In this document: in pieces, positions 1-34,763 of the stretch
Position numbering within the stretch: the first letter of the stretch is position 1
Layout of the letters: each line of letters opens with the position of its first letter
Assembly (NCBI GenBank): GCA_902794115.1
Contig: CADBGD010000006.1
Span: forward strand, 1 to 34,763
From: Oscillospiraceae bacterium
Lineage (GTDB): Bacteria > Bacillota > Clostridia > Saccharofermentanales > Saccharofermentanaceae
DNA length: 34,763 nt
Reading direction: 5' to 3'
The notes under the pieces: model-generated
Told to the model about the DNA's origin: nothing
What the model saw: the letters and a program-made list of their open reading frames with translations, nothing else
The model's database searches: none
Made by a program: the position numbers and the translations under genes

Positions 1-51
1 GGAAGAAAAGTCATGAACCGGAACGTGGCGCGGATGCGGAGGATGTGATGA

Positions 52-534
52 TCAACTGTCTTTTTCATCCATATCCATGAAAGAGTCGTCGACGGCTTCT
101 TTCCAGGAGCGCTTGGGGGCTGCCGGGGGCGGTGGAACGGATCCTGCTTGATCCCGGGCGGGGTCAGCTACCGGTTCGATCTTAATATCTTTGATCGGAG
201 AAATAATCTGACCGGTCATTACCGCAAATCCGTTTCTCATGGAGATGCCCTGCGCGCAATAATCAATATCCACATCCAGTTTGTTCTTTATTGAATCCTG
301 ATATTCGGGAGTCGACTTCATTTTCTCAAGAGCGTAAGTCAACTGACTTTCCCAGTCAAGGAGCGGCTCATCGTCACTTCTATCGATCAAAGTGATCGGA
401 GAACTGATTTCTTTTGTATCAGTAAGGCTGTTTCCTACAATATTAGACTTCTCAAGAAGTGTAGCCATGAGCAGTTTTGCTAAGCCCACTCCTAATGGTA
501 TCGAAGTCAAACAACAAATGAATAGTAATCCCAT
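52..534 (-). CDS. Small membrane-anchored protein, partner of the zinc-ribbon protein
   Basis: I do not recognise a named family. The protein starts with one hydrophobic helix (about residues 2-26, ending in a Leu-rich stretch). A polar, acidic, probably cytoplasmic region follows, with a Pro/Ala-rich stretch near the C-terminus (four prolines in a row, then AAPKRSW). A GTG at 543 would overlap the upstream stop as GTGA, but an AGGGG site lies directly against it. The ATG at 534 has that site 9 bases upstream and is preferred (160 aa). It follows the zinc-ribbon gene closely enough to be co-translated. A shorter protein with the same layout follows the paralogous zinc-ribbon gene at 25983-26270, so the two genes probably work as a unit. 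The function is unknown. Confidence 0.7.
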   Translation of the reverse strand: MGLLFICCLTSIPLGVGLAKLLMATLLEKSNIVGNSLTDTKEISSPITLIDRSDDEPLLDWESQLTYALEKMKSTPEYQDSIKNKLDVDIDYCAQGISMRNGFAVMTGQIISPIKDIKIEPVADPARDQAGSVPPPPAAPKRSWKEAVDDSFMDMDEKDS

Positions 535-539
535 AGTGT

Positions 540-1754
540 TCACCCCTGTCTTTTCTTCACGAATTTGAAAAGTGAAGAATCCTGTGTCAGATGGATGTAC
601 TTCATGACCTTTTTCATTTTGTTCTTACCCATGACCCATATTCCAATTCCACAGACAGCAGATAAGACCGGCATAAAAAGGGTAGCTAACCCTTCTTTGA
701 AATTGGCCGGTTTTCCCATCACTTTGTAGAAACCATACAAGACAACGCCGCAAAAGATCGTGAAAAGGATAGAGAGTGCTATTGTTAATCTATCTACTGC
801 TTTTTTATCCCACGGCAGGCCTCCGACGACCTTGCCAGTCTGGGCATTGATCAGGATGGTGTGATGCTGTCCTTCGTACCAGAAGGTGGCAAACCATACC
901 GGGAACAAGGCATACATAATCGCATGTTTATTTATATATGTTTCGTATTCACCGCGTGTTACACGCGCATCAAATCCTCGAACGGTTTTTATCACCTGAC
1001 TATGAAATGCATTGATGCCACGGACATTTGCTGCCTGCTGGATCATCTCGTCAGAAGCATCGGCAGCATTGGAATAAAAACCGAGAAGGTAACTCTCGTT
1101 AAAAGGTTTCATATCGTTAAGATCGTAGGGCTCTAACTGCTGGGAACTCTCATCTGACAGAATTACCGATGCATCTACCGGAAGATTTCGTAGCTGCATG
1201 AAGCCCGATCTTTTGGTATGGATCGTTTCTGTTCTATCTCCACGTCTGATATGACTACAAACGTTCACGGCCTCGAAATGCCGGCCATTTACGATCTTAT
1301 AGGGGATATAGATTCCTCTGACCATATCCGGATTGATTTTCCTGATTTCTTTCGGAATGAAGGCGTGCCGCTTAAATGCCTTCCGGATCGAGGCCACAGC
1401 ATCTGCCGGTGTTGTCTGGAAAGGGAGGACGAAGTCAGGTGCTTTTTCCTTGGAAATACGGCTGAAGATCACACTCGAATTTCCGCAGTAGATACAATTG
1501 GTGGAGGCTTCGGATCCGTGGACAAAGATCTCACCGCCGCAAGACTGGCAGGTGTAAACTTTACAGGCCATGAAGTGCTTGTAGATCTCATCAGCATCTT
1601 CATTTTCCTCATTAAAATCCTGAAGGTCCGGAAACTCTTCGTGCACATCTACAGTCTGGGGATCCCAGGAACTCCCGCATGTATGGCAGACGACCTTTTG
1701 CGTCTTCGGGTCAAATATGATCTGTGCTGCACAGTTTTTACATACCGTTGCCAA
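540..1754 (-). CDS. TFIIB-type zinc-ribbon membrane protein (copy 1)
   Basis: Two zinc ribbons stand at the N-terminus: CKNC...CHTC (about residues 5-26) and CQSCGG...CIYCGN (about 69-90). A conserved middle follows, with an LPF strand, an IYIPY motif and ALFPVWFA...INAQTGKVVGG. Two membrane helices sit near the C-terminus (about 321-345 and 355-376), then a basic tail. This is the layout of clostridial proteins annotated as TFIIB-type zinc-ribbon-containing; their biochemical role is not known. The longest frame begins with GTG at 1763, but that codon overlaps the GGAGG site. The TTG at 1754 lies 8 bases beyond GGAGG and is the better start (404 aa). It is read from an extended -10 promoter at 1784 with a very short leader. 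It is homologous to the 24779-25981 product over its whole length. Confidence 0.85.
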   Translation of the reverse strand: MATVCKNCAAQIIFDPKTQKVVCHTCGSSWDPQTVDVHEEFPDLQDFNEENEDADEIYKHFMACKVYTCQSCGGEIFVHGSEASTNCIYCGNSSVIFSRISKEKAPDFVLPFQTTPADAVASIRKAFKRHAFIPKEIRKINPDMVRGIYIPYKIVNGRHFEAVNVCSHIRRGDRTETIHTKRSGFMQLRNLPVDASVILSDESSQQLEPYDLNDMKPFNESYLLGFYSNAADASDEMIQQAANVRGINAFHSQVIKTVRGFDARVTRGEYETYINKHAIMYALFPVWFATFWYEGQHHTILINAQTGKVVGGLPWDKKAVDRLTIALSILFTIFCGVVLYGFYKVMGKPANFKEGLATLFMPVLSAVCGIGIWVMGKNKMKKVMKYIHLTQDSSLFKFVKKRQG

Positions 1755-1783
1755 TAGTTGCACCTCCCCCCAATTCTATTCTG

Positions 1784-1792
1784 ATTATACCA
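1784..1792 (-). promoter_or_regulatory. Extended -10 promoter of the zinc-ribbon operon
   Basis: On the minus strand TGG-TATAAT is a full extended -10 element, about 30 bases before the TTG start. There is no good -35, as expected for TGn promoters. Start of transcription would be near 1777. Confidence 0.6.
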
Positions 1793-1886
1793 AAGACCCT
1801 AGTGAAGAACAGTTCTTAAGGAAAAAGTGGCGAGCCACACACCGCAGATCCTATACTGAAAGGATAAAGCCTTTTCCATCGGGGAA

Positions 1887-1895
1887 TGATATACT
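1887..1895 (+). promoter_or_regulatory. Candidate extended -10 promoter for the acetyltransferase at 1987
   Basis: TGA-TATACT matches an extended -10 with one mismatch, about 90 bases upstream of the acetyltransferase start. No convincing -35 is visible. The rest of 1755-1986 shows no gene. Confidence 0.4.
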
Positions 1896-1986
1896 TTTCT
1901 TAAAGAAAAAATACGATAGCTAGTGTTCAAAAAACCGATAGCCCGGTCGTATGTAGAAAGATCCTGACGGAAAGGAGAGTTGCGAA

Positions 1987-2469
1987 ATGATTCGTGAAAT
2001 GAAGCGGGAAGAGATCCCGCAGTGTGTGGATGTGATCCGAAAGAGTTTTCTGACAGTGGCGGAGGAGCTTGGTTTTACCACGGAAAATGCACCTCGTTTC
2101 ACAGCTTTTGCTATGTCGGAAGACAGGCTCTATACGCAGTTGGAAGAAGGACGTCCGATGTTCGTCTATGTGGATGAGAAGGGAAATATCTGCGGATATT
2201 ATTCTCTGGCGATGCAGGAGAATCTGGAGTGCGAACTGAATAACCTGGCTGTCCTTCCGGAGTGCCGCCATCAGGGAATCGGAAAACTTCTTCTGGAGCA
2301 TGCTTTTTCCTATGCGCATAGCGTCGGATGTACGATCGTAAATATCTCCATCGTGGAAGAAAATACCGTCTTGAGAAAGTGGTATGAGAGCTTCGGTGCC
2401 GTGCATATCGGCACGAAGAAATTCGATTTCTTCCCGTTTACCTGTGGCTATATGCAGAAAGAAGTGTGA
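1987..2469 (+). CDS. GNAT family N-acetyltransferase
   Basis: Transfers an acetyl group from acetyl-CoA to an unknown amine substrate. The single-domain protein (160 aa) opens with the GNAT beta-1 strand (MIREMKREEIPQ). Motif A, which binds the CoA pyrophosphate, reads ECRHQGIGKLLL (about residues 97-108, the R-x-x-G-x-G/A pattern). Motif B is seen in the final part as NTVLRKWYESFGA. A good GGAGAG site precedes the ATG. It is followed after 69 bases by the RpiB-like gene on the same strand. It is one of five GNAT genes in the window, each of a different subtype. The acceptor cannot be named from sequence. Confidence 0.88.
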   Translation: MIREMKREEIPQCVDVIRKSFLTVAEELGFTTENAPRFTAFAMSEDRLYTQLEEGRPMFVYVDEKGNICGYYSLAMQENLECELNNLAVLPECRHQGIGKLLLEHAFSYAHSVGCTIVNISIVEENTVLRKWYESFGAVHIGTKKFDFFPFTCGYMQKEV

Positions 2470-2538
2470 CGCGGCGTGAAAGAGCATACAGAGCAGTTTG
2501 AAGTACTACGGATAGGCGATCAGAAACGCGGAGTCCCG

Positions 2539-3156
2539 ATGCGGATCGGCGTGATCCAGGCCAGTTCCCAGAGCGGAAAGAACTCCCTTTTATTCGAGAC
2601 CGTAAAGACATATGCGAAGTATGCGACGGTGCTGAACTTCGGCTGCACACCGGAGGAAAAAGAGAAGTACAGTTACATCGAAATCTCCATTCTGGCGGGG
2701 CTTCTTCTGGCGTCAGGATCTCTCGATCTTGTGGTGACAGGATGTTCTTCCGGGCAGGGCATGATGCTGGCCTGTAATAACGTGCCGGGAGTGCTTTGCG
2801 GGTATGTTCCGACACCGATGGATGCATATCTTTTCGCGCAGATCAACGACGGAAATGCCGTGTCGGTTCCTCTGGGTGAGGAATATACATGGCAGGGAAA
2901 AGAGAATCTGGAACAGACGATCGAGAAGCTCTTTTCCGAGCCTTTCGGACAGGGATATCCGAAGTCGGAAGCGGAGAGAAAAAAGAAGGATACACTTCTT
3001 CTGAAAAGAATCAGGAAGAATTCGCAAGTTTCTATTTCGGAGTTTCTATCTGCCCTCCCGAAGGACCTTGCGGAGAAGATCAGAACGAAAGAAAACGTGT
3101 TAACATGGATACGAGAGAACGGAAAGGATCCGGATATTCAGGCATGGCTTCGATGA
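2539..3156 (+). CDS. RpiB/LacAB-like sugar-phosphate isomerase family protein
   Basis: The Rossmann-like core resembles ribose-5-phosphate isomerase B and LacA/LacB. The N-terminal strand is RIGVIQASSQSGKN. A CSSGQG loop stands where RpiB has its catalytic CGTGIG. An NDGNAVSVPLG segment matches the family's NDANVL region. The C-terminus extends well beyond RpiB, with a Lys/Glu-rich helical part. The frame is open from a GTG at 2476, but that codon has no ribosome site. The ATG at 2539 has GGAG five bases upstream and starts exactly at the first strand, so I use it (205 aa). Its stop overlaps a possible ATG of the nitrilase frame (ATGA at 3153-3156), suggesting coupling. The catalytic Cys is kept but the loop is divergent, so the substrate is uncertain. 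Confidence 0.7.
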   Translation: MRIGVIQASSQSGKNSLLFETVKTYAKYATVLNFGCTPEEKEKYSYIEISILAGLLLASGSLDLVVTGCSSGQGMMLACNNVPGVLCGYVPTPMDAYLFAQINDGNAVSVPLGEEYTWQGKENLEQTIEKLFSEPFGQGYPKSEAERKKKDTLLLKRIRKNSQVSISEFLSALPKDLAEKIRTKENVLTWIRENGKDPDIQAWLR

Positions 3157-3197
3157 CGGATCTGTTCCTTCTGAAAAAGAGTAAAGTGAGAGATAAA

Positions 3198-4073
3198 ATG
3201 AACCTGAAAATAGCATTACTTCAGATCCTTCCCGGTAAGGATCTTGATGAGAATCTTCTGATCGGGAAAAAGGCCTGTGAGGAAGCAAAAGAAAAGGGCG
3301 CGGATGTGGCGCTTTTCCCGGAGATGTGGAGCGACGGATATGCGCTTCCACAGGATGAAGCCGAAATACGAAAACTCGCTATCGAAAAAGACAGTGAGTT
3401 CGTCAGTACGTTCCGGGATCTTGCCTCTGCACTTCAGATGGCGATCGGCATCACTTTCTTAGAAGAACACGAGCCGAAGCCGCTTAATTCCGTGATCTTC
3501 TTTGATCGGACAGGAAAAGAGATCCTTCACTATTCAAAGGTACATCCATGTGCTTTTGCCGATGAAAAAGTCTTAAGTGGCGGAGATGATTTCTACGTCG
3601 CGGACCTGGATTTCGGAAGAGGAAAAGTAAAGTTCGGATCCATGATCTGCTTCGACAGGGAATTTCCGGAGAGCGCCCGGATCCTGATGCTCAAAGGTGC
3701 GGAACTGATCCTGGCGCCGAATGCCTGCCCCATGGAGATCAACCGGCTTTCCACTCTTCGAGCTAGATCTTACGAAAACATGGTGGCGGTGGCGACCTGC
3801 AACTACCCGGAAGGACAGCCGGATTGCAACGGTCACTCGACGCTTTTCGACGGTGTGCCGTGGCTTCGGAGCGAGCCGGGCGTGAGAGATATGTGCGTAC
3901 TGGAAGCACCGGGCGAGCCGGGTGTGTATATCGCGGAACTGGATCTGGATCAGCTCAGAGAACATCGAAGCAACGACATCATGGGCGACAAATACAGACG
4001 TCCGGAAAAATACGGGATCCTTGCTGATCCCGAAGTGCGGGGCGTGATCGGCGGAAAGTTCGTTCACTGGTAA
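3198..4073 (+). CDS. Carbon-nitrogen hydrolase (nitrilase superfamily)
   Basis: Hydrolyses an amide or nitrile C-N bond through a Glu-Lys-Cys triad. All three residues are visible in canonical motifs: Glu42 in LFPEMW, Lys114 in HYSKVHPC, and Cys151 in SMICFDREFPE. The length (291 aa) and the MxxALLQ start are typical of the omega-amidase/carbamoylputrescine-amidase branch. The frame extends upstream to 2889. The ATG at 3153 overlaps the previous stop as ATGA and would add 15 residues. The ATG at 3198 starts at the first family strand and is preferred, although its ribosome site (GTGAGAG) is weak. The substrate cannot be assigned. Confidence 0.88.
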   Translation: MNLKIALLQILPGKDLDENLLIGKKACEEAKEKGADVALFPEMWSDGYALPQDEAEIRKLAIEKDSEFVSTFRDLASALQMAIGITFLEEHEPKPLNSVIFFDRTGKEILHYSKVHPCAFADEKVLSGGDDFYVADLDFGRGKVKFGSMICFDREFPESARILMLKGAELILAPNACPMEINRLSTLRARSYENMVAVATCNYPEGQPDCNGHSTLFDGVPWLRSEPGVRDMCVLEAPGEPGVYIAELDLDQLREHRSNDIMGDKYRRPEKYGILADPEVRGVIGGKFVHW

Positions 4074-4152
4074 ACATTTGAATATGAAGACGGAGTCGGC
4101 ACCACAGCACGTGGAACCTCGAGCAGCATAAGAATGAATACGGAATGAGTAA

Positions 4153-4833
4153 ATGGAACTGAAAAAACTAACCGAACATATATGGTATATGCCTTTTGAA
4201 GAGGAGCGGGACCGGCCGAATCTCGGCTATATCAGAGGAGAGAAATGGAGCCTGGCTGTGGATGCCGGGCATTCGGACGTGCATATGAAAGAATTCTATG
4301 CACTTCTGGAAAAAGAGGGACTTCCACTTCCGGATCTGACGGTCCTCACGCACTGGCACTGGGATCACACTTTCGCCATACACGCGATACATGGTCTTTC
4401 CATCTGTAATGCAAGGACCAATGAGTACCTGAAAGAATGGAAAGAAAAGATCGAGAAGAACGGGCCTTCATGTTTTCTCGCGATCGGTGATAGTGTGCGA
4501 AAAGAATATGCCGGGAATAAGGAAGTCATCGTCGTTCCTTCCGACATGATCTACCATGGGGAGATGACGCTGGATCTGGGCGGATGCACGGTAAAGATCC
4601 TCGAATCCGAATCACCGCATACCGATGACGCGACGCTTGTGTATGTGTGCGAAGACAAGACCCTGTTCCTGGGAGACGCTACGTGCAGTGCTTTTCCCAA
4701 TGGAAAAAAAGACAAGGAGCTTAGCAGAAAACTTGCGGATACGATCAAGAAAATAGACCCGGAGATCTGCGTGGAAGGACACTGGACACCGGTCGAAACA
4801 TCTGATACGTTAGCCGATCTTTTAGGGGAATGA
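4153..4833 (+). CDS. Metallo-beta-lactamase fold hydrolase
   Basis: A di-zinc hydrolase of the MBL superfamily (226 aa). The metal-binding motif HWHWDH lies at residues 67-72 after strand LTVLTH. Further ligands are in the ESPHTDDA region (third-His motif), FLGDATCS (bridging Asp) and EGHWTPV near the C-terminus. There is no signal peptide, so it is cytoplasmic. Compared with glyoxalase II the middle part is atypical. It resembles unassigned 'MBL fold metallo-hydrolase' proteins of Clostridia. It sits 79 bases after the nitrilase and 36 before the VOC gene, on the same strand. Confidence 0.88.
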   Translation: MELKKLTEHIWYMPFEEERDRPNLGYIRGEKWSLAVDAGHSDVHMKEFYALLEKEGLPLPDLTVLTHWHWDHTFAIHAIHGLSICNARTNEYLKEWKEKIEKNGPSCFLAIGDSVRKEYAGNKEVIVVPSDMIYHGEMTLDLGGCTVKILESESPHTDDATLVYVCEDKTLFLGDATCSAFPNGKKDKELSRKLADTIKKIDPEICVEGHWTPVETSDTLADLLGE

Positions 4834-4869
4834 TGCAAGGAGAAGGGAACCCTTCAAGGAGAAAAGAGT

Positions 4870-5274
4870 ATGCGATTCAATCAACTGGTTCCGGAACTGA
4901 GTGTTTCCGATATTGAGAAATCCAAACGATTCTATACGGACGTGCTGCGGTTTAGGATCGAGTACGAACGGGTCGAGGATAAGTTTGCTTTTCTTTCGCT
5001 TGGGGAAGCGCAGCTAATGATCAACGAGATCAATGGCCATTGGGAGACCGGGAAACTGGAGTATCCGCTTGGAAGAGGGATCAATTTCCAGATCGAGATC
5101 GACCACTTGGAGGAATTCGTTGCCCGGATAAAAGAAAAAGGCGTGGTTCCGTTTAAAGATATATTCACCAGCAAGTACCGCTGCGACGGGATCTGTTATG
5201 TGGAGAAAGAGGTGCTGATCCAGGACCTGGACGGGTATCTCCTGCGGTTTTCTGAGACATTGGAAGAGGAGTGA
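4870..5274 (+). CDS. VOC family protein (glyoxalase/bleomycin-resistance fold)
   Basis: A single VOC module (134 aa) with paired beta-alpha-beta-beta-beta repeats. The first is LVPELSVSDIEKSKRFYTDVL, followed by FAFLSLGEAQLMI. The second half contains GRGINFQIEID and ends in LIQDLDGYLLRF. The acidic residues of the C-terminal strands (IQDLDGY) match the metal/ligand positions of bleomycin-binding and fosfomycin-type members. It resembles proteins annotated as bleomycin resistance protein, but resistance cannot be concluded from sequence. It is four bases from the macrodomain gene and could be read with that operon. Confidence 0.85.
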   Translation: MRFNQLVPELSVSDIEKSKRFYTDVLRFRIEYERVEDKFAFLSLGEAQLMINEINGHWETGKLEYPLGRGINFQIEIDHLEEFVARIKEKGVVPFKDIFTSKYRCDGICYVEKEVLIQDLDGYLLRFSETLEEE

Positions 5275-5278
5275 TCCG

Positions 5279-6076
5279 ATGAATCATGATGAGCAGAGAA
5301 TATGGCTGATCAAGCAACTTCTGGCGGAGAGATCGGATGTGTCCGATGTGGAAATACCCGCCGGTGAAAAGGAGCAGAAAGATCTCCTTCGGGGGCTTAT
5401 GAATATCCGTATGCCTGATCCGATCAGTGATGAATTCCTGAAGATTCAGGATGAATATCTGACGGCGGAAAATGAAGCGGAAGGAATCGTTAGATTAGAG
5501 GATCTTACGACCATCGGCTCGGATGCACGGATCTATCTATGGCAGGGAGATATGTCCAGGCTAGCGGTGGATGCTGTGGTGAATCCGGCAAATTCCGGCT
5601 TCACCGGCTGCTATCAGTGGCTGCATTCATGTCTGGACAACATCCTGGGTTCCAAGGCCGGCATCCAGCTTCGGCTTTACTGCAATGACATCATCGAGAA
5701 GCAGGGATATCCGGAACCGACCGGAGGCGCCAAGATCACGCCGGCATTTAATCTTCCGGCTAAGTTTATCATCCACACCGTCGGCCCGATCGTACAGCAT
5801 GTTCTGACGAAACAAAATGAAGACGATCTGGCATCCTGCTACCGCTCGATCCTGAAACTGGCGGACGAAAACGGTCTTTCGAGCGTTGCCTTCTGCTGTA
5901 TTTCTACAGGTGTATTTATGTTTCCGAATGAAAGAGCAGCGGAGATCGCCGTGGCGACAGTGAAGGAATACCTGGATACGACCGGAAGCGGCATCAAAGT
6001 GCTTTTCAATGTGTTTAAGGATATTGATCTTCTGTTTTATCAGAACCTTCTGAAACGAGGTGATCGTAATGTATGA
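5279..6076 (+). CDS. Zinc-containing macrodomain ADP-ribose hydrolase (SirTM-linked type)
   Basis: The macrodomain that normally accompanies SirTM sirtuins and removes the ADP-ribose they attach. An N-terminal helical extension (about 1-80) precedes the macro fold. Visible motifs are VDAVVNPANSGFTG (ADP-ribose pocket, NPAN at 102-105), C111-x4-H116-x-C118 (the Cys/His/Cys zinc motif of this subclass), GGAKITPAFNLP, IIHTVGPI and CISTGVFMFP (diphosphate loop). The length (265 aa) fits the family. Its end overlaps the sirtuin start by 8 bases (6069-6076), so the two are translationally coupled. What is known of the family: in staphylococci and streptococci the partner reverses lipoyl-dependent ADP-ribosylation of GcvH-L. 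Here no GcvH-L is nearby, so the target is open. Confidence 0.9.
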   Translation: MNHDEQRIWLIKQLLAERSDVSDVEIPAGEKEQKDLLRGLMNIRMPDPISDEFLKIQDEYLTAENEAEGIVRLEDLTTIGSDARIYLWQGDMSRLAVDAVVNPANSGFTGCYQWLHSCLDNILGSKAGIQLRLYCNDIIEKQGYPEPTGGAKITPAFNLPAKFIIHTVGPIVQHVLTKQNEDDLASCYRSILKLADENGLSSVAFCCISTGVFMFPNERAAEIAVATVKEYLDTTGSGIKVLFNVFKDIDLLFYQNLLKRGDRNV

Positions 6077-6896
6077 AAAACTGAAGCAAGCCCTCTCTGA
6101 GGCGAATGCTGTCGTGATCGGTGCCGGTGCGGGTCTTTCTACTTCGGCGGGCTTTATCTATAGCGGCGAGCGGTTCGAGAAATACTTTTCCGACTTTTCG
6201 GAAAAGTACGGCTTTACGGACATGTATACCGGCGGCTTTCATGTACTTGGAATGGAGCCGGAGATCATGTGGGCGTACTGGTCCAGATACATCTACATCA
6301 ACCGTTATCTGGATGCGCCGAAACCTGTGTATGACGATCTCTTCTCGCTGGTGAAAGACAAGGACTATTTCGTCCTGACGACGAACGTGGATCACTGCTT
6401 CCAGAAGGCGGGATTCGATAAGGAAAGGCTCTTTTATACCCAGGGGGATTACGGCCTTTTCCAGTGCACGGAGCCCTGTACGCAGGACACCTACGATAAC
6501 GAAGAGATGATAAAGAAAATGTACGAGCAGCAGAAGGATATGCGGATCCCGTCCGAGCTGATCCCGAAATGTCCGAAGTGCGGAAAACCGCTTACCATGA
6601 ATCTTCGTTCCGACGATAAGTTTGTCGAGGATGACGGATGGAAACTCGCCTGCTCGAGATACGAAGTATTTCTGGAGACGCATAAGACGGGGAAAATCCT
6701 TTTCCTGGAACTGGGTGTCGGATACAATACACCGGTTATCATCAAGTATCCGTTCTGGAAAATGACCGCGCAGAATCCGAAGGCGACCTACGCCTGCATC
6801 AACTTCGAAGAAGCCATCTGTCCGGAGGAGATCAAGGACCAGGCGATCCTGATCACGGGCGATATCGGCGAGGTCTTTAAGGAGCTGAAATCATGA
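6069..6896 (+). CDS. SirTM: macrodomain-associated sirtuin, protein ADP-ribosyltransferase
   Basis: A class M sirtuin that uses NAD to ADP-ribosylate a protein rather than deacetylate it. It has the NAD loop GAGAGLSTSAG (18-28), TTNVDH with Asn106, and Gln125 in TQGDYG where classical sirtuins have the catalytic His-Gly. It also has zinc cysteines C133/C137 and C168/C171, Arg180 in MNLR, and ELGVG near 214. The spacing of Asn106, Gln125 and Arg180 equals that of the catalytic Asn118/Gln137/Arg192 I recall for the streptococcal enzyme. The frame opens with GTG at 6060, but the ATG at 6069 lies 8 bases after GAGG and is used (275 aa). It overlaps both neighbours, the macrodomain by 8 bases and DUF1848 by 4. 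Confidence 0.92.
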   Translation: MYEKLKQALSEANAVVIGAGAGLSTSAGFIYSGERFEKYFSDFSEKYGFTDMYTGGFHVLGMEPEIMWAYWSRYIYINRYLDAPKPVYDDLFSLVKDKDYFVLTTNVDHCFQKAGFDKERLFYTQGDYGLFQCTEPCTQDTYDNEEMIKKMYEQQKDMRIPSELIPKCPKCGKPLTMNLRSDDKFVEDDGWKLACSRYEVFLETHKTGKILFLELGVGYNTPVIIKYPFWKMTAQNPKATYACINFEEAICPEEIKDQAILITGDIGEVFKELKS

Positions 6897-7831
6897 TCAT
6901 CCAGACAGGCATGCGCACCGATATTCCGGCCTTTTATTCCGAGTGGCTCTGCAACCGGATCAAAGAAGGCTTCGTCCTCGTGCGTAATCCCTATAATCCT
7001 TCGCAGGTGACGAGATACAGCTTGTCTTCTGATGTGGTGGATCTGATTTCTTTCTGCACCAAGAATCCCGCGCCGATGCTGCCGAAGATGGACGTGCTGG
7101 ATCCTTACGGACAGTACTGGTTTGTGACGATCACGCCTTATGGAAAAGACATCGAGCCAAATGTTCCGGATAAGGAGCGGGTGATGGAGTCATTTCAGAA
7201 GCTTTCTGAGCGGGTTGGTGTGGACAGCATGGGCTGGCGCTATGATCCGATCCTCGTCGATGCAGCTCACTCTGTGGAATGGCATATCGGCATGTTCGAG
7301 AAGATGGCATCGACCCTTGCCGGCTACACGAAGACGTGTGTCATCAGCTTCCTGGACATCTACAAAAAAGTGGAGAGAAACTTTCCGGAGGCGCGGGAAG
7401 TCTCTCTGGATGACCGGATGACTCTCGGCAAAGCTTTTATCGAGATCGGGAAAAAATATGGCATGACGATCCGTCCCTGTGCTGAGGGAAAAGCACTTGC
7501 GCCTTATGGTGCGGACTGCTCGGGCTGCATGACGGTGTCGACTTATGAGACGGCGCTTCACTCTAACCTGATCGTTCCGAAGACAGGAAAGAACCAGAGA
7601 AACGGGGAATGTGCCTGCCTTCTGGGTTCGGACATCGGTGCCTACGATACCTGCGGACATCTATGCAGGTACTGCTATGCCAACACGGATCCTTCGCTGG
7701 TTCGGGAGAACATGCGCCGCCACGACCCGAAGTCACCTTTTCTCATCGGGACAAGTATGCCTGATGATATGATTCATCAGGCAGTACAGAAGAGCTGGAT
7801 CGACCGGCAGCTGAGGCTGGATCTTTTCTGA
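6893..7831 (+). CDS. DUF1848 protein with a C-terminal CxxxCxxC cluster motif
   Basis: A DUF1848 family protein (312 aa) of unknown function. The N-terminal part (DIPAFYSEW...VLVRNPYNPSQVTRYSL) and the middle DPYGQYWFVTITPYG and WRYDPI segments are typical of the family. The C-terminal third carries a dense cysteine set: C196, C209/C212, C240/C242, then C254-x3-C258-x2-C261 followed by YAN. The last three have the spacing that holds a 4Fe-4S cluster in radical-SAM enzymes, but at the wrong end of the protein. The ATG overlaps the sirtuin stop as ATGA, so it is co-translated with it. This suggests a job connected with ADP-ribosylation; that link is inference. Confidence 0.85.
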   Translation: MIIQTGMRTDIPAFYSEWLCNRIKEGFVLVRNPYNPSQVTRYSLSSDVVDLISFCTKNPAPMLPKMDVLDPYGQYWFVTITPYGKDIEPNVPDKERVMESFQKLSERVGVDSMGWRYDPILVDAAHSVEWHIGMFEKMASTLAGYTKTCVISFLDIYKKVERNFPEAREVSLDDRMTLGKAFIEIGKKYGMTIRPCAEGKALAPYGADCSGCMTVSTYETALHSNLIVPKTGKNQRNGECACLLGSDIGAYDTCGHLCRYCYANTDPSLVRENMRRHDPKSPFLIGTSMPDDMIHQAVQKSWIDRQLRLDLF

Positions 7832-7895
7832 ATGCCTATGATCCTCCGGCTCGTTCTTGAACATATAAGTAACTAGTGGATATTCGAGTAATCAA

Positions 7896-7904
7896 TGATA
7901 CACT
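7896..7904 (+). promoter_or_regulatory. Candidate extended -10 promoter for the SDR gene
   Basis: TGA-TACACT stands 25 bases before the SDR start and has the TGn extension. The -10 hexamer has two mismatches, so this is tentative. Confidence 0.35.
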
Positions 7905-7928
7905 TTACATAGAAATGAGGTGAGCGAT

Positions 7929-8642
7929 ATGGCAGAGGAAAAGAAAGTTGCGGTGATCACCGGTGGCGCCAGGGGCATCGGAAAAGCAATCGCGGAAGCA
8001 ATGAGAAATGATGGCATACAGGTCCACATTATCGATATCCTTCCCGGTGACTGGTTCGTCGGCGATGTCGGAGATAAGGAGACGCTTGAAAAGTTCTCGG
8101 CATCTGTCATCTCTGCATCCGGCCATGTCGATTATCTGGTCAATAATGCGCTCCCTCTCATGAAGGGCATCGATGAATGCACCTACGAAGAATTTCAGAA
8201 AGCGCTGGCTGTCGGTGTTACCGCACCGTTTTATCTGACGAAACTTCTGATGCCTTATTTTTCTGAAACTGCTTCCGTGATCAATATCTCATCTTCACGG
8301 GACCGCATGAGCCAGCCGCAGACGGAAAGTTATACAGCGGCCAAAGGCGGAATCGCGGCACTGACACATGCCATGGCTGTGAGCCTTGCGGGAAAAGCGC
8401 GGGTCAACAGCATTTCCCCGGGATGGATCGATACGACCGGCTCGGATATCTCCGGCGCAGATGCGGTCCAGCAGCCGGTGGGACGCGTCGGAAAACCTGA
8501 AGATATCGCTTCCATGGTCATGTACCTCTGCTCTGATAAAGCGGGATTCATTTCCGGCGAGAATATTTGCATCGATGGTGGTATGACCAAGCAGATGATC
8601 TACCACGGAGAACATGGCTGGACATACCGGCCGGAACGCTGA
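7929..8642 (+). CDS. Short-chain dehydrogenase/reductase (SDR)
   Basis: An NAD(P)-dependent oxidoreductase of the classical SDR family (237 aa). It has the nucleotide loop TGGARGIG (11-18), Asp in GDVGD, the NNA motif (72-74), the catalytic Ser in NISSSRD (121-125), and Y135-x3-K139 in ESYTAAKGG. The family's C-terminal VNSISPGWI and FISGENICIDGG segments are both present. The substrate is unknown. The frame starts at GTG 7920, which is part of a GAGGTG ribosome site. The ATG at 7929, 8 bases later, is the likely start. It is followed after 8 bases by a membrane protein gene in the same transcript. Confidence 0.92.
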   Translation: MAEEKKVAVITGGARGIGKAIAEAMRNDGIQVHIIDILPGDWFVGDVGDKETLEKFSASVISASGHVDYLVNNALPLMKGIDECTYEEFQKALAVGVTAPFYLTKLLMPYFSETASVINISSSRDRMSQPQTESYTAAKGGIAALTHAMAVSLAGKARVNSISPGWIDTTGSDISGADAVQQPVGRVGKPEDIASMVMYLCSDKAGFISGENICIDGGMTKQMIYHGEHGWTYRPER

Positions 8643-8650
8643 GGAACCCG

Positions 8651-9160
8651 ATGGATAACGAAAAAGAATACCGGAAAAAGAAACTTCGCAAGGAGATCAA
8701 AACGGATATTCTGGTCGTGGGTGTACTGGCGCTGATCGTGGCGTTTTGCTGGATACTGTCATTTTTTGTGCACCCGGTTCTCCGTTTTGCGCTCAGGATC
8801 GCAGGCATCGTTTTTTCTCTTCCTCTGGTGATCAGCTTCTTGAACGCAATCATTTCGATCCATCGGAAAAAGCACTGGGCGATCACGGTGGGATCGATCG
8901 TTGAAGTTATCCTGGAAAAAGAGGATGAGCAGCCGAATACCACTGTCCGGATCCGCTATAAGGATACGAATGGAGAAGAGCACATCTATGAGCGGGATCT
9001 TTCCGTCTATGGTGATGATGAAGAAGGAAACGAAGAAGCGCTTCAGAAGATGCTGGAAGAAGATCGGGAAAAATACGAAGAAAAATGCGTCCCGGTGTAT
9101 TTCGATCCGAAAAAGCCGGAACTATGCCTGGTGATGCTGGAAGATACTTTTACTGAATAA
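8651..9160 (+). CDS. DUF3592-like two-helix membrane protein
   Basis: Short cytoplasmic Lys-rich start (MDNEKEYRKKKLRKE), then two membrane helices (about residues 17-38 and 42-64). A soluble beta-rich region follows with AITVGSIVEVI, TVRIRYKDTNGEEHIYERDL and VPVYFDPKKPE, close to the pattern of DUF3592 proteins. The function is unknown. The frame is open from 8567, inside the SDR, but the ATG at 8651 has GAGG six bases upstream and gives a sensible 169 aa protein. It is likely co-transcribed with the SDR; nothing in the sequence shows a functional link. It converges on the gene at 9198, 37 bases away, with no clear terminator between. Confidence 0.75.
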   Translation: MDNEKEYRKKKLRKEIKTDILVVGVLALIVAFCWILSFFVHPVLRFALRIAGIVFSLPLVISFLNAIISIHRKKHWAITVGSIVEVILEKEDEQPNTTVRIRYKDTNGEEHIYERDLSVYGDDEEGNEEALQKMLEEDREKYEEKCVPVYFDPKKPELCLVMLEDTFTE

Positions 9161-9197
9161 CCCAAATCTCGCTATGACCAATGTCGAACCATGGCGC

Positions 9198-10565
9198 TTA
9201 TTCCGCGATCTTCCACTTGGAATTATCGACCTGCAGGCTGTAACCGCAGTAAGAGCATGCACCATGATCATCAGGAAGAAACGGCACACCACAGGAGGGG
9301 CAGGACTTGTTTACGAGGATCTCTCCTTTCGACTTCAGCTTATTCGGGTAGCGTGCCCGCACCATGGAAAGTCTTTTCTTCGTTGTTGCGGTAGAGATCT
9401 TTCCGGAACTGTCGATCGTCCTTGTCCGTAGCGGGACCGACGCCGTAATGAAACTCTGATCTTCGGTATTTTTGACTGACTTATACTTGATCTCTCCGAG
9501 ATACATCTCCAGTGTCGTTTCCGGATCTGCCCTCTTCCAGAGTTCTTCCAGGATCGAGCTTCGGAACAGGTTTTCAGAGAAACGGGTGATCTTCTTCGTC
9601 TTACGGTTCTTTTTAAAGACGTCCTCGAACAGGACCAGCACGATAAGCGTCGCGATAAATCCGACGATCACGCCTCCGGCCAGTAACATCAGCGCGAATG
9701 AGATGTCATCTTCGATCACATCCATAAACGGAAGGAAGATCAGAAGTGTCACGATGAACGTTACCGGAACGATGGGCAGGAAGGTAAGAAGTGTTTTCCC
9801 GAATCCTTCATTCTCAATGACGAAATCCTGCGTCTGCCAATCATAAAAATTCGAGAATACCGGCCGTCCGCAGAAGGGACATGTCGTCTCCGCACCGCTG
9901 ATCGTGATCTCCGCACCGCAGGAATAACAGCGCTGCTCCCGGACTTCCTCGTAGAATTCCTTATTCCCCTTCTTACCCTGGCGTTTTCTTTCTTTTTCGG
10001 AAGCCAGATCCGAACACCGTATATGCCGGCTCTGCCGTACTGCGATACGGGCACTTCGTATCAGTTCCTCGTTGACGGTATTCCCGGAAGCATCGATATA
10101 CGTGTCTTTTACTGTGCCTTCCGCCTCGCCTTCGCGCCATTGACGTCCGCCATCGTTCCAGTTCTTGAAGTTTCCCGGCTTCCCGGTATTCTTCATTTTA
10201 GTTTTCTGAAGGCGGATCACGCGGCGCAGTCCGTGTTTTTGAAGAAGGCGGATGCTGTTCTCCTGCATCTGCCGGAATGTGGTATCCATTCTTCCCGTGA
10301 GATAGGAACTATCTGCGTTTCCCCATGAAAGCAGAAGCGGCTCGATCGCCTGCTTCATGTCTTTAGTAAGAGAAGAGCCGGCCAGAAGGGATCCCTCGAC
10401 AGGTGCTTTTGTACCCGTATTATTCTTCTTATTCTTCGAATCATAACTTCCGAAAATCTTATTGAACACTTTATCGGTAAAGTCGACAATGTTGTCACTG
10501 TATACGAGAAACAATGACCCGACAAACCCGATAACAGAAGCGATGATCGCGTAGATAAAAATCAT
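9198..10565 (-). CDS. Tim44-like zinc-ribbon membrane protein
   Basis: An N-terminal membrane helix (2-24) is followed by a soluble region whose WGNADSSYLTGRMDTTF and QWREGEAEGTVKD parts resemble bacterial Tim44-like (NTF2-fold) domains. A zinc ribbon follows (CYSCGAE...CPFCGRP, near residues 214-234). Two adjacent helices (about 255-275 and 282-306) precede a second Tim44-like segment (SILEELWKRADPETTLEMYL). A last zinc ribbon stands near the end (CPSCG...CSYCGY). Such clostridial proteins are of unknown function, with membrane protein turnover or assembly suggested only by homology to Tim44. The ATG has GGAG five to six bases upstream. It stands alone on its strand and is the third zinc-ribbon membrane protein in the window. 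The Tim44 assignment is moderate. Confidence 0.75.
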   Translation of the reverse strand: MIFIYAIIASVIGFVGSLFLVYSDNIVDFTDKVFNKIFGSYDSKNKKNNTGTKAPVEGSLLAGSSLTKDMKQAIEPLLLSWGNADSSYLTGRMDTTFRQMQENSIRLLQKHGLRRVIRLQKTKMKNTGKPGNFKNWNDGGRQWREGEAEGTVKDTYIDASGNTVNEELIRSARIAVRQSRHIRCSDLASEKERKRQGKKGNKEFYEEVREQRCYSCGAEITISGAETTCPFCGRPVFSNFYDWQTQDFVIENEGFGKTLLTFLPIVPVTFIVTLLIFLPFMDVIEDDISFALMLLAGGVIVGFIATLIVLVLFEDVFKKNRKTKKITRFSENLFRSSILEELWKRADPETTLEMYLGEIKYKSVKNTEDQSFITASVPLRTRTIDSSGKISTATTKKRLSMVRARYPNKLKSKGEILVNKSCPSCGVPFLPDDHGACSYCGYSLQVDNSKWKIAE

Positions 10566-10652
10566 AGTTCTCCATCCTCCAAGAATACTTCTTAGTAGCC
10601 GGCTTTCCTGACAAGAAAGTGGTTGCTCCTTCCTTTTGAAAGGCCCGAGATT

Positions 10653-10682
10653 ATTTTAGCATGTCTCTATTACGAATGATAA
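10653..10682 (-). promoter_or_regulatory. Promoter of the Tim44-like gene
   Basis: Minus strand: TTATCA (-35, 10682-10677), 18-base spacer, TAAAAT (-10, 10658-10653) with a TGC extension just before it. It is about 90 bases upstream of the start codon and back to back with the + strand promoter at 10711. Confidence 0.55.
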
Positions 10683-10710
10683 TCCAATGATGCGCTATCG
10701 ATTTGCATAA

Positions 10711-10719
10711 TGGTAGAAT
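10711..10719 (+). promoter_or_regulatory. Extended -10 promoter of the SGNH hydrolase operon
   Basis: TGG-TAGAAT stands 38 bases upstream of the SGNH start. It is an extended -10 element with one mismatch and no clear -35. Confidence 0.5.
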
Positions 10720-10756
10720 AGATACATCAGCCTTCGAAGGATAAGGAGACAAAACT

Positions 10757-11713
10757 ATGATTTTATCGAACGAGGAATTAAAGAAGATCTATTTCGGCGC
10801 ATATGAGTTTGCGGAGACGGAGGACGGGTATCTACAGGCCTTCCAGTATACCAAAGAACAGGTTGAATATTTCAAAGGTGCTTTTCAAATGTGGTACGAA
10901 AGATGTACGGCTACCACGGCAAAAACACTGGAGTTCAGAACGTCCGCGACCAAACTGTCTTTCGACTATAAGACCATCTGGAAAGGATCGCCGGATTCCT
11001 TCGAACTTCGGGTGGATGGTTTTGTTACGAACATCGCGCGGGTCAAGGACATCATGGACGTCGGGACTTTCGAGTGGGAACTTCCGGAAGGCGAAAAGTC
11101 AGTGGTCATTTATCTGCCGGCGGATGCGACAGTCTTGATCCGTAACTTCACCATCGATGCGGAAGTGACACCTGCCAAGAAGAACGAGAAAGTCCTGTGG
11201 CTGGGCGACTCCATTACTCAGGGATACGGCCCGCTCCGTTCGTCCTGCACCTACGTCAGTGTTGCCAACCGGATCCTGAATTACGACATTATCAACCAGG
11301 GCATCGGTGGCTATATCTACGATAAGAAGTCTCTCATGAAGATGGACGGCTATACTCCGGATAAAATCATCGTGGCCCTCGGCACCAACCAGTACGGCGA
11401 GAAGGATATGACCCCGGTCGAGGAGTACTACGAGACCCTGATCAGCATCTACGGAAACGAGATCCCGATCTTCTGCATCACGCCGCTCTGGCGAGGTGAT
11501 TCCTGGGACGGACTTCCGAAACTGATCGAGTTCTGCGGGAAGGTAAAGGCCATCGCAGAGAAATATAACAATGTTACAGTCATCGATGGAATGAAGATGG
11601 TACCGCATTTTCCGGAATATTTCCTCGATAATCTGCACCCGAATGCATTAGGCTGTGAAATCTACGGAAGAAATCTGGCAGAGGCGATCCTGAAGGAGAC
11701 AGAAAAAGCATGA
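10757..11713 (+). CDS. SGNH/GDSL hydrolase with N-terminal jelly-roll domain
   Basis: A two-domain esterase-like protein (318 aa). Residues 1-140 are beta-rich (TLEFRTSATKLSFDY, FELRVDGFV), like the jelly-roll domain in front of CE2-type or DUF4886-type SGNH enzymes. Residues 145-318 form the SGNH hydrolase: GDS at 150-152 (WLGDSITQGYG), Gly in INQGIGG, Asn in ALGTNQYG (209-211), and the catalytic Asp/His pair in FLDNLHPN (Asp291, His294). All four conserved blocks are present, so it should be active, probably removing acetyl groups from a carbohydrate. There is no signal peptide, so it is cytoplasmic. It overlaps the PHP gene by 4 bases (ATGA). Confidence 0.88.
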   Translation: MILSNEELKKIYFGAYEFAETEDGYLQAFQYTKEQVEYFKGAFQMWYERCTATTAKTLEFRTSATKLSFDYKTIWKGSPDSFELRVDGFVTNIARVKDIMDVGTFEWELPEGEKSVVIYLPADATVLIRNFTIDAEVTPAKKNEKVLWLGDSITQGYGPLRSSCTYVSVANRILNYDIINQGIGGYIYDKKSLMKMDGYTPDKIIVALGTNQYGEKDMTPVEEYYETLISIYGNEIPIFCITPLWRGDSWDGLPKLIEFCGKVKAIAEKYNNVTVIDGMKMVPHFPEYFLDNLHPNALGCEIYGRNLAEAILKETEKA

Positions 11714-12489
11714 TCGACGGACATATCCATATCGAAAGGGGCCCGTATACCCTTCCCTGGATCCAGGAGTTTGTGGATCAGGCGGTGAAGATGGGTCTTA
11801 CGGAGATCCGGCTTCTCGAGCATAACTATATGTTCCCGGAGTTCGCACCCATGTACGATTCCACCCGTGCGGCAAGTGATTTTGTCGATAACTGGTTTCA
11901 GCGAAAGGCGGGGAAGAAGAGCTTTTCCGAGTATCTGGAACTGGTGGAAAAGATGCGGCAGCAGGACTATCCCGTGAAGATCAGGTTTGGCCTCGAGGTC
12001 TGCTACTTCGAAGAATACGAAGAACTCATCCGCGAACTGACATCGGACAAGGGACTGGATTTTCTTCTCGGAAGCATGCACTTCGTGGGTGATTTTGCCT
12101 TCGACCATAACGCGGAGCTGTGGGAAGGGATCGACGTGGACAGTACCTACAGAAGGTATTTCGAGGACTCCGTGAAACTTGCGGACAGCGGGCTTTTCAA
12201 CGGGATCGGTCATCCGGACACCATCAAGCTCTTCGGGCATAAAGCGTCTTTTCCGCTCACGGAATATTACGAGAAACTGGCGGAAGCCTTGGCGCGAAAC
12301 GGCATGTATGCCGATGAGAACAGCGGTGCCCACCGGCGCTGCCCGGACACCGCTTCCCTTGGCATGGATCCGGAACTGATCCGCATTCTGAAAAAGCATA
12401 ATGTGCCGATCATCACATCCTCGGATGCGCACTGTCCGGAGGATGTAGGCGATAAGATCAAAGAGATGGTAGAACTGATCTCCGACTGA
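11710..12489 (+). CDS. PHP-domain phosphoesterase (histidinol-phosphatase-like)
   Basis: A PHP superfamily metal-dependent phosphoesterase of the HisK type (259 aa). Metal ligands are visible in order: His5 and His7 (DGHIHIE), the Glu-His pair in RLLEHNY, Glu in FGLEVCY, His in GSMHFVG, His in GIGHPD and the Asp-x-His of TSSDAHCPEDVG. These match the trinuclear metal site of histidinol-phosphate phosphatases. No other his genes are in the window, so histidine synthesis is not supported by context and a different phosphate ester is possible. Its ATG overlaps the SGNH stop, so the pair is translationally coupled, perhaps to de-acetylate and dephosphorylate one substrate (inference). Confidence 0.87.
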   Translation: MIDGHIHIERGPYTLPWIQEFVDQAVKMGLTEIRLLEHNYMFPEFAPMYDSTRAASDFVDNWFQRKAGKKSFSEYLELVEKMRQQDYPVKIRFGLEVCYFEEYEELIRELTSDKGLDFLLGSMHFVGDFAFDHNAELWEGIDVDSTYRRYFEDSVKLADSGLFNGIGHPDTIKLFGHKASFPLTEYYEKLAEALARNGMYADENSGAHRRCPDTASLGMDPELIRILKKHNVPIITSSDAHCPEDVGDKIKEMVELISD

Positions 12490-12564
12490 TCTTTATGCGA
12501 AACGGCCGAGTGTTGGGACTCGCGCCGGGTTATGCTGATATTCGCTTCCGGATTAGATTTCAAG

Positions 12565-12570
12565 TATAAT
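12565..12570 (+). promoter_or_regulatory. Candidate -10 box (TATAAT) for the acetyltransferase operon
   Basis: A perfect TATAAT is placed 64 bases before the acetyltransferase at 12635. The -35 (TTCGCT, 18-base spacing) is poor. The rest of 12490-12634 holds only a 5-bp CGAGT/ACTCG hairpin without a T-run. Confidence 0.4.
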
Positions 12571-12634
12571 GCGTAACTTCCTTCCATGCGTTAAGATGAA
12601 TGTATAACCGATACTTTGGGCAAAAGAGGAATAC

Positions 12635-13087
12635 ATGGAAATCATCAATTATTTCGATACGGATAATCAGGAACACTGGAAAGAAGAAATCAAGAAAAGC
12701 GACTGGGTGGCAGGTGCTTTTCTATATGAATTGCTTTCGGAAAACAAGTTCAAAAGCTTGGTAGGGGAGACGTCGAAGCTTCTGCTTCTCACCGACGGTG
12801 AGAAACTCGCCGCATTCTGCACCTATGCGGAAAGAGATGAGATCGAAGATCCGACTCTCACGCCGTGGGTCGGTTTCGTCTATACCTTTCCCGAGTACCG
12901 CGGCGGGCGCCGCATGGGACTTCTTCTGGATCGCGCCTACGAGTTGGCGAAGGAAGAAGGACATGAGGTGATTTATATTTCCACAGGTGAAGAAGGTCTC
13001 TACGAGAAGTACGGCTACACCTACTGGCAGGATATGACTGACTGGAACGGCGGCACCAGCCGGGTGTACAGACGTTTTGTGAAGTGA
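12635..13087 (+). CDS. GNAT family N-acetyltransferase
   Basis: A small GNAT enzyme (150 aa). The central strands carry LAAFCTYAERDEI and WVGFVYTFPEYRGGRRMGLLLDRAYELA. The latter is motif A with an R-G-G-R-R-M-G loop that binds acetyl-CoA. The final part, GEEGLYEKYGYTYW, matches the usual GNAT C-terminal 'LYEKyGF' segment. The acceptor is unknown. AGAGG precedes the ATG. The P-loop kinase follows 25 bases downstream, so the two are probably in one transcript with the third gene at 13938. Confidence 0.87.
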   Translation: MEIINYFDTDNQEHWKEEIKKSDWVAGAFLYELLSENKFKSLVGETSKLLLLTDGEKLAAFCTYAERDEIEDPTLTPWVGFVYTFPEYRGGRRMGLLLDRAYELAKEEGHEVIYISTGEEGLYEKYGYTYWQDMTDWNGGTSRVYRRFVK

Positions 13088-13112
13088 TTTACGAAGAAGA
13101 AGGGAGATGCCG

Positions 13113-13889
13113 ATGAATTATTTCGTGGAAGGATTACAAGGAAGCGGAAAGAGCACTCTGGTAAGTAAACTTCAGGAACTTCATCCGGAACTCAAAGCGG
13201 TCCGGGAAGGCGAGTATTCGCCTGTGGAACTTGCCTGGTGTGCGTATTTGGATGAGGAGAAGTATCCGGCGATCCTGGAAAAATATCCGTCTCTTCGTAA
13301 AGAGATCGAGGAGAAGACCTATTCAGAAGGGACAAAGCGGATCGTGACCTATACCAAGATCCGGTCCGAGGACCGGGCCTTCTATCAGGATCTGGAGCAG
13401 TATGAGATCTACAATAACCGGGTGACTTTTGAGGAGTTTGAGTCGATCATTCTTCGCCGCTTCTCGGCGTGGAACAGCGACGGGAATATCTTTGAGTGCT
13501 CGCTTTTCCAGAACATCGTCGAGGACTTGATCCTCTTCCGGAATTTGTCTGATGAAGAGATCCTTTCTTTCTATAGAAAGATCCGCGATGCTCTTTCCGG
13601 AAAAGAGTTTCAGATCCTTTATCTGAAGGCGGAAGACCTTCGCGGGAATCTTCATGTGATAAGAAAAGAGCGGTCGGATGAAAACGGCGTGGAGATGTGG
13701 TTCCCGCTGATGATGCAGTTCTTCGATGACTCGCCCTACGCGAAGGCCAGAGGCCTTTCCGGGGAGGATGCACTGATCGATCACTTCGCCCACAGACAGG
13801 AACTGGAACTACGGATATGCGAAGTGCTTTTTCCGGAGAAGACGACGATCCTTCCTTCGAAAGGATATGGCGAGCTGGAAGGGATCTGA
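13113..13889 (+). CDS. P-loop nucleotide kinase-like protein
   Basis: A small P-loop NTPase (258 aa) of the kinase class. The Walker A motif GLQGSGKST lies near the N-terminus (about 7-15), directly after the first strand. The rest is mostly helical and acidic, with a SAWNSDGNIFECSLFQN segment that may be the lid/substrate region and a second strand QILYLKAEDL. Similar proteins in Firmicutes are annotated only as hypothetical or thymidylate-kinase-like. An ATG at 13107 is in frame, but GGGAG directly abuts it. The ATG at 13113, six bases beyond the site, is preferred. The substrate is unknown. Confidence 0.72.
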   Translation: MNYFVEGLQGSGKSTLVSKLQELHPELKAVREGEYSPVELAWCAYLDEEKYPAILEKYPSLRKEIEEKTYSEGTKRIVTYTKIRSEDRAFYQDLEQYEIYNNRVTFEEFESIILRRFSAWNSDGNIFECSLFQNIVEDLILFRNLSDEEILSFYRKIRDALSGKEFQILYLKAEDLRGNLHVIRKERSDENGVEMWFPLMMQFFDDSPYAKARGLSGEDALIDHFAHRQELELRICEVLFPEKTTILPSKGYGELEGI

Positions 13890-13937
13890 AATGGCGCGTG
13901 GCGATATGAATGCGCGCAGAAATTGTAAGGAGTGAAT

Positions 13938-14453
13938 ATGAGTATTTTATTGGAAACAGATAGATTAAAGATCACGGAAATGACCATGGATATGGCCATG
14001 GACGTGCACAAGAATTCATTGGACGAAGATACGAGAAAGTTCGTGCCGGATGAGGTCTTCGCAACGCTTGAAGATGCGCAGGAAACGATCGAGTTTCTGA
14101 TGTCGCAGTACGGATCAAATGAAGGACCGCTGGTCTATGCTTTGATCACGAAAGATGAGGGAAAGAACATCGGCTATGTCCAGATCGTTCCCATCGATGA
14201 CGGGAAGTGGGAGATCGGATATCACGTGGGGAAGATCTACACCGGAAACGGGTACGCGACGGAAGCTGTCCGCGCCTTTCTTCCCGTGATGGCGGAGCGC
14301 CTCGGGATCAAGGAAGTGTACGGCATCCGCCTTCAGGAGAACAAGGCATCGGGGCGCGTGCTCGAAAAGTGCGGGTTCCAAGTGCTTTTCACCGGGGAAG
14401 GACCGTATCATGACGGTGTTTTTGCGATCGAAAAGAGCGTCTGGAAAGCGTAA
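13938..14453 (+). CDS. GNAT acetyltransferase, RimJ/RimL type
   Basis: A RimJ/RimL-like GNAT (171 aa). It starts with the typical LLETDRLKITEMT strand. The middle holds WEIGYHVGKIYTGNGYATEAVRAFLPVMAE, where GNGYATEA is the CoA-binding loop. NKASGRVLEKCGFQ near the end is the standard RimL motif B. Such enzymes acetylate protein N-termini or small amines; which applies is not visible. A GTG at 13932 is in frame but overlaps the AAGGAG site. The ATG at 13938 has it five bases upstream. It ends about 90 bases before a strong terminator hairpin. Confidence 0.9.
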   Translation: MSILLETDRLKITEMTMDMAMDVHKNSLDEDTRKFVPDEVFATLEDAQETIEFLMSQYGSNEGPLVYALITKDEGKNIGYVQIVPIDDGKWEIGYHVGKIYTGNGYATEAVRAFLPVMAERLGIKEVYGIRLQENKASGRVLEKCGFQVLFTGEGPYHDGVFAIEKSVWKA

Positions 14454-14544
14454 AACTAAGTCATTGAAAGCGGCTGTGGCGACGGCGTACAAGAGATTTG
14501 GAGCTTTTCGCGAAAACCTCTTGAAGTCCACTGCGAAAGTAATC

Positions 14545-14575
14545 GGGGCAATCTCAAAATACGTGAGATTGCCCC
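14545..14575 (+). terminator. Rho-independent terminator between convergent genes
   Basis: A perfect 12-bp stem GGGGCAATCTCA / TGAGATTGCCCC with a 7-base loop (AAATACG) is followed by a T-rich stretch (TTTGTGTCTT). It ends the + strand operon of 12635-14453. It lies just downstream of the XRE gene on the other strand, where it may also act, though without a T-run on that side. Confidence 0.85.
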
Positions 14576-14600
14576 TTTGTGTCTTGAAAGAAAGTCTGCT

Positions 14601-14798
14601 TCATTCCTCTTCCCAGAACAGCTCGTCCAGGGTCTTGCCGAGGACGCGGCAGATGGAGAGGCAGAGCTTGATCGTAGGATTGTAGTCGCCTTTTTCGATG
14701 GCGTTGATCGTCTGTCTGGAGACACCGACTTTGTCGGCCAGATCCTGCTGGGACATGTCCAGGGCGGCGCGTGCCGCTTTTAACCTAAGATTCTTCAT
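14601..14798 (-). CDS. XRE family helix-turn-helix regulator (YozG-like)
   Basis: A minimal HTH_3 repressor of 65 aa. Helices 2 and 3 read SQQDLADKVGVSRQTINAIEKG, followed by YNPTIKLCLSICRVLGKTLDELF. This is the compact class that occurs next to small membrane proteins in Firmicutes and needs no effector domain. The first codons overlap the end of the membrane protein gene by 14 bases (14785-14798), so both come from one message. It is probably the autorepressor of this operon. Candidate operator palindromes lie at 15811-15835 over the promoter. Confidence 0.92.
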   Translation of the reverse strand: MKNLRLKAARAALDMSQQDLADKVGVSRQTINAIEKGDYNPTIKLCLSICRVLGKTLDELFWEEE

Positions 14799-15732
14799 CG
14801 GCGGCCTCCTTTTTCTCGATGGATGACTTCACCGTAAGCTCGATGGCGAGAAGGAAGAAGCAGATGCCTACAACGAGCCCTGTGCCGGTGATCTCGTTAA
14901 ATTTTCCGAGCCCGAGGAAGGTCATGCCGGCGCCAAAGAGTGCCAGGATGCCCATGACCCACGAAAGTGCAAGGAACTTCGAGCGTCTCTCGGAAAGACC
15001 GAAGAACGCATCGTTGATATCGCACATGATGGCAAATGCGGTCGAACCTACGATCACCGATCCGATGCCGACCTCATACATGGAGATCGGGAAGTTCTTG
15101 ACGGACATGCTCAGACAGCCATATGTAAAACAGCACATAAGAACAATGATCAGTGCATTCATCGCAGCTTTTCCGCGTGCGGCCAGCTGGCGCTCATCGT
15201 ATTTGCTTTCATTGCGGTTGGTTGTTACGATCACATAGATTCCAAAGACCAGGAGAAGGGCGGCAAGCATCATTGGAGTGCTATGGAGCTTCAACGCATC
15301 GGAAGATCCATTCAGTTTGATCTTGACGTTATAGGATGAGGGCGCAAGGGAATCGCTCGCTTCATGTCCGAACTCTACATACAGATCCTTATCATCTGCA
15401 TCGTCCACCTTGATCTTCGCGGTATTGCTGCCTTCGATCCTTTCGATCACAACGGATTTAGAATTCGGGGCCCCGATTCGGATGATGATTACTGTGTTCA
15501 TTCCTTCCGGTTCCTCGATCTCTACTTCGAAAGTGACCTTCTTACCGATCGGTTCGAAGTGGATGGGATCGATTTCATATTCTATGCCGGTGTCTGTGAC
15601 GGTGACCGTGTTACTAAACTGGATATAGTCTTTGTTCTCCGGCTGAAGAGCGCTTCTGATCCCGGCTGCCAGAATGACTACTGACACAATAATGATCGAC
15701 AAAATCGTCGAGGCTAATGTTTTCTTTTTCAT
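14785..15732 (-). CDS. Multi-pass membrane protein with an external beta domain
   Basis: No named family is certain. A signal-anchor helix (about 7-27) is followed by an extracytoplasmic beta-rich domain (about 35-145: VTVTDTGIEYEIDPIHFEP, VTFEVEIEEPEG). Four or five membrane helices come after it (about 152-170, 190-208, 217-237, 256-275, 283-301). The KYDERQLAARGKAAMNA segment after the second helix is shared with small membrane proteins (DUF2178/DUF3796-like) that sit beside YozG-type regulators. The frame is open to 15789, but the ATG at 15732 has GGAGGTG upstream and starts at the signal anchor (315 aa). The overlap with the XRE gene makes them a pair. A regulated membrane stress or envelope role is only inference. 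Confidence 0.78.
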   Translation of the reverse strand: MKKKTLASTILSIIIVSVVILAAGIRSALQPENKDYIQFSNTVTVTDTGIEYEIDPIHFEPIGKKVTFEVEIEEPEGMNTVIIIRIGAPNSKSVVIERIEGSNTAKIKVDDADDKDLYVEFGHEASDSLAPSSYNVKIKLNGSSDALKLHSTPMMLAALLLVFGIYVIVTTNRNESKYDERQLAARGKAAMNALIIVLMCCFTYGCLSMSVKNFPISMYEVGIGSVIVGSTAFAIMCDINDAFFGLSERRSKFLALSWVMGILALFGAGMTFLGLGKFNEITGTGLVVGICFFLLAIELTVKSSIEKKEAADEES

Positions 15733-15794
15733 AAGTTTACACCTCCGTGCAAAACGCTTCTCTTCGGCAGGCTCAATCCTGCCTTGCAAGATGA

Positions 15795-15823
15795 ATAGTA
15801 CAACGTCCGCGACATAATGTCAA
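15795..15823 (-). promoter_or_regulatory. Consensus promoter of the membrane protein/XRE operon
   Basis: Minus strand: perfect TTGACA (-35, 15823-15818), exactly 17 bases, then TACTAT (-10, 15800-15795). It lies about 65 bases upstream of the start codon. With the 33986 element it is one of two perfect -35 boxes found here. Confidence 0.85.
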
Positions 15824-15835
15824 GTATACACGACA
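15811..15835. promoter_or_regulatory. Candidate operator: overlapping TGTC/GACA palindromes
   Basis: GACAT-A-ATGTC (15811-15821) is a perfect 11-base palindrome inside the spacer of the minus strand promoter. It overlaps an 18-base element (15818-15835), TGTC-N10-GACA centred on GTATAC, that covers the -35. This placement is expected for a repressor site. The likely binder is the XRE protein at 14601, or the XRE domain of the divergent 15954 gene. Confidence 0.6.
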
Positions 15836-15953
15836 AAAAGTTAAATATTTTTCCTCAACCGCAAGTTGAATTTCCATGGTAAACTCAAGTAAAAGGTTAT
15901 TGTTTTCGCACATTCTGAGCAGGTAAGATAAAGAAAAACGGAGGTGCCGGGCT

Positions 15954-17204
15954 ATGCTGGACAGTACGAAGATCGGTCGTTTTATCGCAGAAAAGAGAAA
16001 GAGTTTGAATCTTACCCAACAGCAGCTTGCGGATAAATTGAAGGTGTCTTTTCAGGCAGTATCCAAGTGGGAAAACGGCACCGCCTATCCGAATATCGAG
16101 AGTCTGAAGGAACTGGCGACAGTGCTTCAGGTTTCAGTAGATGAGCTTCTGACAGGAAGTGAGAAGGAAGCAGACGGACTGTCCTATAGTAAGGCCGGTA
16201 TCGATATTACCTATACGGATACGATCAAAAAAGAAATGGCGAAGAGTCTGGAAACGAAAGACAACCGCGTCTTAAACGGCCTGGGTCCTTTCGCTTCACT
16301 ATACGATATCAAGTTTCCGGAGATCTCCGATCCGGTGCTGGTCTTAAAGTCTGAAGAACCCGGTTCGAAGCAGAAGCTGGCGATGGAATATGGCTATACG
16401 GAGTCCATCTGCCATGACATGATCAACCATCTGGTCAATGACATCGTGGTCATGGGCGCCAAACCCTTGGCGGTCCTGGATACCATCGTCTGCGGCAATG
16501 CGGAGAAGGACACCATCAAGACACTGGTTAAGGGCGTGTCGGATGCCTGCCGGGAAAATGAATGCTCTCTTGTGGGCGGGGAAACGTCCATTCAGCCGCT
16601 GGTGGTGGATGCGGGAGTCTATGTGCTGACATCCAGTATCGCCGGCATCGTGGAGAGATCGAAGGTCATCGATGGATCGAAGATCGAAGAGGGGGATGCG
16701 GTCCTGGCGGTGGCTTCCAATGGACTTCACACCAACGGTTATTCGCTGGTCCGTCTTCTCATGGATAAGATGCCGAAGATCAAGCTTGATAAGATCGACG
16801 GCATGACATTCATCGAGCAGATCATGAAACCGCATACGCCCTATTATAAAGCGATAAAAGCACTGTTTCCGAAGGAGGTCATCCACGGTATGGCCCACAT
16901 CACCGGAGGCGGCATCGAAGGAAATCTCTGCCGCGTCATTGCGGATGGCCTTTGTGCCGATATCGATCTTTCAAAGATCCGGATCCTGAATCTTTTTAAG
17001 TTTATCCGTGATAATGGAAATATCACGGACGAAGAAATGCTCCGGACATTTAACTGCGGCGTGGGCTTTATCGTGGTCACGTCCCAGAAAAAGAAAAAGC
17101 AGGTCATGGACCATATCGGGAAGACATACGACTGCTATGAGATCGGGGAAGTGAAGAAAGGCGGACAGAAGATCAGTTTCCATAACCGTCTGAACTGGCT
17201 GTAA
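15954..17204 (+). CDS. XRE helix-turn-helix fused to a PurM (AIR synthase)-like domain
   Basis: Residues 7-62 form a clear HTH_3 domain (LTQQQLADKLKVSFQAVSKWENG). From residue 77 to the end the protein follows phosphoribosylformylglycinamidine cyclo-ligase: YSKAGIDI, NGLGPFASLYDI, VND (161-163), CSLVGGETS (204-212), IDGSKIEEGD, NGLHTNGYSLVR, HITGGG (315-320) and TFNCGVGF (365-372). The ATP loop, DGVGTK in PurM, reads EEPGSK (134-139): Asp to Glu and Thr to Ser, with Gly and Lys kept. No pur genes are nearby. GGAGGTG precedes the ATG by 9 bases. It may be a regulator sensing a purine intermediate or a purine enzyme with a DNA-binding arm; I favour a sensor, without proof. It is 416 aa, about 70 longer than PurM because of the HTH. 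Confidence 0.88.
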   Translation: MLDSTKIGRFIAEKRKSLNLTQQQLADKLKVSFQAVSKWENGTAYPNIESLKELATVLQVSVDELLTGSEKEADGLSYSKAGIDITYTDTIKKEMAKSLETKDNRVLNGLGPFASLYDIKFPEISDPVLVLKSEEPGSKQKLAMEYGYTESICHDMINHLVNDIVVMGAKPLAVLDTIVCGNAEKDTIKTLVKGVSDACRENECSLVGGETSIQPLVVDAGVYVLTSSIAGIVERSKVIDGSKIEEGDAVLAVASNGLHTNGYSLVRLLMDKMPKIKLDKIDGMTFIEQIMKPHTPYYKAIKALFPKEVIHGMAHITGGGIEGNLCRVIADGLCADIDLSKIRILNLFKFIRDNGNITDEEMLRTFNCGVGFIVVTSQKKKKQVMDHIGKTYDCYEIGEVKKGGQKISFHNRLNWL

Positions 17205-17265
17205 AAGGAATAGTTTTCTGCTGATTTTTCATACTGCAAGTATGTGTCCATTTTTCTACTGGATA

Positions 17266-17274
17266 TGGTACTCT
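17266..17274 (+). promoter_or_regulatory. Candidate extended -10 promoter for the racemase
   Basis: TGG-TACTCT stands 52 bases before the GTG start. It has the TGn extension but a weak hexamer. A small hairpin CATACT-GCA-AGTATG (17230-17244) lies just upstream. Confidence 0.35.
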
Positions 17275-17326
17275 TTTTTTATCGGTGATGTGAAAGAATG
17301 CGTCGATAGAAAGAGGAGCCTGCAAA

Positions 17327-18022
17327 GTGAAGAAGATCGGATTAGTGGGTGGAACCGGACCGGAATCCACTCTCATGTATTACAAGACATTGAACACGCG
17401 GATCGATGCGCTTACGAACGGAACACATATGCCGGATCTGGCAATCGAGAGTGTGGATTTTCGACGGGCGTGGGAGTATGTTTCTACTGCGCAATATGAA
17501 AAACTCAGTGCGTATCTGGCGGAGAAGGTAAACGCTTTATACGGAAGCGGTGCCGAGGTGATCTCCCTGACGGCAGGAACGATGCATATTGTCTTTGATG
17601 AAGTGCAGGCGGCAACGAAAGCGAAACTGATCAGTATCCCTAAAGTCGTGTGTGAAGCGGTGGAAAAAGCAGGCTATAAAATGGTAGGTCTTCTGGGCAC
17701 GATTTTTACCATGGAACAGGACTATATGAAGAAAGATTTCAGAAATGCCGGAATCGAAGTCTTCGTTCCGGAGAAAGAAGACCGCGAATTGATTGCTAAG
17801 CGTATTCTGGAAGAGCTGGAGTTTGGTGTTGTTAAAGAAACTACTTTGAATGAATTCCAGGGAATTATTAGGAAGATGCAGAGAGAAAAGGGCATCGAAG
17901 CAGTCGTACTCGGATGCACGGAACTGCCGCTGCTTCTTAATGAGGAAAACTGCCCGGTACCCTGCCTCGACAGTGTGGAGATCCATATTTCGGAACTGAT
18001 CCGGTTGGCAATGGAAGGCTGA
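17327..18022 (+). CDS. Aspartate/glutamate racemase family protein
   Basis: Interconverts or acts on acidic amino acids; Asp/Glu racemase superfamily (231 aa). It has the N-terminal GLVGGTGPEST phosphate/substrate loop, the middle VISLTAGTMHIVFDEV block, GLLGTIFTM, and the C-terminal VVLGCTELPLLL block with the second catalytic Cys. In the first block the usual Cys (CTNTMH or CNTAH) is replaced by Thr/Ala, so only one of two acid-base cysteines remains. I recall that an E. coli YgeA-type racemase also has Thr at this position. The GTG start has GAGGAG 8 bases upstream; no ATG alternative lies nearby. It is followed by the ATPase gene after 6 bases. Confidence 0.87.
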   Translation: MKKIGLVGGTGPESTLMYYKTLNTRIDALTNGTHMPDLAIESVDFRRAWEYVSTAQYEKLSAYLAEKVNALYGSGAEVISLTAGTMHIVFDEVQAATKAKLISIPKVVCEAVEKAGYKMVGLLGTIFTMEQDYMKKDFRNAGIEVFVPEKEDRELIAKRILEELEFGVVKETTLNEFQGIIRKMQREKGIEAVVLGCTELPLLLNEENCPVPCLDSVEIHISELIRLAMEG

Positions 18023-18028
18023 AATCTC

Positions 18029-18844
18029 ATGATCTATCTTCAAAGTTTCAAGCTGAGCAGCAAATGCCTTAATTGCCCCAATATTTATCCGTACAATGTT
18101 TTTCGTGGAAGAGAAGGGATGCAGTTCCTCTTCGACAGGATCACGGTGCTGTATGGAAGTAATGGTTCGGGGAAATCGACACTTCTCAATATCATCGCAA
18201 ATAAGCTCCTGATCAAGGGAAAAGAATATGCAACACCGAATACTTTCGGATCAGAGGATTTCTGTGGAAACTTTGCGAAGGAGTGCACGGCCGGACTGGG
18301 GGAAGATGAATTCGGGAGGACACTTCGGGTCCTTCCTTCCGACAGTCGGTACATCAAGAGCGAAGATATCCTCTACGAAGTCAAAAAGATCCAGCAGATC
18401 CCGATCCTCGATGAAGGTCTTCTCGTTGATCAGGTAAAAGGCGGAAAGAGTAAAGAAGAGGCACAGGCTTTTCTCGGATCCGTGGCTGGATGGAAGATCA
18501 AGGAAGCGACAAAATTCTCGCAGGAAAAATACTCGAACGGAGAAACCTCTCTTCAGTTCTTCGATGACTTCATTCGCCCGGATGCACTGTATCTTCTCGA
18601 TGAACCGGAGGTGTCGCTGTCTCTGGATAATCAGGTGAAACTGGCGGAGAAACTCAATGACATGGCGAGACTTCTCGGGTGTCAGTTTATCATCGCGACG
18701 CATTCACCTTTCATGCTCGGCACACTTAGCGCGAAGATCTACGACCTGGATTCAGGTTCTTTTGCCGTGGCGGACTGGACCGAGCTTGAGAATGTGCGTT
18801 ACTTCTATGACTTCTTCAAAAAACACGATAAAGAATTCGAATGA
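18029..18844 (+). CDS. Stand-alone ABC/SMC-type AAA ATPase
   Basis: A soluble ATPase (271 aa) with every ABC-type motif: Walker A GSNGSGKST (43-51), a signature-like SNGETS (169-174), Walker B LYLLDEPE (187-194) and the switch histidine in ATHSPF (His225). There are no membrane segments and no partner permease. The fold is nearer to AAA_21/RecF-like ATPases than to transporters. A CLNCPNIYPYNVF segment before Walker A holds two Cys. Its neighbours are a racemase and an acetyltransferase, which do not explain it. Relatives occur alone in many Firmicutes; some AAA_21 proteins belong to defence systems, but no effector is beside this one. Confidence 0.85.
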   Translation: MIYLQSFKLSSKCLNCPNIYPYNVFRGREGMQFLFDRITVLYGSNGSGKSTLLNIIANKLLIKGKEYATPNTFGSEDFCGNFAKECTAGLGEDEFGRTLRVLPSDSRYIKSEDILYEVKKIQQIPILDEGLLVDQVKGGKSKEEAQAFLGSVAGWKIKEATKFSQEKYSNGETSLQFFDDFIRPDALYLLDEPEVSLSLDNQVKLAEKLNDMARLLGCQFIIATHSPFMLGTLSAKIYDLDSGSFAVADWTELENVRYFYDFFKKHDKEFE

Positions 18845-18948
18845 GTGGCATTTGCGAAACAAGAGTTTATACTGCCGGGAACTAGTATTCCCTATTTCGT
18901 TTCGATACAATGATTAGAAATATTTCATAAAAAGGCAGGTGTAGTAAT

Positions 18949-19416
18949 ATGGTCATCCGTTTCGCAAAAGAAGACGAACTGGAGAAGATCAATGTGCTTC
19001 GCAAGCAGGTCAATGATCTTCATGTTGAAGGAAAACCGGACGTGTTTAAACCGGGATTCAGTGAGGAACTTCAGAACTATGTCTACTACATCTTTAAGGA
19101 TCCCGAACAGAAAATCGTCGTCGCGGATAAGGACGGTGAGCTCTGCGGATTTGCGATCCTGCATCACATCTATAAACCGGAAAATCCTTTCATGAAGGTC
19201 CGTGATTTCCTCGATATCGACGAATTCTGTGTCGATGAGAAACACCGAAGAGAAGGGATCGCCACGGCATTGATCGAGTTCATCAAGAACTTCGCCATCG
19301 ATCAGGGTTACCATCGTCTGGAACTTAACATGTGGGAGTTTAATCAGGACGCGCTGGCCTTCTACGAGGCGGCCGGTTTTGAAACTTTCCGAAGATATAT
19401 GGAAATGTTCATCTGA
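18949..19416 (+). CDS. GNAT family N-acetyltransferase
   Basis: A GNAT enzyme (155 aa) whose start (IRFAKEDELEKINVLRKQVNDLHVEGKPDVFKPGF, in two helices) is typical of a subgroup with an aminoglycoside/ribosomal-protein acetyltransferase look. Motif A is EFCVDEKHRREGIATALIEF (about 94-113). The C-terminal motif B reads ELNMWEFNQDALAFYEAAGF. The ribosome site is modest (AGGTG). The P-loop fusion gene follows 29 bases later, probably in one operon. The acceptor is unknown. Confidence 0.88.
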   Translation: MVIRFAKEDELEKINVLRKQVNDLHVEGKPDVFKPGFSEELQNYVYYIFKDPEQKIVVADKDGELCGFAILHHIYKPENPFMKVRDFLDIDEFCVDEKHRREGIATALIEFIKNFAIDQGYHRLELNMWEFNQDALAFYEAAGFETFRRYMEMFI

Positions 19417-19445
19417 AAGAGTGAGAGGGAAAGCGAGGATCGAAC

Positions 19446-20411
19446 ATGAAACAGGTTATACACATTTTTGGCGCATCCGGTTCCGGAACTTCCGCATTGG
19501 GAAAGAAAATCTGCGATGAGCTCGGATATTTTTTCATGGATACCGACGACTATTTCTGGGAGCCGACGGATCCGAAATATACAGTGAAACGAAGTTTTGA
19601 AGAGCGTCTCCGTCTCATGAAAGAAGATATCGAAAAGCACGATCAGATCGTGATCTCCGGATCTCTCGTGGACTGGGGTGACGAACTGATCCCGCTCTTT
19701 ACACTGGCGATCCGCCTTGTAACGGACACGGAAGTCCGAATCGAGAGACTTCGTAAACGGGAGAGAGAAGAGTTCGGTGACCGGCTTCTTCCCGGCGGAG
19801 ACATGTATCAGAACCACCAGGAGTTTCTCGAATGGGCAAGAAGCTACGATACGGGCGATGTGAATATGCGGTCCAAAGCGAAACACGATGAGTGGCAGAA
19901 GCTTCTTTCATGCAAACGGATCGTGATGGATGGAGCCGGTGACCTCGATGCGAATTTCCAAAGCGTAAAGCGGGAACTGGACCGTAAAGAAAGCGGACCG
20001 GTGATGCCTTATTACCGGGTCCACACTTCAGATATCGCATATATGACGAAGCAGCCCCGGGGGATCTTCACCGCGGTGTGGAAACTCGTGGAAAATAAGA
20101 CGCTCACGGAAGAGGAAGAGAAGGAATACTGGAAGAACAGAGAATATTTCGAGGAAGTCCTTCCGGTCCCGCCGTTTTACGAGCAGGGCAATCCCGATAA
20201 CGCGACCACATGGTTCAAGAACGCAGAAGAAGGAAATGACATCTGGAAGCAGATGACTTTCTACCGCGATATGTGTAAGAAGTATGGTGTCCGGCTGTAT
20301 CTTACGGAGTGTGAGGAACTCCCCGGAGAACTCGTCTACGAAGATGCTTTTCAGATCGCCATCAAGAACACCCGGCCGGATCTTACGGTCGTGACACAGG
20401 TGATTCAGTAA
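19446..20411 (+). CDS. Fusion: P-loop kinase-like domain without Walker Lys + uncharacterised C-terminal domain
   Basis: Residues 1-180 resemble shikimate/adenylate kinases, but the P-loop reads GASGSGTS (9-16), with Thr in place of the phosphate-binding Lys. This belongs to a widespread GASGSGT subgroup of unknown substrate, not to a point mutation. It keeps MDTDDYFWEP (acidic catalytic region), ISGSLVDWG and a lid with ERLRKREREEF. Residues 189-321 form a second domain (VHTSDIAYMTKQPRGIF, VPPFYEQGNPDNATTWFK, TFYRDMCKKYGV, YLTECEELPGELVYEDAFQ). I recognise this only as a conserved hypothetical family that usually stands alone. The two halves are in one frame without a break. Confidence 0.75.
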   Translation: MKQVIHIFGASGSGTSALGKKICDELGYFFMDTDDYFWEPTDPKYTVKRSFEERLRLMKEDIEKHDQIVISGSLVDWGDELIPLFTLAIRLVTDTEVRIERLRKREREEFGDRLLPGGDMYQNHQEFLEWARSYDTGDVNMRSKAKHDEWQKLLSCKRIVMDGAGDLDANFQSVKRELDRKESGPVMPYYRVHTSDIAYMTKQPRGIFTAVWKLVENKTLTEEEEKEYWKNREYFEEVLPVPPFYEQGNPDNATTWFKNAEEGNDIWKQMTFYRDMCKKYGVRLYLTECEELPGELVYEDAFQIAIKNTRPDLTVVTQVIQ

Positions 20412-20431
20412 ACGGATCTCAATCAGATTAT

Positions 20432-20440
20432 TGATATAAT
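20432..20440 (+). promoter_or_regulatory. Extended -10 promoter of the Cof-type phosphatase
   Basis: TGA-TATAAT, a perfect -10 with TGn extension, is placed 35 bases before the ATG at 20476. No -35 is recognisable. Confidence 0.6.
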
Positions 20441-20475
20441 TTATCTAGAAAACACATATACAATTGGAGGCGTCA

Positions 20476-21291
20476 ATGGACAAGATACGCGCTGTTTTTA
20501 CTGACCTCGACGGAACGGTTCTTCGAAACGACAAGACGATTTCGGACCGCACGATGAATGCGATCCGTGCTTTCCGGGAGAAAGGCGGAATCTGGGCGGT
20601 CGCCTCTGCCCGGCCCGAGCGGGCGATTTCTGCGATGTATAAGGAGTTCACCGAGGCTGATGCCCTGATCACCTTGAACGGTGCCAGGATCAAGTTCGGA
20701 GATACCGTGATCAGTAATGGTTTTTCATCCGAATCTGCGGCAAATGCACTGTCCGCGGTTCTTTCTCATGACGACCTGATCGTGGTGCTGGAAACAAGCA
20801 GAGGCATCTTCGGAAATATCGGGATCCCTGAGTGGGATACACCGAAAGTCCCGGATCTTCTTTCTCTTCTGAAAGAGGTCGATCTCTATAAGATCCTGAT
20901 TGCGGGAAAAGAGCATAAACTCTCCTCGGTAACGATCCCGACGGAACCGCTTTGTCCATCAAGTGAGATACCGGACAGGATCCGGGGGATCCTGTCTGAA
21001 AACGGCCTTTCGGAAGACGCATATTTCACCGTTGCGGAAGGGTGGCTGTTCCAGATCATGAGCACCTCTGCGACGAAGTGGAATGGTGTAAAGAAGCTTC
21101 TGGAAAGAGAAGGCATCGCTATATCGGAAGCGGTCTATTTCGGAGACGATCACGATGATGTGGAGAGCATAAGAAATATAGGATATGGCGTGGCCATGGG
21201 CAATGCCATCGAGGAAGTAAAGAACGTGGCCGATACGGTCACCGGCACCAACGAAGAAGATGGTGTCGCGCAGATCCTGGAGCAGATCTGA
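20476..21291 (+). CDS. Cof-type HAD-IIB sugar-phosphate phosphatase
   Basis: A Mg-dependent phosphatase of the HAD superfamily, Cof subfamily (271 aa). Motif I TDLDGTVLRND contains the nucleophile Asp and the acid/base Asp. Motif II is AVASARPE, motif III is the Lys in TSATKWNGVKKLL, and motif IV is YFGDDHDDVES. A type IIB cap lies between. Members dephosphorylate sugar phosphates, FMN or similar; the substrate is not predictable. The frame could begin at a TTG at 20464, which belongs to the TTGGAGG ribosome site. The ATG at 20476, 5 bases beyond, is the start. Confidence 0.9.
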   Translation: MDKIRAVFTDLDGTVLRNDKTISDRTMNAIRAFREKGGIWAVASARPERAISAMYKEFTEADALITLNGARIKFGDTVISNGFSSESAANALSAVLSHDDLIVVLETSRGIFGNIGIPEWDTPKVPDLLSLLKEVDLYKILIAGKEHKLSSVTIPTEPLCPSSEIPDRIRGILSENGLSEDAYFTVAEGWLFQIMSTSATKWNGVKKLLEREGIAISEAVYFGDDHDDVESIRNIGYGVAMGNAIEEVKNVADTVTGTNEEDGVAQILEQI

Positions 21292-21332
21292 TTCTTCACG
21301 CAGCAGAGATACATAGTAAGAGGAAATAAAAA

Positions 21333-21842
21333 ATGGAAAAGGGAAAGATTATATTTTTAAACGGCGTAACCAGTTCAGGAAAGACATCTATCGTGGATGC
21401 ACTTCAGTCACGAAGAGATGTGTTCTTCTATGTGGTGGCCAATGATCTTTTCCAGGAAATGGTGGGCGAACAGTATCTGCAGGAAGATTACTGGAAGTAT
21501 TTATCCGAAGTGATCATCATGATGTATCACACCGCGAAGCTATATTCCGACATGGGAAAGAATGTCCTGATCGACGGGATCCTGGTGGAGCGCGACGAGA
21601 TCAAGCCTCATTATCAGCAGCTTATGGAGATCATGAAGGACAGCCCGCTATCCATCGTGGAAGTGTACTGTCCACTGGATATCTGTAAACAGAGAAATAT
21701 CGAGCGGGGAGACCGCTACGAGAGCCAGTCGGAAGAACAGGCTGAGCTGATGAGTCAGGATATTCAATACAGTCTCACTGTCGATACCAGTGTCCTTTCC
21801 CCGGAAGAATGCGCTGAAAAGATCGTACAAGAGCTTTTCTGA
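21333..21842 (+). CDS. Chloramphenicol phosphotransferase-like kinase
   Basis: A P-loop kinase (169 aa) similar to chloramphenicol 3-O-phosphotransferase of Streptomyces. It has Walker A NGVTSSGKTS (10-19), a DGILVERDEI segment in the position of the catalytic Asp loop, VEVYCPLDICKQRNIERGDR (lid arginines) and a short C-terminal helix. The family also includes kinases of unrelated function and most Firmicutes members are not shown to confer resistance, so I do not assign cat-type resistance. AGAGGA precedes the ATG. It is 41 bases after the phosphatase and 72 before the methyltransferase, all on one strand. Confidence 0.8.
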   Translation: MEKGKIIFLNGVTSSGKTSIVDALQSRRDVFFYVVANDLFQEMVGEQYLQEDYWKYLSEVIIMMYHTAKLYSDMGKNVLIDGILVERDEIKPHYQQLMEIMKDSPLSIVEVYCPLDICKQRNIERGDRYESQSEEQAELMSQDIQYSLTVDTSVLSPEECAEKIVQELF

Positions 21843-21914
21843 TACAGAAAAGAACAAGGAATCACAGAGACAGTTTTTACGAGAGAAAAAGCATATGCTT
21901 TTGGAGATATAGCT

Positions 21915-22733
21915 ATGAAAGAGCAGAAAGAAATCATTCAGGAATACTATGACAGCCACCCGAAGAAGGAATGGGACCGGCTGCAGAAGGATCATCCTTA
22001 TGAGAAATATATCACCGTCCACATGATGGATCAGCTGATCCCGGAAGGCGCCACGATCCTCGATATCGGAGGTGGCCCGGGGCAGTACTCGGTGTACTAT
22101 GCCAAGAAAGGGCATCAGGTTACCCTTCTGGATCTAAGTCCGGAGAACGTACGCTTTGCCAAGAAAAAAGCACGCCAGTATAAAGTGCATTTCAATGCGA
22201 TGCAGGGTGATGCCATGGACCTGGCGCGCTTTTCGGATAACACTTTCGACGTGGTATTTCTCATGGGTCCCATGTACCATATCATGAGCGAGAAGAACCG
22301 GATCCGTGCGCTGACGGAAGCAAAGAGGGTCCTCAAACCCGGCGGCCTTCTCTTTACCAGCTTCATCCTGCTTTTCGGGGGCGTAGTATATGGCCTTCGG
22401 GATCTGCAGGAGTCCATCTGCCGGGAGAATGAGAAACAGTACTATGAGGCCTGTGCAAGGGACGAAAGTCTGTCTTTTGAAGCCTTCACTTATTCGTATA
22501 TGGCCACCATTCCTGATGCAAAAAAACTCCTTTCGAAGATCCCCGGTCTTTCTACGGTGAAGATATTCGGGCAGGAGAGTATCCTCGCACCCTACCGCTG
22601 GATCCTGGCAAAAAGTCCGAGAAAGATCCGGATGGCGTGGTATGACTATGCGATCCGCTTCTGCGATAAAGAAGACTATCTGGCACATACGGAACATCTG
22701 ATGATCGTTTCGAGAAAAGAGGGAAAGAAATGA
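21915..22733 (+). CDS. Class I SAM-dependent methyltransferase
   Basis: A Rossmann-fold methyltransferase (272 aa). SAM motif I is ILDIGGGPGQYSVYYAKKG (about 50-68), the acidic motif II is VTLLDLSPENV, motif III is AMQGDAMDLARF, and motif IV is FDVVFLMGPMYHI. A VLKPGGLLFTSFI strand follows. The C-terminal part (about 150-272) is a substrate-specific cap. The substrate is unknown. The stop codon overlaps the start of the next gene as ATGA (22730-22733), so this enzyme and the S51/methyltransferase fusion are translated together, suggesting action on one molecule. Confidence 0.92.
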   Translation: MKEQKEIIQEYYDSHPKKEWDRLQKDHPYEKYITVHMMDQLIPEGATILDIGGGPGQYSVYYAKKGHQVTLLDLSPENVRFAKKKARQYKVHFNAMQGDAMDLARFSDNTFDVVFLMGPMYHIMSEKNRIRALTEAKRVLKPGGLLFTSFILLFGGVVYGLRDLQESICRENEKQYYEACARDESLSFEAFTYSYMATIPDAKKLLSKIPGLSTVKIFGQESILAPYRWILAKSPRKIRMAWYDYAIRFCDKEDYLAHTEHLMIVSRKEGKK

Positions 22734-24154
22734 GAAAGCAACTGATCGGTTTATTCAGCGGGTTTCCGGACCATCACTTTCCGGAAGAAATTGTGGCGCG
22801 ATTAAAGGCCGAGCTTCCGGTCCGGAAAAGCCTGGTATTCATCAGTGCCTGGCCGGAGGAATACGAAAGAAATGACGACGATTCGGACGGCATGCATGCT
22901 ATGTTCGAAGAAGTCGGTCTGCCGTTCGAAAAGCACTGTGTCATCGACGATCGGACATCTCCTTCCGAGGCGGCGAAGCTGGTCCAGGAGGCTTCCTGCA
23001 TCTTCCTCATGGGCGGAAATGCCACGGCACAGATGGCGCTCATAAAAGAAAAGGGCATTACGGATGCTATCAAAGACAGTGATGCGGTGCTTCTCGGTGT
23101 CAGTGCCGGCTCCATGAATCTTGGAAAGACCACCATCGATATCTGGGAAAAAATGGAACCTTACGAAGGGCTGAGCATGGCCAATATCACGATCCTCTCC
23201 CACTTCGATACGGCGGATCAGGAGCGTCATGAGAAAGTACTGGCGGCATCAAAGATCCATCCGGTCTGCGCCATGGATGATCTGAGCGCCATCTTCGTGA
23301 AAGAAGGCCGCGTCGATACCGTCGGTACGATCCACTATGTGGAGGACGGGAATATCCGTCCCGTTGATGAGGAACTTGTAAAAGAACTGGAACAGGAAGA
23401 ATACCGGAAAGTCTTCGATATCATCCCGGATCAGTTCGATAAGTACCGTCCGAAATATAGTGATGAACTCTTTTCTTCCCTGATCGATTATGCGAAAGTC
23501 GGACCGGGAGTCAAGGTCTTAGAGATCGGTCCGGGAACCGGACAAGCGACAGATCCGATCCTTCGCACCGGGTGCGAATATCACGCGATCGAACTGGGTG
23601 AACATCTCTACCGGAAAATGAAAGAAAAGTACGGAGACCTTCCGAATTTCCATATCGTGAACGATGACTTCATCACCCATGATTTCGGAGAAGAAAAGTA
23701 CGACCTGATCTACTCGGCGGCCACGATCCAGTGGATCCCCGAGGAGATCGCGTATCCGAAGATCCTGTCGCTTCTTAAGCCCGGCGGAGTTCTGGCCATG
23801 ATGCTTACTTCCTCCGAATATAGAAGTAACGACGAAGTGCTCTATGAGAAGATCCAGAAACTCTACGATGAATTCTTCAAACCGGACATTCCCTATACCC
23901 ATGGCGGCTTCCGCTATACGGCAGCGCCGGAGTACGGCTATACGGATGTGGAAAAGCGCGAGTTCTTCGGGAAAAGAACGATGAATGCAGAGGAATATGT
24001 AGCCTTTTCCGGGACGCACTGCACGCATATCGTGATCCCGGAACCGATTCGGGAGAAGTTCTTCCAGGGGCTTCACGATGCAGTGGAAGAAGCCGGCGGG
24101 AAAATCATTTTTAACGACACATATATACTGTATCTGACGAAGAAACCGGAGTGA
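22730..24154 (+). CDS. Fusion: peptidase S51-like domain + SAM methyltransferase
   Basis: Residues 1-220 are a peptidase E (S51)/class I amidotransferase-like domain: GLFSGFP start, FLMGGNATAQM (oxyanion loop), and GVSAGSMNLG with nucleophile Ser125 in the G-x-S-A-G elbow. ILSHFDTADQERHEK is where S51 has its catalytic His. From about 226 to 474 there is a type 11 methyltransferase: DQFDKYRPKYSDELF, VLEIGPGTGQATDPIL (262-277), IVNDDFITHDF, DLIYSAATIQWIPEE and LLKPGGVLAMML. There is no stop or frameshift at the joint. Both domains look intact. I do not know this fusion as a named enzyme. It is coupled to the preceding methyltransferase. Possible role: processing plus methylation of a small peptide or amide (inference). 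Confidence 0.88.
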   Translation: MRKQLIGLFSGFPDHHFPEEIVARLKAELPVRKSLVFISAWPEEYERNDDDSDGMHAMFEEVGLPFEKHCVIDDRTSPSEAAKLVQEASCIFLMGGNATAQMALIKEKGITDAIKDSDAVLLGVSAGSMNLGKTTIDIWEKMEPYEGLSMANITILSHFDTADQERHEKVLAASKIHPVCAMDDLSAIFVKEGRVDTVGTIHYVEDGNIRPVDEELVKELEQEEYRKVFDIIPDQFDKYRPKYSDELFSSLIDYAKVGPGVKVLEIGPGTGQATDPILRTGCEYHAIELGEHLYRKMKEKYGDLPNFHIVNDDFITHDFGEEKYDLIYSAATIQWIPEEIAYPKILSLLKPGGVLAMMLTSSEYRSNDEVLYEKIQKLYDEFFKPDIPYTHGGFRYTAAPEYGYTDVEKREFFGKRTMNAEEYVAFSGTHCTHIVIPEPIREKFFQGLHDAVEEAGGKIIFNDTYILYLTKKPE

Positions 24155-24196
24155 TTTTTTAGTAAAATTTGGCGTAGAAAAAGGAGAGAAAAACAC

Positions 24197-24709
24197 ATGC
24201 TTAGACTGAGACAATACAAAGAAGCAGATGCAAAGAAGATCGCACAGTGGGTGCAGGACAAAGACGTGTTCCAGAAATGGGGCGGCGATCTTTTCGGCGA
24301 GTATCCCATTGATTCGGAGACCATCGCGGACATGTATAAGAATAAAAACGGACTTTGCGAAGAGCCGGATAATTTCTATCCCTGGGTGGCTTTTGACGAT
24401 GAAAATGGCGTGGTGGGAAGCTTCATCATGCGCTACTTAAACGGGGATACGAAGATCCTTCGTTTCGGATGGGTTGTCATCGACAGCACTATCCGCGGCA
24501 AAGGCTACGGCACCGAGATGCTGCGTCTTGGCATGAAATATGCTTTCGAGATCCTCTCTGTCGATAAGATCACCATCGGCGTTTTCGAGAATAATGACCG
24601 TGCCCATGCCTGCTATAAGAAAGTCGGTTTTCACGATGAAAGCATTACGGAAAAAGAACCGGTCAACGTCATCGAGATGGAGATCTTAAAAGAAGAGTAT
24701 TTCCGCTGA
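24197..24709 (+). CDS. GNAT acetyltransferase, RimL type
   Basis: A RimL-like GNAT (170 aa). The N-terminal strand is LRLRQYKEADAKKIAQWVQD. The central block FGWVVIDSTIRGKGYGTEMLRLGMKYAFE contains motif A (RGKGYGTEM) that binds acetyl-CoA. IGVFENNDRAHACYKKVGFH is the C-terminal motif B. The start has GGAGAG upstream. It is the last of the five GNAT genes of the window and stands 42 bases after the fusion gene. The acceptor is unknown. Confidence 0.9.
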   Translation: MLRLRQYKEADAKKIAQWVQDKDVFQKWGGDLFGEYPIDSETIADMYKNKNGLCEEPDNFYPWVAFDDENGVVGSFIMRYLNGDTKILRFGWVVIDSTIRGKGYGTEMLRLGMKYAFEILSVDKITIGVFENNDRAHACYKKVGFHDESITEKEPVNVIEMEILKEEYFR

Positions 24710-24727
24710 TAGGCAAGTCTATGGTCA

Positions 24728-24736
24728 TGCTATAAT
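24728..24736 (+). promoter_or_regulatory. Extended -10 promoter of the second zinc-ribbon operon
   Basis: TGC-TATAAT, a perfect extended -10, starts 51 bases before the ATG at 24779. The first zinc-ribbon operon (1784-1792) uses the same promoter type. Confidence 0.65.
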
Positions 24737-24778
24737 GAATCGGAAGGACAAGCGTGTCCGGGAAAGGATGTGAAGTCT

Positions 24779-25981
24779 ATGCCGCTTCTTTGCCAGAACT
24801 GTTCCGGCCCTCTCCGGTTTGATCCGGATGAAGGGAAAATGGTATGTTCCCTGTGTAACGGAAAATTCGATGTGACCCATGCCGAGAATGCCAGCCTGGT
24901 GGATCTGGATGCGATCTATCAGGATATGAGTGTACCGTTGCGGGATGAGATCCGGATCTATTCCTGTTCGACTTGCGGCGGCCACATCGTGGTCCATGGT
25001 GTAGAGATGACTTCCACCTGTCCCTACTGCGGAAACAGCGGCGTAGTCTTTGACCGGGCCACGCAGAAGAGAAGACCGGATGCGATCATTCCTTTTGCAT
25101 TTGGAAAAGAAAAAGCAGAAGAGAAACTGCGGGATCACTTGAAAAAATCCCTGTTCCTCTCCCGTGAGGCACGGAATATGGAATGGGTCAGCATACAGCC
25201 GATCTATGTTCCTTACTACCTGGTTTCTGCTGAACTGAAAAAGGTACTGACGCTGGAACATATCGAGAAAGATGAATATGGAGAAGAAATCGACCGGCAG
25301 CACATTGCCCGTTCGGTCCGTTGTCTGTTCAACAAGCTTTCGCTGGAAGCTTCTGCGGCGCTATTAAATGAAGCGAGCCATGCTGTTGAACCTTTCGATC
25401 TTTCCGGGCTTCAGACTTTTGAAGAAGGATATTTACAGGGCTTTGCTTCCGATATGGCGGATGAAGATGCAAAAGCACTTTGTGATGCGGCATCGGAGAT
25501 GTGCCGCAGCTATGTCAGCGAAGAAATAAAGAAGAAAAAAGTGATCCCGAAAGGATTTCATATATGCGGGTCGGAGGATTCCCTGAAGTTTAAAGGGAAA
25601 GCCGTATATGCGCTGTTTCCTGTATGGTTTGCCGTGGGAAAATACGGAAATAAGAGAGTAACGCTTCTGGTGAACGGCCAGACCGGTAAGGTGGGCGGCT
25701 CGCCGGTGTACGATTTCTGGAAGTATTATCTGGCGATCCTTCTTACTTCACTTATTACGATGGTGCTTATGTGTGCAATCGGAATCGGCGGGATCTATCT
25801 GGGATATCAGTTTACTGCCGCCGGATTGATCTATCCGGCAGCCGGAGTTTTTATCGGACTGGGATTTCTGTTTGCCGGGATCCTTCGTTTATTTACGAAA
25901 AATAAAGATAAGATCCGGGAGAGCATTTCGGTTTCCAAATCCGATAAACTGATCAAATTTGCCAAGAGGGAGGAGGAATAA
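24779..25981 (+). CDS. TFIIB-type zinc-ribbon membrane protein (copy 2)
   Basis: A paralogue of the 540-1754 product with the same order of parts: zinc ribbon CQNC...CSLC, second ribbon CSTCGG...CPYCGN, the IIPF strand, PIYVPYYLV, ALFPVWFAVGKYG...VNGQTGKVGGSP, then two membrane helices (about 320-345 and 350-372) and a Lys-rich tail. 400 aa. A GTG at 24770 is in frame. The ATG at 24779, ten bases beyond AAGGA, gives the same 'MPLLCQNC' start as copy 1's 'LATVCKNC', so I use it. The family function is unknown. One base separates it from its small partner gene. Confidence 0.86.
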   Translation: MPLLCQNCSGPLRFDPDEGKMVCSLCNGKFDVTHAENASLVDLDAIYQDMSVPLRDEIRIYSCSTCGGHIVVHGVEMTSTCPYCGNSGVVFDRATQKRRPDAIIPFAFGKEKAEEKLRDHLKKSLFLSREARNMEWVSIQPIYVPYYLVSAELKKVLTLEHIEKDEYGEEIDRQHIARSVRCLFNKLSLEASAALLNEASHAVEPFDLSGLQTFEEGYLQGFASDMADEDAKALCDAASEMCRSYVSEEIKKKKVIPKGFHICGSEDSLKFKGKAVYALFPVWFAVGKYGNKRVTLLVNGQTGKVGGSPVYDFWKYYLAILLTSLITMVLMCAIGIGGIYLGYQFTAAGLIYPAAGVFIGLGFLFAGILRLFTKNKDKIRESISVSKSDKLIKFAKREEE

Positions 25982-25982
25982 T

Positions 25983-26270
25983 ATGCCAATACCTATTGTG
26001 ATAATCGGAGCTGTGTATGGTATCATTACCGGCATGCTTCTTGCCATGCTGCTTTGGACATTACTGATCTCCAGACGTAATCTTTATTCCACCCCAAAGA
26101 AGCAGAATCTTCCCTACTATTCCACACGAGGTCTGGAGATTTTCGACAAGAATATGACCGATTCCTTTTTCTCGACGCCGACTCTGAATCTGAAAAACGA
26201 TAAGAAGGAAGACCGGGTAGTAAAAGAAATGCAAGAACGGCTGGAATACTTTAAGCGGAATCGTATTTGA
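25983..26270 (+). CDS. Small single-helix membrane protein, partner of zinc-ribbon copy 2
   Basis: A 95 aa protein with one long hydrophobic segment (about residues 2-27, IVIIGAVYGIITGMLLAMLL) and a basic, polar tail without recognised domains. The frame is open from 25959, but AGGAGG lies six bases upstream of the ATG at 25983, within the end of the zinc-ribbon gene. Its place, helix position and size class correspond to the gene at 52-534 behind copy 1. The tail sequences are not visibly similar. I infer that it is a membrane subunit of the zinc-ribbon protein. Confidence 0.72.
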   Translation: MPIPIVIIGAVYGIITGMLLAMLLWTLLISRRNLYSTPKKQNLPYYSTRGLEIFDKNMTDSFFSTPTLNLKNDKKEDRVVKEMQERLEYFKRNRI

Positions 26271-26282
26271 GGAGAGTTAATT

Positions 26283-26942
26283 TTGAAGACACAACTGGTC
26301 ATTTTTGATTTTGACGGAACCATCATGGACACGAGAAAACCGATCGTGTCCGCTAAACAGGAGACCATGCGGCAGATGAATCTTCCCGTTATGGACGAGG
26401 AATCTTGCGCCGAAACCATCGGATATACTGCCAAGATCGGATTTCAAAGATTATATCCGGATCTGGACGAAGACACGGTGGACCAGTGTGTGACATTGTA
26501 CCGCAAACTTTTCGATGAGCAGATCCAGATCGAGCCGCCGGAGCTTTTCCCGGGGATCCTGGATACACTGGATAAACTGGAAGATATGGGGATCACGTGC
26601 ACGATCGCCACGTCCCGGAACCGGAAATCTCTTCTTGCGTTTCTTACTCAGCTGGGCATCCGAAGCCGCTTTACCTATATCCTTGCCCAGGAAGATACCA
26701 ATCTTTTAAAGCCCAATGGCGAACCTGTGGAAAAAACACTTTCTGACCTGTCTGTTCCCGCGGAGCAGGCTCTCGTTGTCGGAGATATGCCCATGGATAT
26801 TCTCATGGGAAAAAATGCCGGAGTACGAACCTGTGGCGTGACCTATGGAAATGCATCTTCGGAGACGCTTCTTTCAGCCGGGGCAGATCATGTGATAGAT
26901 TCCATCAGTGAGCTGATCCCGATCCTTAATTCGGAAGAGTAA
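26283..26942 (+). CDS. HAD hydrolase, phosphoglycolate phosphatase-like
   Basis: A subfamily IA HAD phosphatase (219 aa). Motif I is FDFDGTIMDT with both Asp residues, the Gph-type cap includes ETIGYTAKIGFQRLYP, motif II is IATSRNRKSL, motif III Lys is in NLLKPNGEPV, and motif IV is VVGDMPMDILMGKNAG. It may act on phosphoglycolate, pyrophosphate or a nucleotide; that is not decidable. It uses a TTG start with GGAGAG six bases upstream, 12 bases after the small membrane gene. It converges on corA with only three bases between the two stop codons and no terminator. Confidence 0.9.
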   Translation: MKTQLVIFDFDGTIMDTRKPIVSAKQETMRQMNLPVMDEESCAETIGYTAKIGFQRLYPDLDEDTVDQCVTLYRKLFDEQIQIEPPELFPGILDTLDKLEDMGITCTIATSRNRKSLLAFLTQLGIRSRFTYILAQEDTNLLKPNGEPVEKTLSDLSVPAEQALVVGDMPMDILMGKNAGVRTCGVTYGNASSETLLSAGADHVIDSISELIPILNSEE

Positions 26943-26945
26943 ACT

Positions 26946-27863
26946 TTAGAGCCACTTCTTAACTTTAAAGAATACCAGGCAGGCGATCGCAATCAGGATA
27001 CATACGGCGATGACGATCGGATAGGCCAGAGGCTGAGAAAGTTCCGGCATATGCACAAAGTTCATTCCGTACCAGCCGGTGATCAGAGTCAGCGGCATGA
27101 ATACACTGGTAACGACAGTCAGGATCGTCATGATCTTATTCTGTTTCATATCGATCTGGGCCTGATTCAGATCCCGGATATGAGAAGTATAGTCGGCCAG
27201 AGAGGAGGTCATCTCATGTAGAGACTGCACTCTCTGGAAAACCAGATGGAAATATCTCTCGTTATCTTCTTTGAAGAAGGAATTCTCGTTTTCTTCCAGC
27301 TCCTGACTTAAGTCCATCAACTGGGCATAGTGGATGCGAAGATCCCGAAGTTCACTTCTGATATCGGTCAGCTCACGGATGGAACCGGTGGAGTCATCGT
27401 CCAGCACATCCTTTTCGATCTGGTCCAGCTTCGCATCGTACTGCTCGATGATCTTATAGTCCCGATGGATAATGCCTTCCAGAAAATCATAAAGGAAACG
27501 CTCCAGACAGGGATTTAAGTATCTTTTGCTCTTGACCAGCTTATCGATAAGCCGTGCGGCAAAACCTTCGTCATCGATAAAGACGATCCCTTTTTCATCC
27601 AGGGCAAAGGCAAAATTATGCCGGGGACCGGAGGTGTTTTTTCTGCTGGGAACGGAAAATGTACCTGTCAGGGAATCGATATTCACTTCCACGTGTGTGT
27701 CGGTGATCTCGTCAAGGTTGATATCCCATTCGATCCCCATACTGAACTTTTTATTGTTCCTGATCCACTCTTCGGAACTGATCACGGCCACATACTGATA
27801 CTTCAGATTCTCGAAATTCTTCGGTTTGACTTCTTCGAGCCGCTCGCCAATCTTGTAGAACAT
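26946..27863 (-). CDS. corA: CorA family divalent-cation transporter
   Basis: A Mg2+ (or Co2+/Ni2+) channel of the CorA/2-TM-GxN family (305 aa). A large N-terminal cytoplasmic alpha/beta domain and long coiled helices (about 120-240) precede two C-terminal membrane helices. The selectivity motif YGMNF stands between them (TGWYGMNFVHMPE). The last helix ends in a basic KVKKWL. The length is typical. It is read from a TATACA/TATAAA promoter (27938-27966) and its leader contains a perfect inverted repeat just ahead of the ribosome site. Transport direction and ion cannot be derived from sequence alone. Confidence 0.93.
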   Translation of the reverse strand: MFYKIGERLEEVKPKNFENLKYQYVAVISSEEWIRNNKKFSMGIEWDINLDEITDTHVEVNIDSLTGTFSVPSRKNTSGPRHNFAFALDEKGIVFIDDEGFAARLIDKLVKSKRYLNPCLERFLYDFLEGIIHRDYKIIEQYDAKLDQIEKDVLDDDSTGSIRELTDIRSELRDLRIHYAQLMDLSQELEENENSFFKEDNERYFHLVFQRVQSLHEMTSSLADYTSHIRDLNQAQIDMKQNKIMTILTVVTSVFMPLTLITGWYGMNFVHMPELSQPLAYPIVIAVCILIAIACLVFFKVKKWL

Positions 27864-27885
27864 ATCCGGAATACCCTCTCCTCTT

Positions 27886-27917
27886 CGGTCCGGAAATCAG
27901 AAGTAACTTCCGGACCG
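27886..27917 (-). promoter_or_regulatory. Inverted repeat in the corA leader
   Basis: CGGTCCGGAA and TTCCGGACCG form a perfect 10-bp stem with a 12-base loop, ending about 23 bases before the corA ATG and abutting its GAGGAGAGG ribosome region. No T-run follows on either strand, so it is not a terminator. It may be an operator or a leader structure that affects translation. Confidence 0.5.
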
Positions 27918-27937
27918 GTCATTTTCACACCCCCTAT

Positions 27938-27966
27938 TTTATATCAAAGAACCATCTCTTTGTATA
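27938..27966 (-). promoter_or_regulatory. corA promoter
   Basis: Minus strand TATACA (-35, 27966-27961), a 17-base spacer ending in TGA, and TATAAA (-10, 27943-27938). The TGn extension is present. Confidence 0.55.
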
Positions 27967-27993
27967 GGACAAGTGCATTTTGCGTGGTATAAT
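27966..27993 (+). promoter_or_regulatory. Promoter of the NimA-like flavoprotein gene
   Basis: AGGACA (-35, 27966-27971), a 16-base spacer ending in TGG, and TATAAT (-10, 27988-27993). It starts 35 bases before the ATG and is divergent from and touching the corA promoter. Confidence 0.65.
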
Positions 27994-28027
27994 AGCACCT
28001 GCAATTTTTTGAAGGAGGCACGTGCGT

Positions 28028-28510
28028 ATGGATACATTCCGGCCGATGCGGAGATTTAAGCAGCAATTAAGTGAAGAAGAATGCCGGGAGGTCCTTCGTA
28101 CGACCAAGCGTGGCGTGCTTTCTCTGATCGGCGAGCAGGGTTATCCCTACGCGATCCCGTTGAACCACTGGTTCTGTGAAGAAGACGGGCACATCTATTT
28201 TCACGGCGCGAAAGAGGGACATAAGCTGGATGCCCTGGATGCCTGCGACAAGGCATGCTTTTGCGTCTATGACGATGGATTCCGAAAAGAAGGACAGTGG
28301 GCGCTGAACATCAAAAGCGTAGTCCTTCGAGGCCATATCCGCCGGGTGGATGATGAGGAAATGGCAAGAAAGATCGGAACTGCGATAACGAAGAAATTCA
28401 CTGATGACGAAGAGTATCTGCAGCATGAGCTGGAGCACGCACTTCCCAGAGCGCAGTGCCTTGAGTTTATTCCGGTCCATATGAGCGGAAAACTCGTCAA
28501 CGAGGCGTAA
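28028..28510 (+). CDS. Pyridoxamine 5'-phosphate oxidase-like flavoprotein (NimA type)
   Basis: A split-barrel FMN-binding protein (160 aa). It has the N-terminal MRRFKQQLSEEECREVL helix, then GVLSLIGEQGYPYAIPLNHWF and IYFHGAKEGHKLDAL, which are signature segments of the family that includes NimA-type nitroimidazole reductases. CFCVYDD and VVLRGHIRRV complete the barrel. Members may bind FMN or haem and reduce small molecules; metronidazole resistance is possible for the class but not shown here. The frame starts at GTG 28022, but the ATG at 28028 has GAAGGAGG 9 bases upstream. It is followed by the AEC carrier gene after 30 bases. Confidence 0.9.
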   Translation: MDTFRPMRRFKQQLSEEECREVLRTTKRGVLSLIGEQGYPYAIPLNHWFCEEDGHIYFHGAKEGHKLDALDACDKACFCVYDDGFRKEGQWALNIKSVVLRGHIRRVDDEEMARKIGTAITKKFTDDEEYLQHELEHALPRAQCLEFIPVHMSGKLVNEA

Positions 28511-28540
28511 TCTTTTTCGGGGGCAGGGGACAGGATAAGT

Positions 28541-29479
28541 ATGGTCGCATTTAAAGCCGCATTTTTAAGCGTACTGATCGCGCTGATGTATATGTTTCCG
28601 GGCTATATTCTGGGAAAGGCGAAAAAGGCTTCTGCCGGTCATCTTTCTACGATGTCCTCGGTGCTGATCTATGTGCTTTCGCCCTGCATGATCGTGTCCT
28701 CTTTTTTCTCCATGGATTTTTCGCAGGATGCCTTACGGGATATGGGAGTCTTTTTTCTGGTCTCCTTTGCGGTGGAAGTGGCGTTTCTTCTGTCGCTTTT
28801 TCTCGTTCTGAAGAAGAAATTTCACATCAACAAATACAGAATGCTGGCCATCGGTTCCGCTCTCGGCAACTGCGGTTTTTTCGGCATGCCGCTCATTAAA
28901 GCGCTTCTTCCGGACCATCCGGAGGTGGCCTGCTATTCCTCGATCTACGTCATTTCCATGAATATCCTGGTCTTTACGGCCGCCGTATACTGCCTGACGC
29001 TGGATAAGAAATATATTTCCCTTCATTCGGCGATCATTAACCCGGCAGTGCTGTCACTTCTTGTGGGGCTTTTGCTCTACATTATCGGCGGAGCAGAGTA
29101 TTTTCCGGAGACCGTAAAAGATGGCATCAATCTTCTTGGGAAAATGACCACACCGGTATGCATGCTGATCCTGGGGATCCGGCTTTCCACGATCCGTTTT
29201 AAGGAGCTCTTTTCCGAGCCTTTCGTGTACCTGATCTGCGGCGGTAAGCTCATTTTGTTCCCGCTTATTTCTTTTGCCGTGGCGCTTCTACTGCCTGTTC
29301 CTTACGCCTTCAAGGCCAGCCTCTTTATCTTGGGCGGCGTGCCCTGCGCCTCCGTCATTCTGAACATGGCCGAGATCCACGGAAAAGAGCAGAAAATGAG
29401 CGCGAACTGCATCCTGCTTTCCACGCTTCTCTGCATTTTTACGATCCCTGTCATGTCACTTCTCCTGACCTTTTTATAA
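28541..29479 (+). CDS. AEC family transporter (auxin efflux carrier type)
   Basis: A ten-helix membrane carrier (312 aa) of the AEC/PIN-like fold with two inverted repeats of five helices. Visible family features are PGYILGKAKKAS after the first helix, SSVLIYVLSPCMIV (helix 2, with the crossing Pro), ALGNCGFFGMPLIKALLP in the middle, and LGGVPCASVILNMAEIHG plus ANCILLSTLLCIFTIP at the end. Bacterial relatives carry malate, other organic acids or unknown solutes. It is probably co-transcribed with the flavoprotein gene. The substrate is unknown. Confidence 0.92.
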   Translation: MVAFKAAFLSVLIALMYMFPGYILGKAKKASAGHLSTMSSVLIYVLSPCMIVSSFFSMDFSQDALRDMGVFFLVSFAVEVAFLLSLFLVLKKKFHINKYRMLAIGSALGNCGFFGMPLIKALLPDHPEVACYSSIYVISMNILVFTAAVYCLTLDKKYISLHSAIINPAVLSLLVGLLLYIIGGAEYFPETVKDGINLLGKMTTPVCMLILGIRLSTIRFKELFSEPFVYLICGGKLILFPLISFAVALLLPVPYAFKASLFILGGVPCASVILNMAEIHGKEQKMSANCILLSTLLCIFTIPVMSLLLTFL

Positions 29480-29555
29480 TGGAAATGCACTTTTCGGGAA
29501 GCTTTTTCTCTTAAAAAACTATACCGGTAGTCGCTGTTCTTTTTGCCTGCCCGTA

Positions 29556-29564
29556 TGGTACTAT
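29556..29564 (+). promoter_or_regulatory. Extended -10 promoter of the deacetylase gene
   Basis: TGG-TACTAT stands 40 bases before the ATG, with one mismatch in the hexamer and no clear -35. Nothing else is seen in 29480-29604. Confidence 0.5.
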
Positions 29565-29604
29565 TTTCCTAGATGAATTTCCTGCATGAAAGGATGCAAA
29601 TAAT

Positions 29605-30306
29605 ATGATACATGCTGTTTTGACCATTGATGATATCGCTTCGAAAAACACTCCGGCTTTCGTGGACTATCTTTGTGAAAAGAAGATCCCGTTTCTGATG
29701 TTTGCCTGGGGACAAAGAGTCGAAGAGCATTATGAAAATGCACTGTATGCCTTAAAGAAGGGTGCCATTATCGGAAACCACAGTTATTCCCATCCTTTCT
29801 TTTCCAAGCTTTCTTTGGAAGAAGCCATCGAAGAGATCGAAAAGAATGAAGAGATCCTGAATAAGCTCTATAAAGATGCCGGAGTCGAGAGAAAATACCG
29901 TCCCTTCCGTTTCCCGTACGGAGATAAAGGCGGGGAGAATAAGGATGCGCTTCAGAAGTATTTCCGCGAGCACGGATTCCATAAAGTGAAAGATACCCAG
30001 ATCCCGTATGCCATCTGGAAAGAGATGGGACTGGACAAAGATATCGATACCTTCTGGACATTTGATTTCGGCGAATATGAGATCCGTCCCGGAAGCGGGG
30101 TTACGATCGAGAATATTCTGGACCGGACACGACAGGTGAATCCGGAACTGGGAAAGTCACTTCTGACAGATGAGGACGGCTCGCATATTCTGATCATTCA
30201 CGCCCACGATGAGACCGAAGAACTGGTGCCGGGCTATTACCGGATCCTGATCGATCATCTGCTGGAAAACGGCTTTGTCTTTGACGCACCGGAGTTTTTC
30301 GAATAA
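29605..30306 (+). CDS. Polysaccharide deacetylase family (NodB homology) protein
   Basis: A carbohydrate esterase 4-type metal-dependent deacetylase (233 aa). It has the catalytic Asp-Asp of TIDDI (residues 9-10), metal ligands His59 and His63 in NHSYSHP, RFPYGDKGG (motif 3), a TFDFGEYE motif 4 Asp/Trp region, and LIIHAHDE (last motif). There is no signal peptide or membrane anchor, unlike cell-wall peptidoglycan deacetylases, so a cytoplasmic substrate such as a nucleotide sugar or an N-acetylated small molecule is more likely. It ends 41 bases before the convergent tenI stop. Confidence 0.88.
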   Translation: MIHAVLTIDDIASKNTPAFVDYLCEKKIPFLMFAWGQRVEEHYENALYALKKGAIIGNHSYSHPFFSKLSLEEAIEEIEKNEEILNKLYKDAGVERKYRPFRFPYGDKGGENKDALQKYFREHGFHKVKDTQIPYAIWKEMGLDKDIDTFWTFDFGEYEIRPGSGVTIENILDRTRQVNPELGKSLLTDEDGSHILIIHAHDETEELVPGYYRILIDHLLENGFVFDAPEFFE

Positions 30307-30347
30307 GAGATCCGGATATTTCCTGATAGAAGTTTTTCCCGTAAAAA

Positions 30348-30911
30348 CTACAGTTCCATGGCCGAGGACATGATGCAGGCCCCGAAGGCGCCGGCGTCCA
30401 TGACTTCAGAAAGGTTCTCTTTCGAGATGCCTCCGATGGCATAGACGGGAAGATCCGTATTCCGGCAGATATCTGAAAGAAGAGAAAGCCCGCGTGGCGG
30501 AAGATCCTTTTTACAGTCAGTTTTGAAAACGTGTCCGAAGGTGACATAGTTGACCCCGAAGGACTCGGCTTTCTTCAGCTGCTCGAGGCTATGCACCGAT
30601 GTGCCGAGAAGGGAAAACCGGGAAGACAGATCCTGGGTGAGAAGCGGAAGCGGCATGTGGAGGCGTTCCACATGAAGTTTTTCTGCCACTTCCGGAAAGG
30701 CATGGATCGTCAGTTCCACACCGCACGTTTCACAGGCGGAAAGGACCTTTTCCGCCAATGCCAGATACGCATCCGGTGAAAGGTCCTTTTCCCGCAGGAT
30801 CACACGGGTGATGCCGGCATTCCGGATCCTGGGGATCTGTTCCCACAAAGGCCGGGGACAGAGATTTCGAGCCGTTACGGCGATGATATTTTTCCCCTCA
30901 AATAAACACAT
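30348..30911 (-). CDS. tenI: Thiazole tautomerase TenI
   Basis: A TIM-barrel protein of the ThiE/TenI family (187 aa) that aromatises the thiazole made by ThiG. The C-terminal half carries the TenI hallmark SVHSLEQ...YVTFGHVFKTDCKK...RGLSLLSDI...PVYAIGGI, almost the pattern of B. subtilis TenI. The ThiE motif for binding the pyrimidine pyrophosphate (HLGQxD) is missing: LHMPLPLL stands there. So I call it TenI and not ThiE. The ATG overlaps the thiH end by 14 bases. It closes the thiazole operon. The C-terminal residues are at the operon end, with no clear terminator beyond. Confidence 0.82.
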   Translation of the reverse strand: MCLFEGKNIIAVTARNLCPRPLWEQIPRIRNAGITRVILREKDLSPDAYLALAEKVLSACETCGVELTIHAFPEVAEKLHVERLHMPLPLLTQDLSSRFSLLGTSVHSLEQLKKAESFGVNYVTFGHVFKTDCKKDLPPRGLSLLSDICRNTDLPVYAIGGISKENLSEVMDAGAFGACIMSSAMEL

Positions 30912-32118
30912 AATCGTTTAACACCGGCTGAAGTCCGCGCCCTTTTATGGCTTCGATGACTTCCGCCAAAGATCTGCCGTCACTGATCTCAAACTGGGAA
31001 TCACCTTCGCCTTCGTCTCCTTCCACATGACTTCCGATTCCGGTACTGACACCGGCGGAGATCTTCGTTGCGCACATTCCGATGACGTGATCACGGAATT
31101 CGGCCCGCTCTCTGGTCGAGATGGTAATGCCGGCAAAAGGCATAAAGATCCGGTAGGCGCACATGACCTGCAGGAGCTGCTTTTCATGGACATCCTTCGG
31201 ATTGATCTTATCGTTATTGATGATGGGACGAAGCCGCGGACAGCTGAAAGAGATCTCCGCGTGCGGGTATTTTCTTTGAATCAGATAAGCGTGATTTCCC
31301 ACGGCAAATGCATCTTTCCGGAAGTCAGAAAGGCCTAATAAGGCGGCAAAGGCCACACCGCGCATGCCACCGCGGACAGCCCGTTCCTGTGCATTGAGAC
31401 GATACGGGAAGACCCGCTTGTGACCAGCCAGATGTAGCTGCTCGTAGCGTTCGCTGTCGTAGGTCTCCTGAAAGACCGTCACATAGTCGGCGCCGCATTT
31501 ATGGATGTAGGCATATTCGTCGGTATTCATGGGATAGACTTCCACACCCACGTTCTTAAAGTACTCATGGGCGATCTCGCAGGCCCGTCCGATATACTTC
31601 ACGTCACTCATCTTCTTGCTTTCGCCGGTAAGGATCAGGACTTCTTCCATGCCGGTTTTGGCGATGGCTTCCATCTCTCTTCGGATCCCGTCCTCATCCA
31701 GTTTGGCCCGGCGGATCTTGTTCTTGCAGTTGAAACCGCAGTAGATACAGTAGTTCTCGCAGTAATTCGAAATATAAAGCGGGGTGAAAAGAAGGACAGA
31801 ATTTCCGAAATGCTTCTGTGTTTCTTTGGTGGCTCTTCTGGCCATCTGCTCAAGAAAAGGCTCGGCGGCCGGCGAAAGAAGTGCGCCGAAATCGTCAGGG
31901 GAAAGGTATTCCTTTTCCAGCGCCCGCTTTACATCAGAGGCGGTGTAGCGGGTATAATCGTAGTCTTCCATGGCGCGGATGACCTTCTCCTGGATATCTG
32001 AATCCGATAGGATCTCCATGTCCGGAAGATACTTCATGTGATCGGACCTGGCCTGGTTTTCTTCCACCTCCCGGATACCGATTTCTTCATTCATTTCCAT
32101 TTCTTCTTTATGATCCAT
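30898..32118 (-). CDS. thiH: 2-iminoacetate synthase ThiH (tyrosine lyase)
   Basis: A radical-SAM enzyme that cleaves tyrosine to dehydroglycine and p-cresol, giving the glycine imine for ThiG. It is used by anaerobes in place of the oxidase ThiO. The radical-SAM triad is C-x3-C-x2-C in CENYCIYCGF (near residue 123), after LFTPLYISNY. Other family blocks are VLILTGESKKMSDV, YPMNTDEYAY, VFQETYDSERYEQLH and KRVFPYRLNAQERAVRGGMRGV. The end FEISDGRSLAEV...GLQPVLNDYV is typical. The length (406 aa) is slightly above the E. coli enzyme because of an acidic 30-residue start. AAGGAGG precedes the ATG, 12 bases after thiG. Confidence 0.96.
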   Translation of the reverse strand: MDHKEEMEMNEEIGIREVEENQARSDHMKYLPDMEILSDSDIQEKVIRAMEDYDYTRYTASDVKRALEKEYLSPDDFGALLSPAAEPFLEQMARRATKETQKHFGNSVLLFTPLYISNYCENYCIYCGFNCKNKIRRAKLDEDGIRREMEAIAKTGMEEVLILTGESKKMSDVKYIGRACEIAHEYFKNVGVEVYPMNTDEYAYIHKCGADYVTVFQETYDSERYEQLHLAGHKRVFPYRLNAQERAVRGGMRGVAFAALLGLSDFRKDAFAVGNHAYLIQRKYPHAEISFSCPRLRPIINNDKINPKDVHEKQLLQVMCAYRIFMPFAGITISTRERAEFRDHVIGMCATKISAGVSTGIGSHVEGDEGEGDSQFEISDGRSLAEVIEAIKGRGLQPVLNDYVFI

Positions 32119-32130
32119 TTTCCTGCCTCC

Positions 32131-32892
32131 TTATTCCTGCAGGAATCCGGTCAGCGGGGAAGAAGCAGAGGCACGGTCCAGTACCCGGCCGGTACCGGCC
32201 AGATAGGCGGTTCTTCCGGCGATGATGGCATGACGGAATGCTTCTGCCATCTCCACGATATTGCCGGCCGTGGCGATCGCGGTGTTGGCCATGATGGCCG
32301 CGGCGCCCATCTCCATGGCTTCACAGGCCTGGGATGGTTTTCCGATACCGGCATCCACGATGATCGGCAGATCGATCTCCTCGATCAGGATGCGGATGAA
32401 GGACTTGGTGGCCAGACCCTGGTTCGACCCGATGGGCGCGGCCAGAGGCATAATGGCGGCGGCGCCGGCATTGACCATGTCACGTGCCGCATTTAAGTCC
32501 GGATACATATAGGGCATGGGGATGAATCCCTCTTTGGCCAGCATTTCGCAGGCCTTGGCTGTTTCGTAGTTATCCGGCAGCAGATATTTGGAATCGTGAA
32601 TGACCTCGATCTTAATGAACTCGCCGCAACCGGCTTCTCTTGCAAGCTTGGCGATCTTTACGGCTTCCTCGGCATTTCTGGCGCCGGAAGTGTTCGGAAG
32701 AAGGGTAACTCCTTCCGGAATGTGCTCCAGGATATTTCCGCTGAAGCTGTTGACCCGGCGAAGCGCCAGCGTGATGATCTGGGCGCCCGCATGCTCCACG
32801 GCCGCACGGATCAGCTCCGGATCGTATTTTCCCGATCCCAGAATAAAGCGGGAGGTAAATTCATGTCCTCCGATGATCAGTTTGTCACTCAT
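32131..32892 (-). CDS. thiG: Thiazole synthase ThiG
   Basis: Forms the thiazole phosphate from DXP, the ThiS thiocarboxylate and dehydroglycine. A (beta/alpha)8 protein (253 aa). It has [16 protein letters not shown] at the start, Lys in FIKIEVI as the Schiff-base residue, [25 protein letters not shown] and [21 protein letters not shown] (phosphate site). The [17 protein letters not shown] segment is also typical. The length equals the family norm. It has GGAG about eight bases before the ATG. An 86-base gap separates it from thiF; a weak inverted T/A run is there, but I see no promoter. Confidence 0.97.
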
Positions 32893-32978
32893 AAAAATTT
32901 CTCCTTTATTGCGTTACTTCTAAAGTTTTTCTATTCAGATCTTCAACTCGTTTTTTTATCTTTTTATCAACTCGTTTT

Positions 32979-33653
32979 TCACGGTTGACGGTCCTCTTTT
33001 GGTCCGGGATCCCTCGGCCCTAAAAGAAGCTCGATGGCTCTGGAGGCCATATGTCCGGCGCAGATGATGACCCGGGAAGCCGTAAGGCCCACGCCGTCGG
33101 CCACATCGGTGGTTCCGTCTCCGCAGAGTGTCAGTTTCTTCGTCACGTTTCTCGTCCGGATCGCATTGGCATTTCCGTAGCCGGCCATGCCGGAACCGGA
33201 TATCAGATATTTTTCCGGCATCTTTTCCATGACGGCATTGACCAGCATGGCTTTTTGCTCCGGCACATCGAAGGCCTCGATGATAATGTCGCATTCCCCG
33301 AAAAGAGCACAGACATTCTCCTCTGTGATCCGGACCACATGGGACTCGATCTCGCAGAACGGATTGATCCCGGAAAGGATCTCTCGAAGAGCCGTAGCTT
33401 TGTCCTGCCCGATGTGGGCAAGGGTATAAAGCTGGCGGTTAATATTCGACAGCTCCACCTGGTCGAAATCGGCGATCACCAGGTGACCGACTCCGCTTCG
33501 CACCAGGGCGGAAGCGATATTCGACCCCAGGCCGCCAAGTCCCGCGATACCGATCCGGGAAGGTTTCAGGACATGGTAGATCGGTTTGTCGCTTCGGGAG
33601 TCGATGGCTGTGGCAAAGTCACTTTCGGTGACGGGAAAAGTTCCTTTTTCCAT
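32979..33653 (-). CDS. thiF: ThiS adenylyltransferase ThiF
   Basis: An E1-like enzyme that adenylates the C-terminal Gly-Gly of ThiS before sulfur transfer. It has the nucleotide loop GIAGLGGLGSNIA (near 34-46), DFDQVELSNINRQ with the R-finger/Asp, CDIIIEAFDVPEQKA (Asp in the catalytic Mg site) and GSGMAGYG. At about 224 aa it is the short clostridial form without the C-terminal zinc cysteine pair of the longer E. coli protein. The frame is open to a TTG at 33671, but the ATG at 33653 begins one base beyond the thiS stop and is preferred. It is coupled to thiS. Confidence 0.93.
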   Translation of the reverse strand: MEKGTFPVTESDFATAIDSRSDKPIYHVLKPSRIGIAGLGGLGSNIASALVRSGVGHLVIADFDQVELSNINRQLYTLAHIGQDKATALREILSGINPFCEIESHVVRITEENVCALFGECDIIIEAFDVPEQKAMLVNAVMEKMPEKYLISGSGMAGYGNANAIRTRNVTKKLTLCGDGTTDVADGVGLTASRVIICAGHMASRAIELLLGPRDPGPKEDRQP

Positions 33654-33654
33654 A

Positions 33655-33846
33655 TCAGCCGCCCCCGACAAAGCCGACGATGTCTACCTCATCGCCATCT
33701 TTGAGTGTTTTTTCATATTCCGCCTTCGGCAGGATCTCACCGCCGATCATGACGGCGGATCGCTTAGGATCCAGATCCATGGAAGCAAGTACTTCCAGGA
33801 CGCTTTTTCCGGCCACCTCTTTCGGTTCTCCGTTGATCGTAACCAA
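33655..33846 (-). CDS. thiS: Sulfur carrier protein ThiS
   Basis: A ubiquitin-fold sulfur carrier (63 aa). It starts with VTINGEPKEV, runs through SVLEVL and AVMIGGEILPKAEYEKTLKDGDEVDIV, and ends in GFVGGG, with the C-terminal Gly-Gly needed for thiocarboxylate formation. The frame runs much further upstream (to 33972), but that part is the structured leader. The TTG at 33846 has GGAGG (33858-33854) seven bases upstream and the start of the fold follows at once, so the TTG is the start. It is the first gene of the thiazole operon; sulfur delivery genes are not in the window. Confidence 0.95.
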   Translation of the reverse strand: MVTINGEPKEVAGKSVLEVLASMDLDPKRSAVMIGGEILPKAEYEKTLKDGDEVDIVGFVGGG

Positions 33847-33890
33847 TCGGATCCCTCCTTTCTTACTATGGTATGTCCGTTTTTTCCGAT

Positions 33891-33949
33891 AAAAAATACA
33901 GCGCGCCCAGAGTCTGCACCCGTGGTGGTGCACCCCGGACTCGCTGTAT
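33891..33949 (-). ncRNA. Structured leader RNA of the thiS operon with terminator-like hairpin
   Basis: Starting a few bases after the expected transcription start, the minus strand leader forms an outer stem ATACAGCG / CGCTGTAT (33949-33942 with 33903-33896). Six T follow, counting the last paired one, so the outer stem looks like an intrinsic terminator. Inside are AGTC/GACT (33941-33938 with 33914-33911) and TGCACC-ACCACG-GGTGCA (33932-33915). The left strand has a CGGGG bulge and the right a CTGGGCG strand. GTCCG (33940-33936) can instead pair with CGGAC (33879-33875), and ATCGGA (33890-33885) with TCCGAT over the TTG start (33851-33846). No THI-box (CTGAGA, ACCTGAT) is visible. It fits a cis-regulatory RNA, perhaps the thiS-motif class I recall from comparative RNA searches. 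Confidence 0.65.
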
Positions 33950-33962
33950 ACGGTCTGCAGAT

Positions 33963-33991
33963 AGTAGACCACGAATGAAATCCGATGTCAA
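33963..33991 (-). promoter_or_regulatory. Promoter of the thiS operon
   Basis: Minus strand TTGACA (-35, 33991-33986), a 17-base spacer and TCTACT (-10, 33968-33963). It lies just upstream of the structured leader and 117 bases before the thiS start codon. TACTAT with 19-base spacing is an alternative -10. Confidence 0.6.
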
Positions 33992-34033
33992 GAAGAACTC
34001 TTTCTGTTTTCTGTGGAAAACAAAAAAAGCCCC

Positions 34034-34062
34034 TTGATTCTCCCAGGAATAAGCCGCATAAT
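34034..34062 (+). promoter_or_regulatory. Promoter of the alpha-galactosidase gene
   Basis: TTGATT (34034-34039), a 17-base spacer and CATAAT (34057-34062), 81 bases before the ATG. It diverges from the thiS promoter. Confidence 0.55.
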
Positions 34063-34143
34063 CCACCATAGAGGAAAGGCGCCTGCGAAGAAAAAGTGCG
34101 CCGGTGCATTTCCCGAAGAAGCGCCACGAAGGATAGGAACACC

Positions 34144-34763
34144 ATGAATAAAAACGAGTTTTGCCCCACCCCGCCAATGGGCTGGAACAGCTACGATTAC
34201 TACGACACCACCGTTACGGAAGAAGACGTGAAAAGAAATGCCGACTATATGGCAAAGAATCTTTCTTCTTACGGATGGGAATATGTGGTGGTGGATATCC
34301 AGTGGTATGCCCACGGCGCCGGCACCAGACGGGCGGAGTACCAGTACATTCCCTTCTCGAAGATGGAGATGGACGAGTATTCCCGTTTCCTTCCGGATCC
34401 GGAGCGTTTCCCGTCTTCTAAAGACGGATCAGGTTTCAAAAAACTGGCTGATTATGTCCACAGTAAAGGCCTGAAATTCGGTATTCACATCATGCGGGGC
34501 ATCCCGCGGCTGGCGGCCCATCTTCACGGCGCCGTTCTGGGAACAGATATTACGGCCGACGAGATCGCCGATCCGTCTTCCATCAGTAAATGGAACCCGG
34601 ATATGTACGGCGTGAAAAACACCGAAGCCGGCCAGCTCTACTATGACTCCCTGCTGGCGCTTTACGCCTCCTGGGGTGTGGACTTCATTAAATGCGACGA
34701 TATCTGTAACACGAATATGTATCCCCACGATCCCTATTCGGCACGGCACGAAGTAGAGATGCT
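34144..34763 (+). CDS. Alpha-galactosidase, GH27-like (partial, cut by window end)
   Basis: The first 206 residues of a glycoside hydrolase with the GH27/GH36-type barrel. It has PPMGWNSYDYYDTTVTEEDV at the start, YGWEYVVVDIQWY, GFKKLADYVHSKGLKFGIHIMRGIPRLA (strand 3 region) and WGVDFIKCDDI. The Asp of K-C-D is at the position of the family nucleophile. There is no signal peptide, so it acts on imported alpha-galactosides. AAGGA precedes the ATG. The 3' part, with the acid/base Asp, lies beyond the window. It could also act on a related alpha-linked sugar; GH27 is the closest fit I can see. Confidence 0.85.
   Translation, partial: MNKNEFCPTPPMGWNSYDYYDTTVTEEDVKRNADYMAKNLSSYGWEYVVVDIQWYAHGAGTRRAEYQYIPFSKMEMDEYSRFLPDPERFPSSKDGSGFKKLADYVHSKGLKFGIHIMRGIPRLAAHLHGAVLGTDITADEIADPSSISKWNPDMYGVKNTEAGQLYYDSLLALYASWGVDFIKCDDICNTNMYPHDPYSARHEVEM

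Follow-up and report, generated by a model that had tools for sequence, protein, structure and literature searches.

A thiS-motif leader, very probably an HMP-PP riboswitch, ahead of the thiazole operon in a rumen Clostridia lineage

Introduction

The thiS motif was described as a class by Stav et al. 2019 (PMC6429828). Atilho et al. 2019 (eLife 8:e45210, PMC6478431) then showed that it is a riboswitch for HMP-PP, a building block of vitamin B1. According to the text of the latter, a small aptamer lies inside an intrinsic terminator, and ligand binding leads to readthrough. The RNA described there carries a G-run at positions 24-27 with an essential G26, an essential C35 in the P2 loop, a loop (35-39) that is unpaired in all forms, a strand (46-49) that returns to pair with the G-run when the terminator forms, and six U at the end of this terminator.

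Here, we analyzed the thiS leader in the window (the whole stretch of 34,763 nucleotides from an Oscillospiraceae bacterium). An initial annotation had raised a 'thiS motif' as a lead, and this lead was correct: the element is a member of that class, very probably an HMP-PP riboswitch acting as a transcriptional ON switch. Our own results comprise membership by sequence and structure, gene context, covariation in P2 and the terminator, and switching in silico; the ligand, the direction of control, and the kinetics would carry over by analogy from the published class.

Results

The leader lies on the minus strand between thiS and a divergent glycoside-hydrolase-like gene that runs from 34096 onward on the plus strand (Table 1). 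Reading along the minus strand, we found a TTGACA box, a 19-nt spacer, a TACTAT box, a few leader bases, the hairpin, six U, the ribosome-binding site AAGGAGGG, and the TTG start codon of thiS, so that promoter, U6 hairpin, and thiS operon stand in line. The attenuation proposed at the outset is supported. Transcription would start at about 33957-33954. The promoter had been placed about 20 bases ahead of the structure; it is indeed there, but only ~5 nt separate the end of the -10 box from the first base of P1. Promoter and structure are conserved across eight species of the genus, and the -10 boxes of leaders L020 and L024 read TATAAA and TATAAT, respectively, both at 17-nt spacing. A simple promoter/terminator scan of the kind that accepts only 16-18 nt spacers and a simple stem reported neither a promoter nor a terminator. 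The operon matches the known association of the class with thiazole (HET-P) genes, mostly thiS, and its closing gene encodes a protein with about equal scores for TenI (thiazole tautomerase) and ThiE, below both curated cut-offs.

Table 1. Features of the thiS leader and operon, in window coordinates.
Feature	Position	Strand	Basis
-35 box TTGACA	33991-33986	-	sequence; same place conserved in genus relatives
-10 box TACTAT	33966-33961	-	sequence; conserved in genus; 19-nt spacer to -35
P1 5' strand GACCGU (ON state)	33955-33950	-	nascent-RNA folding; partners 33944-33942 and 33940-33938
P1 3' strand GCG-A-GUC (ON state), shares bases with terminator 5' arm	33944-33938	-	nascent-RNA folding; cross-pairing permutation
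Whole intrinsic terminator hairpin (OFF state), aptamer embedded	33949-33896	-	folding; terminator-arm comparison; truncated-transcript folding
Invariant GGGG, aptamer joining region, paired in terminator	33936-33933	-	23/23 members; equals published positions 24-27
P2 5' strand UGCACC	33932-33927	-	covariation
P2 loop ACCACG, invariant ACC	33926-33921	-	23-sequence alignment; comparison with published RNA
P2 3' strand GGUGCA	33920-33915	-	23-sequence alignment; covariation
U-run UUUUUU	33896-33891	-	sequence
thiS, TTG start, first controlled gene	33846-33655	-	PF02597; TIGR01683 over cut-off
thiF	33671-32979	-	PF00899; NF006395 and TIGR02354 over cut-off
thiG	32892-32131	-	PF05690, 337 bits
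thiH	32118-30898	-	TIGR02351 over cut-off
TenI/ThiE-like gene, closes operon	30911-30348	-	PF02581

The leader folds into a stable terminator. The 81-nt region with the hairpin reached -37.1 kcal/mol (z = -4.5), and none of 200 shuffles was as stable. The structure, its location, and its terminal six T had been read correctly in the initial annotation, but what had been called multi-stem is a single long, slightly interrupted hairpin, with a second stem (P1) appearing only in an alternative fold. A long terminator hairpin followed by at least six U, as is typical of the class, is thus present. In the alignment of relatives, 96% of the cells in the terminator arms were paired and 13 of 15 pairs were compensated, a result that leans toward the structure because the alignment had been fitted to it.

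For P2, 99.3% of cells were paired and three of the six pairs had changed on both sides (A-U/G-C/C-G, C-G/U-A, and U-A/C-G), with 30-59% of cells paired in slid-partner controls (figures that span the whole named structure). Hence, the search for covariation among the thiS leaders of relatives, suggested as a check at the outset, was positive for both P2 and the terminator arms. As in the class, P2 is common to both states. No sequence in the 23-member alignment departs from GGGG, ACCACC, or GGU, and the window has all three intact; its C33925 is the equivalent of the published C35 (PMC6478431). From the GGGG, exactly 18 nt (UGCACC-ACCACG-GGUGCA) lead to the end of P2, and the returning strand follows; the window thereby reproduces the G-run at 24-27, the fixed spacing of G26 and C35, the loop at 35-39, and the next strand from 46. 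We set membership by these positions, as named in the text of PMC6478431, and by relatives collected de novo rather than by the published consensus alignment. The second and third G of the GGGG can pair with the CC of the loop as a pseudoknot. Its letters (the G-run and the loop pyrimidines) are present and invariant in 23 of 23 sequences, and the pseudoknot gives no covariation signal because its pairs never vary.

P1 is a local 5' hairpin, GAC-CGU/GCG-A-GUC, as indicated by folding of truncated RNAs. Its own partners gave -3.8 kcal/mol compared to -2.8 ± 0.34 kcal/mol for swapped ones, with 52 of 20,000 permutations as good. We count this as moderate support for a separate P1 that competes with the terminator base as in the class, because it was the second definition tried, chosen after the first had failed. 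That first candidate, a CAGA/UCUG stem enclosing P2, was energetically poor and no better than swapped partners (1190 of 5000), and was rejected. Most members show a visible 5' GUG.../...CAC hairpin, of which the P1 in the window is the counterpart.

The element accompanies thiS across the lineage. We detected thiS in 8 of 23 genomes of the genus, the same element preceding it in all eight, and did not find the element in the remaining 15. R1, a covariance model built from seven leaders of the lineage, matched exactly these eight thiS-bearing genomes and nothing else in a sample of 115 genomes of the family. Across 391 genomes of the class, it matched 18 others (E <= 0.01), in 17 of them directly upstream of an open reading frame that reads as ThiS (three of the 17 backed by Pfam). 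An exact pattern of the core gave nine matches in 398 genomes of the phylum versus one for the reversed control; two of the nine lie at contig ends of one genome and are apparently the same sequence, and wherever downstream sequence was available, a ThiS-like open reading frame came next. The one exception among the 18, locus L083 from genome G247, has a thiS-motif core at 1501-1564 (minus strand; 31 bits) with a poor U-run and no P1; neither thiS nor any other thi gene was recognised next to this core, which is possibly a relic or an orphan copy. In locus L110, a CTGAGA box lies ~184 bases upstream of the thiS-motif core, which could be a tandem TPP/HMP-PP arrangement.

These data bear on the notion that the leader is simply a constitutive terminator or a partial attenuator with no sensor. 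In its favour, every member folds at full length into a strong terminator. Against it, a terminator has no need of its loop, yet neither loop nor GGGG varies among 23 sequences that represent many families; the element also goes with thiS, and P1 is able to compete with the terminator. We consider a sensor-free leader very improbable.

A descendant of the thiS motif that has switched to a different ligand, such as another pyrimidine or a thiazole intermediate, is hardly credible. What speaks for it is that the loop end has changed from ACGGGU to AUCGGU in relatives within the genus, and that a GA bulge separates P2 from the 3' arm of the terminator in the window, apparently as additional nucleotides when compared with the published RNA as its text describes it. 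The window, however, retains ACCACCACGGGU, which is typical of the class, together with every invariant position and the setting ahead of a thiazole operon, and those who described the class report that they saw no sign of ligand drift. For the genus as a whole, we see a slim chance that the aptamer, with the AUCGGU loop in sister species and the GA bulge after P2, has drifted so that its affinity or ligand is no longer the same; in another genus of this family, a TPP riboswitch stands before the same gene. The HMP-PP reading of the window is retained.

Folding of the growing transcript by partition function located the switch in silico. On the numbering of the 81-nt sequence, P1 and P2 were formed while up to ~57 nt were exposed, P1 and the inner terminator coexisted at 58-60, and P1 was lost at 61-65 as the terminator closed, placing the flip at ~60-61 nt. 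The published RNA flips at 52-54 according to the text of PMC6478431, which corresponds to ~58-60 on our scale given a numbering offset of 6 nt. The alternative fold is P1, using part of the 5' arm of the terminator, together with P2 and a candidate pseudoknot. The initial annotation had envisaged a different switch, based on GTCCG/CGGAC and ATCGGA/TCCGAT pairings, the latter over the start codon, which would be occluded. Both complementary pairs do exist in the window, yet they occur together only there and in its nearest relative, L003. The sequence from the U-run to thiS is not conserved in other relatives: none of the eight other leaders checked has ATCGGA/TCCGAT, and the downstream CGGAC recurs in L020 alone. 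We therefore abandoned this switch, to which we attach next to no likelihood.

The chance of a TPP riboswitch at this site, such as the four that precede thiS in genus g5 of the same family over the Rfam cut-off, is vanishingly small and the idea is refuted at sequence level, since the TPP covariance model (RF00059) had no match in the window, nor on the leader at E up to 10, even though it finds the real TPP riboswitch of this genome on another contig. The leader has no CUGAGA box either, in agreement with the absence of TPP signatures noted at first. Other Rfam models, at gathering and permissive thresholds, yielded only chance matches on the window and leader. An Rfam scan had been put forward as a check; it disposed of TPP but could not decide membership, because 10 of 10 class-wide members tested were equally without a match in Rfam 15, which makes its silence on the window uninformative and suggests that the thiS-motif family is missing from that library. 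As Rfam 15 scans miss the class, such leaders will keep turning up as 'unknown attenuators'.

Within one family, thiS is found under a TPP riboswitch in one genus (L010-L014) and under the probable HMP-PP riboswitch in the genus of the window (L002-L009); the regulatory RNA ahead of thiS has been exchanged between the two. A further g5 locus, L015, shows in the 330 bases upstream of thiS no TPP match over the cut-off and no thiS-motif core, and has a later terminator-like hairpin. The TPP riboswitch in the genome of the window (contig C38, 19194-19301) precedes thiM-thiE-thiD-thiC, the HMP side of the pathway (L105, G000:C38:13500-19578), which gives this genome a second ThiE, one of full score, beside the TenI/ThiE-like protein of the window. 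In the genus, 15 of 23 genomes have no detectable thiS and no riboswitch of this kind, but nearly all retain thiC and a TPP riboswitch, suggesting salvage of thiazole.

Discussion

Taken together with the published class, the data suggest the following mode of action. Without HMP-PP, the nascent RNA would fold up as a single long terminator hairpin, and the polymerase would stop at the U-run before thiS. If HMP-PP were bound with the polymerase near the U-run, P1, P2, and the pseudoknot would persist and block the terminator, the ligand presumably holding them, by analogy with the class, within a short time window around the flip. Transcription could then proceed into thiSFGH and the TenI/ThiE-like gene, and the output of thiazole phosphate would be matched to the pyrimidine precursor. 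As the TPP switch stands before thiM-thiE-thiD-thiC, the end product would control the pyrimidine and coupling genes, with the thiazole operon responding to the pyrimidine precursor. A single genome would thus show a clean division of labour, with a TPP riboswitch for the pyrimidine and coupling genes and an HMP-PP riboswitch for the thiazole operon.

The class is already known, and the window adds a well-supported, ordinary further example, through which this rare but validated type of riboswitch is now placed in a lineage of rumen Clostridia. With the TPP riboswitch (RF00059), it shares the control of thiamin genes, and RF00059 precedes thiS in a sister genus; its aptamer is unrelated, however, and RF00059 is absent from the thiS leader of the window. 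With the HMP-PP riboswitch (PMC6429828, PMC6478431), it shares the aptamer within a terminator, the invariant GGGG, the conserved loop, the U-run, the alternative fold of P1/P2 with a putative pseudoknot, and the single copy ahead of thiS and the thiazole operon. Unlike the known HMP-PP riboswitches, it comes from a rumen Clostridia lineage, has GC-rich arms and a GA bulge after P2, lacks a tandem TPP aptamer, and carries a GAC-CGU/GCG-A-GUC P1 where most class members have the GUG/CAC type.
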